In this document: positions 1 through 64,000 of the stretch, in pieces
How the letters are laid out: every line of letters starts with the position of its first letter
Position numbering within the stretch: the stretch's first letter is position 1
NCBI RefSeq assembly: GCF_000170755.1
Contig: NZ_ABCK01000003.1
Coordinates: 124,001-188,000 of the forward strand
Reading direction: 5' to 3'
Length of the DNA: 64,000 bases
DNA from: Lentisphaera araneosa HTCC2155
GTDB lineage: Bacteria; Verrucomicrobiota; Lentisphaeria; Lentisphaerales; Lentisphaeraceae
Made by a program: the position numbers and the translations under genes
Notes under the pieces: model-generated
Seen by the model: only the letters and a program-made list of their open reading frames with translations
What the model was told of the DNA's origin: nothing
Database searches by the model: none

Positions 1-735
1 CTCGTTTATATTGCTCCCCGCTTTGTAGACTTGAACCATGAGGCTCGGACTGAGCTCGCTTTTGAAGCGGTAAATCGAGCAGTTTTTTTCACGGTTTTTA
101 CTTAGGCTTAAATCACGTGAATAAGAAAGAATAACTTCTTTGTCTTCGTAGTTTTGGAAGAGGTTTTTGCGCATGCTGATTTTGAGTTCTTTGCCATCCG
201 CAGTTTTGTAAATGCCTTCTTCGTCTTCATTAAGAGGGATTTCTTTGCCATCGATAACAACTGTGTAATTGCGTCGATCCTTTTTAAGGTCTGCGGCGAT
301 TTCGCGTTGGAAAACGTTAATGATAAAGAGAGGCTGGATATACCAGACTCCACCGACTTTACTGAGGTGAATGGGGAATCCGTACTCAATCATTTTGACA
401 CGAGCAATTTGATGGCGCTTGGTGATCATATTTTCATTAACGGAGAAAACTTTGCCACTCCAGCGAAAGGAATCACCTTCTTCGAGCCAATCAATATCAA
501 GTTTGCTGAGTTCGCGTTTGGCTTGATCTCTTTGGTCTTGATTCTTTTTGTCTCCTGTCCAGAGAGCTTTTAAATTGTGGTGATCCAAGCAGAGGGCGCG
601 GATGTTAGCTTCGTTTTTATCAATTAAAGCGTGGATAAAGCGGCGAACAAGTAATTCAGTTTCCGACATTTTATCCTCAGCTGAGGCAAAAAAACAGAAG
701 AATGTAAAAAAGAGAAGTAATTTCACTTTCAACAT
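1..735 (-). CDS. Secreted protein of unknown function, truncated by the window edge
   Basis: The reading frame is open from an ATG at 735 to the left edge (245 codons seen, no stop), so the C-terminus is missing. A GGAG ribosome site lies about 8 bases upstream of the ATG. The first 19 residues (MLKVKLLLFFTFFCFFASA) look like a signal peptide, so export is inferred. The next stretch (ELLVRRFIHALIDKNEANIRALCLD) resembles the first helices of SnoaL/NTF2-like or DUF4878-type small secreted domains, but that is only a guess. I recognise no catalytic motif. It is divergent from the kinase gene that starts at 855. Confidence 0.6.
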   Translation of the reverse strand, partial: MLKVKLLLFFTFFCFFASAEDKMSETELLVRRFIHALIDKNEANIRALCLDHHNLKALWTGDKKNQDQRDQAKRELSKLDIDWLEEGDSFRWSGKVFSVNENMITKRHQIARVKMIEYGFPIHLSKVGGVWYIQPLFIINVFQREIAADLKKDRRNYTVVIDGKEIPLNEDEEGIYKTADGKELKISMRKNLFQNYEDKEVILSYSRDLSLSKNREKNCSIYRFKSELSPSLMVQVYKAGSNINE

Positions 736-854
736 AGATCTAGCTCCAAGTTTAATTCAATTCGTAGAACTTAATAGCTATTTATATTTTTGTTAGTCCA
801 CGTACATTGGAGTTTATCATAAATAATATTTTTTCTTATCAAGGTGAGTCATAA

Positions 855-1934
855 TTGTCGCAAAACACAACAGATCAAAGTATTTATTTCCGCTGTAACT
901 TTTGCTACAGTCATTTAAATGCTGAAGCGGACTTGGCAAAAAGCAAGATTGCTTGTCCTTATTGCCACAGGCGAGTCACGGTTCCTAAGCCCTCTTTAGA
1001 TCGTGGATACCTGATGAAGGACTGGGAAGTCGTACGCTTATTAGGGCAGGGTTCTATGGGCGAAGTGTATGAAGTTAGCAATAGCTCAGGCAAGCGTGGA
1101 GCCATGAAGGTCGTTCATCAGGACTGTATGAGTGAAGAAGAAACGCAGTACTTACAAGATGAAGCTCAAATTCTACTTAAGTTACGGCATAAAAATATCG
1201 TAAAAGTTCACGAAGCGGGTTTCGATGGGCTGCAATACTTTTTTGTGCAAGAGTTGGTTTTAGGTCGTAATACAGGCTCAACTTTAAAAAAATATGGAGC
1301 GTTTAAGCAATTAGAGGCTTTTCGGATCTGCCGAGATGTGGCATCAGCCATGCAGTATTTATGGGAAGAAGCAAAGATCATTCATCGGGACATTAAGCCC
1401 GATAATATCATGCTAAGCCGTGAAGGCGTGGTTAAACTCATGGATTTGGGAGTGGGTATGACTCAGGAGCAAGCCCAGACGCAGGGTTATGGGGCGGGGA
1501 CTCCATATTATATGAGTCCTGAAATGATACAGAAGCCAGCTCTTTGCGATTTTCGCACGGATATATACTCACTTGGGATTAGTTTAGTCGAAATGCTTTC
1601 AGGGAGTAAACCTTATATGGCAGCTGACCGCAATACTGTCTTTGATAAGATTCTGTCTGAAGATGTTAAGTTATCAGCACTTCCTTGTTCAGATGAGGGG
1701 AAGCGAGCCATTGCGAAATTGATTCATCGCAATTATAAAAAACGCCCCGCTTCCTGGGCTGAATGCGTGGCAATGTTTGATCTTATCTTAGAGAAGGGAG
1801 TGCAAGGAAACGCCAAGAAAGAAGTGCAGTATATTTATGATCTCGGGCAAGATAAAGCTTTTATGGCTAAATATTATGCCCTGTTAATTTCGTTTTTTGT
1901 GGCGCTTTTGATACTGATTTATGTCGTGATATAG
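855..1934 (+). CDS. Ser/Thr protein kinase with N-terminal zinc ribbon and C-terminal membrane anchor
   Basis: A 359-residue Hanks-type kinase. Order: zinc ribbon (Cys14, Cys17, Cys34, Cys37), kinase domain from about residue 56 to 320, and one C-terminal membrane helix (about 341-359). The glycine loop is LGQGSMGEVY, the beta-3 lysine is Lys85 (AMKVV), the alpha-C glutamate is probably Glu103, the catalytic loop is HRDIKPDN (Asp179) and the metal motif is DLG (Asp197) rather than DFG. All catalytic residues are present, so activity is expected. The kinase faces the cytoplasm if the tail helix is the anchor. The start is TTG at 855 with AAGGTGAG 7 bases upstream. Substrate unknown; it is transcribed alone. 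Confidence 0.93.
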   Translation: MSQNTTDQSIYFRCNFCYSHLNAEADLAKSKIACPYCHRRVTVPKPSLDRGYLMKDWEVVRLLGQGSMGEVYEVSNSSGKRGAMKVVHQDCMSEEETQYLQDEAQILLKLRHKNIVKVHEAGFDGLQYFFVQELVLGRNTGSTLKKYGAFKQLEAFRICRDVASAMQYLWEEAKIIHRDIKPDNIMLSREGVVKLMDLGVGMTQEQAQTQGYGAGTPYYMSPEMIQKPALCDFRTDIYSLGISLVEMLSGSKPYMAADRNTVFDKILSEDVKLSALPCSDEGKRAIAKLIHRNYKKRPASWAECVAMFDLILEKGVQGNAKKEVQYIYDLGQDKAFMAKYYALLISFFVALLILIYVVI

Positions 1935-1958
1935 AGCTGAAGTAAGCTCCAGCTCTAT
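1931..1958. terminator. Inverted repeat between convergent genes
   Basis: ATAGAGCTG (1931-1939) pairs with CAGCTCTAT (1950-1958) around a 10-base loop, starting within the end of the kinase gene. There is no clean T-tract, so termination in either direction is only inferred from the position between convergent genes. Confidence 0.4.
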
Positions 1959-1967
1959 AACAGGATT

Positions 1968-2900
1968 TTACTTACTTGGCTGAGTTTTTTGTTGAGCCTT
2001 CATTTGAGCAATTTGACCTTGAATATTTTTTGCAAATGCGCCAGTGGGGCTTGCTGGATCAATAGCAATGATCTGTTCCATGAGTTGCGCCGCTTTTTCT
2101 AGGATGCCTGGCTTCCTAGGATCATAGCAATTTAATTTTGTGAGTAAGGCCTTCTGCTTGTTTTCGCCAGCTAGTTGGTGTTTGATGATGAAGTCATCAG
2201 CGGTTCTTTCGGCTTTCGCGAGGTCGCCTTTGCGAGCTATTTGAACAATTTCCGCTTGTAATTTTTTGAGCGAAGATTTGAGTTCGCAAGCTTTTTTGAA
2301 GCCCGTGGTGTCTTCTGGGTCAGCGGCAAAGATCATTTCCATTTCCGCCTTATAGTGTGGGCTGAGTTCTTGCGGGATTATGTTTAAAGCAGCCGCAAGC
2401 TTTTTGGCTTTGTTGACTCCGGATTCTTTTTGTGCTGCTGCAAGAGCACTGTTGATTTTATCTCCCTGTGTGAGTAAAGCTTGAAGGTGCTTGTTGTAAG
2501 CGGGAGGACCACCTGCTTGGTAACCTGTCTTGGCAAAAGGACGCCCTTTCGCATCCATGAGTAGAATAGTAGGATAGCCTTGGATTTGGTAAGTATTTTT
2601 GAGCTTGTCGTTTTGAGCTTTGATTTCATCGCTTTGAACTTTATTTTGAGGGTAGTCGAGTTCGACTAAAACAAAGTGTTTGTTGGCAAAATCGCTAAAT
2701 TCTTTGTGATCAAAAACTTCTTTTTTGAGTCTTATACACCAGCCGCACCAATCAGATCCAGTGAAGTCAACGAGTAGTGATTTGTTTTCTTGAGTTGCTT
2801 TTTGCTTGGCTTTTTCGAAGTTCGTTTCCCAGCCATCGCCGCCTGCGAATAATTGGAGAGTACTTATTAGACAAAGTGCTAGAGAGAGAAACTTCTTCAT
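1968..2900 (-). CDS. Secreted thioredoxin-fold protein with CGWC motif
   Basis: A 310-residue protein with a signal peptide (about residues 1-20, ending LFAGG) followed by a thioredoxin-like domain of the DUF255/thioredoxin_7 type: DFTGSDWCGWCIRLKKEVF carries a CxxC redox pair, and a cis-Pro-like YPTILLMD follows. The C-terminal half is helical and repeat-like, perhaps TPR-related. A periplasmic disulfide reductase or isomerase role is inferred from the motif and the export signal. It is convergent with the kinase at 855 and divergent from the oxidoreductase operon at 3171. The partner and substrate are unknown. Confidence 0.85.
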   Translation of the reverse strand: MKKFLSLALCLISTLQLFAGGDGWETNFEKAKQKATQENKSLLVDFTGSDWCGWCIRLKKEVFDHKEFSDFANKHFVLVELDYPQNKVQSDEIKAQNDKLKNTYQIQGYPTILLMDAKGRPFAKTGYQAGGPPAYNKHLQALLTQGDKINSALAAAQKESGVNKAKKLAAALNIIPQELSPHYKAEMEMIFAADPEDTTGFKKACELKSSLKKLQAEIVQIARKGDLAKAERTADDFIIKHQLAGENKQKALLTKLNCYDPRKPGILEKAAQLMEQIIAIDPASPTGAFAKNIQGQIAQMKAQQKTQPSK

Positions 2901-3062
2901 ATCAAATCCTTTTTTTATGTTTTTCTAGTATATGGGTATTGAGAAAAATAACACTTAAAGTGAGTGTGTTTTAAGCTAAAACTCAGTAGAAATGATGGCT
3001 TGGTTTGGTGCTTTATAAGTTCTAAGGCATTTCTTCCCTTCAATATGGAGCGTTGTCGCATG

Positions 3063-3076
3063 TTACAAATATGTAA
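3063..3076. promoter_or_regulatory. Short palindrome upstream of the nitrate reductase operon
   Basis: TTACA-AATA-TGTAA is a perfect 5-base inverted repeat about 95 bases before the start at 3171, in the 270-base gap between divergent genes. It could be an operator, but a palindrome this short occurs by chance in AT-rich DNA. I saw no FNR-type or sigma-54-type site in the gap. Confidence 0.2.
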
Positions 3077-3170
3077 AATTTAGTGTATTTCTTACGGAAG
3101 TGTAGATAATGATCTTATTTATGTTATTTTTCCTGCTGTTTTTATAACTTGTATAAATTTTGGAAGAATT

Positions 3171-4550
3171 ATGGCGGTACAAGAAAAAGTTTTAGTGGAT
3201 AAAGAAGAATTGCTCAAGTCGATGTTGCAGGAGCAACAAGAGTTGACGATTGTTTCTGAGTTTGCACAGAAGCATGAGAATCAAGAGATTCCTTTGCAGC
3301 AGGAATATTATGAGAGTTTAATTCCTTTAAGTAAGCCAGGAAAAGGTGAGCAATATGCCTTTAAGGTCAATTTAGATGCCTGCACGGGCTGTAAAGCTTG
3401 TGTGACGGCATGTCACAACCTTAATGGTTTGGATGAAGATGAAACTTGGCGATCAGTGGGCTTGCTCCGCGGTGGTAGTACAGAAGAAGCCAAGCAGCAG
3501 CACGTAACCAGCGCTTGTCACCATTGTTTGGAGCCTGCATGTTCAGAGGGTTGCCCGGTTAATGCTTATGATAAAGATGAAGTTACAGGTATTGTGAAGC
3601 ATTTGGATGACCAATGTATTGGTTGTCAGTATTGTATTTTAAAGTGCCCTTATGAAGTGCCGCAATTCAATAAGCGGATGGGTATTGTGCGTAAATGTGA
3701 TATGTGCACCGATCGTTTAGAAGTTGGAGAGGCTCCGGCCTGTGTTCAGGCCTGCCCAACCAAGGCTATTAGTATTCAAGTGGTGAATAAAGAAGAGATT
3801 TTGGCTGAATCAATGGATAGTGTAGTTGTACCTGGTGCGCCCAACTCCGAATTTACGCAACCGACCACGAGTTTTGAAAGCGATAAGCCGCTCTCGAAAA
3901 ATATGCTCGGGAGTGATTATTACTCCATTAAGCCCCAGCATTCGCATCCGCCATTGGTGGGTATGCTCGTGCTGACACAGCTATCGGTGGGAGCATTCTG
4001 TGTTGACACACTTTTTAACCTATTAAATGAAAACGCTTTGATCAATGAGATGCAGGGCTTTCACTCTATTGTAGCCTTAGTTTTGGGGGTTCTAGCTTTG
4101 AAAGTAAGTATCCTTCACTTAGGTCGTCCTCAGTTTGCTTTTCGTGCTTTCCTAGGCTTACAAACCTCATGGTTGAGTCGTGAGATTTTAGGCTTCAGTG
4201 TTTTTGCGGGACTCGCAACACTCTATGCAGCCTTGTTTTGGATTCCTCAGATCGAAAGCCTTATCAATATTCCAATCCCAGCATTCTTGAAGAGTGAGAG
4301 TTTGCGTTTGCAATTGAGTGTGGCGGTTGCTTTAAGTGGCATCGCGGGGGTTATTTGTTCAGTCATGGTTTATGATGACTGTAAAAAAGAATTATGGCGT
4401 GGATCGATTACGGGCTTAAAGTTTTTTGGAACGACGATTGTCCTGGGATTGAGTACAATTGCTTTAGCTTCCTTGGGAGGCGTTTACTTCTTGAAGCCGG
4501 AATATGCGACTGAAGTAGAAAAGTTTATAGTGCAAACTTGGCGATTTTGA
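3171..4550 (+). CDS. Four-cluster ferredoxin fused to DmsC-like membrane anchor (5' part of a frameshifted gene)
   Basis: Residues 60-205 are a DmsB/NrfC-type iron-sulfur domain with four Cys groups: 71/74/77/81, 116/119/124/128, 149/152/155/159 and 176/179/191/195, enough for four 4Fe-4S clusters. From about 265 it becomes a DmsC-like quinol-oxidising membrane domain with several hydrophobic helices. The frame stops at 4548-4550 in the middle of that domain, and the missing part continues in the -1 frame (4538-4888). One extra T in the TTTT run at about 4545 would restore a single protein of about 572 residues. Role: passing electrons from quinol to the molybdoenzyme encoded downstream. No Tat or Sec signal is visible. 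The start is ATG at 3171 after a GGAAGAATT ribosome site. Confidence 0.88.
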   Translation: MAVQEKVLVDKEELLKSMLQEQQELTIVSEFAQKHENQEIPLQQEYYESLIPLSKPGKGEQYAFKVNLDACTGCKACVTACHNLNGLDEDETWRSVGLLRGGSTEEAKQQHVTSACHHCLEPACSEGCPVNAYDKDEVTGIVKHLDDQCIGCQYCILKCPYEVPQFNKRMGIVRKCDMCTDRLEVGEAPACVQACPTKAISIQVVNKEEILAESMDSVVVPGAPNSEFTQPTTSFESDKPLSKNMLGSDYYSIKPQHSHPPLVGMLVLTQLSVGAFCVDTLFNLLNENALINEMQGFHSIVALVLGVLALKVSILHLGRPQFAFRAFLGLQTSWLSREILGFSVFAGLATLYAALFWIPQIESLINIPIPAFLKSESLRLQLSVAVALSGIAGVICSVMVYDDCKKELWRGSITGLKFFGTTIVLGLSTIALASLGGVYFLKPEYATEVEKFIVQTWRF

Positions 4551-4888
4551 TTGTGATTGCGAGCTTCGCAAAAATGGCTTGGGAAGGCGCTATTTTCCGT
4601 CACCTCAAATCAAAAACTTACTCCATGGAAAAACGTTCAGCGATGTTAATGACCAATCATTTATTGACGGCAACACGTTTGCGTTATTTGACAGGATTTG
4701 TTGGTGGAGTATTACTGCCCATGTTTCTCTATAGTATGAGTCAAGAAAATTTAGTTGGCCTAGGTCACTTACAGAATATGCTTTTAGTTGCGGGAGGAAT
4801 ATTTGTCTTGACGCTTGTCGGTGAACTGAGTGAACGCTTTTTGTTTTTTGCAGCGATAGTGAGTAAGAAAATGCCGGGAGATGTGTAA
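4538..4888 (+). CDS. C-terminal part of the DmsC-like membrane subunit (3' part of a frameshifted gene)
   Basis: This frame overlaps the end of the preceding one by 13 bases and supplies the remaining DmsC-like helices: an [16 protein letters not shown] segment, then two long hydrophobic stretches. If it is a separate gene, its start would be a TTG at 4538 with no convincing ribosome site. More likely it is the 3' part of the upstream gene, split by a one-base deletion (mutation or sequencing error), or joined to it by -1 frameshifting. Its stop TAA shares one base with the ATG of the downstream catalytic subunit (4888), so the three frames behave as one operon. Confidence 0.7.
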
Positions 4889-7104
4889 TGAGTACGACGC
4901 TTAAAGAAAAAATTAGCAATGTCATTCGCCAATGGGAAGGACCTTTAACTAAAGAACTTCTACGTGAACCAGCTAAATATGGCTTAGGTCAGGTTCCAGA
5001 AAAAATGAAACCCGATGCGACAACGACAGTCACGTGTGGCTTTTGCTCGACGGGTTGTGGTTTGAACGTGCACTTAAAAGATGGTGAAGCGATCAATTTA
5101 ACTCCAGATACTAATTATCCAGTCAACCTTGGTATGGCTTGTCCAAAGGGTTGGGAAGCTTTAGCACCACTTAAATCAGATGATCGTGCTAAATCACCAA
5201 TGATCCGAGTCAAAGGAAAACTCGTCGATGTGGATTGGGATAGCGCGATGAAGCGCATGGTTTCTGAGTTTAAAAATGTACAGAGTAAATACGGCGATGA
5301 ATCAGTAGCTTTCATTAGTACGGGACAGATTCCTTCAGAAGAAATGGCCTTTCTTGGTGCTTTGACTAAATTCGGCATGAATATGATTCACGGGGATGGT
5401 AATACGCGTCAATGCATGGCGACAGCCGTCGTTTCCTACAAGCAGTCTTTTGGCTTTGATGCACCACCCTATACCTACAAAGATTTCGAAGAATCGGATG
5501 TAATTGTCTTAGTTGGTTCCAACTTATGTATCGCGCATCCCATTATGTGGGAGCGTGTCGCTATGAATCAAAACAACCCTGAGATTGTCGTTATTGATCC
5601 TCGTAAAACGGAAACAGCCGTAGCAGGAACACAGCATTACCCGATAGCACCGAAATCTGATTTGGCATTCTTTTATGGGGTGGCTAATCTCTTGATTCAA
5701 CAAGGTCACATTCAGCAAGATTATATTGATAAATACACCAATGGCTTTGAGGGCTTTATTGAACACGTGAAAGAGTATACGCCGAAAAAAGTAGAAGAAG
5801 CTAGTGGTATCAAAGCGGATGAACTTCAGAAGCTCGTCGATACCATTGCTGCGGGCAAGCGAGTTTCCTTCTGGTGGACAATGGGTGTAAATCAGAGTCA
5901 CGAAGGTGTGCGAGTTGCGCAATCACTCATTAATATTGCTTTGATGACGGGAAATATTGGTCGTCCTGGAACGGGAGCTAACTCAATCACAGGTCAATGC
6001 AATGCCATGGGCTCACGTCTTTTTAGTAATACCACAAATCTTTTAGGTGGCCATGATTTTGCTAATCCTGAGCATCGTAAAAAGGTTGCGGATATTATCG
6101 ATGTTCCCGTAGAATCCATACCCGAAAAATTGGGTTGGGCCTACGATCAAATCATCAATGGCATTGCTGAAGGCAAGATTAAAGCACTTTGGATCATTGC
6201 CACCAATTCAGCGCATAGTTGGATTAATCAGCAGGGCTTCCGTGACGTGGTGAAAAACCTCGATTTTCTTGTGGTTCAAGACATGTATCACACGACTGAG
6301 ACGGCGGAATTAGCCGATATGATTTTACCTGCGGCTTCTTGGTCAGAAAAGAATGGGACTTTTATCAACTCCGAGCGTCGTTTCGGCTTAGTGAAAAAAG
6401 TTGTTCGTGCCCCAGGGCAAGCGCTGACGGACTTTAATATATTTAAGCTGGTGGCCAATTATTGGGGCTGCAGCGACATGTTCAAAAAGTGGACTGACCC
6501 CGAAACAGTTTTTAAAATGTTGCGTGAATGTACTCGCAATCAGCCATGTGATTTTACTGGTATTGAGGATTATCAAATGATTGATTCATTAGGTGGTGTT
6601 CAGTGGCCACTACCAGAAGGAGTTGAACTCAAAGATAATGAGCGACGTCTTTTTGCCGATGGGAAATTTCATCACCCCGATGGCAAAGCCAAGTTTTTAT
6701 TTGAAGATCCACAAAAACCTCTCGAGGTTCCCTGCCAAGAATATCCCGTATGGCTTTTGACTGGTCGCGGAACATCTTCGCAATGGCATACGCAAACGCG
6801 AACAAAAAAATCGAGTGTTCTCACGAAGCTTTACCCCAAAGATATTTACGTTGAGATTAATTCGAAAGATGCGCGTAAGCTTAAAATAGAACCCTCTGAA
6901 TGGGTTTGGGTGAAATCTCGTCGCGGGAAACTTAAGGCGCGTGCAGTTCCAGCTTATCACGTTCAAGAAGGACAAGTTTTTATCTCAATGCATTACCCCG
7001 AATGTAACTACCTCACCTTTCCATCTTTTGACCCCTATTCTCGTCAGCCTTCCTACAAAGCTTGTGCCGTGAAAGTCTCCAAAATGGAGTACTGGGAGAA
7101 GTAA
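4888..7104 (+). CDS. Molybdopterin nitrate reductase catalytic subunit, NasA/NapA type
   Basis: A 738-residue Mo-bisMGD oxidoreductase. Cys50, Cys53, Cys57 and Cys85 form the N-terminal 4Fe-4S site. Cys176 ([10 protein letters not shown]) is at the position of the Mo-ligating Cys of periplasmic and assimilatory nitrate reductases. [20 protein letters not shown] is typical of Nap/Nas enzymes, and a C-terminal molydop-binding domain is present ([17 protein letters not shown]). There is no twin-arginine signal, so a cytoplasmic location is inferred. The neighbouring ferredoxin/DmsC-like subunit suggests quinol as electron donor, unlike classical Nas enzymes. NrfHA at 34.6 kb could use the nitrite formed. 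Nitrate is the best-supported substrate, but formate dehydrogenase-like specificity cannot be fully excluded from sequence alone. Confidence 0.88.
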
Positions 7105-7148
7105 GTTTTATCTTAGATTGCTTTTGCTTAGCTTAAGTAGGTAGACAT

Positions 7149-7179
7149 AAAAAAGGCGCTCGATGTGAGCGCCTTTTTT
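7149..7179. terminator. Bidirectional terminator between nitrate reductase and gyrA
   Basis: GGCGCTC (7155-7161) pairs with GAGCGCC (7167-7173) over a 5-base loop, flanked by A6 on the left and T6 on the right. It therefore reads as an intrinsic terminator on both strands. Confidence 0.88.
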
Positions 7180-7186
7180 AGTGTTT

Positions 7187-7204
7187 GCGCCCCAGGTGGG
7201 GCGC
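7187..7204 (-). terminator. GC-rich hairpin directly after gyrA
   Basis: GCGCCCC (7187-7193) and GGGGCGC (7198-7204) form a perfect 7-bp stem with a 4-base loop, 14 bases past the gyrA stop. It lacks its own T-tract. With the A/T-flanked hairpin next to it, it makes a tandem stop for gyrA transcripts. Confidence 0.5.
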
Positions 7205-7217
7205 GGTGTTTGAAGAA

Positions 7218-9797
7218 TTATTCTTCTGAATCTTCAGGTTCGTCAGAACTTTCTTCAGCCTGTTCTGCGGATTCCGCAGGGGCTTCGGAGCCTTCTTCAG
7301 TATTTGCGGATTCCGCATTTTCTGAATCTTCGCCTTCTTCATTTTCTTCGTCTTTGTCGGCTTCGACTTCAACGACGCGAGATGCGGAGATGATCAGGTC
7401 TGAAGCTTTCTTAAACTTCATGATGGTCACACCCTGTGAAGCACGTCCGAGTGAACGGATTGGCTCAGCGGAGATACGAACCATGAGGCCTTCCATTGTG
7501 GTCATGATGATTTCATCAGTATCTTCAATCATCATCACTTCGACAACGTAATCACCTTCTTTTAGTTTGATGTTACGAACACCTTTGGCGCCACGTTTGG
7601 TGAGACGGTAGTCATCGACACAAGAACGTTTACCCATGCCTTTGGCAGTGACAACGAGGATATCTTCGCTTTCTTCAACGATTGACATCGCAACCACTTG
7701 GTCGGACTCAGAGAGGCGAATACCACGGCAACCGCGCGTTACGCGACCTTGTGTACGGCAATCTGATTCTTTAAAGTGACAAGCAATACCTTCGCGAGTT
7801 GAGAGGATGATCTTCTTGTTGCCATCAGTAAGTTTGGCTTCGATGAGGTCATCGTCTTCGTCAAGAACAATCGCTTTAATTGGCTTCTTACGCATGTTTT
7901 TGAAAGCAGCGAGAGCTGTTTTCTTCACAACACCATTACGAGTCGACATCATGATGAAGCGATCTTCATCGTCGACTTTATCAACGGAGATCATGGCGCG
8001 GACGTATTCACCTTTCTCAAATTCGAGGAGATTAACCATCGCTTTACCTTTAGAGACACGAGTTGCTTCAGGAATGTCGTAAACTTTGAGCCAGTGCATG
8101 CGACCAAAGTTAGTAAAGAACATGATGTAATCGTGTGTGCAAGCAGTTGTGAGTTGCTTCACGAAGTCGTCATCCTTAGTTTCCATGCCTTTTACACCTT
8201 TGCCGCCGCGATTTTGTGTGCGGTAGATCTCGGTAGGTACACGTTTGATGTAGCCTTCGTTGGAGATGGTGATTGTCGCAGAAGCGCGAGCAATGAGGTC
8301 TTCATAGTTAATGTCACGTTCGCCAGGGCGCATTTCCGTACGACGTTCATCAGCAAATTTGTCACGAACTTCAATGAGTTCTTCTTTGACGACATCAAGA
8401 CGCATTTGGCGGTTGGCCAAGAGTTCACGGTAATGAGCAATGCGTTTCATGAGTTCTTCGTATTCGGCAGTTAACTCGTCAATAGCGAGGCCAGTGAGTT
8501 GGCTGAGACGCATATCGAGAATAGCTTTAGCCTGCTCGTTAGAGAGTTCAAAACGTTCTTTAAGTTGATTGTGAGCATCTTCACGGTTAGTAGAGGCGCG
8601 AATGATTTTGATGACTTCATCAATATGATCAACGGCTTTGAGTAAACCTTCCAAGATGTGTGCACGACGTTCAGCTTTTTCGAGTTCGAACTTGATTCGA
8701 CGCGTGATGACTTCGAGACGGTGATCGAGGTAAGCTTGAAGAAGCTGCTTGAGGTTGAGTGTCTTAGGTTGTTTGTTATCTACTACAAGGAACTGGCAAC
8801 CGATAGAGACGGCAAGCTGAGTGTGTTTGTAGAGTTGATTGATAACTACAGTGGCCATAGCGTTGGTTTTAATGCCAACGACAACACGAATACCTACACG
8901 TGAAGATGATTCATCATTAAGTGAAGAAATGCCAGTGATAACTTTGTTATTCACTAATTCGGCAATCTTCTTAACCATATTTTCTTTGTTTACTGCGTAG
9001 GGAATCTCGGTAATGACAATCTGTTCACGGCCATTTTTCTCGATGATCTCGGCGCGACCACGGAGGTGAACGCCACCGCGACCCGTTTCATAGAGACGAC
9101 GAATGCCATCGAAACCGATTGAGATGCCCGCAGTTGGGAAGTCAGGACCCGGGAGGTGCTGCATCATTTCTTCGATAGTGATCGAAGGCTGATCGAGCAG
9201 GGCTACAGTAGCATTGATAACTTCGCCTAAGTTGTGCGGAGGAATGCTCGTTGCCATACCAACACCAATACCCGTTGTACCATTAACTAATAAGTTAGGG
9301 TAGCGTGCAGGTAGTACAGTGGGTTCATTCTGGCTGCCGTCGAAAGTCGGCTGCATGTCAACTGTATTTTTGTCGAGGTCAGTGAGGAGTTCCTCAGCTA
9401 AACGTTCCATACGACATTCCGTATAACGATAGGCAGCCGCGCTGTCACCGTCAATCGAGCCGAAGTTACCTTGGCCGTCGATAAGCATGCCACGCATGGA
9501 GAAATCCTGCGCCATACGAACCATTGTATCATAGACGGAGCCGTCACCGTGTGGGTGGTATTTACCAATAACATCACCAACTACACGAGCACACTTCATA
9601 TAGGAGCTGCCCTTGCGGAGGTTGAGTTTATCCATTGCAAAGAGTACGCGGCGCATACCAGGCTTGAGTCCATCACGAACATCTGGGATGGCACGGCCAA
9701 CGTTTACTGACATAGAGTACTGGAGGTAAGCGTCCGAGAGGAGCTTTTCAATACCCTGAGGCGTGACTGTAGAAAAATCTTGTTGATTATCGCTCAT
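7218..9797 (-). CDS. gyrA: DNA gyrase subunit A
   Basis: An 859-residue breakage-reunion subunit of DNA gyrase, which acts with GyrB (encoded 12 bases upstream) to supercoil DNA. The active-site tyrosine lies in AAYRYTECRMERLAEELL. The GyrA box QNRGGKG is present, which separates it from ParC, and six-blade C-terminal repeats follow. The quinolone-determining region reads HPHGDGSVYDT: the position of E. coli Ser83 is Gly and the next is Ser. The last ~50 residues form a very acidic tail rich in Glu, Asp and Ser. Start ATG at 9797; it is the second gene of a gyrB-gyrA operon and ends at tandem hairpins. Confidence 0.98.
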   Translation of the reverse strand: MSDNQQDFSTVTPQGIEKLLSDAYLQYSMSVNVGRAIPDVRDGLKPGMRRVLFAMDKLNLRKGSSYMKCARVVGDVIGKYHPHGDGSVYDTMVRMAQDFSMRGMLIDGQGNFGSIDGDSAAAYRYTECRMERLAEELLTDLDKNTVDMQPTFDGSQNEPTVLPARYPNLLVNGTTGIGVGMATSIPPHNLGEVINATVALLDQPSITIEEMMQHLPGPDFPTAGISIGFDGIRRLYETGRGGVHLRGRAEIIEKNGREQIVITEIPYAVNKENMVKKIAELVNNKVITGISSLNDESSSRVGIRVVVGIKTNAMATVVINQLYKHTQLAVSIGCQFLVVDNKQPKTLNLKQLLQAYLDHRLEVITRRIKFELEKAERRAHILEGLLKAVDHIDEVIKIIRASTNREDAHNQLKERFELSNEQAKAILDMRLSQLTGLAIDELTAEYEELMKRIAHYRELLANRQMRLDVVKEELIEVRDKFADERRTEMRPGERDINYEDLIARASATITISNEGYIKRVPTEIYRTQNRGGKGVKGMETKDDDFVKQLTTACTHDYIMFFTNFGRMHWLKVYDIPEATRVSKGKAMVNLLEFEKGEYVRAMISVDKVDDEDRFIMMSTRNGVVKKTALAAFKNMRKKPIKAIVLDEDDDLIEAKLTDGNKKIILSTREGIACHFKESDCRTQGRVTRGCRGIRLSESDQVVAMSIVEESEDILVVTAKGMGKRSCVDDYRLTKRGAKGVRNIKLKEGDYVVEVMMIEDTDEIIMTTMEGLMVRISAEPIRSLGRASQGVTIMKFKKASDLIISASRVVEVEADKDEENEEGEDSENAESANTEEGSEAPAESAEQAEESSDEPEDSEE

Positions 9798-9809
9798 GGT
9801 TATTTATCC

Positions 9810-12326
9810 TTATACATCCAATTCTTTAAGAGTTGTTGAGTACTTCTCGATGAAGTGGCGACGAGGTTCAACAACATCACCCATGAGAAGAGAGAACATG
9901 CGTTCGGCCTCTACGGCATCTTCCATAGTGACTTGTAGAAGGTCGCGACGAGTGGGGTCCATTGTGGTTTCCCATAGTTGGTCAGCGTTCATCTCACCAA
10001 GACCTTTATAGCGTTGGAGCTTGAGTCCTTGCGAACCTTCGTCCTTAATGGCTTCAAAAAGCTGAATTAAAGTGAAGATTGGCGTATCGTTGTTGCCGTC
10101 AGTGAGGTTGAAGATTGGCTCAGCGAGAGCATCTTCTGGTTCAAGGAAATGCTGCAGCGTGAGAGAGACTGTCTCAAGTTTCTCACGAATTTCTTCAATA
10201 AGAGTTTTTTCGTGAAGTTCATTGACTTCAATTGAGGGGTGAATGCCGACTTCTTCAGCTTCCTCTTCGACAAGTTCCCCTTCGAGAACTTCTTCGCCTT
10301 CGATAGTTTCGGACTCAGCATCTGTGTCAACAAAGGTAATGACTGGTTTAAGTCGTTCAGTAGCATCATCAATAATTTGAGCTAACTCTTCTTGGCTCGT
10401 TGGGAAGTAGATGGAGTATGTGCCATCGTCTTCACGAACGCCCACGCGAGCAATGGGGAGGGATCCATCTTCGAGGACATGTTGTAAGTAAGTTTCCAGT
10501 GTTACACCATGGTTTTCGAGGCCTTTGCCAACAGCAAGTGTACGCTTGATAAGTGCTAGAATTTCGTTTGTTTCACGAGGTGAAAGAGTATTTCCCGCAA
10601 GTTTGTTTTCGAGTGTGATACCATCGACACCGAGCTCAAGAAGGAAATTATTGAGCATCGCATCATTTTTGATGTATTCTTCACGTTTACGGCGAACCAC
10701 TTTATAGAGTGGTGGTTGAGCGACGTAAATGTAACCAGCTTCAATGAGTGGTTTCATTTGGCGGAAGAAGAAGGTGAGTAGCAGGGTCATGATGTGAGAT
10801 CCATCGACGTCCGCATCCGTCATGATAACGATTTTTTTGTAGCGGATTTTTTCGACGTCAAATTCATTGCCTACACCACAGCCAATGGCGCTAATAAGTG
10901 AACCGATTTCCGTGTTGGCAAAAACTTTGTCGATACGTGCCTTTTCAACGTTGATGAGTTTACCACGAAGGGGGAGGATGGCTTGGACTTCGGAGTTACG
11001 TCCTTGCTTAGCTGAACCACCGGCTGAGTCACCTTCCACAATGAAGATTTCGCACTCATCAGGGTTTTTACTTGAGCAACCCGAGAGTTTACCTGCATCG
11101 GCAAAACCTTCGAGTACGTTGTCTTTGCGAATCAATTGGCGAGCACGTAGAGCAGCGGCTGAAGCGCGGTTAGCTAAGAGAGCTTTTTCAACGACGACTT
11201 TTGCGGCTTTAGGGTTCTCTTCTAAGAACTCGTTAAAACTAGTGCTTACGATAGCGCGTACGATTGAACGGACTTCGTTATTACCGAGTTTAGTTTTAGT
11301 CTGACCCTCGAATTGTGGTTCAGGAACTTTAACCGAGATAATCGCAGTTAAGCCTTCGCGTACGTCAGTGCCAGAGACATTTTTCTCATTCTTGAACTTG
11401 GAATCATTCTTCATGTAGGAATTGATTGAGGCAGTCAAGGCTGTTTGGAAACCAGCTAAGTGAGTCCCGCCTTCAATCGTATGGATGTTATTACAGTAAG
11501 AATAAATATTTTCTTGGAAGCCATCGTGATATTGAAAGGAGACGTCGGCAGTGACGCCATCTTTTTCAGTTGAGAAAGTAACTGTGTCAGTAACGACAGT
11601 TTTGCCGTCATTGAGGTGTTTTACAAATTCGCCAATGCCACCTGGGAAGTAGAAAGTCTCGCGACGTTCACCGTCTTCGGCACGCTCATCAATGAAGTTG
11701 ATCGTGATGCCGGGGTTGAGGAAGGCGAGTTCGCGAAGGCGTTTAGCAAGGATGTCCCATTTGTAAATTAGGGTCTCAGTGAAGATCTCAAAGTCGGGTT
11801 TGAAGATGACTTCGGTGCCCGTGATATTGGTGTGACCAATAGTTTTGAGCGAAGTTTCAGTAAGGCCGCGTTCAAAGCGAATGAAGTGAAGAGTCTCATC
11901 GCGATGAACTTTAACTTCCATCCATTCTGAAAGAGCATTTACACAAGAAACACCAACACCGTGAAGGCCGCCTGATACTTTGTATGAATCTTTGTCAAAC
12001 TTACCACCAGCGTGAAGCTTAGTAAGTACGAGCTCGACAGCGGGGATACCTTCTTCTTCATGAATGTTGACAGGGATGCCGCGGCCATCATCGACGACCG
12101 TGACGCTGTTGTCGATGTGAAGTTTGACAGTGATGTTGTTACAGTGTCCAGCTAAGGCTTCGTCAATACTGTTGTCAACAACTTCGTATACTAAGTGGTG
12201 AAGTCCGCGTTCATTGGTGTCGCCGATGTACATGCTTGGGCGTTTACGAACGGCTTCTAGGCCCTTCATTACCGAGATACTATCAGCGCCGTATTCACCT
12301 GCTTGGTTTTCTTGCTCTTCAGACAT
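9810..12326 (-). CDS. gyrB: DNA gyrase subunit B
   Basis: An 838-residue ATPase and TOPRIM subunit. The GHKL ATPase motifs are YEVVDNSIDEALAG, DDGRGIPV and SGGLHGVGVS. The TOPRIM motifs are EGDSAGGSAKQGR and DADVDGSHI, and the C-terminus QRYKGLGEMNADQLWETT is typical of type IIA enzymes. Between the TOPRIM and C-terminal parts is an extra segment with an acidic run (around ETIEGEEVLEGELVEEEAEE). Many Gram-negative GyrB proteins also carry an insert here, but of different sequence. It is the first gene of the gyrB-gyrA operon, with a candidate promoter at 12363-12390. Confidence 0.98.
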   Translation of the reverse strand: MSEEQENQAGEYGADSISVMKGLEAVRKRPSMYIGDTNERGLHHLVYEVVDNSIDEALAGHCNNITVKLHIDNSVTVVDDGRGIPVNIHEEEGIPAVELVLTKLHAGGKFDKDSYKVSGGLHGVGVSCVNALSEWMEVKVHRDETLHFIRFERGLTETSLKTIGHTNITGTEVIFKPDFEIFTETLIYKWDILAKRLRELAFLNPGITINFIDERAEDGERRETFYFPGGIGEFVKHLNDGKTVVTDTVTFSTEKDGVTADVSFQYHDGFQENIYSYCNNIHTIEGGTHLAGFQTALTASINSYMKNDSKFKNEKNVSGTDVREGLTAIISVKVPEPQFEGQTKTKLGNNEVRSIVRAIVSTSFNEFLEENPKAAKVVVEKALLANRASAAALRARQLIRKDNVLEGFADAGKLSGCSSKNPDECEIFIVEGDSAGGSAKQGRNSEVQAILPLRGKLINVEKARIDKVFANTEIGSLISAIGCGVGNEFDVEKIRYKKIVIMTDADVDGSHIMTLLLTFFFRQMKPLIEAGYIYVAQPPLYKVVRRKREEYIKNDAMLNNFLLELGVDGITLENKLAGNTLSPRETNEILALIKRTLAVGKGLENHGVTLETYLQHVLEDGSLPIARVGVREDDGTYSIYFPTSQEELAQIIDDATERLKPVITFVDTDAESETIEGEEVLEGELVEEEAEEVGIHPSIEVNELHEKTLIEEIREKLETVSLTLQHFLEPEDALAEPIFNLTDGNNDTPIFTLIQLFEAIKDEGSQGLKLQRYKGLGEMNADQLWETTMDPTRRDLLQVTMEDAVEAERMFSLLMGDVVEPRRHFIEKYSTTLKELDV

Positions 12327-12362
12327 ATATGGGTCTCTTTTTTATTAACACAAAAATGGTTT

Positions 12363-12390
12363 ATTATATATTAATGAGACTTTAGGTTAA
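12363..12390 (-). promoter_or_regulatory. Candidate sigma-70 promoter for gyrBA
   Basis: On the minus strand, TTAACC (12390-12385) and TATAAT (12368-12363) are separated by 16 bases, about 40 bases before the gyrB ATG. The -10 box is perfect and the -35 box is weak. Confidence 0.5.
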
Positions 12391-12451
12391 AATGACTATT
12401 TTTCTATTGGTATAGAGGGATGGGAAAGTGCTAAATGGCGATTAATTGCAT

Positions 12452-12486
12452 AAAAATAGCCTAAAAATCAATTTTAGGCTATTTTT
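12452..12486. terminator. Strong hairpin terminator after the aldo/keto reductase
   Basis: A 15-bp perfect stem, AAAAATAGCCTAAAA (12452-12466) with TTTTAGGCTATTTTT (12472-12486), lies 68 bases past the reductase stop and upstream of the gyrB promoter. The A/T ends let it serve as an intrinsic terminator on either strand. Confidence 0.8.
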
Positions 12487-12554
12487 ACGTAAGTTAAGGC
12501 TTTTTTGTATTTCGCTTTTTAAGATCGTTTTAAGGCAAAAAATGCTTTTTTGAT

Positions 12555-13718
12555 TTAGCTTTTATTTTCAAATAGTTGGTGGGCTGTTTTTAGTCCCTTG
12601 ATAACGCCTTGTGGATCGTGGTGATTTGGGAGCGCTGCAAGGAGTTCTTGTTCGGGTATCTTGTTCGCTTTTTCTCCGGGAAACCAGTGATCTTTTTGCC
12701 CCAGTAGAGCGTAGCGCATAATGCCGTAAGCATTCATGTCGAGAGCGGTGGCAAGGTTATAGAAACGCAGAATGTCATAGGTGTTGATCTGGCCAGGAGT
12801 TTGCAGTGTTTCAGGAAGGCCTTTGTCCCAGTTCTTTGCCCATTGCTCACCGAGCTTGTCTTTAATTCTGCGGTCAATTTTATTTGCAATCTCAGCAATA
12901 GTTTGAGTGTCGTCTAAATGAGGAATGATTTTTAGGTGCTCATCAAAATCAGAAGGGCGTGCGGCCCCAAGGCTTATGGTGTGGACTAAAGGGTTCTGAA
13001 GGCAGAATAAATCATTAAACATCATGGGTGAAAAGGGTTCACAGAGCTCGCTTAAGGCAGGGGGTGGCTCATAGAGTTTTCCGCCTTTGTCACTGGGGCT
13101 AATAATAAAGACCCCCATGTCGTGTTTTTTGGCAGCCTCAATGGCAGGGTGGTTCTTTTGCATGAAGTAATACCAATGTAAGTTCACGTAGTCGAATTCA
13201 CCTGTTTCTATGGCTTTGATAATGATGTCTGTGGATCCGTGGGTTGAAAAGCCGATGTGTTTGATTCGTCCTTGTTTTTTCCATTCTTGGGCGCGCTCTA
13301 AGCATCCGCCTTTACGAATGGTCCAGTCGAGACGTTCTTGATTGTTGATGCCGTGAACTCCCATGAGGTCGAGGTGATCGACCTTGAGGCAGGACATACT
13401 GTCTTCGAAATCACGCTGAAAATCTTCAATATCCGCATGGGGCTGAATTTTACTTTGTAGGATATATGATTCGCGATCGAGCTTAGGGAGTAGCTTTCCA
13501 ATCTGGTATTCACTCGTTCCGTAGCCGTGAGCGGTTTCGATGTGGTTAATTCCGAGCTCTAAGCTGCGTTTTAAGGTGTTTTCGAGGTTTTTTTGATTGT
13601 CGGCTTCAACTTTGTCAGTTTCTTTTCTTTCCCAGCTTTGCTGATAACGCATGCCGCCACAGGAAAGGATAGGTATTTGTATCTCGGTACGGCCAAAGCG
13701 ACGAGTAGGTACTTGCAT
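12555..13718 (-). CDS. Aldo/keto reductase
   Basis: A 387-residue NAD(P)H-dependent oxidoreductase of the aldo/keto reductase family. The N-terminus RRFGRTEIQIPILSCGGMRY is the family's usual first strand. The catalytic tetrad region reads INHIETAHGYGTSE (Tyr kept, Glu where many members have Asp), then SKIQP (Lys) and MGVHGI (His), and a C-terminal AARPSDFDEH cofactor region follows. The last ~80 residues extend beyond the barrel and contain no Cys cluster. The substrate is unknown. It stands alone, ending at the hairpin at 12452-12486. Confidence 0.93.
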   Translation of the reverse strand: MQVPTRRFGRTEIQIPILSCGGMRYQQSWERKETDKVEADNQKNLENTLKRSLELGINHIETAHGYGTSEYQIGKLLPKLDRESYILQSKIQPHADIEDFQRDFEDSMSCLKVDHLDLMGVHGINNQERLDWTIRKGGCLERAQEWKKQGRIKHIGFSTHGSTDIIIKAIETGEFDYVNLHWYYFMQKNHPAIEAAKKHDMGVFIISPSDKGGKLYEPPPALSELCEPFSPMMFNDLFCLQNPLVHTISLGAARPSDFDEHLKIIPHLDDTQTIAEIANKIDRRIKDKLGEQWAKNWDKGLPETLQTPGQINTYDILRFYNLATALDMNAYGIMRYALLGQKDHWFPGEKANKIPEQELLAALPNHHDPQGVIKGLKTAHQLFENKS

Positions 13719-13786
13719 ATAAAACTCCTTAATTCATTTATTAATAAAGTAAAGAGATGTGAAATAAATGAAAGGACTTAAGACGC

Positions 13787-14377
13787 TTATTGTGGATGAG
13801 TTAGTCGAAAAGTTAAACTTATGCGGGCATCGCATTTTTTTTTAGTTTTGCGCAAGCAATGTTGGCTCGTGTGCTGTAGGGGGCCTTTCATGATGATGAG
13901 GGAGCCATTGTTTAAATCGAAATCAAGTTTGTTTTTGTGATTCTCGTTTGATCGAATGGAGAAGCGTCGTATTTGGCCAAAACTAAACATGGCGATTAAT
14001 GGATTGCGACCAAGTTCTTTTTCATTGTCTGCATGCCAGCCGTTTGAATCTTTGCCATCTCGATAATAGTTCGCAAGCATAGAGTTGAAGGTCCAGTGAC
14101 TCTTGTCTTCTGCGAGCGTTTTTAGTTTGAGGACTTGCTGAGTCCAAGGGTTTATTTTTAAATCAATCCCAGAGTAATTGTAATGGATGTTGGGGTCGGC
14201 AAGCCAGGCGTGTAATCTAGGTATAAAATGTTCTTTTCCCATGATTCGGATCTTGTCACATTGCCATGGAAGATCTTTTTCAAGCTCAGAAAAAAGCTGT
14301 GAAGCTTCGCTGTCAGTGAAGAAATGAGGGTGGTAAATGATTTCGCCATTGCAAAAAAGATGGGTTTGTGGAGTCAT
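13787..14377 (-). CDS. AlkB-like 2-oxoglutarate/Fe(II) dioxygenase
   Basis: A 196-residue protein of the AlkB family, closest in style to ALKBH2/3-like DNA repair enzymes. PRLHAWLAD precedes a substrate-loop region. The Fe(II) ligands are His and Asp of GWHADNEKELG and the later His of GPLQHTSQH. RISLTFR supplies the two arginines that bind 2-oxoglutarate. The likely job is oxidative removal of alkyl lesions from DNA or RNA in the cytoplasm. I chose the ATG at 14377, with AGGA just upstream, over a TTG ten codons earlier that would add a basic stretch. A monocistronic unit. Confidence 0.9.
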   Translation of the reverse strand: MTPQTHLFCNGEIIYHPHFFTDSEASQLFSELEKDLPWQCDKIRIMGKEHFIPRLHAWLADPNIHYNYSGIDLKINPWTQQVLKLKTLAEDKSHWTFNSMLANYYRDGKDSNGWHADNEKELGRNPLIAMFSFGQIRRFSIRSNENHKNKLDFDLNNGSLIIMKGPLQHTSQHCLRKTKKKCDARISLTFRLTHPQ

Positions 14378-14493
14378 AATCCTGAGCTTTTGCCTTAGTT
14401 TGAACAAAAAATTGATATTCGAGCTATTTTAAATATGTTTAGCCCTTAGCTTCAACGATTCACTTTTAACATAAATAAACACTAGGAAAAAAT

Positions 14494-15228
14494 ATGAACA
14501 GCAAGTTCTTTTTTACAACTGCGGCGTTTAGTTTGATGGCAATGAGCTCTGTTTTTGCTCAAGAGCCAGCAAAAGCTGCGACTCCAGCAGAGCCCGCAAA
14601 ACCAGCAATGACTTTTGAACAAGCGAGTAAAGTTATCAGTTACAACGAAGGTATCAACTTAGGTCAAAGACTTGCGGAAGCAAAAGAGATGGATTCTGCT
14701 GAATTCTTGAAAGGCATTCAAGTGGGTGTTGAAGGTAAGAAAAATACACTTTACTCACAGCCAGAAATCATGGAAGCGATGAACGTTATGCGTACAGAAA
14801 TGCAGAAGCGTCAGGCTGTAGAAGCGGCGAAATTTGCAGAAGAGCAAAAAACACTTTCTGTTTCAGCTAAGAAAGAAGCTTTCGGTGATAAGCAAGTGAC
14901 AAAGACTGCATCGGGTCTTGAGTACGTTGTGATGACTGCAGGTAGTGGTGAGAGCCCTAAGGCAACAGATACAGTTTCAGTTCACTACACAGGTAAGTTA
15001 TTAAATGGAACTGTTTTCGACAGTTCAGTCCAGCGTGGCGAGCCAATCGAATTTCCACTTAATGGTGTGATTCCAGGTTGGACAGAAGGTGTTCAGCTTA
15101 TGAAGCCAGGTGCGAAGTACGTTTTCTACATCCCTTCGAATCTTGCTTATGGCCCAAATGGCCAGGGTCCAATCCCAGCAAATTCAGATCTCATTTTTGA
15201 AGTTGAGTTACTTAAAGTCGTTAAGTAA
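14494..15228 (+). CDS. Secreted FKBP-type peptidyl-prolyl isomerase (FkpA/Mip-like)
   Basis: 244 residues: a signal peptide (about 1-22, ending SVFAQ), an Ala/Pro-rich linker, a helical FKBP_N dimerisation domain (about 40-125), and a C-terminal FKBP domain (about 145-243). The latter has VSVHYTGKLLNGTVFDSS, GVIPGWTEGVQLMKPG and IPSNLAYG, which hold the usual proline-isomerase pocket residues. This is the architecture of FkpA and Mip, which assist folding of exported proteins in the periplasm. ATG after AGGAAAAAAT. It ends at a strong shared terminator. Confidence 0.95.
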   Translation: MNSKFFFTTAAFSLMAMSSVFAQEPAKAATPAEPAKPAMTFEQASKVISYNEGINLGQRLAEAKEMDSAEFLKGIQVGVEGKKNTLYSQPEIMEAMNVMRTEMQKRQAVEAAKFAEEQKTLSVSAKKEAFGDKQVTKTASGLEYVVMTAGSGESPKATDTVSVHYTGKLLNGTVFDSSVQRGEPIEFPLNGVIPGWTEGVQLMKPGAKYVFYIPSNLAYGPNGQGPIPANSDLIFEVELLKVVK

Positions 15229-15247
15229 TTTAATCTAATAAATGTTG

Positions 15248-15280
15248 AAAGAGCCTCCTGTAAAGGGAGGCTCTTTTTTT
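15248..15280. terminator. Bidirectional intrinsic terminator
   Basis: AAAGAGCCTCC (15248-15258) pairs with GGAGGCTCTTT (15266-15276) and is followed by more T residues, between the convergent isomerase and kinase genes. It probably serves the former strongly and the latter partly. Confidence 0.88.
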
Positions 15281-16955
15281 ATATACTGTTGAGGGTGCGG
15301 TAGATTTCGGTAAATTTCCTAATTTTAGAAACGGGTATATCTTGGCCAATTGTACTGGTGTCTTTCATTTTTGAGCCTTCCATTTCAATGAATTTTAGAA
15401 GTGCTCTGAGTTCGTTTAAATCTGCAGGTGTAATAATGCCAACGGAGTCTACTTCTAAGATTTGCTTTTGAATGAGTGTATTTATAGCTCCTTCAGTGCG
15501 TTCTTTTGGGAGGCCGAGATTGTCTGCTACTTGTTGAGCTAATTGCTCACGGCTATATCCTGGGAGTTCATTGTTTTCGGAAATAGCCTGGAAGTTTATC
15601 TCCATGAATAAATAATAGGTCTGTGTGACTACAGGTAGTGCACAGCTCGCGCTAATAAAGGGGTGGATGTCATTGTTGGTGTTTTGGAGTTTGAAAGCCA
15701 AGGAAGAGAGAGTTTTTTCTAGCCAAGGAGGCATTTTATTCAATTCATCGAGTACCATTTGGCGAGTTATGACTAAGACGGATGTTTCTTCCATAGCGAT
15801 AGCATTTGCCGATCGATTTTTACCTGTGAGTAGAGAGAGTTCCCCTAGGATGGCTCCTTTTTCGCAGATTTCTAAGACATTATGTTTTTCGTTATCATCA
15901 TGGTAGATTTCGACTCGTCCAGAGACCACTACGTAAGCTTCGCTTCCTTTGCTATCTTTATGGATAAGTTTTTCACCTCTTTTATAAGTCTTTAAGCTAC
16001 TAGCATGTTTGCCACTAAGGTAATAATCGATGGAACTAGAGATGGCGTCAACAGATTGGAAACGGTCGTCTTTATTTTTCGACATAGCCTGAGTAATGAT
16101 ATCTGTAACTTGTAGAGGGAGGTTATCACAGCCGGGTTGTTCTAGGGGGTGGAGGTGTTTTGCGTTCTCCGCATGGTTGAGGAGTTTTGCGACTTCTGTG
16201 TAGTTGTATGGGGCTTCTAGGGTGAGTAGGTGGTAAAGAGTTGCTCCTAACAAAAAGATGTCAGTGAGTCGATCAATCTCGCGGATATTACCGAAAGCTT
16301 GCTCTGGAGATAGATAGGCTAGACTCCCTTTAATAATACCGTCGTGAGTTAGGAAAGAATCTTCGAAGCTATGGTCGGCCATAGGGTTGGCTTTTTCCTC
16401 TTCTTCATCGATATGTTTAGCTAATCCCCAGTCCACAAGCAGCACTTCACCATAGGGGCCAAGCATTATGTTGGCAGGCTTTATGTCACGGTGGATGATG
16501 CCTCTAGAGTGGGAGTAGGCGAGGGCGTCACATACTTTTCGGAAAATATTGAGTCTTTCAAAGAGACTGTATTTCTTTTCGTATGTGGGATCTTTATCTT
16601 TGAGTTTATTGATGACTTCTAGCAGTGATTCCCCTTCAATTAACTTCATAGTATAGAAGGGCGCGTTGGTATCAGGAGAGGTGCCCACATCATGGACAGG
16701 GATGATATTCGGGTGCTGGAGTTGAGCTGTGAAACGCGCTTCTTTTAAGAAGGATTCGACTGTAGAGGGACTCTTTGCGTGCTTGGGGGCCAGCGTTTTC
16801 ATGGCAAGTATACGGTTGAGTTGAGTGTCGTCAACAGCATCAACTGTGCCCATTCCGCCTTTGCCTAAGTCTGATTTTACCTGGTAGCGATTGTTTACAT
16901 CGGGTTGGATGTCTTTAAGGATGTCAACAGCGGTGCGTGTTCGGGATCGTTGCAT
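15279..16955 (-). CDS. Ser/Thr protein kinase with cyclic-nucleotide-binding domain
   Basis: 558 residues. The kinase domain (about 24-310) has LGKGGMGTV, Lys53 (AMKTL), alpha-C Glu72, HRDIKPAN (Asp157) and DWG (Asp175) for DFG, so it should be active. A cNMP-binding (Crp-like) domain covers about 320-430 (GSEAYVVVSGRVEIY, ILGELSLLTGKNRSANA: the GEL...R-S-A phosphate-binding cassette is recognisable). The last ~110 residues resemble a DUF or winged-helix module and are unassigned. No membrane helix is seen, so it is probably cytosolic. It overlaps the end of hflX by 32 bases and is the last gene of the Tol-like operon, which suggests co-expression with envelope energising proteins. Activation by cAMP or cGMP is inferred from the family. 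Confidence 0.93.
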   Translation of the reverse strand: MQRSRTRTAVDILKDIQPDVNNRYQVKSDLGKGGMGTVDAVDDTQLNRILAMKTLAPKHAKSPSTVESFLKEARFTAQLQHPNIIPVHDVGTSPDTNAPFYTMKLIEGESLLEVINKLKDKDPTYEKKYSLFERLNIFRKVCDALAYSHSRGIIHRDIKPANIMLGPYGEVLLVDWGLAKHIDEEEEKANPMADHSFEDSFLTHDGIIKGSLAYLSPEQAFGNIREIDRLTDIFLLGATLYHLLTLEAPYNYTEVAKLLNHAENAKHLHPLEQPGCDNLPLQVTDIITQAMSKNKDDRFQSVDAISSSIDYYLSGKHASSLKTYKRGEKLIHKDSKGSEAYVVVSGRVEIYHDDNEKHNVLEICEKGAILGELSLLTGKNRSANAIAMEETSVLVITRQMVLDELNKMPPWLEKTLSSLAFKLQNTNNDIHPFISASCALPVVTQTYYLFMEINFQAISENNELPGYSREQLAQQVADNLGLPKERTEGAINTLIQKQILEVDSVGIITPADLNELRALLKFIEMEGSKMKDTSTIGQDIPVSKIRKFTEIYRTLNSI

Positions 16956-18228
16956 TTACAATATAATCCTCAATTTCATTTTTTAGGTCATTCGGAGCGG
17001 TGCACTTTACATAGATGAAGTTATCGTCGTACTTTTCACTATGTACTTGGCATTGGCGGTGAATTAAAGCCATGAGGTCAAAACGATCAAAAGGAATGTT
17101 GAGTTCAACATCGAATAATTTGTGCTCGATGAGTTCACACATGCGTTCTTGGAGGAGTTCGATTCCTTGGCCAGATTTCACTGATATAAAAATACAGTCT
17201 GGATAGGCGCTTCGCAAGGAGGCTAGTCGATTAGAGTGCTCGACTTGGTCGATTTTGTTGAAAGCAATGATGGTTTTTTTCGTATCTGCGTCTAATTCGT
17301 TCAAAACCTTAAAAGTTGTGTCCATTTGCTGCAGGGCATCTGGATCAGAAGCATCAACGACATGGATGAGGAAATCTGCAACAACCGTTTCTTCTAGAGT
17401 CGCTTTGAAGGCTTCGACTAAATCATGTGGAAGTTTTCGGATGAAGCCTACCGTGTCGGTTAATAGTAATTCTTGATTGTTATTGAGTAAGATTCTGCGA
17501 GTTGTAGGATCGAGAGTCGCAAAAAGTTTGTCGTCAGCTAAGATTCCAGCGTTGGTGAGACGGTTAAGTAGGGAAGATTTACCTGCGTTGGTATAGCCCA
17601 CAATAGCGGCGTTTGGAACAGGTTTTTTTCTTCTCTGTTTACGCTGAGTGGCACGTTGTGAACGTACTTTTACGAGCTCTTTTTGTAGGCGACTTATTCT
17701 GGCTCGAACCATACGACGGTCGAGCTCAATTTGACGTTCGCCTTCCCCTTTCATGTTGGTGCCACCGCGTTGGCGTGATAAGTGAGTCCAGGCGCGTGTT
17801 AAACGGGGCAGATCGTATTCAGCACGAGCCAGGTCGATCTGGAGGCGAGCTTCCCGTGTGGTGGCACGCTGTGAGAAAATTTCTAAGATGACTTCGCGAC
17901 GGTCAATAACAGCTAGGCAGGATTCACGTTCCATATTCCTTTGTTGAGAAGGGCTGATATCGGCGTCGAAAACAATGATGCCTGCTTCGGCTTCCATGAC
18001 ATTATGGAAGAGTTCTTCTGCCTTTCCGCTAGTTAATAAGAAACGAGCGCTAGGTTTTTGATTGCGGATGGCTTTTTTACCAGCGACGTCGACGCCCATA
18101 GTTTGCATGAGTTCTTCAAGTTCTTCTAGGAGCTGGTCGCATTCTTCTTTTTCATCATTCTTTTTATAGACACCAACTAAAAATGCGGTGTTATTTATGT
18201 CGAGTTTTTTCTCGTCACTAATGCTCAT
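16924..18228 (-). CDS. hflX: GTPase HflX
   Basis: A 434-residue ribosome-associated GTPase. The N-terminal HflX domain contains the diagnostic RGGTNMKGEGERQIELDRR region. The G domain follows, with GYTNAGKSSL (Walker A), DTVGFIRKLP (G3) and NKIDQ (G4). HflX rescues or splits stalled and hibernating ribosomes in other bacteria, and the same role is inferred here. Its start overlaps the end of the TolA-like gene by 4 bases and its end overlaps the kinase start by 32 bases, which indicates translational coupling in one operon. Confidence 0.97.
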   Translation of the reverse strand: MSISDEKKLDINNTAFLVGVYKKNDEKEECDQLLEELEELMQTMGVDVAGKKAIRNQKPSARFLLTSGKAEELFHNVMEAEAGIIVFDADISPSQQRNMERESCLAVIDRREVILEIFSQRATTREARLQIDLARAEYDLPRLTRAWTHLSRQRGGTNMKGEGERQIELDRRMVRARISRLQKELVKVRSQRATQRKQRRKKPVPNAAIVGYTNAGKSSLLNRLTNAGILADDKLFATLDPTTRRILLNNNQELLLTDTVGFIRKLPHDLVEAFKATLEETVVADFLIHVVDASDPDALQQMDTTFKVLNELDADTKKTIIAFNKIDQVEHSNRLASLRSAYPDCIFISVKSGQGIELLQERMCELIEHKLFDVELNIPFDRFDLMALIHRQCQVHSEKYDDNFIYVKCTAPNDLKNEIEDYIVNATIPNTHRC

Positions 18229-19097
18229 ATTCTGCGGCCTAGCGTAAATGTTTCTGTGATTTGTTTAGCGTCCATGCCTTTAGGGAAAGCGGGTAATTTG
18301 GTGAGTCCTGCGAGGAATGTTTTAGCTGCGCGATTTAAGGCGGCGCTTTTAGCTGCCTTGATGATTTTTTTACTGATGATTCTACCACTGCGATCGATCG
18401 TGACTTGGACTGTGACTCGATCAGTAGTGCTTATTCCACTATCGAGATAGACTCGGTCCCATTGTTGGCCGAGGCCAGCTCCGAGAAGTGACTTATATTG
18501 ATTGTTGAGTTTGGATTGTTTGGCTGCGTTAGCTTTAGCCGCCGCTTTTTTCGCTGCGGCCGCTCGTTCTCTGGCGCGTCTATCGGCAGCCTCTTTTTGT
18601 CTTTTGAGTTCGGCTTTCCTATCGGCGTCGCGTTTAGCTTGAGCTTTACGCTCTCGCTCCTTTTTTGCCGCCGCCTCTTTTTGTGCGGCTGCTTTTTTCT
18701 CTGCATCGCGTTTGGCGCGAGCTTTTTGATCGCGAATTTTCTTTTCTTCGAGTGCTTTAGTTGCTTTCTTAAGGGCGTCTTTTTTAATTTGTTCTGCCTT
18801 CTCTTTAGCCTGCTTATCCAAGTCAGCTTTATTGGACTCAGGTGTTGCTTTTTTAGGGGGAGTTTCGGGTTTTGTTTCAGGCTCAGGAGTAGAGATGGGG
18901 GTTGTTATTGCTTTTGGTTTTGAGGTTGTGGGGCTAAGTTGGCTTAAGTCAACGCTGACGCTCAGGGAGTTCTCCACTTGTTCCTTTTTTTCCTTTTTGA
19001 AAAAAGGTAATATAAATAGAGAGAGTAGAGCGAGTCCGTGGATGATGACGGAAAATATTAAAATTGACTTTCGGCGTTTTTTCTTACTTTCATTCAT
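18225..19097 (-). CDS. TolA/TonB-like periplasm-spanning protein
   Basis: 290 residues. One N-terminal membrane helix (about 10-31) comes first, then a Pro/Thr/Ser segment (about 55-85), a long Lys/Ala/Glu-rich helical rod (about 88-200) like domain II of TolA, and a C-terminal TonB/TolA-type domain (about 205-290: DRVTVQVTIDRSGRIISKKI). With the two preceding genes it makes a Tol or Ton energy-transduction set linking inner and outer membranes. TolA is favoured by the long KA-rich rod, but TolB and Pal are not in the window, so the assignment stays open. Confidence 0.85.
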   Translation of the reverse strand: MNESKKKRRKSILIFSVIIHGLALLSLFILPFFKKEKKEQVENSLSVSVDLSQLSPTTSKPKAITTPISTPEPETKPETPPKKATPESNKADLDKQAKEKAEQIKKDALKKATKALEEKKIRDQKARAKRDAEKKAAAQKEAAAKKERERKAQAKRDADRKAELKRQKEAADRRARERAAAAKKAAAKANAAKQSKLNNQYKSLLGAGLGQQWDRVYLDSGISTTDRVTVQVTIDRSGRIISKKIIKAAKSAALNRAAKTFLAGLTKLPAFPKGMDAKQITETFTLGRRI

Positions 19098-19103
19098 TAT
19101 GAT

Positions 19104-19496
19104 TTAATTCTCACTGGAAGTGCCGAGGGAAACGTCACTTATACCGGCTTTTTTGATCGCGCGTAGGACAGAGATTACTTCTCCGTAAGGTCGGCCTTCG
19201 TCTGCTTTTACTGTGAATACCTTATTAGTTGTGTCCATATTTAGGATGTAGTTTTCAAGTTCGTCAATGGTGAGCTTGTTACCTTCTATGACGACTTCTC
19301 CATCTGCATTGTACCAAACAGTGGTTTCTAATTCTGGCTGAGGAGGTGCCTGATCGGTCATCTGTGGTAATTTGATGCGGTTTTCCATGGCAGGCATGGT
19401 TACCATAAAGGTAATAAGTAGAATAAAAGTTATGTCGACCAAGGGGGTGACATCAATATTTGAGAGGACGGCGTTTTCACGGTGACGTCTCGCCAT
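19104..19496 (-). CDS. ExbD/TolR family biopolymer transport protein
   Basis: 130 residues. An NIDVTPLVDITFILLITFMV segment is the single membrane helix, with the proton-relay Asp of this family (TPLVDI). A small periplasmic domain follows, ending in a region like the TolR peptidoglycan-binding fold (VKADEGRPYGEVISVLRAIKKAG). It works with the ExbB/TolQ-like protein encoded one base upstream and the TolA-like protein six bases downstream to use the proton motive force at the envelope. Confidence 0.93.
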   Translation of the reverse strand: MARRHRENAVLSNIDVTPLVDITFILLITFMVTMPAMENRIKLPQMTDQAPPQPELETTVWYNADGEVVIEGNKLTIDELENYILNMDTTNKVFTVKADEGRPYGEVISVLRAIKKAGISDVSLGTSSEN

Positions 19497-19497
19497 T

Positions 19498-20208
19498 TTA
19501 CTTTTTCACTCTATGTAATGTAAGGTTTCCGATGTAGAAATCGGTGAAATTGTCCATGTGCGAAATAAGGGTGCGGATTTTTGCGGTGAGTAAGTTGTAG
19601 CCAACAACTGAAGGTATGGCGACCAAAAGACCTGCAACTGTTGTTAGTAGTGCGCCAGCAATACCTGGTGCAATCGCTGCAATGTTAGCTGAGCCATGTT
19701 CAGCCATACCGCCGAAAGAAGTCATTACTCCATAGACAGTGCCAAGTAATCCACAGAAAGGGCTGACTGAGACAATAGTTGAAAGCGAGCTCATTTTTCC
19801 TTCATAGCGTAGGATTTCGTCATTTACCGCCTGTTCCATTGACTTACGGACGGATTCGATTTCGATTGATGAGATTTGACGAGGCAATAAATTATCATGT
19901 GCGAAGGATAGCAACTCATGTTCATTAGTATGGAGTAGAGAAATAAGTTGGTGGTTGGCTGAGGTATAAACTTTTCCAATTGGGTGGTCTGAATTGAATT
20001 CTTGGGTACACTTTAATAAGCAAGATCCGCGATCTTGAAGTTGGGACTTGAGTTGAAATGCATTTTTTAGAGCCGTTTTCACTTCAATCCATTTTTCTAG
20101 CATTAAAAACCAAGAGACTATCGACACTAAAAAGAGAAGAAGTACGATGAAGCGCCCGAAATTATCGGACATCAAGAAGTAGTAATAAGGTGAACTTTCG
20201 TCAAACAT
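19498..20208 (-). CDS. MotA/TolQ/ExbB family proton channel
   Basis: 236 residues with three membrane helices (about 18-38, 150-172 and 180-205) and the family's conserved stretch from SVSPFCGLLGTVYGVMTSF to AGLLVAIPSVVGYN. Length and layout fit TolQ (about 230 residues) as well as ExbB. It is the first gene of an operon continuing with ExbD/TolR-like, TolA-like, hflX and the cNMP kinase. It probably forms the ion-conducting ring of the complex. Confidence 0.93.
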   Translation of the reverse strand: MFDESSPYYYFLMSDNFGRFIVLLLFLVSIVSWFLMLEKWIEVKTALKNAFQLKSQLQDRGSCLLKCTQEFNSDHPIGKVYTSANHQLISLLHTNEHELLSFAHDNLLPRQISSIEIESVRKSMEQAVNDEILRYEGKMSSLSTIVSVSPFCGLLGTVYGVMTSFGGMAEHGSANIAAIAPGIAGALLTTVAGLLVAIPSVVGYNLLTAKIRTLISHMDNFTDFYIGNLTLHRVKK

Positions 20209-20452
20209 GCAAGTGCTTTTGGTTTTTAAGGTTTAGTTAAGGTAAAAGTGGCGTAATTATCTGATATTAAGTCTTTGGGCCTTAAAATCAAGAGATTTAT
20301 TGCCATAATTTCTAGTTCTCCCCTCAAAAAAGGACTTGTGTTGTTTGAATTACATTTGCAGATATGGTAATATTATCAGCAGTTCGAGCTAGTTTACCAT
20401 TATGGAGTATGAGCTTTAAAGATTTTGTCAAAAAAAAATGTGAGATATAAAT

Positions 20453-21229
20453 ATGAGTGACAACATACCAAGACCACCACGTCCACCACGTCCAGGAGCA
20501 CAAACATCAGCAGCTCCAGTCCCAAGAAGCGGTATTCGCCCTGGTGGAGATAGTGCAAACGATTTTGGTGACACCCGTACAGTTATTTTATCCCGTAAAA
20601 GCATGAGCATGATGCAGACTAAGAAGGATGGAGAAAGTAAAGCTCCAGTCCAGCCTGCAACACCTCCGGCAATGCAAAAAGCCAGAGTTGAGAATGGAAC
20701 GGTGCATTGTGTGAAATGTTCAGCGAGTTTTCCTATTGTTTCTGATGAATTTTATGGTGCAGTAGTAGAATGTCCTGATTGTGCCGCTGAATTTGTGATT
20801 CCTACAAAAGCAGAATTGGCCTCTCCAGCAGCAGCACCCGCACCCGCGGCAGCACCTGCTCCGGCTCCTGCAGCAGCACCGAAAAAATCTGCTAAGAAGC
20901 GTAAGCCAGTTAGAAACGTTCCTAAGTATATTGAAAGCGAAGTTAAAGACTCTGAAGAAGTTATTTTTTGTGATACGAAAGACCTTGGAAGCGGAAGCCA
21001 AGCAGGCATAGTTGGTGGTATCGTTGCTATGGCTGGAGGTATCGGTGGAGCTGTGATGGGTGGCGGTATCGGTATTGGAGTAGCTGGCGGCGTTGGTGTA
21101 CTCGGAATTATTCTTGGTATTGTACTCGGTAAAAAAGCTGGAGGCAAGGTTACAACTGCTATTACTGACGAGCGAATTGTTGTCAAGCCTGAGTCAGGTG
21201 ACTGGGTTGTACAAAGTGAGCTTGAGTAG
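20453..21229 (+). CDS. Zinc-ribbon protein with glycine-rich membrane segment
   Basis: 258 residues of unknown function. It has a Pro/Arg-rich N-terminus (PRPPRPPRPG), a zinc ribbon (CVKC ... CPDC, about residues 87-110), an Ala/Pro linker (about 126-145), a basic patch (KKSAKKRKPVR), and a strongly hydrophobic glycine-zipper segment (about 184-225) that could insert in a membrane. A short C-terminal domain (VTTAITDERIVVKPESGDW) resembles a PH-like fragment. The ribbon looks like those on the kinases at 855 and 60533, so a role in the same signalling network is possible but unproven. Confidence 0.75.
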   Translation: MSDNIPRPPRPPRPGAQTSAAPVPRSGIRPGGDSANDFGDTRTVILSRKSMSMMQTKKDGESKAPVQPATPPAMQKARVENGTVHCVKCSASFPIVSDEFYGAVVECPDCAAEFVIPTKAELASPAAAPAPAAAPAPAPAAAPKKSAKKRKPVRNVPKYIESEVKDSEEVIFCDTKDLGSGSQAGIVGGIVAMAGGIGGAVMGGGIGIGVAGGVGVLGIILGIVLGKKAGGKVTTAITDERIVVKPESGDWVVQSELE

Positions 21230-21253
21230 TTCAAAATAAAATAAGTTTTGGTT

Positions 21254-21283
21254 AACCGCAATTCGAAATAGAATTGCGGTTTT
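21254..21283 (+). terminator. Hairpin terminator
   Basis: AACCGCAATTC (21254-21264) pairs with GAATTGCGGTT (21271-21281), an 11-bp stem with a short T run, 24 bases after the zinc-ribbon gene. Confidence 0.75.
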
Positions 21284-21302
21284 CCTATTTTTAGGATAAA
21301 AC

Positions 21303-22355
21303 ATGAATAAAAAAATATTGGCCTTTTTATGTCTGCTTTTAAGTTTAAGTGCGTATTCTCAATCATTTGATTCAGAATCACTTAAGAAGAGCGCTGAAAA
21401 AGGCGATGAGTTTTCACAGTTTTTACTTGGTTTACTTTATAAAAATGGTCAAGGTGTTGAGCAGAGTTTTGTGAATGCCGCTGAGCAATTTATGGCAGCG
21501 GCTAGTCAAGGTAATGGTGCTGCTTGTCACGAGTTGGGTAAGTTTTATGAGGCTGGTTATGCGTATAGACAATCCTACGAAAAGGCTGCTGAGTGGTACC
21601 GTCGTGGTATTGTGTTTGGTGAAAAACGTTGTGTCTATTCGCTTGCCAAGCTTTTGACTGAGTCTCGTGTAGAAAAGAAGGCTAAAGAAGATTCGGATAA
21701 AATGTTTGAGCAGGCTTGGGATCATTTCGAAGAGCGTGCGAAAAATGATGAAGTGGAAGCGAATTATTTTTTAGGAAAAATGAGTTTTAATGGTTGGGGG
21801 ACTTTGCGGAGTCCGCATGAAGCGCTCAAATATTTTAAACTTGGTGCTGATGCGTTTGATGGAGCTAGCCTATATGAATGCGCACGCTTTTACCTCAAGG
21901 GGATTATCGTTGAGTCAAATGCAAAGAAGGGGATTGATTACTTGGAGTTAGCAGAAGAGAATTACTCAGTAGAAGCAATTAAAATGAAATTGCGTTTGGC
22001 ACAAGTTGGAGATAAGTACTTATTCTTATTGCCGAGTCGTGAGCAGCAAATGCTGATTGAAAAGAAGCTTGCTGACCGTGGTGTTTCGGAATTTCAATAT
22101 TCGTACAGCATGCGACTTAAGAAATATAATATGAAAAAATTTAGGCTATCAGGCTTATCTTACTTAAAATCAGCTGCGGACCAGCAATGGATTCCAGCAG
22201 AATATGAACTGGGGCAAATTTTACTCTTTGGTAAATATGCTGTTGATCAAGATGTTCAGCGTGGCCAACGTTACATTGAATCGGCTGCTGATGGTGGACA
22301 TGCAAAATCAAAGCGTTTGATGCATGAACTGAGAAAGCACTCAGGAAAAAAATAA
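21303..22355 (+). CDS. Secreted Sel1-repeat (TPR-like) protein
   Basis: 350 residues with a signal peptide (about 1-20, ending SAYSQ) and several Sel1-type repeats: EFSQFLLGLLYKNGQGVEQS, ACHELGKFYEAGYAYRQS, and near the C-terminus AEYELGQILLFGKYAVDQD. Such repeats form alpha-solenoid scaffolds for protein-protein contacts. Export suggests a periplasmic adaptor. The partner is unknown. It ends one base from the convergent cutA gene. Confidence 0.9.
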   Translation: MNKKILAFLCLLLSLSAYSQSFDSESLKKSAEKGDEFSQFLLGLLYKNGQGVEQSFVNAAEQFMAAASQGNGAACHELGKFYEAGYAYRQSYEKAAEWYRRGIVFGEKRCVYSLAKLLTESRVEKKAKEDSDKMFEQAWDHFEERAKNDEVEANYFLGKMSFNGWGTLRSPHEALKYFKLGADAFDGASLYECARFYLKGIIVESNAKKGIDYLELAEENYSVEAIKMKLRLAQVGDKYLFLLPSREQQMLIEKKLADRGVSEFQYSYSMRLKKYNMKKFRLSGLSYLKSAADQQWIPAEYELGQILLFGKYAVDQDVQRGQRYIESAADGGHAKSKRLMHELRKHSGKK

Positions 22356-22356
22356 T

Positions 22357-22659
22357 TTATTGATTATTCAGCCAAGCTTCAAAAGGAGTGTTGGTTTTTG
22401 TGGGTGAGAACTGAAGAATGCAGGGGCATTCGTATGAATGTAGTTCAGTAATTCTATCTTCAACACCTTGCTTATTCTCCTCCTTGCATTTAGCGAATAA
22501 GAGGAATTCTTCTTCATCCTTAACTATGCCTTCCCAAACATAAAGTGAATTAATGTTTGGGATGATGTTGGCGCAGGCAATAAGCCCTTCTTTCAGTAAA
22601 GAAGAAGCAATGAATTTAGCTTCTTCTTTACTTGAACAAGGCGTGTAAACTAAGAGCAT
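22357..22659 (-). CDS. cutA: CutA family divalent-cation tolerance protein
   Basis: A 100-residue trimeric CutA1-type protein. The conserved strands LLVYTPCSSKEEAKFIASSLL, LYVWEGIVKDEEEFLLFAKC and the ELHSYECPCIL motif are all present, and the length is that of the family. CutA is linked to copper and divalent metal tolerance in other bacteria, though its biochemical role is unsettled. It is the last gene of an ftsK-rodZ-pgm-cutA operon; its ATG shares a base with the pgm stop. Confidence 0.95.
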   Translation of the reverse strand: MLLVYTPCSSKEEAKFIASSLLKEGLIACANIIPNINSLYVWEGIVKDEEEFLLFAKCKEENKQGVEDRITELHSYECPCILQFSPTKTNTPFEAWLNNQ

Positions 22660-24284
22660 TAGCTGATGGCGCTGTCTACGATTTCTTGAGCATCTTTCTG
22701 GAGCTCTTTCAAGTGCTCTTCACTGATGAAACTTTCTGCATAAATTTTGTAAATATCTTCAGTGCCTGAAGGGCGAGCAGCAAACCAACCAGATTCGGTT
22801 GTTACTTTAAGTCCGCCAATAGCAGCGCCGTTGCCGCTTGCGTGGCTGAGTTTCTCTAGGATAGGGAAACCTGCGACAGAAGTGGCACTGATGTCTTCGG
22901 GAGAAAGCTTTTTAAGTTTGTCTTTCTGCTCTGGACTAGCAGCGGCATCAATCCTTGCGTAGATGGGAGCGCCATGTGTCTCAGTCAATTCCTGGTAGAG
23001 TTGGCCTGGATCTTTTTTGGTGACAGCAAGGATTTCAGCTGCGAGTAGGCAGAGGATAATTCCGTCTTTATCGGTTGTCCAGACTTTACCATTTTTTCTA
23101 AGGAATGATGCGCCTGCACTTTCTTCGCCTCCAAAAGCGATCTTTTGAGAGACGAGGCCATCGACAAACCACTTGAAGCCAACAGGGACTTCGCAGATAG
23201 TGCGCTTAATTTCTGAGCCAACTTTATCAATCATGCTAGAGCTTACTAGGGTTTTACCAACTTCTAAGTTTTGGTTCCATTCAGTTCTGTTTTCGTAGAG
23301 ATACTTGATGGCAACAGATAAATAGTGATTCGGATTGAGTAAGCCCGATGAGCGTGTAACGATGCCGTGACGATCGCTGTCCGGGTCATTGCCAAAGGCG
23401 ATATCGTATTGGTCTTTGAGTTTAATTAGAGAGCTCATTGCCCATGGAGAGGAACAATCCATGCGGATTTTACCATCGCGGTCACAAGTCATGAATTTAA
23501 AAGTGGGGTCAACCGAGTCGTTGACGACAGTGATGTCGAGGCCGTATTTTTCCACAATTGGTTCCCAGTAAGGAAGGCTAGCTCCGCCTAGTGGGTCTGC
23601 GGCTATTTTGATCTTAGCGTCTTTGATGGCCTGCATGTCGATTACATTTTCTAGATCATTGACGTAGTTAGGGATGTAGTCATAGGCTTTGATGTTTGCT
23701 GAGTCAAGTACTTGGTCGGCATTAATTTTTTTGACATCTTTGAGTTCGTTGGCAATGATGTCGTTGGCACGGTTTTCAACCCAAGTGGTGATGTCAGTAT
23801 TAGCGGGCCCACCGTCAATTGAATTGTATTTGAAGCCACCATCTTCTGGTGGATTGTGAGAAGGGGTGATGACAATGCCATCGGCTAAGGCTTTATTTTC
23901 TTCGTTCCATGTGAGGATTGCATGGGATATAACGGGAGTTGGGCTGGGCCCAAAGTCGTCTTGATAATAAGCTTCCACATCATTGGCGGCGAGAACTTGT
24001 AAACATGAGATGAGAGCTGGTTTCGAAAGTGCATGTGTATCAATGCCTACGTAGAGGGGGCCATTGATGTTTTGAGATTTGCGGTACTCGCAAATAGCTT
24101 GTGAAATAGCTAGGATATGAGTTTCGTTAAAGGATGACTTTAAGGAGCTGCCGCGATGACCTGATGTGCCAAAGCTTACGGGGGCAAGGTTTGTTTTTTT
24201 GTCAGTGTAAGCGAGGAGTAGTTCGTCGATATTGAGGAGTTGGTCGTTTGTGGGTAATTGGCCAGCTTGAGGGTGTGTAGACAT
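22659..24284 (-). CDS. pgm: Phosphoglucomutase (alpha-D-glucose type)
   Basis: 541 residues, the usual length for the alpha-D-glucose-1-phosphate-specific enzyme that interconverts glucose 1- and 6-phosphate. The phosphoserine loop is VITPSHNPPEDGGFKYN, the metal loop DPDSDRHG, the sugar-binding loop FGGEESAGASF and the phosphate-binding loop RPSGTEDIYKIYAES. All catalytic elements are present. The GTSGHRG near residue 45 is the first family motif. In an operon with ftsK and rodZ upstream, it may supply hexose phosphate for envelope or glycogen synthesis. Confidence 0.97.
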   Translation of the reverse strand: MSTHPQAGQLPTNDQLLNIDELLLAYTDKKTNLAPVSFGTSGHRGSSLKSSFNETHILAISQAICEYRKSQNINGPLYVGIDTHALSKPALISCLQVLAANDVEAYYQDDFGPSPTPVISHAILTWNEENKALADGIVITPSHNPPEDGGFKYNSIDGGPANTDITTWVENRANDIIANELKDVKKINADQVLDSANIKAYDYIPNYVNDLENVIDMQAIKDAKIKIAADPLGGASLPYWEPIVEKYGLDITVVNDSVDPTFKFMTCDRDGKIRMDCSSPWAMSSLIKLKDQYDIAFGNDPDSDRHGIVTRSSGLLNPNHYLSVAIKYLYENRTEWNQNLEVGKTLVSSSMIDKVGSEIKRTICEVPVGFKWFVDGLVSQKIAFGGEESAGASFLRKNGKVWTTDKDGIILCLLAAEILAVTKKDPGQLYQELTETHGAPIYARIDAAASPEQKDKLKKLSPEDISATSVAGFPILEKLSHASGNGAAIGGLKVTTESGWFAARPSGTEDIYKIYAESFISEEHLKELQKDAQEIVDSAIS

Positions 24285-24292
24285 GTGAGGTC

Positions 24293-25687
24293 CTATTTAT
24301 TGGGTACTTTTAATCTAGGTATAGGGATGGAAACTTCTTGGTGGAAGTTATTTAAATTAACTTGCTCTTCTGCTTTGAATACAGGAACAGGAGAGTAGAA
24401 ATGTTTGGCTGTAAAACCTATAGCAATCAGGCCTAGGATAAGGACTATGACAAAGATGGCACTCCATTTTTGAAGTGTGGAGTTAGCGGGTTTACTAGCA
24501 AATTTATCGGGGCCTTTTTGGGCTATATTATATTGCGTATCAAATTCTTCGCCACATAAATCAGCATAGAGCTTAAGAGCTTTAGGGTACTCTATATTTA
24601 ATTCATGACACAGGTTTTTAATATAGCTTTTGGTATAAATGGGGTCGGGTAGGCTTGATCGGTTCTCTTCTTCAAGAGCAATGATATAAGCTTCTTTTAT
24701 ATTGGTGCGTCTGGCTAATTCTTTGATAGTGTAGCTCGCTTTTTGGCGAGCGCTCATAAGCATAGAGCCGATGCTGGAATCGTCTTCCATTTCGTAAATA
24801 GTTGGCGAGTTTTTGATGCGACGAGGTTCGTCTTCCTCTGAATGGATTTTATCAAAGAGTTCGTCTTGGTGATTGCTTGTCTTGTCTTCGTCGCTTTCGC
24901 CATCGGCCTCTAGTTCATTGCCGCTTAGTTCAAATACACTTTCTTGAGCTGCGGTATTGAGTACTTCTTCATATTCCTCGAGTTCTTGTATATGGGGAGG
25001 AGGGGCCGTGTTAAAAGAGCGTGAGCTTTGAGATTCTTCAGTGATTTCGACTGATGTTAAAGAAAGCTTGCCTTCATCACCTGGAAGAGGTTTGTTACGA
25101 AGAATTATTGTTCTAGGAGAGTGTTCACTAGGCTCGGGAACAGGGTCATTATCTTCTAAATTTTTTATTGAATCAGAGTTGTGTGGGGCTTCTAGTTCAT
25201 TTGGTTTAGCCTTGGTGCCACTGAAAAGCTCTCCGTCCATGCTGTTGATGGGAGGAGTTTGTTGCTGCTCGCGCTCTTGATGAAGTGTCGTTGGATTTGT
25301 TTCTTGGTCAAAATTTTCTACTTCTTCAATAGGCGCAGTAGCGTCTTCGTATGTGGGGTCGCTTATTTCTTCACTAGATTCAGGATTGGTTTCCGAATTA
25401 GCTTTCTTGATGAGCAAAGAAGGAGGGGTTTCGTGGCTATTAGAAGTTTTGATTTTTAGCCCTGACGATTGCGGTGCTTGACTAGAGCGTGAATTTAAGT
25501 CAGCGGTATTTTCTCTGCATGCAGTGCTTTTGATCTTTAGTGTTTTTTCAGCTGAATCTTGCGTGTCTGATGTCACCTCAGTAGGCGAGGACGATATGTC
25601 TTCGGCTTTCTTTAAAATCAGTGGTTTTGGAGTCTCGTTGTAGAGTGGGAGTTCCTGTTCAAATAAGTTGTCATCTTCGGTACTCAT
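24293..25687 (-). CDS. RodZ-like helix-turn-helix membrane protein
   Basis: 464 residues. The first ~290 are acidic, Ser/Glu-rich and probably disordered. A Cro-type HTH_25 domain follows (about 305-375: IGSMLMSARQKASYTIKELARRTNIKEAYIIALEE), then one membrane helix (about 410-432) and a short periplasmic tail. HTH then single helix is the RodZ plan, but RodZ normally has the HTH at the N-terminus, so the long acidic leader is unusual. RodZ ties MreB to the membrane in rod-shape control. Its start overlaps the ftsK stop by 4 bases (ATGA). Confidence 0.82.
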   Translation of the reverse strand: MSTEDDNLFEQELPLYNETPKPLILKKAEDISSSPTEVTSDTQDSAEKTLKIKSTACRENTADLNSRSSQAPQSSGLKIKTSNSHETPPSLLIKKANSETNPESSEEISDPTYEDATAPIEEVENFDQETNPTTLHQEREQQQTPPINSMDGELFSGTKAKPNELEAPHNSDSIKNLEDNDPVPEPSEHSPRTIILRNKPLPGDEGKLSLTSVEITEESQSSRSFNTAPPPHIQELEEYEEVLNTAAQESVFELSGNELEADGESDEDKTSNHQDELFDKIHSEEDEPRRIKNSPTIYEMEDDSSIGSMLMSARQKASYTIKELARRTNIKEAYIIALEEENRSSLPDPIYTKSYIKNLCHELNIEYPKALKLYADLCGEEFDTQYNIAQKGPDKFASKPANSTLQKWSAIFVIVLILGLIAIGFTAKHFYSPVPVFKAEEQVNLNNFHQEVSIPIPRLKVPNK

Positions 25688-28137
25688 GAGGGCTCCTCAG
25701 GGTTTTTGTATATGTCGTCTAAAATTTCGCGTTTGCCAGTGTGGTCTGCAGGGCTTAAGAATCCGATATCTTCAAGTTCTTCAATAATATTGGCGGCTTT
25801 GTTGTAGCCGATACGCATTTTTCTTTGTAGATAAGAGATGGAAGTTTTTTTGTCTCTTCGAATGATTTCCATGGCTTGAGAAATGACGTTATCGTGTTTG
25901 TTGTCGTCGCCTTCGTATTCTTCTCCATCAGTTCCATTAGAGCTTTCTGTTGAACCCGTTTTTATAATATCTTTGAAGCGTTGGCTTTGTTGTTTGGAGA
26001 TAAATTCAACGACTTTTTCCACATCTGCATCAGGTGTCCATGCGGACTGGATTCTCATGAGTGAGCTTGAAGCAGGTGGATTGAAGAGCATGTCACCTTT
26101 GCCTAAGAGGCCTTCGGCGCCTTTAGTGCCCAAGATCGTCATGGAGTCAATGTATGAGCCAACTTGGAAGGCAATGCGGGTTGGAAAGTTGGCTTTGATA
26201 ATACCAGTAATCACATTTGTTCTTGGGCTTTGCGTGGCAAGGACGAGGTGGATGCCGACCGCACGGGCTTTAGCCGCGAGCGTGGAGACTGAATTCTCGA
26301 TTTCGCCCTTAGTATTTTTGTTACTCATTAAGTCGGCAAATTCATCAATGATAATAACTGTGATGGGCAGTTTGTCGGGGATAGAGTTGCCATTTTTATC
26401 TTCGGTTGGTTCGTTTGGTTTTTTCGTTCGATTGTTGAAGTCGGCGAGGTTGCGGACTCTTACCGCAGCAAGTAGGTCGTAGCGAACATTCATTTCGAAG
26501 CATGCCCAACGTAAGGCAGCAGGAACTTGTTCGGATTCAGTGATAATGGGGCATACAAGATGAGGGATATCTTCGTAGGGAGCAAGTTCTACTTTTTTAG
26601 GGTCTACCATGATGAGCTCTAGTTCGTCGGGTGAGAAGCGGTAGAGTAAGCTCATGATTAAGCAATTCATGAAAACAGATTTACCCGAGCCAGTTGTGCC
26701 AGCAATCAGAAGGTGTGGGGCTTTAGCTAAATCCATGACCGAGGTGTTGCCTGTGCCGTCTTTACCAAGAGCAATAGGGATCATGGCATCAGAATTTTTA
26801 AAGTCTTTGGCTTGAACCATACCGCGTAGCCAAACACTTGAGTCTTCATCATTAGGGACTTCTACGCCAACGGAACGACGACCGGGTATCGGTGTGATGA
26901 TGCGGATGCCCATTGGCGCTTGGAGTTCCATGGTGAGGTTATTTGAGATGCTATCAATCTTTTCGACACGTACACCTTTTTCCGGGATGATTTCGTAAAG
27001 TGTCACTCGAGGCCCGGGGAAGGCTTCGCCCATGCGAGCTTTAATTTTAAAGTGCTCAAGTGTTTCTTGGATGATTTCTTTTTTGCGCTGAAGTTCCTCT
27101 TGGCTGATCTTGATGCTTGAGTCACCATCAGTCAGTAGTGATGCTGTGGGAAGTTTGTAGCGCGAAGATTTCGTTGAATGTTGGGGTTCCGTTAGTTGAC
27201 CAGAGAAAATTTCGTGGGGTTTTTCGTCGTCAATTATATGGTCATCACTAGGCGCTGTTTGTTGGGCTTCAGCTAATGGGAGTTCTTGTTCCCCTTCGAC
27301 TTCTTTTGTCTTTTTAGGTTTTTTTCGAGGAGTTGGTTCTGGGCTTGGTGCTTCTTCTTGTTGAAGCTTGTTATCGTCAGTCACGGCTGGGAGGTAGTCG
27401 TCAGCCTTCTTGCTTTCGACTTCCTGAAGAGCGTTATCCTCTTCGTGTTTAGTCTGAAACCATGAGGCGATAGTATTTTTCAGGTTTGAAAGTGAACTGT
27501 GTTTAGTGGAAGAGTTGGCATGCTCTTCTTTTGCAGGAGTTTTTACTTTGGCTTCTTTCTCTTTGGCTTCATTGTCGTCTTTTTTCTGTTTCGGCCAATC
27601 AAAATTCATGAAGATATAAAGACTGTAAGAGATGAGGGCTAATGAAAGGATTATACAGCCAAGTCTGTTGCAGATGTGGTAAAGCCATCCGTGTTCAGGG
27701 TTGGCGAGTAGGCTGCCTAGGGCGCCGCCGGGGATCTGGGAGATGTTGAGGCTCTTGCATAGGCTAGACATGAAGTCAGGATAGCAGCCGAGGCAGGTTG
27801 AAATGCCGCTCGCAAAAAAAGCGATAGAGAGAAAGTAGATCCAGTTCGTTTTATGAATGTTTAAATTTATGAGTCGACGGATGGCGGAAGAAAAAATCAA
27901 GATTGTTATGGGGTAAGCACCTAGCCCAAAGCTCAAAAGCATGATGTAGGAGATACGAGCACCAAGGGCGCCAAAGAGGTTAGAGTATTGGTGTTCGAGT
28001 TTGCCTCCAGTGATGGCACTTAAGTCTGAGGGGGAATATGAGATAACGGAAATAAATACCATGAGTACCATGGTGAATATGAAGGTGTGTAGACCTCGTT
28101 CTTTGGTTTTGTGAAAGAGGGTATTTGTACTTTCCAT
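25684..28137 (-). CDS. ftsK: FtsK/SpoIIIE family DNA translocase
   Basis: 817 residues with about four membrane helices in the first 180, an acidic Pro/Lys-rich linker (about 190-340), and a RecA-like motor domain. The latter has Walker A GTTGSGKSVF and Walker B ITVIIIDEFADLM. A C-terminal winged-helix gamma domain (about 740-810: AMEIIRRDKKTSISYLQRKMRIGYNKAANIIEELE) would read KOPS-like sequences. It pumps chromosome DNA through the division septum. It heads a four-gene operon (ftsK, rodZ-like, pgm, cutA). Confidence 0.97.
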   Translation of the reverse strand: MESTNTLFHKTKERGLHTFIFTMVLMVFISVISYSPSDLSAITGGKLEHQYSNLFGALGARISYIMLLSFGLGAYPITILIFSSAIRRLINLNIHKTNWIYFLSIAFFASGISTCLGCYPDFMSSLCKSLNISQIPGGALGSLLANPEHGWLYHICNRLGCIILSLALISYSLYIFMNFDWPKQKKDDNEAKEKEAKVKTPAKEEHANSSTKHSSLSNLKNTIASWFQTKHEEDNALQEVESKKADDYLPAVTDDNKLQQEEAPSPEPTPRKKPKKTKEVEGEQELPLAEAQQTAPSDDHIIDDEKPHEIFSGQLTEPQHSTKSSRYKLPTASLLTDGDSSIKISQEELQRKKEIIQETLEHFKIKARMGEAFPGPRVTLYEIIPEKGVRVEKIDSISNNLTMELQAPMGIRIITPIPGRRSVGVEVPNDEDSSVWLRGMVQAKDFKNSDAMIPIALGKDGTGNTSVMDLAKAPHLLIAGTTGSGKSVFMNCLIMSLLYRFSPDELELIMVDPKKVELAPYEDIPHLVCPIITESEQVPAALRWACFEMNVRYDLLAAVRVRNLADFNNRTKKPNEPTEDKNGNSIPDKLPITVIIIDEFADLMSNKNTKGEIENSVSTLAAKARAVGIHLVLATQSPRTNVITGIIKANFPTRIAFQVGSYIDSMTILGTKGAEGLLGKGDMLFNPPASSSLMRIQSAWTPDADVEKVVEFISKQQSQRFKDIIKTGSTESSNGTDGEEYEGDDNKHDNVISQAMEIIRRDKKTSISYLQRKMRIGYNKAANIIEELEDIGFLSPADHTGKREILDDIYKNPEEPS

Positions 28138-28301
28138 GAAAAACTTTAACTCGAATTTTAATTGATTTTTCTAAAGTAATTTGTCTTGTTCAAAAATAAA
28201 GGAATGAGAGGCCTCTTGTGACTCAAATTCAGTTTTTTAATGGATATTTGTCAGTATTGATTTATTATGCTCAATCAAATTAGAAAATCAGGATAAAAAA
28301 C

Positions 28302-28661
28302 ATGGACGCAAATACAGTCTTAAAGAAAATTGGCATTGCTTTTAATTTACAGAAAAGGGACTTGTTGGATATCTTCGAGTTGGCAGGCTACGATGTGAAT
28401 TCTAGCCAGGTGGGTGCTTTTATGGTGGCGCCTAGTCATAAGAACTTTAAAAAGATGGAAGATGCGGTTTTAATCGATTTTCTAGATGCTCTCATTCTTT
28501 ACTCTCGTGGGACAAAGGAAGAGCCTAATGTGCCACCATTCGCTATATTAAACGCGATCCAATCTTTGGCAGAGCGCGGAAATTCGGAAGCTTTGAGTGC
28601 TATTGATGATTGCACATCCAAGGCTCGGGAAGCTATGGAATCAGGGGTTTTTGAAGATTAA
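28302..28661 (+). CDS. DUF1456 family (YehS-like) protein
   Basis: 119 residues with two copies of the family's helical motif: TVLKKIGIAFNLQKRDLLDIFELAGYDVN and, later, VLIDFLDALILYSRG. This matches the YehS/DUF1456 family, in which two ~60-residue repeats are typical. The usual protein is about 150 residues, so this one is slightly short, with a divergent C-terminal tail. Function unknown. It is divergent from ftsK and upstream of metK, with about 120 bases between. Confidence 0.8.
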   Translation: MDANTVLKKIGIAFNLQKRDLLDIFELAGYDVNSSQVGAFMVAPSHKNFKKMEDAVLIDFLDALILYSRGTKEEPNVPPFAILNAIQSLAERGNSEALSAIDDCTSKAREAMESGVFED

Positions 28662-28719
28662 TAGGGGATTTCTTCTTCAGGCTTTTAAATAAAGTATTTT
28701 AAGTTTTAAAAAAATTAGT

Positions 28720-28747
28720 TTGAAAAGTAACTTGCTCTGCATATATT
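28720..28747 (+). promoter_or_regulatory. Candidate sigma-70 promoter for metK
   Basis: TTGAAA (28720-28725) and TATATT (28742-28747) are 16 bases apart, 35 bases before the metK ATG. I looked for a SAM or SAH riboswitch here and found no recognisable fold; the leader would be very short. Confidence 0.4.
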
Positions 28748-28781
28748 CGTCTATGCAAATATATAAATATGGAAAACAAAT

Positions 28782-29963
28782 ATGAGTAAAATACATACAA
28801 CACATATCTTCACTTCAGAGTCAGTTTCTGAAGGCCACCCCGATAAAGTTTCTGATCAGATTTCTGATGCTATTCTCGACGCGTGCCTGGAGCAAGATTC
28901 TGCGAGCCGTGTGGCTTGTGAAACATTAGTGACGACAGATCTCGTTGTTATTGCAGGTGAAATCACGACAAATGCAAAGATTGATTACGAAGCGATTGCT
29001 CGCAAAGTTATCAGTGACATCGGTTATGTTTCTGACGGTATCGGTTTTGATTCGGCAACTTGCGAAGTCCAAGTTAGAGTTCACGAACAATCTGCGGATA
29101 TCGCACAAGGTGTTGATGAGGGCGCTGGCCTTCACGCTGAGCAGGGTGCCGGTGACCAGGGTATGATGTTTGGTTATGCTTCAAACGAAACTGAAGCACT
29201 TATGCCTGCGCCTGTCTACTACTCACATAAAATTTTAGAGAAGCTTGCAGATGTTAGAAAAAATAATCCTGATTACGCATTCTTATTACCGGATTCAAAA
29301 AGCCAAGTTTCCATTCGTTACGAAAACGGTAAGCCAGCTGCAGTGACTGCAGTGGTTGTTTCTCATCAGCACAGAGAAGAGATGGATATCGCTCAATTAG
29401 AGCAGATCGTTAAGCAAGTGGTTTCAGAGGTTATCCCTGCTGACCTTCTTCAAGAAGAAATTGTTTACCATATCAACCCAACGGGTAAATTCGTTATTGG
29501 TGGGCCTCATGGTGACTGTGGTTTGACTGGTCGTAAAATCATCGTAGATACATATGGTGGTGTTGGTTCACATGGTGGTGGTGCTTTCTCTGGTAAAGAC
29601 CCTTCAAAAGTTGACCGTTCTGCAGCTTACTATAGCCGTTATGTAGCAAAAAATATTGTTGCTGCTGGTTTAGCTGAAAAATGTGAAATTCAAGTCGCTT
29701 ACGCCATTGGTGTTCCTTACCCAATTTCAGTTAATGTTGACACTTACGGTACGGGTACGCTTGAAGATGATAAGGATCTCGAAGCGATTGTAAGCCAAGT
29801 TTTCTCAATGAAGCCTGCTGACCTAATTTCTGAACTTAAATTGAAGACTCCTTCAAACTGGAAATATCAGCAATCAGCTGCTTATGGCCACTTTGGTCGC
29901 GATATTTTCCCTTGGGAGCAAATGACTAAAGTTGCAGAGCTTAAAGCAGCTGCAGGGGTTTAA
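28782..29963 (+). CDS. metK: S-adenosylmethionine synthetase
   Basis: 393 residues, normal for MetK, which makes SAM from methionine and ATP. Signature parts are [20 protein letters not shown] (ATP and Met site), [12 protein letters not shown] (signature hexapeptide region), [21 protein letters not shown] and [19 protein letters not shown] (P-loop-like). It is the first gene of a metK, adenosine kinase, ahcY operon, which groups synthesis of SAM with recycling of its by-products. The stop is only 3 bases from the next ATG. Confidence 0.99.
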
Positions 29964-29966
29964 TAT

Positions 29967-30944
29967 ATGTCGGCAAAATTTATTGGCGCTGGTTCACCAT
30001 TAGTTGATGTTCTTGGTCGTGTTGATGATGCTTTCGTCGACAGCGTAGGTGGTGAAAAGGGCGGAATGATTATGGTTGATCACAATGAGATGGACTCTAT
30101 TATTGATTCTCTAGCAAACCCAGAAGTGGCTCCAGGTGGATCTGCATCAAATACTTTGATTGGATTGATGAAGCTTGGTGAGAGTGGTGCTTTCTTAGGT
30201 AAAGTTGGTCGTGATCAGCGCGGTGATTATTTTGTAGAAAGTTTCGAAAGCGCCGGTGGTTCAGCACATGCATTTAAATCCTGTGCTTTTACTCCTACAG
30301 GTACATGTATATCTTTGGTTACTCCAGATGCCCAAAGAACCCTTCGTACTCATTTGGGCGCGGCTGCAACTTTAGCAGTCGATGAAGTCAGTAAAGCAGA
30401 TTTTGAGAACTGTACTCATGCGCACCTCGAAGGTTACATGCTTTTTAATTATGATCTCACGATCAAGACACTTCATGCAGCAAAAGAAGCGGGCTGTACA
30501 GTTAGTCTTGATTTAGCGGCTTTTGAAGTGGTTCAAGCGAACGCAGAAGTTTTGGGAGAAATCCTTGATCAATATATTGATATGGTTTTTGCTAACGAAG
30601 ATGAAGCCAAGGCTTGGTGTGGTAGCGAAGATCCACAAGTCGCTCTTGATAGCCTATCTAAATACTGTGATGTTGTTGCCGTTAAACTTGGTCCTGAAGG
30701 GGCTTGGGTTAGGAAAGGTGAGGAAACAGTATTTGTAAATTCTTATAAAGTAGAGGCAGTTGATACAACTGGTGCTGGTGACCTTTGGGCTTCTGGTTTT
30801 CTCTACGGTCTGTACAATGATTATGGACTTGAAAAAAGTGCAAAACTGGGCGCCAAAACTGGTTCGGAAGTTGTACAAATCATGGGCGCCGTTATTCCCG
30901 AGGCTGGATGGGATAGAATTAAAACATTTTTAAATGAACTATAA
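29967..30944 (+). CDS. Adenosine kinase (PfkB family)
   Basis: 325 residues of the ribokinase/PfkB family. The N-terminal PGGSASNTLIGLMKLG binds the ribose. The C-terminal VDTTGAGDLWASGFLYGL holds the catalytic Asp and anion hole (GAGD). Its place between metK and ahcY, and its similarity in style to bacterial adenosine kinases, point to adenosine as substrate. It would convert the adenosine released by AhcY to AMP, pulling that reversible reaction forward. Another sugar or nucleoside kinase activity cannot be ruled out from motifs alone. Confidence 0.9.
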   Translation: MSAKFIGAGSPLVDVLGRVDDAFVDSVGGEKGGMIMVDHNEMDSIIDSLANPEVAPGGSASNTLIGLMKLGESGAFLGKVGRDQRGDYFVESFESAGGSAHAFKSCAFTPTGTCISLVTPDAQRTLRTHLGAAATLAVDEVSKADFENCTHAHLEGYMLFNYDLTIKTLHAAKEAGCTVSLDLAAFEVVQANAEVLGEILDQYIDMVFANEDEAKAWCGSEDPQVALDSLSKYCDVVAVKLGPEGAWVRKGEETVFVNSYKVEAVDTTGAGDLWASGFLYGLYNDYGLEKSAKLGAKTGSEVVQIMGAVIPEAGWDRIKTFLNEL

Positions 30945-30956
30945 AGGAAAAAACAA

Positions 30957-32381
30957 ATGAGTTTTTCAGATTATAAAATTGCCGACATCTCTCTTGCAGA
31001 GTTTGGTCGTAAAGAACTAGATATTGCAGAACACGAGATGCCAGGTTTAATAGCAACACGTGAAAAATACGGCGAAGAGCAACCGCTTAAAGGTTTGAAA
31101 ATCATGGGTTCACTCCACATGACAATTCAAACTGCAGTTCTCATCGAAACTCTTACAGCTCTTGGTGCAGATGTACGTTGGTGTTCTTGTAACATCTTCT
31201 CGACTCAAGACCACGCGGCAGCAGCTATTGCAGCAGCTGAAACTCCAGTATTTGCTTGGAAGGGTGAAACTTTAGAAGAGTACTGGGAATGTACTTACAA
31301 AGCTTTAACTTGGCCTGATGGTTCTGGTCCGGATCAAATTGTTGATGATGGTGGCGATTCAACTATGCTCATTCACCTTGGTGTAAAAGCAGAAGCTGGC
31401 GATGTGGCTTTCCTCGAGACTCCGGGTAGCGAAGAAGAGCAAGTTCTTTTCAATCTTATTAAGCGCATTCTTAAAGAGAAGCCAGGTCACTGGACAGAAG
31501 TTGCCAAGAAAGTTGTTGGTGTTTCAGAAGAAACAACTACAGGTGTTCACCGTCTTATTCAGATGGAAGAAAGAGGCGAGCTTCTTTTCCAGGCGATCAA
31601 TGTAAATGACTCAGTAACTAAATCGAAATTCGATAATGTTTACGGTTGCCGTCACTCACTCGTAGATGGTATTAAACGTGCGATGGACGTGCTTCTTTCT
31701 GGTAAAGTAGCTATGGTTTGTGGTTTTGGTGATGTGGGTAAAGGTTCTGCGGAATCGCTCGTTAATGAGCGTGCTCGAGTTCTCGTTTCTGAAGTTGATC
31801 CCATTTGCGCTCTTCAAGCTTGTATGACGGGTTACGAAGTGACTACAGTTGAAGATGCTCTTCCGGTTGCTGACATCTACGTAACAACTACGGGTAATAA
31901 AGATATCATTACAGCTGCGCATATGGCTAATATGAAAGACCAAGCCATTGTTTGTAATATTGGTCACTTTGATAACGAGATCCAAATGGCTGAGCTTGAA
32001 TCAACGCCTGGTGTTGTAAAAATGTCAGTTAAGACAGACGATATTCCTGGTGGACCTGTAGATAAATATACTTTCGCTGACGGACGTTCTATCTATGTTC
32101 TCGCAGCTGGTCGTTTAATTAACCTCGGTTGTGCAACTGGTCACCCAAGTTTTGTAATGTCTAACAGCTTCACTAACCAAACGATTGCTCAGATTGATAT
32201 TGCGAAGAACGCAGATCGCAAAATCGGTGTTACTCGTCTCAGTAAAGAGCTCGACGAAGAAGTTGCTCGTTTACACTTGGGTAAACTAGGTGCAAAATTA
32301 ACGACTCTCAGTCAAGAGCAAGCTGATTATATTAGCGTTCCAGTTGAAGGTCCTTATAAGCCTGAGCATTACCGCTACTAA
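30957..32381 (+). CDS. ahcY: S-adenosylhomocysteine hydrolase
   Basis: 474 residues, a NAD-dependent enzyme that splits SAH into adenosine and homocysteine. Signature regions are [18 protein letters not shown], the NAD-binding fold [15 protein letters not shown], and the C-terminal YKPEHYRY that completes the partner subunit's NAD site. It is the last gene of the metK operon, with a good ribosome site (AAAGGAAAAAAC). It ends with an intrinsic terminator, and the group II intron lies 135 bases beyond. Confidence 0.99.
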
Positions 32382-32403
32382 TCTTATTTAGATTATGAGC
32401 CTG

Positions 32404-32431
32404 AGCCCGAGATAATTCTCGGGCTTTTTTT
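32404..32431 (+). terminator. Intrinsic terminator of the metK-ahcY operon
   Basis: AGCCCGAGA (32404-32412) pairs with TCTCGGGCT (32417-32425) around a 4-base loop and is followed by a T7 run. Confidence 0.92.
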
Positions 32432-32432
32432 G

Positions 32433-32489
32433 TTTGCCCAGCAAAGCTGGCAAACCCGCCCGCTTGAAAGAAATCGGGGTCGCCCCGAT
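32433..32489. repeat. Two hairpins between the ahcY terminator and the group II intron
   Basis: TTTGCC (32433-32438) pairs with GGCAAA (32449-32454) around an inner AGC/GCT stem. Then ATCGGGG (32473-32479) pairs perfectly with CCCCGAT (32483-32489) over a 3-base loop. They lie outside the proposed intron. They may be part of the intron's target site or a REP-like element; no second copy is in this window. Confidence 0.5.
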
Positions 32490-33150
32490 CAAGGGGAAGT
32501 CAATTCGATTCGCAAGTGCGTCACGGGTAACTGTGAGGTGTGAAGGAAGCGATAGGAAGTAAGGTGGCCGGAGCGTAAGCGAACCTGATACGGCACATTA
32601 GGAGGGTGAGTCTGCAAAACATGATGAAGTCCCAATACTTGATCAGTCCTAATGTGTGCTTGAGGTCGGTAAACCTTACAGGGAGTCAGTGCAATAACTG
32701 GGGATCCCCCTGCTCATCCGTCCGAGGTGGTAAGGCTAAATCAAGAGGAGACTCAAGATTGACCGAAGTGGTGCAGGGAGTCAGATGATTCCATAGTAGT
32801 GAATAAATCTCGGCCTGTGAAAGCTGGTAACAGTGTGGAGGATAAAACCAAGATGACTTACAACGTAGTTTGTAGGGGTCAATGAATGCCAAAAGTCTCA
32901 TTGATTGCGAAGGGATGAAGTATGTGTGAAATGATAACAAAAGCACGTGCGATCAAGTAAGAAGGACACGGAGACGCTGATAGGCGTGGTGTCTTGGAAG
33001 CAGGAAAGTAGTGAAATGTAATCTCGCTCCAAGCCCGACCATGAGAGTAGTTTGGGCCCTCAAAAGTAAATTGCCATGAGCTAGAAGGCTTTTGAACTCA
33101 AATGAAGATCTCATTCTTATTTGATAGTCGTGAAAGAAGGATCAACAGAA

Positions 33151-34425
33151 ATGAAAAATAAACGTGTTTACTATAGTTTGTACTCAAAGCTACTTTCAGA
33201 GTTTGCTCTGATGCAAGCCTTTTCAAAAGTGAAGAAAGCTGATGGATCTGCGGGAATAGACTCTCAGTCAACGGCGGACTTTGCGGATGACTTGGTAGAT
33301 CAAGTACGTTTATTAGTTCGTGAACTCAAGGATAAGAGCTACAGACCACAGCCAGTTTTGAGGGTGGAGATACCTAAAGATGATGGAGGTGTTCGCAAGC
33401 TCGGGATTCCAGCAGTTCGCGACCGTGTTGTTCAGCAGGCTCTGCTGGATATATTACAGGACATCTTTGAAGAGGATTTCCATCCGTCGAGTTATGGCTA
33501 CCGGCCCCAGCGCAGTTGCCATCAAGCGATAGCAAAAGCTCAGCTTTTCATGCGCAAGTATGAAATGAAGCATGTGGTGGATATGGACTTGTCCAAGTGT
33601 TTTGATACCTTGGATCACAGTCTTATTATCAAATGCTTTCGTAAACGAGTCAGCGATGGAAGTATTCTTAATTTGATTGAGTTCTTTCTCAAGAGCGGTG
33701 TGATGAATAAAGGCGAATTCGAGCCGAGTGAACTTGGTAGTCCACAGGGTGGAGTTATCAGCCCTTTAATTGCCAATGTTTATCTCAATGAATTCGATCA
33801 AGAAATGATGAGACGTGGCCACAGAATTGTGCGTTATGCAGATGATATCTTGATATTTACTCGTTCACAAAGCGCTGCAGAGAATGCGCTCGCTCAAGCA
33901 AGTAAGATTCTGGAAGAAGACCTTAAACTCACAGTGAATAAAGAGAAAACTCATTTAGCTCACTCGAGTACGGGGATTAAATTTCTTGGAGTGAAAATCT
34001 TTGGCTGGTGTACTCAAATACAGCAAAAGAAGATCAAAGCATTCAAGGGAAAAGTAAAGCTCATCACCAAGCGAAACTCACCAGTGAATCTACAAAGAGT
34101 CATTGATGAACTTCGTCCCAAGATGCGAGGCTTTGCCAATTACTTCCGAGTTGCTAATTGCAAGAAACTCTTCGAGGAGCTCATGGCCTGGATACGCCGT
34201 AGACTTCGCTCAAAGCAGATGAAGCTTTGGAAGAAACCAGCCAAACTCCAACGAGTTCTTAGACAAAGAGGCTATCAAGGTGACTTCAAAGCCATTAAGA
34301 TGATATCTTGGCGTAATGCCTGCTCACAGCATGCGCATTATTCCATGCCTAATAGCTTGTTTGATGAACTGAAACTATTCGACATGAACAAAGTTGAAAC
34401 AGGGATTTCTGTACCATCATGGTAA
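33151..34425 (+). CDS. ltrA: Group II intron reverse transcriptase/maturase
   Basis: 424 residues from ATG 33151, chosen because AAGGA lies upstream; an in-frame TTG at 33121 would add ten residues. The reverse transcriptase domain has IPAVRDRVVQQALLDIL, SYGYRPQRSCHQAI, the LGSPQGGVISPLIANVYLNE block and the active-site RYADDILIF. A maturase X region follows (MRGFANYFRVANCKKLFEELMAWIRRRL). No HNH endonuclease follows, so retrohoming would depend on nicked or single-stranded targets, as in other endonuclease-free introns. The frame is intact and the protein is probably active. It helps the surrounding RNA fold and splice. Confidence 0.95.
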   Translation: MKNKRVYYSLYSKLLSEFALMQAFSKVKKADGSAGIDSQSTADFADDLVDQVRLLVRELKDKSYRPQPVLRVEIPKDDGGVRKLGIPAVRDRVVQQALLDILQDIFEEDFHPSSYGYRPQRSCHQAIAKAQLFMRKYEMKHVVDMDLSKCFDTLDHSLIIKCFRKRVSDGSILNLIEFFLKSGVMNKGEFEPSELGSPQGGVISPLIANVYLNEFDQEMMRRGHRIVRYADDILIFTRSQSAAENALAQASKILEEDLKLTVNKEKTHLAHSSTGIKFLGVKIFGWCTQIQQKKIKAFKGKVKLITKRNSPVNLQRVIDELRPKMRGFANYFRVANCKKLFEELMAWIRRRLRSKQMKLWKKPAKLQRVLRQRGYQGDFKAIKMISWRNACSQHAHYSMPNSLFDELKLFDMNKVETGISVPSW

Positions 34426-34438
34426 TAAACATATACAG

Positions 34439-34472
34439 GAGCCGTATACGTGAACCGTACGTACGGTTCTGT
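34439..34472 (+). ncRNA. Group II intron domain V
   Basis: The 34-base hairpin begins GAGCCGTA and returns with TACGGTTCT, keeping the catalytic AGC triad at 34440-34442 and the distal ACG/CGT stem. This is the best conserved part of the ribozyme. Confidence 0.85.
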
Positions 34473-34612
34473 GAGAGGGATAAGTCAGAGCCTAGTGCTC
34501 TGACTTACTCTACTCGATGTGGATTTATTGCTAATTTAACAAAGAAAAAATTTCATCGATATATAGAGGCTTTATATTATCGCAGTGTTAAATACTAAAT
34601 ATGGATGGTTAG

Positions 34613-35170
34613 GTGAGTATTCTTAGAAAACTGATTCCCCCCAAAGGGTGGAAAATGCCCGCGGCAATAGTCGGTGGTGTGCTTGTGGGTTTATTGATTG
34701 ACTTGTTTTACGTTTCAAATGCGGCTTCATATCTTTCAGATGATCCAGCAACATGTATGAATTGTCATGTAATGGGGCCTCAGCACGCGAGTTGGCGCAA
34801 TAGTTCGCATCGAGAGCATGCAACTTGCAATGACTGTCATGTACCCCATGACAGTGTTGTTAGTAAGTACTTCTTTAAAGCAAAAGACGGCATTCGTCAT
34901 GCGAGTCTTTTTACAATACGTGGGAAAAATCAACACCAGACAGTTCAAATGTTGGAGGCTGGTCAAAAGGTTGTTCAACAAAATTGCCTTCGTTGTCATT
35001 CACAGCATTTAGGTGAAACACACGTGGTGTCACCAGAAGGAACGGATAGGAACTGTTGGGAATGTCACCGTCAAGTGCCCCATGGAGATGTCAGAAGTCT
35101 TTCTGCAAATCACAAAGCAAATACCTCTTTAATGAAAACAGAAATTGCCGATTGGCTTAAAAAGAAATAG
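34613..35170 (+). CDS. nrfH: Cytochrome c nitrite reductase membrane subunit NrfH
   Basis: A 185-residue NapC/NirT-family tetraheme cytochrome. An N-terminal membrane helix (about 16-36) is followed by four CxxCH heme sites at 48-52, 72-76, 125-129 and 148-152. NrfH oxidises menaquinol and passes electrons to NrfA, encoded 8 bases downstream. The start is GTG at 34613; the upstream ATG frame closes at once. The gene begins 100 bases after the 3' end of the group II intron, so its promoter must lie in that gap or read through the intron. Confidence 0.95.
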   Translation: MSILRKLIPPKGWKMPAAIVGGVLVGLLIDLFYVSNAASYLSDDPATCMNCHVMGPQHASWRNSSHREHATCNDCHVPHDSVVSKYFFKAKDGIRHASLFTIRGKNQHQTVQMLEAGQKVVQQNCLRCHSQHLGETHVVSPEGTDRNCWECHRQVPHGDVRSLSANHKANTSLMKTEIADWLKKK

Positions 35171-35178
35171 GAGAAATT

Positions 35179-36660
35179 ATGAGTAATGAAGGAAACGAAA
35201 AGGGCTTTAACCCCTGGATTGTTTTTGTACTAACAGCGGTGCTCGTTGTTATTGCAGGTCTAATGCTCTCGAATATAAAGGAGCGTAAGGTTGAGGCGGT
35301 CCGTATGAATATGGTTGGTGCAGATGTACAACCGTATGAACCTCGTAGTGAAAAGTGGGCGAAAAATTACCCCAAACAATACGAAGGCTGGAAGGCGACA
35401 ATGAAAGGCGAATTCAAGTCTAAGCATAATGGTAGCACCATGGTGGATATGCTTGAAGAAAGTCCTGATTTTGTAGTTCTATGGGCGGGTTACGGTTTTT
35501 CAAAAGACTATAATGCACCTCGTGGTCATATGCATGCAGTCGAAGATATTCATAATACACTTCGTACAGGTGGCCCAACTAAAGAGGGTGACGGACCTAT
35601 GCCTGCGACTTGTTGGGCATGTAAAAGTCCTGATGTTCCTAGAGTAATGGAAGAGAAGGGTGTGAAAGAATTCTATAAAGGCAAGTGGTATGATAAAGGT
35701 CACGAAATTGCCAATCCAATTGGTTGCGCAGATTGTCACGATGAGGAGACAATGAAGTTGACGATTACTCGTCCAGCTTTAGTCGAAGCCTTTGAGCGTC
35801 AAGGTAGAGATATTGAAGATGCAACTCACCAAGAGATGCGTTCACTTGTCTGTGCTCAGTGTCACGTTGAATATTACTTTGCTAAAGAAGGCAATCATTT
35901 AACTTTCCCTTGGGATAATGGTTTCACTGTAGAGGATATGGAAAAGTACTATGATGACATCAATTTTAGCGACTGGATTCATCCGATCTCTAAGGCCCCA
36001 ATGCTCAAAGCTCAGCACCCAGGTTACGAAGTGCATATGATGGGGATTCACGGTCAGCGTGGTGTTTCTTGTGCAGATTGTCACATGCCGTATAAGACTG
36101 AGGGTGGCGTTAAGTTCTCAGATCACCAAATCATTAGTCCTTTGGCGAATATCCAAAATACTTGTCAGGTATGTCACCGTCAGAGTGAAGGTGAGTTCAT
36201 GAAAAATGTTTTTGAACGCCAAGACAAGATTCTAGAGAGTCGTCAACAATTAGAGAAACTTTTAGTTAAAGCTCATATTGAAGCCGGTTTTGCTTGGGAT
36301 AAAGGAGCAAAAGAAGAGGAAATGAAAGCGATTCTTCAAGATATTCGTCATGCACAATGGCGCTGGGATTTTGCCGCAGCAAGTCATGGCGGCAGCTTTC
36401 ACGCTCCGATTGAAATGGGTCGAGTTGTTGCTTCAGGAATCTTAAAAGTTGGTGAAGCACGTATGAAGCTCGTGAGACTTCTCAATAAACTTGGTCATAC
36501 TGGAGAAGTTCCTATGCCAGATATTTCTACGAAAGCGAAAGCACAGAAATATGTGGGTTGGAATATGGAGAAGTTGGAGAAAGAAAAAGAAGAATTCAAA
36601 GCAAAAGTTTTACCTGAATGGAAAAAGAAAACTGAAGAACGCGAAAGCAAGTATCAGTAA
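35179..36660 (+). CDS. nrfA: Cytochrome c nitrite reductase (ammonia-forming) NrfA
   Basis: A 493-residue pentaheme enzyme. The catalytic heme site is CWACK (145-149), the lysine-ligated variant diagnostic of NrfA, and the other hemes bind at CADCH 183-187, CAQCH 225-229, CADCH 298-302 and CQVCH 329-333. EYYF after the third heme supplies the active-site Tyr. An uncleaved N-terminal helix (about 12-30) anchors it or serves for export. It reduces nitrite to ammonium by six electrons in the periplasm, fed by NrfH. It fits with the nitrate reductase at 3.2-7.1 kb as a second step. The ribosome site is AGGAGAAATT. Confidence 0.98.
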   Translation: MSNEGNEKGFNPWIVFVLTAVLVVIAGLMLSNIKERKVEAVRMNMVGADVQPYEPRSEKWAKNYPKQYEGWKATMKGEFKSKHNGSTMVDMLEESPDFVVLWAGYGFSKDYNAPRGHMHAVEDIHNTLRTGGPTKEGDGPMPATCWACKSPDVPRVMEEKGVKEFYKGKWYDKGHEIANPIGCADCHDEETMKLTITRPALVEAFERQGRDIEDATHQEMRSLVCAQCHVEYYFAKEGNHLTFPWDNGFTVEDMEKYYDDINFSDWIHPISKAPMLKAQHPGYEVHMMGIHGQRGVSCADCHMPYKTEGGVKFSDHQIISPLANIQNTCQVCHRQSEGEFMKNVFERQDKILESRQQLEKLLVKAHIEAGFAWDKGAKEEEMKAILQDIRHAQWRWDFAAASHGGSFHAPIEMGRVVASGILKVGEARMKLVRLLNKLGHTGEVPMPDISTKAKAQKYVGWNMEKLEKEKEEFKAKVLPEWKKKTEERESKYQ

Positions 36661-36682
36661 AACTTTCCTCACTTAATAAAAA

Positions 36683-36712
36683 AGAGCTCTCATTAACGAG
36701 AGCTTTTTTTTT
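36683..36712 (+). terminator. Intrinsic terminator after nrfHA
   Basis: AGCTCTC (36685-36691) pairs with GAGAGCT (36698-36704) and is followed by a T8 run. Confidence 0.9.
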
Positions 36713-36835
36713 GTCTGAATCTTATCTATACGAGTTTCAATAAGGGTGCTTTATGTTTCTATTTTGTGTGACAAGAATAGATATTTTCTGTCATCATTGA
36801 TGAAGTTATTTGCATCTGCCAGGGAATAAAAAACT

Positions 36836-37327
36836 CTATTTCTTTAAAGCAGGGAGTTTAAAATCATCTTTGTATTCTAGGCCTTGAATAGTAATGCTTT
36901 TCATACCTTTAGGCATGTTAAGTGTGCCTTTGAAAAGGATGAGTTCAGAGCCATTGCTCAACTTGTAGTACATGAACCTATTGCCAGAACGATCTACTTT
37001 ACCTAAAAGTGCTAAAATATCTTCTTTCGGCATGCCATCTCGAAGCATGTAGGGGACAGCAATATCGAGATATTGATGTGGATACAAAATTTCGGTTCTA
37101 GATTTAGACCATTCAAGCTTGTTAGAGTTGAGTTTCTTTAAAGTACTTTGTGTTAGGATGAACTCGGTGGATCCCTTGGAATAAACATAATGACCAGCTT
37201 CATTTTTTTTACAGTCGGCTTGTTGGAAAAATTGAGGGCTAAGTGGGCTTTCATATTCTCTAATTAAAACTTGTTGGCAAGAGCTAGCTATAAAAGCGAG
37301 TAAAAGTGTGATGAGGGCTTTTTTCAT
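36836..37327 (-). CDS. Lipoprotein of unknown function
   Basis: 163 residues. A lipoprotein signal ends in a lipobox (about residue 14-17, ASSC), so it is probably lipid-anchored at Cys17. The middle has PYMLRDGMPKEDILALLGKVDRSGNRFMYYKL, which resembles the SmpA/OmlA-like (BamE-type) fold: a helix with a GxP-type turn followed by strands. That likeness is tentative. It is the third gene of a zinc-ribbon protein, truA, lipoprotein set, 3 bases after truA. Confidence 0.75.
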   Translation of the reverse strand: MKKALITLLLAFIASSCQQVLIREYESPLSPQFFQQADCKKNEAGHYVYSKGSTEFILTQSTLKKLNSNKLEWSKSRTEILYPHQYLDIAVPYMLRDGMPKEDILALLGKVDRSGNRFMYYKLSNGSELILFKGTLNMPKGMKSITIQGLEYKDDFKLPALKK

Positions 37328-37330
37328 AAT

Positions 37331-38161
37331 TTATACGGATTCGTTAAAGTTGAATAAGAGTTGAAGACAAAAGTCTTTAGAGTCTTTTTGGAGGTTTTCT
37401 GTCATTTCTTCTTTCGAATAATAACATTGACCCAAAAATAAGCCTTTCGCAGGGGCCGTGACACCTGCTTCAGAGCGTTGGTGGGATTCTAGGGCATCTA
37501 AAGTGTGTTGGGGGTTTTGAAATTCCATACCAACATTCACGACTTCACCAGCCATAGAGCGAACCATGCGATAGAGAAAACCGTCGCCAGTGAAAAGCAG
37601 GGCCACGATATGACCAATTTCGATGAGTTCTGCTTTGAAGACCGTGCGAATGGCATGGCCTTGGAGGTTTTTTCTGTCTACGGTGAAAGCTGAAAAATCG
37701 TGTTTACCTTCGAGGTGTTGAAGAGATTGACGCATTTTTTCACGATTAAGTTTTTTTCTCATATGCCATGAGTAGGGAGCCAATATGGGGCTGCTAGTCG
37801 TCGAGTTATCGATGAAGTAGACGTAGGTTTTACCAATACAGGAAAAGCGAGCATGAAAGTCTGTTTCGCATTGTAGAGCAGATCGAATTCTAATGCTTAC
37901 TGGGAGTAGAGCGTTGAGGCCTTTTCTTAGGGTGTCGCTGGTAAATTTTGAAATCTTTGGTTCAGTGAAAGTCGCACATAAGCCAAAGGCATGGACGCCA
38001 GCATCAGTTCGTCCACTTCCATCAATTTTGATTTCCGAGCAATTGTATAAAGTATTGAGGGCTTTTTCAATTTGCTCTTGTACAGCTTCAAAGTCGTTTT
38101 GGCTTTGCCAACCAAACCAAGTAGTGCCATCAAATTGAATAGAAAGTTTGTAGGAATTCAT
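37331..38161 (-). CDS. truA: tRNA pseudouridine synthase A
   Basis: 276 residues. TruA converts U38-40 of tRNA anticodon stems to pseudouridine. The catalytic Asp is in SGRTDAGVHAFG. Other family blocks are FDGTTWFGWQSQ, FHARFSCIGKTYVYFI, HDFSAF and FTGDGFLYRMVRSMAGEVVNVG. Length is normal. It is 8 bases downstream of the zinc-ribbon coiled-coil gene, in an operon of three. Confidence 0.97.
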   Translation of the reverse strand: MNSYKLSIQFDGTTWFGWQSQNDFEAVQEQIEKALNTLYNCSEIKIDGSGRTDAGVHAFGLCATFTEPKISKFTSDTLRKGLNALLPVSIRIRSALQCETDFHARFSCIGKTYVYFIDNSTTSSPILAPYSWHMRKKLNREKMRQSLQHLEGKHDFSAFTVDRKNLQGHAIRTVFKAELIEIGHIVALLFTGDGFLYRMVRSMAGEVVNVGMEFQNPQHTLDALESHQRSEAGVTAPAKGLFLGQCYYSKEEMTENLQKDSKDFCLQLLFNFNESV

Positions 38162-38169
38162 TACTAAAA

Positions 38170-38868
38170 TTATTTATGTAAAAAGGCTCCGCACTCGAGG
38201 CATTCGCCAAGTCCTTTGGCAGCTGAGGCAATATCTTTTGCAGAAAGTTTAAGGTGGCAAAAACCACAGCTATCGTCATGAGTGATGGGGACGATGACGG
38301 CGCGCAAGCCTCCTTTTGATTGGAAGACTTTATCATAGTGTATCAGAGTTTCTTCATCGACTAATTTAGCCAGTTCGTTTCTTTTCGCTTCTGTTTCGGG
38401 AAGGGTCGCAACTAAATTTTTGTGACGAAGGTCTAAGTCTTTTATGTCTTGCTCGATTTTGCTTATCATGGATTTTAGCTGACCAGCAATGTCTTTTTTC
38501 TGTTTTTTTATATCTTCGACTTTGTCGAGCTGTTCTAGGAATTGGCTTTCCATATCGTCGACACGTGCATCGTATGATTCGGCTTCTTTAATGAGCTTGG
38601 TGTAAGTTGAGTTATCTTTGGTTTCACCCGACTGAATCATGATTTTGGCTTTTTGCTGTCGAAGCTTATCGGTATCATGCGTTAAGTCTTTGCAGAGTTT
38701 TTCAGCTTCTTTTTGCTGGGTGTTTAAAGCTTCATAAGCAAGCTTATCTTTCTTTAATGTGGCAACGATTGCTTTTTTCTGTTCAGGGATGGATGCGGAT
38801 TGTTTTTCGATTTCAGATTTTCTTAAATCGAGATCTTGGATTTCCAAGAGAGTATTTAGCAAGTCCAT
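38170..38868 (-). CDS. Coiled-coil protein with C4 zinc ribbon (COG1579/DUF164)
   Basis: 232 residues. A long charged coiled coil (about 10-175) is followed by a C4-type zinc ribbon with CGFC and CLEC pairs near the C-terminus. This is the DUF164/zf-RING_7 layout, found across bacteria and suspected of nucleic acid binding. Here it precedes truA; the link to RNA modification is only contextual. The ATG at 38868 is preceded by AGGAATACC. Confidence 0.9.
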   Translation of the reverse strand: MDLLNTLLEIQDLDLRKSEIEKQSASIPEQKKAIVATLKKDKLAYEALNTQQKEAEKLCKDLTHDTDKLRQQKAKIMIQSGETKDNSTYTKLIKEAESYDARVDDMESQFLEQLDKVEDIKKQKKDIAGQLKSMISKIEQDIKDLDLRHKNLVATLPETEAKRNELAKLVDEETLIHYDKVFQSKGGLRAVIVPITHDDSCGFCHLKLSAKDIASAAKGLGECLECGAFLHK

Positions 38869-39077
38869 TGTCGGTATTCCTTCATATAATTAGGCTCAAG
38901 TAAAATTATCGTTTAATGGAGGCTTTACAAAAAGCTTTTGTACTAAAACACACTTTTGTAACAGGCATATCAAATTTTTGTTAAGAAATCATCTTTAGTG
39001 ATGAGATGAGACATTTGCAAGTCACAGGTGCACGGCATAGATTTGAGTATAAATTATAAAAATCAGGGAAGTGTTTG

Positions 39078-40019
39078 ATGGATCAAAATGATTTAGTCAG
39101 CAAAATTAGTGATGTTAAGGAAGTTTTAAATAAAGTTATTAGGGGTAAGGCGGAGGCGGTTGACCTATTATTAACAGGCTTGTTTTCTGGAGGTCATTGC
39201 TTAATTGAAGACGTACCAGGAGTAGGTAAGACCTCTTTAGCGAAAGCTTTGTCAAAATCAGTTGGCTGTGATTTTCAGCGAGTTCAATTTACTCCAGACT
39301 TATTGCCAGCTGATATTACGGGTGGACCCATCTATAGTCAAAAACAAGAGGAATTCTTTTTTCGCAAAGGGCCCGTGTTTTGTAATATCCTTTTAGCAGA
39401 TGAAATCAATCGGGCATCGCCACGTACTCAGTCAGCTTTACTGGAGGCTATGGGAGAAAATCAAGTAACAATTGGTGGTGAGCGTTATGATTTAAAACCG
39501 CCTTTTATTGTTATTGCCACTCAAAATAGCATCGAAAACCACGGAACCTTTCCACTTCCTGAAGCACAGTTAGATCGATTTGCCCTGTCGTTTTCAATGA
39601 ATTATCCAGATGCTGAGTCTGAGGTGGCAATCCTCTTAGATAGGCATAGTGGGGATCCTTCTTTGAGTATTCAGCCACAGTTAACAGAAAGTGAAGTTTT
39701 GGAAGTACAGAAAAAAGTACGTGATGTCAAGGTGGATGAAAGTATCGCAACTTACATAGTAGAAATCCTTAATAGTAGTCGTCAGCAAGATCAATTGAGA
39801 ACAGGATGTAGTCCTCGAACAGGCTTAGTGATGTATCGCACGGCGCAGGCACATGCATTTTTAAATGGAAGAGACTATGTGAACCCAGATGATATTAAGC
39901 ATCTTTGTGTGCCAGTTTTATCGCATAGGCTTCATGTGAAAAAACAAGTGAAGAATAGTGGTGTGAGCAATGAAGAAATTGTGAGAGAGTTTTTTGATCG
40001 TGTAAAACCACCGCATTAG
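39078..40019 (+). CDS. MoxR family AAA+ ATPase
   Basis: 313 residues. Walker A is GVPGVGKTSL, Walker B LLADEINRASPRTQSALLEAMGE, and sensor 1 IATQNSIENHGTFPLPEAQLDRF is typical of MoxR. These ATPases act as chaperones that mature or assemble partner proteins, often with DUF58 proteins like the one encoded 9 bases downstream. I chose ATG 39078 over the TTG one codon earlier; AGGGAA lies 8 bases upstream. It is the first gene of a three-gene operon (MoxR, DUF58, TgpA-like). Confidence 0.96.
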   Translation: MDQNDLVSKISDVKEVLNKVIRGKAEAVDLLLTGLFSGGHCLIEDVPGVGKTSLAKALSKSVGCDFQRVQFTPDLLPADITGGPIYSQKQEEFFFRKGPVFCNILLADEINRASPRTQSALLEAMGENQVTIGGERYDLKPPFIVIATQNSIENHGTFPLPEAQLDRFALSFSMNYPDAESEVAILLDRHSGDPSLSIQPQLTESEVLEVQKKVRDVKVDESIATYIVEILNSSRQQDQLRTGCSPRTGLVMYRTAQAHAFLNGRDYVNPDDIKHLCVPVLSHRLHVKKQVKNSGVSNEEIVREFFDRVKPPH

Positions 40020-40028
40020 GAAACGAAT

Positions 40029-41348
40029 GTGAGAATTAAGGAGCACATAAGTAAATTTCAAAAATATATTCTGTATGGCAATGAGACCACGGGAGATATC
40101 CCTTTTCCTTTGTACATGAAGAATAGGCAATTTGTCTATTCATTTTTTTATATTTTAAATTTCTATACGCAGCGCTATTTACCTTTAAATGTTAGGTTGC
40201 TTTTGTGTTTCTGTTTTTTCTTTTTGGTCTATTCAATACAGGACCCTGAGAATATTTTAATGGTTCAGGGGATTTATTTTTTTGTTACCGCTTTTTTAGT
40301 GAGTGCAGTAGTGGGCTTTGTTTTTCGGCCACGTATTAACTTCACGCGACGTTTACCTGCAAAATGCATGGCTAATACAGCAATCCAAGTCGATTATAAA
40401 GTTAAAAATGACTCCTCGAGAGGTGTGTGGGATTTACGTTTAGATAGCTTCCCTTTTCTTAATGCAGAATTTGTGAAAGGTTATGCAGGGAGTGAATATC
40501 TTTCCGTGAACGAACGCCAAATTTTACATACAGTTGTTGTGTTTCCTTTTCGAGGTTTAGTGAGGCTCCCAAGGACTTATGCGTGTAGTTCATTCCCCTT
40601 TGGAATGTTTGCCTGGGGGCGTTTAGGGGGAGGAGATAATACAGTTTTAGTTTTACCACAAATCAGTGATTTAGATGAAGTCGATTTGAGTTTCGGTGGA
40701 TTTGAAGGTGAAGGTGAAGAAGATCGTCACTCTAATTCTAATGATACGGGTGATCAAGAGTTTATGAAAATAAGGGAATATCGTGAAGGTGATCCCGTAC
40801 GCTTAATTCATTGGGCGGCCACCGCAAGGATAGGGCGGCCTGTTGTTAAAGATTTTAATGAAAGCAACCATCGTAAAATTTCGATTTATTTAGATGAAGT
40901 TTACAATCCTTCAATTCTAAAAGAAAGACATATGAAGACATACCCCATTTTTGAATCATCCATTAGTTTAGCGGCTTCATTAGTGGACTGGGCACGTAGA
41001 AACAAAGTTGGCATTTCGTATTTATTCATTAACAACGTCACTTACCAACTTGATGGAATGACAATTGAAGAAGAGGCCGAGTATGCGACGGAGCTTTTGG
41101 CTAAAGTTCGTAATAATGTAGATAAGTCCACTAAAGCTTTTCCTGAGATGGAAAATTTTTGTACGGCAGAAGATGAATCGGCATGTTTTGCGATTTTTAA
41201 TTATATGGATGACGAACGTAAAGAGTTTGTGAAAAAACATCATTTATCCACAAAAATCATGACGGTAAATCCGCGTTTACCTCAACTCGAAGGGATGACT
41301 TATTTCGACCACAAAGAAGTCCTTGAGAATAAATTGAGGACGATTTAA
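40029..41348 (+). CDS. DUF58 domain membrane protein
   Basis: 439 residues with two close membrane helices (about 55-100) followed by the DUF58 region: DTGDQEFMKIREYREGDPVRLIHWAATARIGRPVVKDF is the family hallmark. Cytosolic vWA-like tails usually follow and one is likely here. DUF58 proteins work with MoxR ATPases and transglutaminase-like membrane proteins in cell-envelope functions that remain poorly defined. GTG start at 40029 with AGGAAACG upstream. It lies 2 bases from the next gene. Confidence 0.93.
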   Translation: MRIKEHISKFQKYILYGNETTGDIPFPLYMKNRQFVYSFFYILNFYTQRYLPLNVRLLLCFCFFFLVYSIQDPENILMVQGIYFFVTAFLVSAVVGFVFRPRINFTRRLPAKCMANTAIQVDYKVKNDSSRGVWDLRLDSFPFLNAEFVKGYAGSEYLSVNERQILHTVVVFPFRGLVRLPRTYACSSFPFGMFAWGRLGGGDNTVLVLPQISDLDEVDLSFGGFEGEGEEDRHSNSNDTGDQEFMKIREYREGDPVRLIHWAATARIGRPVVKDFNESNHRKISIYLDEVYNPSILKERHMKTYPIFESSISLAASLVDWARRNKVGISYLFINNVTYQLDGMTIEEEAEYATELLAKVRNNVDKSTKAFPEMENFCTAEDESACFAIFNYMDDERKEFVKKHHLSTKIMTVNPRLPQLEGMTYFDHKEVLENKLRTI

Positions 41349-41350
41349 GT

Positions 41351-43546
41351 ATGGATTATGTAGAAAAAGCGGAGCTTCAAAAATATCGAAGAATTAAGTC
41401 CCTACAGATTTTTTGCATTTTGATTTCCTGTTTTCATTACTGGAGTGTAACGCAGTCAGTCTTGCCCTTGTTTACGAGTATAGCCGTACTTTTTCCAGTA
41501 TTATTTAGAGGGGTTAGCTTAAAGCTGGGGACACGTACAATTGTTTATACTTTGGTTTCGGCAATGATTTTATCGGTGTTACCTTATCAGTTTATTAAAC
41601 AAACCAATGTATATTTTATGCTTCCAGGGACTTTTTTGGTCCCATTTTGTATTGTAGGTGCTGCGCATATGTGTTTGTTGGAGCATAAAAGAATAATTCT
41701 ATCAGGTTTTTCAACCTTCATTTTTTTATGCTATCTAATTGGTGGGGACCTCAATGTAGGTAAGCCAACATGGAAATCTAATGAAGTTTTATTTCTTGAT
41801 TTACGTTGGAATTACTTGATTTCATTTGCCTTATGTTTACTTGCGACCTTTATGATGTTTCGAGTCCACGGCCTTTCTCGATTTGTTATTCGACATAAGA
41901 AGACAAGTAAAAAATGGCAAGCTAAAATTATTTGTGTGGTTTCTTTTTTATTGATCTTTTTTCTCTCACCTCAGTTACAAAAATCTTCTGTGCCCGCTTT
42001 AAGGCATGTCGAAAATTATTTGTTAGCACAATTGACCACAATGGGACGTCAATATCAGAGAGGCGCAAAGCGTTATGAGGATGAAAATAATATTAATCGT
42101 CCTGTGCATAACAAATTTGGTAGAGATCTTGGTGCGATAGTGATGCGGGTTGCAGGAGAGTTCCCTCCTCAGCTCTTGAGATTCTACGCCTATGATACCT
42201 ATGAAAATGGTATTTGGATGAGGGAGCTGGAAAGTAAATCTTCGGTTAGAGAGGAAGAAGATGAAGAAGAAGAAAATGTCGAATTACTTGTGGTTGAAAA
42301 TTATGTCTTGAATCAGGGGAAGTATAGTCAACAAACACGTGAAACAACAGTTTACCCTACGAGTTTTTTAAGTGAAAAAATAGTTCCTTTATCCTATGAT
42401 TCTGTAGGTATTTCTCTGTCTTTGGATACTCTAGATTCATATGTTGATAAAAGTTTAGAGGCAAAGGGGCTCTCTCAGGCAACAGGTATAAAGCTCTTGC
42501 GAAGTGGTGTTGGGGTAGATCAGTCAATTTCAAGTCCGGAAGTGATGGTGGGAGAATATAAAAAAGCCTATTCGCAAGTTCCAGAAAATTTAGAGGAATT
42601 CCTGAATCTTCGCTGGCAGGATATTAGTCCGGTGACACACGATGCGAATGTTGCAGCTCAAAATATCCAAAATTACTTTCATGAAAATTATAAATATGAC
42701 TTGGACTTTGTGAATATGTATTATGAAGAGAGTTATACCTACGATGAAGAATTTGAGGCTAAGGATATCATCGAATTCTTTTTGACTAGTGACTATAAAG
42801 CAGGGCATTGTGAGTTATTTGCAACCTCAACAGTATTGCTCTTACGAAGTGCAGGCTTTCAGGCTCGTTATGTGAGTGGTAGTACGGTAACGGAGGTGTC
42901 ATCTGATGGGGACTACATGATTACTCGAGCCAAAGATTTACATGCATGGGTTGAGGTATGGGATGCTAAAAAGAAAGAATGGTTTGTTGTGGATCCGACA
43001 CCTTCGAGAGGTGCATTTTTTAAAGATTATAAACCTCAGGGGCTCAATGCGTTTATTGAAAGTATGAATTTTAAATTAAAGAAAATTTTTAGTTATGTTC
43101 TCCAAGGCGAAATTACTGTTGCGATAGCGGCGGCATTTTTTGCTGTTTATAACCCGTTGGCCGATTTTTTACAGGTTCCTTTAAATTCAATAGTAACGAC
43201 TATTTTTATCTTTTTATTGATCTTTTGGCGAGTGTCATATTTACGAAAAAAAGGGCAAGTAGACGCAGGACGAATGAGTAAGGAATTACTCAAAGCACAG
43301 AAAATAATCTTGACCATGGCACGGAAATATGTGCCTGCACCTGAACAGGGATCTCATGAATACATGAGCATCGGGGAGATATCTCTTGGTTTAGAAAAAC
43401 GAGGTGTAGGAGAAGAGGTGCTCGAAGAAATTAGTTTATATGAACAATGCAGATTTGGGTCTAAAACCTACGATAAGACGATGTTAAAGCAATTAAAAAA
43501 TTCCTTTAAACTTATCCCAGCGTTAATTAAGAAATCAAAGCGATAA
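41351..43546 (+). CDS. TgpA-like membrane protein with transglutaminase domain
   Basis: 731 residues. About six membrane helices fill residues 15-215, then an extracytoplasmic transglutaminase domain with the Cys-His-Asp triad Cys487 (GHCELFA), His531 (LHAWVEV) and Asp548 (VVDPTPS). Another hydrophobic stretch (about 595-635) and a cytosolic C-terminal domain follow. This matches the TgpA/DUF3488-transglutaminase-DUF4129 family. The triad is complete, so protein or peptide bond chemistry at the envelope is possible; the substrate is unknown. It ends the MoxR operon and overlaps a convergent gene by 12 bases. Confidence 0.93.
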   Translation: MDYVEKAELQKYRRIKSLQIFCILISCFHYWSVTQSVLPLFTSIAVLFPVLFRGVSLKLGTRTIVYTLVSAMILSVLPYQFIKQTNVYFMLPGTFLVPFCIVGAAHMCLLEHKRIILSGFSTFIFLCYLIGGDLNVGKPTWKSNEVLFLDLRWNYLISFALCLLATFMMFRVHGLSRFVIRHKKTSKKWQAKIICVVSFLLIFFLSPQLQKSSVPALRHVENYLLAQLTTMGRQYQRGAKRYEDENNINRPVHNKFGRDLGAIVMRVAGEFPPQLLRFYAYDTYENGIWMRELESKSSVREEEDEEEENVELLVVENYVLNQGKYSQQTRETTVYPTSFLSEKIVPLSYDSVGISLSLDTLDSYVDKSLEAKGLSQATGIKLLRSGVGVDQSISSPEVMVGEYKKAYSQVPENLEEFLNLRWQDISPVTHDANVAAQNIQNYFHENYKYDLDFVNMYYEESYTYDEEFEAKDIIEFFLTSDYKAGHCELFATSTVLLLRSAGFQARYVSGSTVTEVSSDGDYMITRAKDLHAWVEVWDAKKKEWFVVDPTPSRGAFFKDYKPQGLNAFIESMNFKLKKIFSYVLQGEITVAIAAAFFAVYNPLADFLQVPLNSIVTTIFIFLLIFWRVSYLRKKGQVDAGRMSKELLKAQKIILTMARKYVPAPEQGSHEYMSIGEISLGLEKRGVGEEVLEEISLYEQCRFGSKTYDKTMLKQLKNSFKLIPALIKKSKR

Positions 43547-44455
43547 ATAATCGTCTATTAGCCCTAGAGTCATGAGGCCATAATAAGTCGAAATTGGATC
43601 GGCTTGGAGTTCACGGCAATGAGCCGTGAATCCACCTCTGTCGTGGTAGTGATCGCAAATAAAGGCAAGGCTTGTCTGTTTTATTGAGCTTAAGTCGTGT
43701 CCTAAAATTGAGAGCGAATGCAAGGCTTGTGCCGTGCTGTGGATATCGCCAAAAGGCATAATACTCGTTGCTAAGAAGCCTCCATCATCAGCTTGTTGTT
43801 CACTAAGCCAATGGCTTAATTGATGTGAGGGCTCCTCTTCAATTGATTTTAGTAAGCAAATGGCAAAGTAAGTTGAGGCGATAGAGCCGTGCTCAGCTTC
43901 TTTTTGGTGACCATAAGCTTCGTCTTTAGCCTTCATTGCTTTTAATAATTCGAGGACCTTTAATTCTTCAGGAATAGGTTTTTCGATATTTTGGTAGCTT
44001 GAGAAAGCTAGCCATGATCCGTATATGCTTGAATAGGGAGATCTTTTAATGTGACTCCAGCTTAGATCAGGACAACGGATTTGGATGAGGTGCTCAGATA
44101 TATCTGTAGCGAGAAACTTATCAGGAGAGTAATTTTTTAAAAGTGACCAGCACGCAGTAAAGGCTTCTAAGCCTTGAAGGTCCATGTGTTGAATGTTTGG
44201 TGCTTGGTTGAGAGTGTTAAATAGTGATTCTTCGTATTTCGAGAGGCCGTCTAGCGATTTGAGGCAGGCAAAGCAGTGCCAAGCGAGGTTTAATAGCTCT
44301 TCAGGTTTATCACAGGTAAATACTTTATTGGATATATATGATTGTAAGTATTGGATCGTGTTTTCTCTTTGCTCATTACTGAGGAGAGAGGCTCCATTCG
44401 CTAATGCATTGAGTTCTGATTGACGAAAGTAAAATGCGCTAGTTTCATTTCTCAT
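43535..44455 (-). CDS. Prenyltransferase/squalene-oxidase-repeat-like protein
   Basis: 306 residues without signal peptide or membrane helix. Repeats such as SEQQADDGGFLATS ... DIHSTAQALHSLSILG and HYHDRGGFTAHCRELQADPISTYYGLMTLGLI follow the GGF...T-x-x-A-L-x-L pattern of prenyltransferase beta subunits and alpha/alpha-toroid proteins. Catalytic zinc ligands of farnesyl- or geranylgeranyltransferases cannot be assigned with confidence. It is convergent to the TgpA-like gene, so shared function is uncertain. Confidence 0.75.
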   Translation of the reverse strand: MRNETSAFYFRQSELNALANGASLLSNEQRENTIQYLQSYISNKVFTCDKPEELLNLAWHCFACLKSLDGLSKYEESLFNTLNQAPNIQHMDLQGLEAFTACWSLLKNYSPDKFLATDISEHLIQIRCPDLSWSHIKRSPYSSIYGSWLAFSSYQNIEKPIPEELKVLELLKAMKAKDEAYGHQKEAEHGSIASTYFAICLLKSIEEEPSHQLSHWLSEQQADDGGFLATSIMPFGDIHSTAQALHSLSILGHDLSSIKQTSLAFICDHYHDRGGFTAHCRELQADPISTYYGLMTLGLIDDYLSL

Positions 44456-44544
44456 ATTTAATTATCCTAATTTTAATTGATCGGAACTTAGCATGGAATT
44501 GTCGGAACAAAATCACTCTACATAAAAAATTTAGGCAATAAAAA

Positions 44545-44566
44545 AAGCCACTCGATTGAGTGGCTT
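44545..44566 (-). terminator. Intrinsic terminator of the small basic-protein gene
   Basis: AAGCCACTC (44545-44553) pairs with GAGTGGCTT (44558-44566) over a 4-base loop. On the minus strand it is followed by a T run, 24 bases past the stop at 44590. Confidence 0.88.
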
Positions 44567-44589
44567 ACGAAAATCTTTTGTAGCTGAAA

Positions 44590-44778
44590 TTAGAGCTTGT
44601 CGTAGTCAGCTTTACTGCAGAATTTAGTGAGTTTAGTACCGTCGTCATCAACAGCTTTAAAAGCGTAGCGAATAGAAGGACCTTTAGCAGTTTCTTTTTC
44701 GTAAGTAACTTTACTTACGCTACCAGAACTGATTTTAACTTTAGCTTTTTTCTTTACGTTATAGAATTCGATATCCAT
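44590..44778 (-). CDS. Small cytosolic protein of unknown function
   Basis: 62 residues, lysine-rich, with two likely beta-hairpins: EFYNVKKKAKVKI and IRYAFKAVDDDGTKLTKF. I chose the ATG at 44778 because GAGGAG lies 8 bases upstream; longer starts would include this ribosome site. A dedicated terminator (44545-44566) shows it is its own transcript. Similar short proteins ending GTKLTKF may exist elsewhere, but I do not recognise a named family. No Cys pair or signal peptide. Confidence 0.8.
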   Translation of the reverse strand: MDIEFYNVKKKAKVKISSGSVSKVTYEKETAKGPSIRYAFKAVDDDGTKLTKFCSKADYDKL

Positions 44779-45031
44779 GTTTTTGCTCCTCAGCATATTT
44801 GTTATAGGTGACAATTAAAATTACTTGTTTTTGAGGGGAAAAAAAGTGTTTTTCGAGTTTAGGAGAAAGAAAACTAAGAAAAATTCCATTTTTTTTTTAA
44901 AAAAGTACTTTTTACCATAATTAAGGGAACAGTTTTTTGAGAGTTAATTGAAGTTCCTTAGGGTTAAGGTGATGCTCTCTGCGAAACTTAGGGCGTCAAA
45001 ATGGCGAATCAGAGTGTCATTGAGGACTAGA

Positions 45032-46768
45032 TTACTTAATTATTTGGTGTTTGACATCTTCGAGGTCATTAGCAAATCGTGAGTGAGTTAAAGGGTTGAT
45101 TTTGAATTCCAGCGGGCTTAGAAAAATGAATTCATTAATGTCATCGGTTCCAATTTTACTAATATCGACTTTTTTTAGATCCATTAGCATAAGTGGGCTA
45201 CAGTTATCTAATGGGGACTTACCTTGTATTGAGATGCTATTGTCTTGGATTTCAATTTTTTCTATATAGTTATTGTAGCGATTTAATAATTTAGTTAAAA
45301 GGCTTTTTCGCATGTTCAGACCCATTTCATCTTTGAGAGTGAAACTTAGATTAGACATAGCTAGATATTGCTGGTGACCTTCGAGGAAATCATAGATTTC
45401 TATAAGATTATGAATATTTCTAAGTTCTGATTGTTCACTAATAGATTGAGATAGTTGAGCTATGTGAGTGAATTCCTTGTCCAGTTCGTTGAACTTCCAA
45501 TAAGCCATTTTGAAATTTAGGTTACATAAATGTGTGATGCCACTTAGTTTTAGGAGCTCAGTATTTTGGGGGTGATAAACGAGAGCTTGGTTAAGTAATG
45601 CTTCAGCTTCTTTGGTTTTAAAATTGTAGAGTAGCTTATGGTGCTGAGTGAAGATTTCTTGGAGCTGATTCTCAAAGCTTGGCTGTGGCGAACTCGGTAG
45701 GGAATAGTAAAGCTTTTGACTAAGGTGTGAATTTTGCTTTTTATAGTGGAGAGTGAGAGAAAGAATGATAGCAAAGGCGACGCAATAAAAAATGGTTTTT
45801 AGATTTCTTTTACAAAACAATAGAAATACAGTTCCCTGACCAGCTGCTTGCGATGAGGGCGCAAAACCATTGATCCAGTTCTCTAGGTCTTCTTTCAGTA
45901 AATGGACGGCTTGATAGCGTAATTCAGGATCTTCACGCATGGCTTTATTAATAATAGAGAGGAGGCCACCCGGCGTGTGCTCAGGGTCCTTGTGAAAGTC
46001 TGGGTCAAGAGGACCCCGTAAACTAATAAGGCACTTTAACAAAACTCCCATAGAATAGACGTCACAGCGGGGGCTGGGGTCAAAAACTTTTGATACCTTC
46101 AGTTCTGGAGCAATAAAGCCTGGTGTCCCACAAACAACGCGGTTCTTTTTGAGTTCTTGTTTCGAGTCTAAGTGATGAGCTAAGCCCCAGTCACAAACGA
46201 GAAGTTCACCAAAAGAACCGGTTTGGATGTTTTCAGGTTTTAAATCTAGGTGGATAACATCACGACTGTGCGCATATGAGATAGCATCACAGATTTTGAG
46301 GAACATGTTGATTTTGTTTTTTAAGGCAATTGTAGGTGAGTCAGGTTTTTTTTGACTCTCTCTGCGTATTAAGTCGGCAAGATTTTCACCAGTTAATAAG
46401 GGCATGGTGAAAAACGGTTCCCCTTTATCGTCATGTCCTATATCATATATAGGCATTATATTAGGGTGTTCGAGACGAGCCGTTATGGTTGATTCTCGAG
46501 TAAATTGCTCGAGGTCTTGTTGGCTTCTGATATTCTTCAAAATAGCCATGGCAACTTGGCGACCGCAGAGTTGGTCGTAAGTCTTGTAGATATGCTTCAT
46601 CCCACCACTACTTAAACTTTCTGGGTTTTGATAGCGGCAATCTGGAGAAGAGAAATCTAGATGAGATTCTTTATTGATGTTGTGAGATTGGGATTCATCA
46701 TGTTCTAAAATATCACCCAGTCCTGAGTGCATACTTTCGTATATGTTTAGCGTGTCGTGACGATCCAT
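45032..46768 (-). CDS. Ser/Thr kinase-like membrane protein with relocated lysine (WNK-like arrangement)
   Basis: 578 residues: kinase domain (about 46-310), one membrane helix (about 330-345), and a TPR-like extracytoplasmic or peripheral C-terminus. Three active-site changes stand out. The glycine loop is SSGGMKHIYK with Lys58 in place of the third Gly. The beta-3 motif is VAMAIL with Ala75 in place of the invariant Lys. The catalytic loop is HLDLKPEN (Asp175 kept, Arg lost). DWG (Asp193) replaces DFG and Glu92 is in place. Lys58 sits where eukaryotic WNK kinases carry their catalytic lysine, so activity is possible. Monocistronic; substrate unknown. Confidence 0.9.
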   Translation of the reverse strand: MDRHDTLNIYESMHSGLGDILEHDESQSHNINKESHLDFSSPDCRYQNPESLSSGGMKHIYKTYDQLCGRQVAMAILKNIRSQQDLEQFTRESTITARLEHPNIMPIYDIGHDDKGEPFFTMPLLTGENLADLIRRESQKKPDSPTIALKNKINMFLKICDAISYAHSRDVIHLDLKPENIQTGSFGELLVCDWGLAHHLDSKQELKKNRVVCGTPGFIAPELKVSKVFDPSPRCDVYSMGVLLKCLISLRGPLDPDFHKDPEHTPGGLLSIINKAMREDPELRYQAVHLLKEDLENWINGFAPSSQAAGQGTVFLLFCKRNLKTIFYCVAFAIILSLTLHYKKQNSHLSQKLYYSLPSSPQPSFENQLQEIFTQHHKLLYNFKTKEAEALLNQALVYHPQNTELLKLSGITHLCNLNFKMAYWKFNELDKEFTHIAQLSQSISEQSELRNIHNLIEIYDFLEGHQQYLAMSNLSFTLKDEMGLNMRKSLLTKLLNRYNNYIEKIEIQDNSISIQGKSPLDNCSPLMLMDLKKVDISKIGTDDINEFIFLSPLEFKINPLTHSRFANDLEDVKHQIIK

Positions 46769-46809
46769 GAATTATCCTTTCTGAGTATTAGACTACTATA
46801 GAATAAAAA

Positions 46810-46843
46810 AAGAGCTTTGAAATTCTTATACTTCAAAGCTCTT
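46810..46843 (-). terminator. Terminator of the symporter operon
   Basis: AAGAGCTTTGAA (46810-46821) pairs with TTCAAAGCTCTT (46832-46843); on the minus strand TTTTTATT follows, 25 bases past the symporter stop. Confidence 0.85.
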
Positions 46844-46867
46844 ATAAAAATTAGGTTAATTTAACTT

Positions 46868-48634
46868 TTAGTGAGAGGCCTCACCTGCGCCACTAGGTAT
46901 GCGAATATGTTCTACCATGTCCTGTACCTCTTGTGGAGGAGCAGGAGTAAATGAACTAATCACAATTGTGACGATGAAGTTGATGAACATCCCAACAAAA
47001 CCAATGCCTTCAGGAGAAATACCAAATAAGTAGTTCTGATGTTCTGCGATAAACTGGAAATAGACAATATAGGCAAAGGTAAAACTGATGCCGCAAATCA
47101 TGCCGACGATGGCACCTTCTTTATTTACTCTCTTAGAGAAAATACCCATCAATAAAGTGGGGAAGAATGAGGAAGCAGCTAAGCCAAAGGCAAAGGCAAC
47201 CGTTTTTGCAACAAAACTAGATGGTGGGTTAATGCCAAAGTAAGAAGCAATAACGAGAGCACCAAACGAGGCCATTCTGGCATAGGCCATTTCTTGCTTG
47301 TCAGTAATGTCTGGCTTGATGATTTTTTTCATTAAGTCATGTGAAATAGATGTAGAGAGAACAAGGAGGAGGCCAGCTGCAGTTGATAGAGCAGCAGCAA
47401 CACAGCCTGCCATTACAAGTGCGATCAACCACTTTGGCAGCCCCGCCATTTCAGGGTTAGCTAAAACGATAATATCGCGATCGTAATAAACTTCGTTGGG
47501 ATCAGAAGTGACTTCATTTTTAACAATTCTTTGTCCTTGTTCACCACGTTTTTCTCCATCCATAATAGGTTTTCCAGCAAAAGCTTTGCCTTTACCGTAT
47601 TGGATAATGCCGTCATTATTCTTGTCGACCCAAGCAATCATGCCTTGGTCTTCCCAGTTCTTAAACCAACTAGGGGCTTCTGTATAGCTTTTGTTGTTAA
47701 GTTCGTCAACTAAGTTGGTACGTGCAAAAAGACCTAAAGCTGGTGCGGTAAGATAGATGATTGCAATAAAGAACAAGGTCCAGCATGCAGACTTTCTTAC
47801 AGCTTTCACGCTCTTCACGGTAAAGAAACGAACAATAACGTGAGGCAGTCCAGCTGTACCTGCCATTAAAGCAGCGGTGATACAGAACATGTCAGTGGTA
47901 CTTAGGGATCCATCGGTATACTTGGTGACCCCCAGTTCAACCGAGAGGTCATTCATTTTTTGTAGCAGGGGAACAGCTTCGCCACCTTTGGTGAAATCAC
48001 CAATTAAACCCATTTGAGGAATGACGTTTCCAGTGAGGGCGAGTGAGATAAAGATAACAGGTATAGTGTAGGCAAAAACCATAACACAGTATTGGGCAAC
48101 CTGCGTGTAAGTTATGCCTTTCATGCCACCTAGGCCTGCATAAAAGAATACAATACTGCCGCCAATAATAACGCCAGTTGCAATCTCAATATTAAAGAGA
48201 CGGGAGAAAACAATACCGACGCCTCGCATTTGACCCATGATATAAGTCATGCAAATAAAGATGGCGCAAAAAACGGCGACAAGTCTAGCTGTTTTTGAGT
48301 AAAAGCGATCGCCAATAAAGTCAGGGACAGTCGCTTTACCAAATTTCCTTAAGTAGGGGACCATGAGAGTGGTGAGTAGAACAAATCCACCAGTCCAGCC
48401 CATTAAAAAACGAGAGGCGTCGTAACCTGAGGCAGCTACAATGCCTGCCATTGAGATAAAGGTCGCAGCTGACATCCAGTCGGCACCTGTTGCCATGCCA
48501 TTAGCAAGAGCAGAAACGCCTCCGCCAGCAGTATAATATTCTTTCGTTGAACCAGCTTTAGCCCAAAGAGCGATGCCGATATAAATGCCAAAAGTAATTC
48601 CAATAAAAATAAAATTCCAAATATCTTGTGACAT
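46868..48634 (-). CDS. Sodium:solute symporter, VC_2705 type (ActP-like)
   Basis: 588 residues with about 13 membrane helices and SSSF motifs: [32 protein letters not shown] at the start and [23 protein letters not shown] late. An extra loop of about 90 residues carries [18 protein letters not shown], which resembles an EF-hand calcium loop. This loop is characteristic of the VC_2705 subfamily related to acetate permease ActP. The substrate is probably acetate or another small carboxylate, by family only. It begins at the last base of the DUF4212 subunit gene, which supports a two-subunit transporter. Confidence 0.94.
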
Positions 48635-48906
48635 TAATCTTCCTCGCCAAAACCGTGTTTTTCATCGAGCTTATTCATGAAAAATGTATAAGCAAGTAAG
48701 AGCAGGACGAAGCCTATGATTGAACCTTGTTGTGCCATCCAAAAACCAAAGGGTGCATTGCCTATGCTTGGCATGTTGGCATCCATCCAATCACGGAAGA
48801 TAATAGCACATCCATAGCTGATAAATGCCCAGATAAATAATATGACGCCTACGATTTTTAGGCTGCCTTTGTAGTGCTCTTCGGCACTATTTTTATTCTC
48901 ACTCAT
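48634..48906 (-). CDS. DUF4212 small subunit of sodium:solute symporter
   Basis: 90 residues with two membrane helices (about 14-36 and 57-79) and the motif [29 protein letters not shown]. This matches DUF4212 proteins, which are encoded next to VC_2705-type symporters and presumed to be their small subunits. Its TAA shares one base with the symporter ATG, so translation is coupled. Confidence 0.94.
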
Positions 48907-48928
48907 GATATTCCTATCGACTTATTTT

Positions 48929-49873
48929 TTAAATATATAAATTGATGATAAAACCCGCCATTAATAAACACCAAGATTTAAATTTTGTTTCAATAGCGCC
49001 CTTACATAAGGGGGTTAATGTTGCAGAATTTTGCAAATCTTGAGAGTTTGGAGTCTTGTAGTGGCCCTTGAAGTAAAGAAATAGGGGAAAAAGGCATGAT
49101 AGGAGACAGAGTGGAGGAAGGTGTTTAAGGAAAACAGCGATCAATAATGATGAAAACGCGAGGAGAGTGACGATACGATGTAGAGTGAAGCCAGCTTCAA
49201 TTCCAAGGCGAACGACCAAGTTGTTTTTTTGAACTTTTTTATCGGCGGTATAATCAGGGATTTCGTTCATTAAAATAATTGCGAAACCAAGGAAACCTAA
49301 AAAGAAAGAAGGCAGAATGATTTCTTTATGCAGTTCACCAACAATGGCGTAGTACATAGCAGACATAATAAACAAACCGTTGTTGAGGAAAATGATAATT
49401 TCACCTAAGCCGCGGTGAGCGAATTTCAAGGGGGGAGCTGAGTAGCCCCAACATGAGATAAGGCCTAGGGTAGCAAAGATAAGGACCTCTTTTTTGCTTA
49501 GGTAGGCAATGATAATTGAACCAATTAGAGCGATTGTAAAAAAGAGATAGGACATCTTTAAGACGCGTTTTGGGGCGAGTTTACCTTCTTCTAAGACGCG
49601 AGTGCCACCACTAAAGGGCGTATGGATTTCTACGAGAGCATCATTTCCAGAAATATGGTCGTAATATTCATTGATCATATCGGCACCTAAGTGAAATAAT
49701 AAACAGCCGATAAGTATGAGGAGCGTTAGTAAGGGGTTAAAGATTTGATGGTGTTGGTAAATGAGTAGACTGCCAAGTAAGACGGGCATGGCCGAGATGA
49801 AAAAAAAGCCTTGAGACATACGCATAACTTTCATCCAGTTGATTAAGTCCTCACTCTTCTCGATGTATTTCAT
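48929..49873 (-). CDS. UbiA-family prenyltransferase (MenA-like)
   Basis: 314 residues with about eight membrane helices. The first Asp-rich motif is NEYYDHISGND (about 67-77) and the second is NEIPDYTADKK (about 200-210). The two bind the magnesium-prenyl diphosphate. GGTRVLEEGKL is typical of 1,4-dihydroxy-2-naphthoate prenyltransferases, so a menaquinone role is likely and would suit the NrfH-type quinol oxidation in this genome. Other aromatic acceptors remain possible. It is 22 bases upstream of the symporter operon on the same strand. Confidence 0.88.
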   Translation of the reverse strand: MKYIEKSEDLINWMKVMRMSQGFFFISAMPVLLGSLLIYQHHQIFNPLLTLLILIGCLLFHLGADMINEYYDHISGNDALVEIHTPFSGGTRVLEEGKLAPKRVLKMSYLFFTIALIGSIIIAYLSKKEVLIFATLGLISCWGYSAPPLKFAHRGLGEIIIFLNNGLFIMSAMYYAIVGELHKEIILPSFFLGFLGFAIILMNEIPDYTADKKVQKNNLVVRLGIEAGFTLHRIVTLLAFSSLLIAVFLKHLPPLCLLSCLFPLFLYFKGHYKTPNSQDLQNSATLTPLCKGAIETKFKSWCLLMAGFIINLYI

Positions 49874-49982
49874 GTATTCCTGTTAAAATAATTTAATTTA
49901 GGGGAATGTAGTTTGCTTCATATTTGTTGCAAGTCACCCAGATAATGCTAATTTAATGAGCTATTTTTACAGGAGTTAATTA

Positions 49983-50687
49983 ATGAAGTTTTACAGTCTT
50001 ATCCCTTTGGTTTTTATGTTGTCATGTGCAAGTCAAAGGTCGAATCATACCCCCCCCAAGAATACAGAAGAAGCAGCCCCCAAAAAGAGGATTGCAGTTA
50101 AAAAATATGAAACCCCACAAGTTTCTGTCGAAGTACAGGATGGTAAGGGCAAAATTGTTTCTCGTATTAAGGAACAAGATATGACCATCTACAAACTTCG
50201 AATTAAAGACTATGAAGAAAAGCCATTAGGCGAACTCGAAGAACTACTCAAAACTTCTAATGCACAAGTGACAACTGTCATAGTTGAAGCCTTATTTCAC
50301 CGAGCTATGGATAATTATAATGCCGCAATGATTGAAAAGAGAAAAAATGGGGAAGTTGATTCGGAGCCAGTAAACATTGATCACGTTGTACGTATTTATG
50401 CATCTCTTTTAAAAGATAAGCGAGAAGTCGTGCTCGAAGATGATGACACAACTCTTTGGATGGAATCTAAGAGTATTTACGAGAAACCTCAAATTAGGAT
50501 TTATGCGGCTTACATGGCGCAGCGTATTACTAATGGCGATATAAAGCCCTATGGCCTAGAGTTTAATAAGCATCGAGCAGGGATTCTGTACTGCACAAAA
50601 AATGACTTTGCTCAAGTCAAAGAGGATGTGGCTTCTAACTGGTTAAAGTGGTGGAAAGAGTATGGAGAAGAGCAGTACAGTAAGTGA
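49983..50687 (+). CDS. Lipoprotein of unknown function
   Basis: 234 residues. A lipoprotein signal with lipobox LSCA puts the lipidated Cys at residue 15. A Pro/Lys-rich linker and a charged, mainly helical domain with HEAT- or TPR-like character (IRIYAAYMAQRITNGDIKPYGLEF) follow. I recognise no family. The ribosome site is AGGAGTTAATTA. It ends exactly where the convergent gene ends (50687/50688). Confidence 0.75.
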   Translation: MKFYSLIPLVFMLSCASQRSNHTPPKNTEEAAPKKRIAVKKYETPQVSVEVQDGKGKIVSRIKEQDMTIYKLRIKDYEEKPLGELEELLKTSNAQVTTVIVEALFHRAMDNYNAAMIEKRKNGEVDSEPVNIDHVVRIYASLLKDKREVVLEDDDTTLWMESKSIYEKPQIRIYAAYMAQRITNGDIKPYGLEFNKHRAGILYCTKNDFAQVKEDVASNWLKWWKEYGEEQYSK

Positions 50688-51881
50688 TTAAGGCAGTTTA
50701 AAAAAGGTGCTTAAACCTTCTAAGTAGGCTATTTTGACTTGGGTGGGGGAGCTTTTATTTGCCGAGAAATCCGCTTGGATTATGACCTTGAGTTTGTTTG
50801 CATAGATCGAGTTGCGTCTGCCTTGGCTTTCATCTAAAATCGTGGTAATCACTTCAATGATTTCTTCGTTCAAACTATTAGGAACAGTGAAGGACATGTA
50901 AGGGTTAAGGTGGAAGCTAGTTGTAGACTCATTAAATGAGATGTTTTGTATCTCTCCATATACTTGAAAGGTTTTTGGATCTTTATGAAGTCCCTCATAG
51001 ATAGGTGAATACAGTAGTTCAGTGAGTGCATCGGCTTTTCTGTAAGAAAGTAAATCATTTTTCCATCCTGAATCTGATGACGCAATAGTGATTTTGTTTT
51101 TCGCATAGCTCAATTTGACTTTATAATTCAAGTCAATTATTTGGATGAGGTCCATAAGGTTTCCATTTTCAAGCTTGAAACTTATGGGCTTCTTGATATT
51201 TAAAGTGCCAGTGTAAATGACTTTTGCCTCTGCGTTTAAGGAAGTTTTTAAGTCATCACAAAAAGGGATTGACTTGACTTCAAGTTCAATACCAAGCTCT
51301 CTAGTTTTGCTATTGATGAAGTTAATGAGAGAGAAAAGTTGCGTTGTATTAAAAGAAAGTGACTTAAAATGAGTTTCTTTAAGTTTTGAAAACATTTCTT
51401 CTTTGGGGGACTCTAGGTGTAAGCCATATTTTATACTATAGCCTTGGTGGATTTTGGAGACTCTATTTTCTATGATTTCTGGTGGGAAGGTGCTTAAAAG
51501 ATCTTCTTCTAATTGTCCGATGTTATTAGAGACTAGAGCAATGATGAATTTGAGATTGGTATTTTCTTTTGAACTATCTAATTGATGGAATTTTTCGCTG
51601 AGGATGGTTTGGAGTTGGCGACCGTCATCTAAGAGCCTTCTTTTAGATTCAGTTGGAGCTTGAGTCAAAATACTTTTAATATTTAAGCTATCCCCAGTCG
51701 TTAATACAGAAAGGCGGTTCATGTAGATGGCGAGCTTGACGTTTTCTGGGTTTTCTCCTTGCTCTACATAACGTTGTGTTAAGTATATTGATGAGCCTTC
51801 ACGTACTTGGAGCCAAATGGGGTCCACTTCATTGGCGAAACAAATGTTGATACTAGAGAAGAAAAGTAAAAGTAATTTCAT
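50688..51881 (-). CDS. Secreted protein with possible STN-like segment
   Basis: 397 residues with a signal peptide (about 1-16, ending CFA). Around residues 205-275 the pattern TGTLNIKKPISFKLENGNLMDLIQIIDLNYKVKLSYAKNKITIAS resembles a secretin/TonB short N-terminal (STN) or DUF4974 module, but the similarity is weak. The rest is unassigned. The start overlaps the upstream kinase stop by 4 bases (ATGA), so the two are translated together and may function together. Confidence 0.7.
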   Translation of the reverse strand: MKLLLLFFSSINICFANEVDPIWLQVREGSSIYLTQRYVEQGENPENVKLAIYMNRLSVLTTGDSLNIKSILTQAPTESKRRLLDDGRQLQTILSEKFHQLDSSKENTNLKFIIALVSNNIGQLEEDLLSTFPPEIIENRVSKIHQGYSIKYGLHLESPKEEMFSKLKETHFKSLSFNTTQLFSLINFINSKTRELGIELEVKSIPFCDDLKTSLNAEAKVIYTGTLNIKKPISFKLENGNLMDLIQIIDLNYKVKLSYAKNKITIASSDSGWKNDLLSYRKADALTELLYSPIYEGLHKDPKTFQVYGEIQNISFNESTTSFHLNPYMSFTVPNSLNEEIIEVITTILDESQGRRNSIYANKLKVIIQADFSANKSSPTQVKIAYLEGLSTFFKLP

Positions 51882-53659
51882 TTATGGGTTCTATTTAAAA
51901 TTAAATGAATGAGTTGACCATGTGCACTTTCCTTTTGGAAGGGGATTTTTCTGCGTCGGAAATCATTGGGATTCGTTAAGGCGTAAAGCACTAATATATT
52001 TTCATCAGTGGATTTTTGTTTTAAGACAAATTCAGAGCTGATATTAGCAAGTGCTTTAACTGCCTCTTTACTGTTAATGGAAATGCTATGCTCGAGTGGG
52101 CCGTAAATCTTGTTTTCGACGAAGGTTAATTCCTTATCATTGTAGTTGCTGAGGCCAGTTTGGAGCTCAGAAGTCGATTTCATAGATTCGAGAGCTTCGA
52201 AAAAATGTATACTTAAGTTTTGTGCGTAGATATTGTTGTGAAGTAAAGTTGAGATTTTTTTTATATGCGCAGTTATGTTCCCATGCTCATGGCTAGCAAG
52301 AGCATTGAAGTGGCCGACTAATTTTACTTGAGTTGGGTTTGCTTGAGCGATAGGTGGGGTGTTCGTTGGGGCGACTTTCTTTGGTTTAGGAGTAGCTGAA
52401 ATTATTTTTTCTTTGGCGCCGTTCTTTTTTTTTTCAGTTTGCCCAAGAGTCTTTTTAATTTCCTTTTTATTTTTTCTCAAAGCCTTGTCTTCTTTAGCAG
52501 GATCTTCGCTTGCTACAGGTTTTTGAGCAAGGGGTTTACTCGGTAGAGCTTTTTTGACGGGGCTAGTATTTTTAGGCTCTGATGAAGGTTTGCTAATCTC
52601 GGTGGGTATTGCTTCTTGTTTAGAAGTGTTTTGTTTAGCTTTTGGGTTTTTTGGTGCGCTCTGATCAATATTAATTAAGGTTAAGGCAATGGTAGCCAAC
52701 AAGAAAAAACCCGCAATGACTGCAATGAGTGTTTTTTTACTTTTGTTATTGTCTGATTGGGCTCGATCAAAGACTTTTGATTTAGCTTTTTTGTCAGCAG
52801 CATTTTGATAAACGCTTGCTTTGAGTTTGAGTTGCTGCAGGGCTTCGATAACTTGAGCCCAATTTTGAGGGCGTTTATTAAGGTCTTTTTCTAGGAGGTG
52901 GTCAACAAAATCTGAAACGCCTTGGGGTATTTTTGCCTTAGCTTTTTTTAATGGGATATGTTCCTCTTCCACCTGCATGCGTAAGATTTCATTAAATGAC
53001 TTATCTTCAAAAGGAGGGTGTCCAGCTAACATATGGTAGAGTGTTGCGCCAAATGAATAAATATCGGCGCGTGGGTCCCCACTTTCCCATTCCCCCAATA
53101 TCATCTCTGGTGCTGCATACATAGGGGTAAGCATGATGCCATCGCTTTCTCCTTGGATTTCACCACCCATTCGAGCTAGGCCGAGGTCAGCTAATTTAGC
53201 TTCGCCTTGTCGTGTGATGAGTATATTGGCGGGTTTTAAATCACCATGAGTTAATTGACGCGTGCTATTTCCGTAGTGTAAACCTTCGGCAATTCCTGTG
53301 AGTAATGGGAGGGCATCTTTATAAATAATGGAATCATTTTCTTTGATAAGTTCCAATACATCTCCGCCATCAACGAGTTCCATTGCAAAATAATAAAGAT
53401 TATCTTCAGTGTGACCGACATCGTAAGCTTGGACAATGTTTTGGTGAGTAAAAGCAGCAGCAGCTTGAGCTTCCCTGAAGAAGCCTCTTAAGAAATCTTG
53501 ATCTTGAACTGTGTGCTCAAAAAGAACCTTGATGGCAACCTTTCTATTAAGGTTGACTTGAGTCGCCGAGTATACGGTGCCCATGTTGCCACTAGCAATT
53601 TTTTCGAGTATACAAAACCCGTTAATTAATGTGCCTGGAGCTAATATTTTGAGCCTCAC
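51878..53659 (-). CDS. Ser/Thr protein kinase with HGD catalytic loop and membrane anchor
   Basis: 593 residues: kinase domain (about 12-280), one membrane helix (about 318-338), a long Lys/Pro-rich linker, and a C-terminal domain of unknown type. It has ASGNMGTVY, Lys44 (VAIKVL), Glu63, THGDLKPAN (Asp140; Arg of HRD replaced by Gly) and DLG (Asp158). Lys, Asp and Asn are kept, so activity is plausible, but loss of the Arg removes the usual activation-loop phosphate contact. It is third of four minus-strand genes (DUF445, Rossmann protein, this kinase, secreted protein) and overlaps the last by 4 bases. Confidence 0.92.
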   Translation of the reverse strand: MRLKILAPGTLINGFCILEKIASGNMGTVYSATQVNLNRKVAIKVLFEHTVQDQDFLRGFFREAQAAAAFTHQNIVQAYDVGHTEDNLYYFAMELVDGGDVLELIKENDSIIYKDALPLLTGIAEGLHYGNSTRQLTHGDLKPANILITRQGEAKLADLGLARMGGEIQGESDGIMLTPMYAAPEMILGEWESGDPRADIYSFGATLYHMLAGHPPFEDKSFNEILRMQVEEEHIPLKKAKAKIPQGVSDFVDHLLEKDLNKRPQNWAQVIEALQQLKLKASVYQNAADKKAKSKVFDRAQSDNNKSKKTLIAVIAGFFLLATIALTLINIDQSAPKNPKAKQNTSKQEAIPTEISKPSSEPKNTSPVKKALPSKPLAQKPVASEDPAKEDKALRKNKKEIKKTLGQTEKKKNGAKEKIISATPKPKKVAPTNTPPIAQANPTQVKLVGHFNALASHEHGNITAHIKKISTLLHNNIYAQNLSIHFFEALESMKSTSELQTGLSNYNDKELTFVENKIYGPLEHSISINSKEAVKALANISSEFVLKQKSTDENILVLYALTNPNDFRRRKIPFQKESAHGQLIHLILNRTHK

Positions 53660-53726
53660 TTATTTTAAATTTCAATAATTTAAAAGAGCTCATCTAAAAA
53701 TCCAATCTATTCTACCTTAAGAGTTG

Positions 53727-54437
53727 TTACTTGGGCTCTTTTTTGACACAATATACGAATGAATTCCAATCAATCTTACTTTTAAATAAACTTTGAAGTT
53801 TTTGTGGGGATAAAATTTTACTTTCTATACCAGCCGTTTCAGAGTTTAAAGTGTGTTGACTTCTGTCTGCAATGTCTGACCAAGTGAGAGCTTGAGTATC
53901 TGAGCAGACGTAGGGACCTGGGGGAAAGTCGCTTATTTCTGAAATCAATCGGCAGATATGAGCAACTAAATCGATCTTGCAAAGGTTGACATGTTTTGCG
54001 CCATTTTTTATTCGTGGCAACCATTTTTGCGGTTGTCGCAAATGGTCATCCCATAAAAGCCCGCAATAGAGTAGAGCTGAGAAGCTTCGGAAGTAACTTT
54101 CATTTATCGCTCTTGGGTGCTCGGCTTTGAGAGGGTGATCATCAGTAATGATTTCGTTTGCTTGGGTGACCTTAAATAAGCTAGCAGTGGAAATGAGGAT
54201 GCACTTTTGATAATGATTTTTTGCGAATTCCGCAAATCCCTCAGCTCGCACGCCCATTTTTTCGATGGAACAAGAAATAATGAGTGTTTTGGCTTTGGGT
54301 AAGATCTCAAATGGTGAATCTTCTAATGAGAAACAAAAATCCCCTGCTTGATCTAAAGAACTCGATTGTACATTTTTAAATTGTTTTTTTAGGCAAGATC
54401 CTAGGTAGCCACTCCCAATGATAAGTGCATCAAGCAT
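53727..54437 (-). CDS. Rossmann-fold NAD(P)-binding protein (epimerase/dehydratase-like)
   Basis: 236 residues beginning DALIIGSGYLGSCL, a GxGxxG nucleotide-binding loop. The sugar-epimerase-like AEHPRAINESYFRSFSALL region lacks a clear YxxxK pair. YeeZ-like short-chain dehydrogenases are similar in size and style. The activity is unknown. It follows DUF445 directly (stop and start adjacent at 54438/54437). Confidence 0.75.
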   Translation of the reverse strand: MLDALIIGSGYLGSCLKKQFKNVQSSSLDQAGDFCFSLEDSPFEILPKAKTLIISCSIEKMGVRAEGFAEFAKNHYQKCILISTASLFKVTQANEIITDDHPLKAEHPRAINESYFRSFSALLYCGLLWDDHLRQPQKWLPRIKNGAKHVNLCKIDLVAHICRLISEISDFPPGPYVCSDTQALTWSDIADRSQHTLNSETAGIESKILSPQKLQSLFKSKIDWNSFVYCVKKEPK

Positions 54438-55319
54438 TTAGTTAAGCATTCCAAAAGTGAAGGCTTGGACAAGGCCAATGAGGGCTCCTAGCAGAGCTCC
54501 AAAGGCGGTGATATAGCGAAATTGTTCTCGGCTAAAACCGAGGATAATCTCTTCGAGTTGCTTGATTTCCAGTTCATTGATTCTGGATTCGATTTTTTGG
54601 CGAATGTCTAAGTGGCCACTGCTTAAAGCTTCTTCGATGGCCACACTCAAACCATCAATGATTAGGCTAGTCATTTTTGGGGCAATGGATTGTGCGATTT
54701 TACTATAGTCGATGCGATCAGTTTCTTGGCTGATTTTATCTTTGATAAGCAGCCTAGTTTCATCGGTTGAAAATGATGCTAAGGTTTCGTGACTTAGAGC
54801 TTCGATGCCTTCCAAGACTTTTTCACAAATCTTACCTTTAAATGGTGAAGCCACCATAGCGACCATTGAGCCAAGGGAGTCAATCGCTCTATCAATCATT
54901 TTTTCAGCGAGTTCAGGAGCTTTGTTGGCACTGACTTCCACAAACTTATCTTTAGCGGTTTTAACTAAAGCCGAGTGAATCATAAAGCTGGTTTGATCTA
55001 ATAAATCAGGATTATTTAGGATGTTAGGCAGTTCTTGCTCTAAACCCTTAAGGATTTCTTTTTCAAGCTGATCATGCATATCCTGTGATGTGAGCATGTC
55101 GTGGATCTCTTTTCCTGATAAGAGATGTTTTTCAAATGTTTCAGCAATGTTTGCAGCGATAACCGTTCTTTGCGAAGGTATAACACCTGGCGTCATGGGA
55201 ACCCTAATACCAAAAACATAGATGGGTTTATAGGGCCTGAAAAGCATTTTTATAGCGAGCTCATTGGTTACAGCGCCAATTACAGCACCGATTGCAGGCA
55301 TGATAATAAATTCTGTCAT
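54438..55319 (-). CDS. DUF445 family membrane protein
   Basis: 293 residues with hydrophobic helices at both ends (about 4-25 and 268-292). The DUF445 hallmark [41 protein letters not shown] is at the N-terminus. The middle is long and helical. This family (YheB/YtwI relatives) is widely conserved but without settled function. First gene of the four-gene minus-strand set that ends at 50688. Confidence 0.92.
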
Positions 55320-55430
55320 TGATATCTTCTATTTTTATAAATTATGGGACTATATATAGCGCTAGTTTCACTGAAAAACTAACAATGAGTGTTATTGTGT
55401 CAATATAAAATATCAAAATGAGGTTTAATT

Positions 55431-56546
55431 ATGCAGGAATATCATGATTTAAATGAGATTTCGCTACAGGAGCGATTAGAGCGCTGCGATGCAGAGCTTA
55501 AAGGGCTTTCATTGGTAATGAACAAGTTGCTTAAAAATATTGCTGTATACAGCGATTTTTTAGAGGATGAACTTGATGGCTCTGTTTCTGGAGAGCGCTA
55601 TTTAGATAAGTTACGTCATGATGTCGGGCAAATTAAAACCGTTTTTTCAACTATTTCACAAGATTTAGAGTCTACTGTAAATGATCAAGAAAAAGTAAAT
55701 TTAAGTAGCTTACTTAATGCTTTTTATAAGCGTAGTCGCAAATTGCGCGAAGTAGAAGATCAAAATTTAGTCGATGATCAAGAAGAGTTGATTATTCAGG
55801 CTAATATGAGTCACCTTTCATCTGTATTTATGTTTATGAATTCTCTTTTATCCAAAGAAACGCCTTATGCCTTATCCGTTGATAAGGTTAATATCAGTCA
55901 GCAAGAAGGGCTGAATGATGGCGTTTATTATTCTATCCAAATGAGAAGTTCGGATGATATTAATGATTATGTCCCCGTTAATTATGATGCAGAAATTTTC
56001 ACTCAGTCGGATCAACAGGAAATGCTCTTTGTTTTAGGCGCCCTAAAACGTTTCTCTGGAGCTCTTTTTTGCAACGAGACTGCAGATCAGCTCTCTCTTC
56101 AATTACTACTCCCATCCATGGATTATCATGCGGTAGGGGGCCAACTTGATAATGATTTGACCTCAGTTGCCTTACAGGGAACTGAAACGATCTTGGTGGT
56201 CGATGATGAAGATATGATTTGGGATGTTCTGATCGAAAATCTTCAAAACTTAGGTTACATCGTATTGTTGGCTGAGAATGGCTTAGATGCAGTTGAGATC
56301 TACCGCGAAAATCCAGGCCAAATTGATTTAGTTATTCTCGATATGGTGATGCCAGAAATGAATGGTCGTGAAGCCTTTCATGAACTCAAGAAACTTGACG
56401 ACGAAGTCAAAGTTCTTATCTCATCTGGTTTTATGGCTGAAAATGAAGCAGGGGATCTCATTAAGGCAGGAGCGGCGGCATTTCTCCGCAAACCCTATCG
56501 CATGATTGAGTTAGCTCGAAAATTAAGAGAGCTACTTAAAAATTAA
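55431..56546 (+). CDS. Degenerate histidine-kinase-like protein with C-terminal receiver domain
   Basis: 371 residues. Residues 253-371 are a response-regulator receiver: Asp258/Asp259, phosphoacceptor Asp304 (LVILDMVMPEMNG), Ser331/332 and Lys354 are all kept. Residues 20-235 follow the outline of a histidine kinase (dimerisation helices then ATPase-like fold, matched by the pattern around GLSLVMNKLLKNIAVYSDFL). The phosphoacceptor His of the usual HDFNNLL is Leu28, and the N-box asparagine is not recognisable. It cannot phosphorylate itself in the usual way. It is a single gene; a partner kinase must lie elsewhere. Confidence 0.85.
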   Translation: MQEYHDLNEISLQERLERCDAELKGLSLVMNKLLKNIAVYSDFLEDELDGSVSGERYLDKLRHDVGQIKTVFSTISQDLESTVNDQEKVNLSSLLNAFYKRSRKLREVEDQNLVDDQEELIIQANMSHLSSVFMFMNSLLSKETPYALSVDKVNISQQEGLNDGVYYSIQMRSSDDINDYVPVNYDAEIFTQSDQQEMLFVLGALKRFSGALFCNETADQLSLQLLLPSMDYHAVGGQLDNDLTSVALQGTETILVVDDEDMIWDVLIENLQNLGYIVLLAENGLDAVEIYRENPGQIDLVILDMVMPEMNGREAFHELKKLDDEVKVLISSGFMAENEAGDLIKAGAAAFLRKPYRMIELARKLRELLKN

Positions 56547-58462
56547 TTGCGACCGAAGCGCTTTTTGAGCTCATTATCAGAAATATTTATGAACACAGGT
56601 CTTCCTTGCGGGCAAGAATAGGGTGTTTCACATTTATCTAATTCAAGTAGAATCTTCTCCGAGCTCGTTTCATTAAACTTGATATGGCTTGAAGTAGCTT
56701 TGCAGATAGTTTTTGCAAGGTTGAGGTGAATGTCTCGTTTGAGGCTTTCCGGACTGTGGTGAAGCAAGTCGATAATTTTTCTAATGAGTCCAAATAAATT
56801 ATCTTCTGGGAAGCTCAGGGGAGTAGAATCAAGTAGCCAGGTGTTGGCGCCGAAGTGACGTAAGCCAAGACCTAATTCACTTAATTGGGAATGATACTTT
56901 TCGATAAGGTGTGAGTCACTGTGGTTGAGTTCTAAGCTAACGGGGATGAGCAATGCTTGGGTATGGTCTATATTACTCCGATAATTATTGAGCATTTGTT
57001 CAAAGACAATACGTTCACGAGCAGCTTTTAAGGAAAGGATAATGAGGCCGTTATCTCCTTGGCATATGAGGTATTCACTATTATAAAAAGAGATGATGTC
57101 TAGCTTGTCGAGGCCGTGGCTGAATTCTTTCTTTTCAATACTTGTTGACTGGATCTCTGGCTTTGATTCAGGAACCTCATTTTGTGCGGGGTTCACCTGA
57201 GGAGCATTGCTCGATGGTACTGGGTTTACTTCTTCTTTTCGAGGAGGATGTTGAACGGCTTCAGATTTTGTCAAATCTACTGAATTTTGATGAGAGATTT
57301 GACTATCTACATTAACGGAAGTTAGATCTTTACGAGCTTCGGCTTGCTGCTTATTAAGTTCATTGTTTTCGGATAGGTTTTTTGCTGTATCTAGGCTTAA
57401 AGAGACACGGCTACTAGTGACTTGTATGGCTGGATTGAGAAATGTAGGGGCCACGAGTTTTTGCTGAGAGCCACTAAGTTGGCGTAAGGCTAATTCAAGA
57501 GAATGGCTGATAACTTGGCAGATGAGTTGTGGCTCACGGAATCGCACTTCTCTTTTTGCTGGGTGTACATTGATATCGACTCGAGATGGATCAATTTCAA
57601 TATACAGTATACAGGGTGCAAATTGCCCCTTATTGATGATTCCTTCATAAGCATTGCGAATAGCGCGATTTATTTCTGGAGCAATGATGGGGCGTTGGTT
57701 GATGAAAAAACGTTGTTCTCTAGAGTTTCCGCGAGCGAGGCCAGGTCGTGAGCAAAGACCTTTCACGGAAATGCCGGCTTCTTGATAGTCGACTTCCATC
57801 ATTTCTTTGACTTGGTCACGGCTCACAAAGGAGCTGAGGCGAGTTCTTGTGTCCTGACTCGGGGGGATGTTAAAGACTTTGCGCTTATCGCAATGCAATT
57901 CCATGTGGATATCGGGACGAGATAACGCCATTTGGATAAATGTTTCTTGGATATGAAAATCTTCCGTTCTCTGAGATTTGAGAAACTTTTTTCGTGCAGG
58001 AACATTATAAAATAATTTTGCCACACGAATACAGGTTCCAGGTGCACAGCCAATTTTTTCAACACTAGCAATTTCTCCGCCATTTACTTGGATCATTGTG
58101 CCCTCTAGATCATCATGCAAACGTGTTAAAATAGTAAATCTCGAAACAGAAGCCACACTCGGAATAGCTTCACCGCGAAAGCCATAGCTACTAATGGCAT
58201 CTAAGTCGCTAGCGTCGGTGATTTTGGATGTGGCATGTTGCTCGAGGCAGAGTAAAGCATTGTTCTGATTCATGCCTGAGCCATTGTCAGATACTTCAAT
58301 AAGAGATGTTCCCGCATTTTCAGTTCTTACAATGATTCGAGTGGCGCCGGCATCAACCGCATTATCCACGAGTTCTTTGAGGACAGAAGCAGGCCTTTCG
58401 ACGACTTCGCCAGCGGCAATGCGGTTAGCAATTTCTGCACTTAAAACTTTAACGTCGGCCAT
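56543..58462 (-). CDS. mutL: DNA mismatch repair protein MutL
   Basis: 639 residues. The N-terminal GHKL ATPase is complete: KELVDNAVDAGATRI, VSDNGSGM, SYGFRGEA. An Arg-rich linking domain and a long low-complexity linker (about 345-455) precede the C-terminal dimerisation domain. The endonuclease motif DQHA(X)2E(X)4E, found in MutL of bacteria without MutH, is degenerate here (LSLKAARERIVFE), while CPQGRP near the end resembles the CPHGRP motif. MutL couples MutS mismatch recognition to strand cutting. It starts on the last base of the TPR-like gene. Confidence 0.96.
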   Translation of the reverse strand: MADVKVLSAEIANRIAAGEVVERPASVLKELVDNAVDAGATRIIVRTENAGTSLIEVSDNGSGMNQNNALLCLEQHATSKITDASDLDAISSYGFRGEAIPSVASVSRFTILTRLHDDLEGTMIQVNGGEIASVEKIGCAPGTCIRVAKLFYNVPARKKFLKSQRTEDFHIQETFIQMALSRPDIHMELHCDKRKVFNIPPSQDTRTRLSSFVSRDQVKEMMEVDYQEAGISVKGLCSRPGLARGNSREQRFFINQRPIIAPEINRAIRNAYEGIINKGQFAPCILYIEIDPSRVDINVHPAKREVRFREPQLICQVISHSLELALRQLSGSQQKLVAPTFLNPAIQVTSSRVSLSLDTAKNLSENNELNKQQAEARKDLTSVNVDSQISHQNSVDLTKSEAVQHPPRKEEVNPVPSSNAPQVNPAQNEVPESKPEIQSTSIEKKEFSHGLDKLDIISFYNSEYLICQGDNGLIILSLKAARERIVFEQMLNNYRSNIDHTQALLIPVSLELNHSDSHLIEKYHSQLSELGLGLRHFGANTWLLDSTPLSFPEDNLFGLIRKIIDLLHHSPESLKRDIHLNLAKTICKATSSHIKFNETSSEKILLELDKCETPYSCPQGRPVFINISDNELKKRFGRN

Positions 58463-59052
58463 TAGGGTTTCAAAGCCTTTGTGATGTAGTCTGAGTTTGT
58501 TGAATTTTGTACCAGTCTAGGAGGAAAAAAAGATTGATAAGATTGAAAGTTCTTCATTTTCCCCATGAGTGAATCCAAAGCGCTTGTGTTCGGCGTAGTC
58601 ATGATGACAAGGCTTAAGAAAGAGGGCTCTTTTTGAGAGTAGAGTGGGTATTGACTGAGCGTTTCATAAGCTGTACCGCTTTGGCTGTTTAAAATAAAGC
58701 ACTTAGCTAGTTTAATTCTGAGGTTTTTATTTAGTGGATAAGCCCTTAGGCTATCTTTGCTGATCTGAGTCGCTTTGTCAATCTGATTAGAAGCTAGTAG
58801 GCTGTCGGTGTAAGCTTCGATGAACGCAGGGTTGTCTTTGAAATGACTGTAAGAATTTTCAAAGATTTTATTTGCAAATGCATACTTGCCACTATTAACC
58901 AAGCCCTGTGCGCTTGCACTCTGTACTTCGTAAGGGATGGTGTTCTTCTGGACAAGCTGGCTCGGCCGAACATCTTTTTTGAGCAAGATAAGCGTTGCTA
59001 CAATGATGCCGACCAAGCAGCTTAAAACAGAAATAATGGCTTTATTAGTCAT
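58462..59052 (-). CDS. Membrane-anchored TPR-like protein
   Basis: 196 residues with an N-terminal membrane helix (about 8-24) and helical repeats: YAFANKIFENSYSHFKDNPAFIEAYTDSLLASNQIDKA has TPR spacing. Function unknown. It overlaps prfB by 8 bases upstream and mutL by 1 base downstream, so it is firmly embedded in the operon, although nothing links it mechanistically to release factor or mismatch repair. Confidence 0.75.
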   Translation of the reverse strand: MTNKAIISVLSCLVGIIVATLILLKKDVRPSQLVQKNTIPYEVQSASAQGLVNSGKYAFANKIFENSYSHFKDNPAFIEAYTDSLLASNQIDKATQISKDSLRAYPLNKNLRIKLAKCFILNSQSGTAYETLSQYPLYSQKEPSFLSLVIMTTPNTSALDSLMGKMKNFQSYQSFFPPRLVQNSTNSDYITKALKP

Positions 59053-60161
59053 TTTCTTCTTTGTTGAGTCCTGAACGTAAGAAAGACTGGATGAATGGAT
59101 CTATGTCGCCATCAAGGACTTTGTCTGTGTTCGATGTGCTGTGATTAGTGCGGTGATCTTTGACACGTCGATCATCAAGTACATAAGAACGGATTTGACT
59201 TCCCCAGCCGATGTCATTCTTTTCGCCTGCGTTGGCATCGAGCTCGGCTTCGCGTTCAGCTTGCTTGAGTTCCTCTAGTTTGGCGCCAAGCATTTTCATA
59301 GCGGTGGCACGGTTCTTGTGCTGAGAGCGTTCCATTTGGCATGATACGACAATGCCAGTTGGAAGGTGAGTAAGACGAATAGCAGAGTCCGTGGTGTTGA
59401 CGTGCTGGCCACCTGCGCCAGAGGCGCGGAAGGTGTCGACTCTTAAATCTTTCGCATCAATGTCAACTTCAGCCTCATCTCCGATATCGGGAACGACATC
59501 GATTGATGTAAAAGACGTATGTCTTCTCTTGTTTGAATCAAAAGGCGAGACACGAACAAGGCGGTGTACGCCACGTTCTGCTTTAAGGTAACCAAAGGCC
59601 ATGGGGCCTTCAATGAACATGGTGCAGTTTTTGATGCCAGCTTCTTCGCCTTCTAGAATTGAGACAAAAGTAACTTTGAAGCCTTTTGACTCGGCCCACC
59701 TGCGGTACATACGTAAAAGCATGTCGGCCCAGTCACAGGACTCAGTTCCACCTGCGCCAGCATTGATTGATAAGAAGCAGCTGCCGCTATCGTATTTACC
59801 TGAAAGGAAGCTCAAGAGTTCTAAATCATCGAGAGCTTTTTCTAATTCGGGTGATTCCTCACCAGCGTCATCCATAAGTTCCGAGGAAGCGCCTTCTTCT
59901 TCAATCAGCTCACTGAGTGTGATGAAGTCTTCAACTCGAGCTTCGAGTTCTTTGTAGGGGACCACAACGCTTTTGAGCGCAGAAACTCTGTCGACGGTGC
60001 TTTTTGCGGCATTGCTATCATCCCAAAAAGATGAGCTGCCCATTTCAAGTTCTAATTGATCGAGTTCTTGGCTTTTATTAGAGACGTCAAAGATACCTCC
60101 CCAGGTGCTCGAAGCGGTCTTGGATCGCTTTAACCTGTTTTTGTAATTCGTCTAGAGTCAT
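59045..60161 (-). CDS. prfB: Peptide chain release factor 2, with programmed +1 frameshift
   Basis: RF2 recognises UGA and UAA. The first 24 codons (MTLDELQKQVKAIQDRFEHL...) start at ATG 60161, after AGGAAG, and end at an in-frame TGA (60089-60087). A +1 shift at CTT TGA C leads into the main frame, giving about 371 residues. The shift site has GGGGAGG directly before TATCTTTGAC, matching the classical RF2 autoregulatory site. The main part has the GGQ loop (SGAGGQHVNTT) and the SPF stop-codon-reading tripeptide (VSPFDSNKRR). It sits in an operon after the SUI1-family gene. Confidence 0.97.
60087..60102 (-). promoter_or_regulatory. RF2 programmed frameshift site
   Basis: GGGGAGG-TAT-CTT-TGA on the minus strand: an SD-like stimulator directly before the CUU-UGA slip codons. 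Low RF2 favours the shift, so RF2 controls its own level (established for prfB in many bacteria). Confidence 0.93.
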
Positions 60162-60174
60162 GTTCTTCCTAAAA

Positions 60175-60546
60175 TTAGTTGATTTCGCCTTTGACGCGAA
60201 AATTTTTATTTTGTAAAAATGAAGCCGCTTGTCGGCGTTTATCGCCTTGCAGTTCGAGTGTTTCTTCTTTGACGGTACCTCCACTGCCGATGGTTTTTTT
60301 TAAATCACTGAGCAATGTCATCATTTCAACGAGTTCGAGTACGGGTTCGAAGCCATAAATCACAGTGACTGTTTTTCCAGCACGTCCTTTTTTCTCTAAG
60401 CGGATCTTGCAGGTCGTGTGCTGAATTTTGTTGGTGGTTTTTTTGCTTTCTTCAATATCTTTGGCGACACAGTCAATGTCTAGGCTCGCAAAAGGGTTTA
60501 CGGAAAAGCCTTCAGATTTGAGAGGCTTTTTTTTATTCTTGCCCAT
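60175..60546 (-). CDS. SUI1/YciH-family translation initiation factor
   Basis: 123 residues from ATG 60546; a longer in-frame start would lie inside the pseudokinase gene. The N-terminal ~40 residues are basic or linker-like. The SUI1 (eIF1-like) domain (about 45-123) contains KKGRAGKTVTVIYGFE and LLSDLKKTIGSGGTVKEETLELQGDKR, the classic block. Bacterial YciH proteins can affect start-site fidelity, and the same is inferred. It overlaps the pseudokinase stop by 14 bases and lies 13 bases before prfB. Confidence 0.93.
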   Translation of the reverse strand: MGKNKKKPLKSEGFSVNPFASLDIDCVAKDIEESKKTTNKIQHTTCKIRLEKKGRAGKTVTVIYGFEPVLELVEMMTLLSDLKKTIGSGGTVKEETLELQGDKRRQAASFLQNKNFRVKGEIN

Positions 60547-63235
60547 TGAAAAATACCTTGTAATGATTTGCGAGTCGAGGGTTGAGCTCAGTCGCAATTT
60601 TTAAATAAGCCTTGGCCACGGCATCATTTTTAAACCAGTCCATGAGTAGAGCCGCTTTGAAATAATCTTCAGCAGCAGATTCTTGGAGGTTTTTGGCAAT
60701 AGAATCGGGGCTATCGGGTATTTGGTCGAGTTTTGACTTGGCGACAAACTCTAAAATCTTGGCGAACTGAATATCTTCGAGCTGAGCCACATCAATCTCA
60801 AGGGTAAAGGCTGCGCCTTTACGGCCCATGAGCAGCTGGTCGTTTTTAACTTCTAAAAAGCCATCAATACTTTCTTCAAATTCACGAGAATGAACATCAC
60901 CTTCGTAGGGGGTGCTAGAAAGGATTTTGATGAGGTAGAAACGGATGCGATTGAGTAGCCTCAAGCGCTCATCTTCAATAGCTTTTCTTTGCGAATCAGG
61001 CTGAGAGTTGAGATAATCAATAAATTCTGAGATCGTCGGGCTGAAATCGAGGTTTGATGGGTAGGGGCGCTGGGTTTTATTCACTGGACTGGGAGAAAAG
61101 CTTGCAAAAGCTTCATCGAAGTTCTCACTTACTTCTTGAGAAGAATTATTACTTATTGAAGATGCTTCTGGGGTGAACTCATTTTCTTCAGGTAGAGGTG
61201 TGAATTCTTTAGGGCTCTCAGGGGTAGAAGTTTCTTCTTCAGTAGCCGTTTCAATCGCTGTATTATTTATATTTGAATCATCTACAGGAGCTTCTTCCGG
61301 AGTGGTTTCTTCATTGACTTCAGCATCGCCAGCTTCATTATTTTCGTCGTTTTGAACTTCGCTAACTGCCGCATCTTCAGTTTGGTCTGCGCTATCTTTT
61401 TTCCGCAAAGCAAAGACAGCAATTCCCGCTATGAGAATGAGGACAACAAGTATGGGAATAATGGGAGGGCTTTTCTTTGACTCTTCATTGAGTTCAATTA
61501 ACAAGTCTTCATGAGCAAGGTCCGTGTCTTGGAGTTTGGCGTGTTTGAATTTATCTGTATCTTTTTCGAGTGGTGCTTTAGAGACGGGTGTCTTCATGCG
61601 AGTTGCCGCCATATTTGATTTTTGCGTATTGCGCAATTGATCAAATTCTTTTTCCACTTCTTTCAAGCTTGGGCGGTCACTGGGGCGAACGGTAAGCATT
61701 TTTTGAACGAAGTCACAGAGTTCTTGGGGAGTGTCACTGCGTAGCTCTGAAAGGCTTTTTGGCGTCTCTTCAAGGTGCTTATCCATTAAGGTTTCTTGGG
61801 TGTCTGCTGAATAAGGCAGTTTTCCTGTGACGAGTTGCTGCGCAATAAGTCCAAGGTGGAAAACATCGCCAGCGGACTCGCTGTCTTGGCCTTTGCGAAT
61901 AATCTCTGGTGAAACAAACTCTGTTCCATAGAGAGTCTTATCATCTAAGCTACGCATGATGGAGTAAAAAATATTAAAGTCGGTGACTTTGATTTGCCCA
62001 TCGGAATTAATTAAAATGTTGCGTGGAGTGAGGTGGTGATGGAACTGCTTGTGGCGACTGTATTCAAGTAAGCCTTTACTCACTTCATGGAGTGTTTTTA
62101 GGCAGGCATTGATCGGCAGTGAGCCATTGGCTTTGGCAATAAAGTTTTCCAATGAACGTTGATTCATGAATTGGCTAACCATAAAGAATTGGCCTTCATG
62201 AGTTCCAGAAGTGTAAATCGGAACAATATTTTGCTGTGTGAGAGTCGCACTGAGGCTGAGTTTCTCAATTAAGGTTTTGACAAGCTCTTCATTAGCCGAA
62301 ATTTCTTTACTGAAAATTTTAACACATACTTCGCGGTTGAGAGAGAGATCAAGGGCGCGATAGACGGCAGAAAACTTGCTGTCAGAGAGTTGATCCTCTA
62401 AAAGAAAATGCTGAAAACGCTTAGGAACAATGATAGGCTCAGAGCATTTTTGACAAGGGACTTTTTCAAAAGCTTTTTCTTTGGAGAAATCATTAAGCGC
62501 TCCGCATGAATGACATTTAACTTTGTTAAGTCCATTATTGCTATCTTCACTTTCTTCCTCAGTGCTACTTTCATCCTTAGCCGCTTGCGGCGCTTCTTTA
62601 ACTTCAGCTTCGTTTGCTTCAGCGGTCTCACTTGTTGTGATTGTTTCTTCGCTTGGACTAGAGGTGTCTTCGGTGGGCTTGCTTTCGGGAAGTTTATCTT
62701 GGATAGTCGGGGTAGTATTTACATCGACTTTATCTTTTGTTGTCGCGGCGAGAATTCTTTGTTTCGCAGCAGCAATTTTATCTTCTAGTTCCTGAGATTC
62801 ACTTTTTTCAGGCTTAGGCTCAGGTTTTGTCTCATTGACACCATCTGAATTGGAAGCTAAAACTCTTTGTTTCGCAGCCGCAATTCGACTAGCGATATCA
62901 CTTGCGGATCCAGCCTCTTCATTTTTAGTGGCTTTTGCGGGAGAGGGCTGAGCAGTTTTTTGGCCGGGAAGTTTGATGTCAGTACCAAGTGCTTTTTTAG
63001 CTAAATTTTTGACATCCGTTTTTTCTTCAGTTTTAGGGGGTTCAGGTAAAGACGCTGATTTCTTATTGTAGCCAAGAGTGAGTTTTTCTTCTGGGACTTC
63101 GATTTTGGCATTACAGCCAGGGCAGTAAAATTTTGATCCTATAACAAGGCCAGATACATTGAGCTTGGCATTACATGCCGGGCAGAAAATTTTGCTTCCT
63201 TCAGGTAAAGAAGGTTGGCTTACTTGGTCAGACAT
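60533..63235 (-). CDS. Membrane-anchored pseudokinase with two zinc ribbons
   Basis: 900 residues. A zinc ribbon (Cys18/21/38/41) precedes a long acidic linker with a repeated motif (IAAAKQRVLA at about 118-127, IAAAKQRILA at about 154-163). A second ribbon (Cys241/244/261/264) follows, then a kinase fold (about 275-535), a membrane helix (about 590-610), an acidic stretch and a C-terminal domain. Active-site losses: the glycine loop reads LSDSKFSAVY, the HRD motif is HHHLTPRN (Asp to His401, Lys to Thr403), and DFG is DFN (Asp419 kept). Lys306 is kept. Catalysis is very unlikely, so it is probably a scaffold or sensor. It lies between ileS and the SUI1 gene. Confidence 0.9.
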   Translation of the reverse strand: MSDQVSQPSLPEGSKIFCPACNAKLNVSGLVIGSKFYCPGCNAKIEVPEEKLTLGYNKKSASLPEPPKTEEKTDVKNLAKKALGTDIKLPGQKTAQPSPAKATKNEEAGSASDIASRIAAAKQRVLASNSDGVNETKPEPKPEKSESQELEDKIAAAKQRILAATTKDKVDVNTTPTIQDKLPESKPTEDTSSPSEETITTSETAEANEAEVKEAPQAAKDESSTEEESEDSNNGLNKVKCHSCGALNDFSKEKAFEKVPCQKCSEPIIVPKRFQHFLLEDQLSDSKFSAVYRALDLSLNREVCVKIFSKEISANEELVKTLIEKLSLSATLTQQNIVPIYTSGTHEGQFFMVSQFMNQRSLENFIAKANGSLPINACLKTLHEVSKGLLEYSRHKQFHHHLTPRNILINSDGQIKVTDFNIFYSIMRSLDDKTLYGTEFVSPEIIRKGQDSESAGDVFHLGLIAQQLVTGKLPYSADTQETLMDKHLEETPKSLSELRSDTPQELCDFVQKMLTVRPSDRPSLKEVEKEFDQLRNTQKSNMAATRMKTPVSKAPLEKDTDKFKHAKLQDTDLAHEDLLIELNEESKKSPPIIPILVVLILIAGIAVFALRKKDSADQTEDAAVSEVQNDENNEAGDAEVNEETTPEEAPVDDSNINNTAIETATEEETSTPESPKEFTPLPEENEFTPEASSISNNSSQEVSENFDEAFASFSPSPVNKTQRPYPSNLDFSPTISEFIDYLNSQPDSQRKAIEDERLRLLNRIRFYLIKILSSTPYEGDVHSREFEESIDGFLEVKNDQLLMGRKGAAFTLEIDVAQLEDIQFAKILEFVAKSKLDQIPDSPDSIAKNLQESAAEDYFKAALLMDWFKNDAVAKAYLKIATELNPRLANHYKVFFNGQE

Positions 63236-63281
63236 TAGAACTCCTAAGCTAATAAAAAATAATCAGATAAATTAAACGGAA

Positions 63282-63319
63282 AACCCCGAATCACAACGTT
63301 TATACGTGTGTTCGGGGTT
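63282..63319 (-). terminator. Hairpin between ileS and the pseudokinase gene
   Basis: AACCCCGAA (63282-63290) pairs with TTCGGGGTT (63311-63319), with a partly paired interior (CAC/GTG). On the minus strand only a short T run follows, so it may be a weak terminator or an mRNA-stabilising stem between ileS and the downstream genes. Confidence 0.6.
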
Positions 63320-63342
63320 AAATATTGAATGAGAATAGTATC

Positions 63343-64000
63343 TTAGGCTCTACTTAGAGCCAGTTCTAAAGCGTAGTCTTCGATTTTAAATTCAAAATCG
63401 TAGGAATTAACACCCTCAAAAGAAATTGAATCTGTGAGGGTTTCTCCGCAAATATATTCTTGGTGCTCTTCAATGGCGAGCTGCAAGTTTTCGTCACTCT
63501 TAATGCTAAGAGCAATTCTGTCACCTACATTGAAGCCAGCGTCTTTTCGGGAGCGTTGGATGCGGTTGATGACTTCGCGTGCAAGTCCTTCGCGGAGAAG
63601 TTCTGGGCTGAGTTCGCAATCGAGTTCTAAAGAAATGAGGCTATTGGATAGGGCTTCATGACCTTCGCGAGCTTCGCGGAAAATGTCAATATCACCATGA
63701 GTGAATACTTCGCAGTCAAGTTCGATGGAGCCAGTTTCTTCAAAGCGGGCAATATCTTTTTCGCTTAGTTTTTTAATCAAACCAGTGAACTTACCCATTT
63801 GCTTACCAAGGCGTTTGCCAAGAGCAGGGAAATTAGGTTTCGTGAAGAAGTTAATGTATTTAGCTTCGTCCTGATCGTACTCAACCGATTTGATGTTGAG
63901 CTCGGTTTTGATGTAGTTCTCTAAGCGCGAGATCTCTTGAAGGAGTTCCTTGTCCTTGTGAATGACCGTAAGGCGTTGAAGTGGAGTTTTTACTTTGATT
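63343..64000 (-). CDS. ileS: Isoleucyl-tRNA synthetase, C-terminal part (truncated by window edge)
   Basis: The frame is open from the right edge to a stop at 63343, about 219 codons. TPLQRLTV and the following LLQEISRLENYIKTELNIKSVEYDQDEAKYINFFTKPNFPALGKRLGKQ then LREGLAREVINRIQRSRKDAGFNVGDRIAL match the C-terminal tRNA-binding and junction domains of large (IleS2-type/eukaryote-like) isoleucyl-tRNA synthetases. No CxxC zinc site closes the C-terminus, as expected of the IleS2 branch. The catalytic part lies outside the window. Confidence 0.92.
   Translation of the reverse strand, partial: IKVKTPLQRLTVIHKDKELLQEISRLENYIKTELNIKSVEYDQDEAKYINFFTKPNFPALGKRLGKQMGKFTGLIKKLSEKDIARFEETGSIELDCEVFTHGDIDIFREAREGHEALSNSLISLELDCELSPELLREGLAREVINRIQRSRKDAGFNVGDRIALSIKSDENLQLAIEEHQEYICGETLTDSISFEGVNSYDFEFKIEDYALELALSRA

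Follow-up and report, generated by a model that had tools for sequence, protein, structure and literature searches.

The protein encoded at positions 45,032 to 46,768 (minus strand) of the window, a stretch of 64,000 nucleotides of the Lentisphaera araneosa HTCC2155 genome, likely belongs to a family of active kinases whose catalytic lysine has been relocated in a manner convergent with eukaryotic WNK kinases, most members of which, in the same genome, would control ECF sigma factors. Kinases of this family, here called K/A, carry a lysine in place of the third nucleotide-loop glycine and an alanine at the beta-3 site; kinases called non-K/K have the beta-3 lysine and no loop lysine. Loss of the beta-3 lysine is a standard mark by which a kinase is called dead. 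In these proteins, to judge from the residues conserved around it, the mark probably denotes a rebuilt, working switch. The window protein would be a bacterial Ser/Thr kinase of the Hanks type and catalytically active; its Lys58, placed at the third-glycine site where strand beta-2 starts, would substitute for the missing beta-3 lysine, hold the ATP phosphates and pair with Glu92.

The protein (P0001) is 578 amino acids long, and matches the Pfam kinase family PF00069 (2e-32; 113 bits against a cut-off of 31.7). The kinase domain, delimited by Pfam and an AlphaFold2 model, spans residues ~45-300 (45,869-46,636; this and the following features lie on the minus strand). A single transmembrane segment is predicted from hydropathy at residues ~322-343 (45,740-45,805), and the C-terminal half of ~235 amino acids (residues ~344-578; 45,035-45,739) is probably extracytoplasmic. 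The modelled kinase domain is a confident kinase fold (pLDDT 93.2, pTM 0.90), and PknA and PknB are the closest solved structures retrieved by Foldseek (best 4e-20). In the model Lys58 (codon at 46,595-46,597), which occupies the position of WNK1 Lys233, is the first residue of beta-2; Ala75 (46,544-46,546), at the usual site of the catalytic lysine (PKA Lys72, WNK1 Cys250), lies within beta-3, and Glu92 (46,493-46,495), the equivalent of PKA Glu91, within the C helix. The first glycine of the nucleotide loop is replaced by Ser53. Further departures concern Leu174 in the catalytic loop L174-D175-LKPE-N180 (46,229-46,249), where HRD becomes HLD, and Trp194 in the metal-binding motif at residues 193-195 (46,184-46,192), where DFG becomes DWG. 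In the alignment to Mycobacterium tuberculosis PknA, whose structure has been solved, ATGGMG is set over SSGGMK and VAVK over VAMA. In the alignment to WNK1 (PDB sequence), which is gapless, K233, C250 and E268 fall on Lys58, Ala75 and Glu92, with a 17-residue spacing in both proteins. A misalignment or frame error behind the Lys58/Ala75 pair is ruled out by the DNA and by these two independent alignments. The placement of the two residues proposed in the earlier note is thus borne out, down to the match with WNK that it suggested checking, and Glu92, Asp175, Asn180 and Asp193, which it had listed as kept, are all present.

In WNK1, an active kinase, Lys233 lies in beta-2, takes over from the usual lysine and is required for catalysis (PMC4718504; PMC1821047); according to one description, no functional eukaryotic-type family other than the WNKs lacks the beta-3 lysine (PMC1821047). 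The exact match of the WNK1 columns, along with the published role of Lys233, suggests that Lys58 may reach ATP in the same way, and the lack of variation among K/A kinases at all the other catalytic positions points to catalysis. The likeness to WNKs includes the lysine at the exact third-glycine position, the loss of the beta-3 lysine, and the retention of the C-helix Glu, the HxD Asp, the Asn and the metal-binding Asp. In contrast, the window kinase has Ala where WNK1 has Cys at beta-3, HLD in place of HRD, DWG in place of DLG, a bacterial transmembrane architecture and other residues at the chloride pocket. No WNK occurs among its 60 best sequence matches or 50 best fold matches, where PknA and PknB of M. 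tuberculosis come first; judging from these matches, the window kinase is not a WNK by descent. Hanks-type receptor kinases, such as PknA, PknB and the PASTA kinases, resemble it in fold, sequence and layout (cytoplasmic kinase, one transmembrane helix, external C-terminal part), but use the beta-3 lysine, HRD and DFG where the window kinase has Ala75, HLD and DWG. CAK-chloro (Kannan et al. 2007), a choline/aminoglycoside-kinase-like family, carries Arg55 and Met72, and its C-helix Glu is changed to Phe91; the window protein is in turn a protein kinase, which in that numbering has Lys55 and Ala72 (Lys58 and Ala75), and keeps Glu92.

Rather than a lone odd kinase, the protein would be one member of a large and probably single-origin K/A clade in the phylum of the window, to which most of the kinases read in its own genome belong. 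The 6.0 Mb genome of L. araneosa hosts 105 kinase-domain matches, 90 of which were read at both lysine sites: 58 (64%) are K/A and 32 non-K/K, and no other combination was encountered. Since the median pairwise identity in this set is only 40%, the K/A state represents deep conservation. Relatives were taken from the matches listed in a scan of the genomes of ~85,000 named species and of genomes of the same phylum. Added to the set from L. araneosa, these give 267 non-redundant domains, 110 being K/A, 156 non-K/K and 1 unreadable. Alanine at the beta-3 site is accompanied by the loop lysine in 110 cases out of 110, and a lysine is found at the loop site in 0 of the 157 other relatives; domains carrying both lysines, or neither, number 0 among the 267. 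Relatives that keep Ala75 but vary at position 58, for which the earlier note had proposed searching, likewise number 0 in the same set. The second loop glycine, the Lys, the Ala, the C-helix Glu (PKA Glu91 equivalent), and the equivalents of the catalytic Asp (Asp166), the Asn (Asn171) and the metal Asp-x-Gly are identical in all 110 K/A kinases. The HxD motif reads HLD in 100 of them, HRD in 7, HFD in 2 and HMD in 1, and DWG is found in 109. Three kinases with the canonical lysine (L119, L149 and L028) carry HLD and DWG, and HLD is therefore not strictly bound to the lysine swap. K/A genomes were not counted by a bit-score threshold, since between 278 and 298 bits the scores of K/A kinases overlap with those of canonical ones. 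One K/A paralog of L. araneosa (L063, G000:C7:244691-245491) has an in-frame stop within the kinase domain.

Kinases read directly as K/A reside in the genus and family of the window and in several further families within its class, and other classes of that GTDB phylum have them too; carriers include Verrucomicrobiota bacterium JB023, Pontiellaceae bacterium B1224 and a Lentisphaeria MAG. Among the matches listed, the best ones outside the phylum, from Planctomycetota, Sorangium, Parachlamydiales and other groups, are of the canonical type, and K/A kinases have so far been seen only within the phylum. Similarity alone, the lysine columns aside, links the protein to plasmids at no more than ~33% identity, and over part of its length only. 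Kinases on viral contigs are canonical apart from two. L344 has lysines at both the third-glycine and the beta-3 site; L293 has a lysine at the third-glycine site, and the beta-3 residue is read, possibly, as Arg. The two are possible look-alikes of an intermediate state. Trees were compared after excluding the trait columns from the alignment. A quick tree left free scatters the K/A kinases (3 changes); the tree in which they are held together is 56.7 log units better, with a p-AU of 0.95. Several independent origins within the phylum are accordingly disfavoured, and on this comparison K/A kinases probably form one clade which arose once, although internal support is low. The perfect covariation would then reflect one change kept by selection, not many repeats, and the independent repeat of the lysine relocation is the one in WNK.

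Orthologs in two congeneric genomes have kinase domains 93% and 90% identical to that of the window. Nonsynonymous divergence in the domain is low (pN 0.048 and 0.066) and synonymous divergence saturated (pS 0.89 and 0.83). The N-terminal 44 residues (64-66% identity) and the C-terminal part (48-50%) are fast-changing. One ortholog (L260 ~2612 to L269 ~1486) is split after residue ~370 by a transposase-bearing insertion, the other (L259, 1067-1543 and 1495-2802) carries a frameshift near residue 434; the kinase and transmembrane parts are intact in both. The kinase half is under strong purifying selection, which shows function, not catalysis, and would also be expected for a useful non-catalytic kinase fold.

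Linkage to ECF sigma genes is a new finding, and distinguishes K/A from other kinases in the same genome. Twenty K/A paralog loci share as a neighbour an ECF sigma-factor gene (TIGR02937, PF04542), which in many cases immediately precedes the gene for the kinase. Within 3 kb, such a gene was found at 50 of the 58 K/A loci of L. araneosa vs 3 of the 32 loci of other kinases (odds ratio 60, Fisher p 3.8e-13), and in turn 55 of the 63 ECF sigma genes of this type in the genome adjoin a kinase. The association is seen in other genomes as well, ECF sigma genes occurring in flanks of ~1.5 kb at 26/52 K/A loci and 5/119 other loci (p 8e-12), with the exception of one branch of the class, whose K/A loci have no sigma neighbour. 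Sulfatase genes are also enriched: in L. araneosa at least 29 of the 58 K/A kinases have one within 10 kb, as against at least 3 of the 32 others (p 8e-5), the counts being lower bounds based on the ~150 sulfatases listed. In most K/A proteins of this genome a single transmembrane helix joins a cytoplasmic kinase to an extracytoplasmic C-terminal part, which in some paralogs is TPR- or LRR-like. Most are encoded next to an ECF sigma gene, often in the vicinity of sulfatase genes, and would probably control that sigma factor in response to an extracellular polysaccharide or a related signal.

Kinase genes similarly adjoin ECF sigma genes in the ECF43 pairs EcfP-PknT and EcfK-PknS, and in planctomycete groups ECF59, 61, 62 and 217. 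Direct phosphorylation of the sigma factor by the kinase has been reported for EcfP (PMC8999054) and EcfK (PMC13147305), and sigma factors may be substrates of K/A kinases too. Yet, the acidic sigma-2.2 motif is absent from ECF43 sigma factors or altered in them, whereas many K/A-linked ones keep acidic residues there, in DxDD- or DxED-type motifs. The mode of activation may thus differ from that of ECF43, which is not simply transferable.

The window kinase itself departs from both ECF43 modules and most of its family, being one of the eight K/A kinases of L. araneosa with no sigma neighbour: the nearest ECF sigma gene is 89.8 kb away, and the nearest among the sulfatases listed 93 kb. This copy either lost its sigma neighbour or never had one. 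The gene directly upstream encodes an SSF sodium:solute symporter (PF00474), and is kept there in a congener. The symporter was discarded as a functional partner, since no SSF symporter gene is present at the 20 K/A paralog loci and a hairpin resembling an intrinsic terminator (46,810-46,843, minus strand) separates the two genes.

It could be argued that K/A proteins are pseudokinases, which at most bind nucleotide and serve as scaffolds or sequester sigma factors, Lys58 only stabilising the loop or the nucleotide. The three-motif definition of a pseudokinase, by which at least one of the VAIK Lys, the HRD Asp and the DFG Asp is missing, does fit the window kinase, which lacks the beta-3 lysine and keeps both Asp residues. 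By this rule K/A kinases count as lacking a motif, most have also lost the HRD arginine, and up to 67% of some bacterial kinomes have been classed as pseudokinases (PMC12599244), a figure near the 64% of K/A kinases found here; we infer that the two sets correspond to the same kinases. The reading is nonetheless unlikely, because 110/110 K/A kinases keep the catalytic Asp, the Asn, the metal Asp, the C-helix Glu and the relocated Lys, whereas non-catalytic pseudokinases commonly lose several catalytic residues. An example is in the window itself. The 909-residue product of 60,536-63,262 (minus strand), in which a zinc-ribbon-like N-terminal part precedes the kinase domain, is a real pseudokinase: loop glycines, C-helix Glu and catalytic Asp are all missing (FHHHLTPRN, DFN). 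That the window kinase is degenerating and heading for loss, the route to inactivity which the earlier note set beside independent lysine relocation in bacteria, would explain the damage to the C-terminal half in both congeners, one of which has a frameshift there and the other a transposase insertion. Decay is very unlikely, however, as the kinase domain is intact and strongly constrained in all three species, is 90-93% identical while synonymous sites are saturated, and shares the K/A state with more than 100 deeply diverged kinases. Relocation is instead strongly favoured by its fixation in 110 divergent proteins which kept the other catalytic residues.

The extension of the earlier note to chloride sensing in a marine organism finds no support. 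In this reading the relocated lysine would open a halide site at the back of the nucleotide-binding pocket, chloride would inhibit the enzyme, and the kinase might act on the adjacent sodium:solute symporter. The chloride pocket of WNK1 is formed by Phe283, Leu295, Leu369 and Leu371. These residues are not matched in the window kinase, in which Ile107, Phe119 and Trp194 align to Phe283, Val296 (beside Leu295) and Leu369; only the DxGL leucine (Leu196) is common to the two, and canonical relatives have it too. The idea draws some appeal from WNK1, whose identically relocated lysine has been tied to halide binding (PMC4718504), and from the retention of the symporter gene in a congener, but the terminator-like hairpin and the lack of such a symporter at the 20 paralog loci speak against it, and chloride sensing is extremely improbable.

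Active kinases with a relocated lysine are thus the preferred reading. If true, a second family, bacterial and with more than 100 sampled members, has made the WNK move, which would then be a repeatable evolutionary solution. The family would offer many natural variants in which to ask which changes a relocated lysine requires in its surroundings (HLD accompanies it in 100/110), and the greater part of the kinases in these bacteria, now filed as pseudokinases, would have to be reclassified as active sensor kinases linked to sigma factors. Chances are about even that a wider scenario holds, in which a WNK-style active site was rebuilt once in one branch, and gave rise to dozens of membrane sensor kinases per genome, each with a dedicated ECF sigma factor for the use of sulfated polysaccharides, and annotated as pseudokinases, as K/A kinases would be. 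No paper on the K/A family was found in the open-access literature; prior notice is possible in subscription papers, which lie outside that search.

Other genes recur near K/A kinases. No sigma factor was seen at eight loci of one family of the class (L185, L188, L189, L196, L197, L233, L235 and L238), where a short K/A kinase (ORFs of ~370-450 amino acids) adjoins a gene for a ClpX-like AAA ATPase. Genes for DUF1559/pseudopilin-like secreted proteins (PF07596) are found at 12 of the 20 K/A loci L350-L369.
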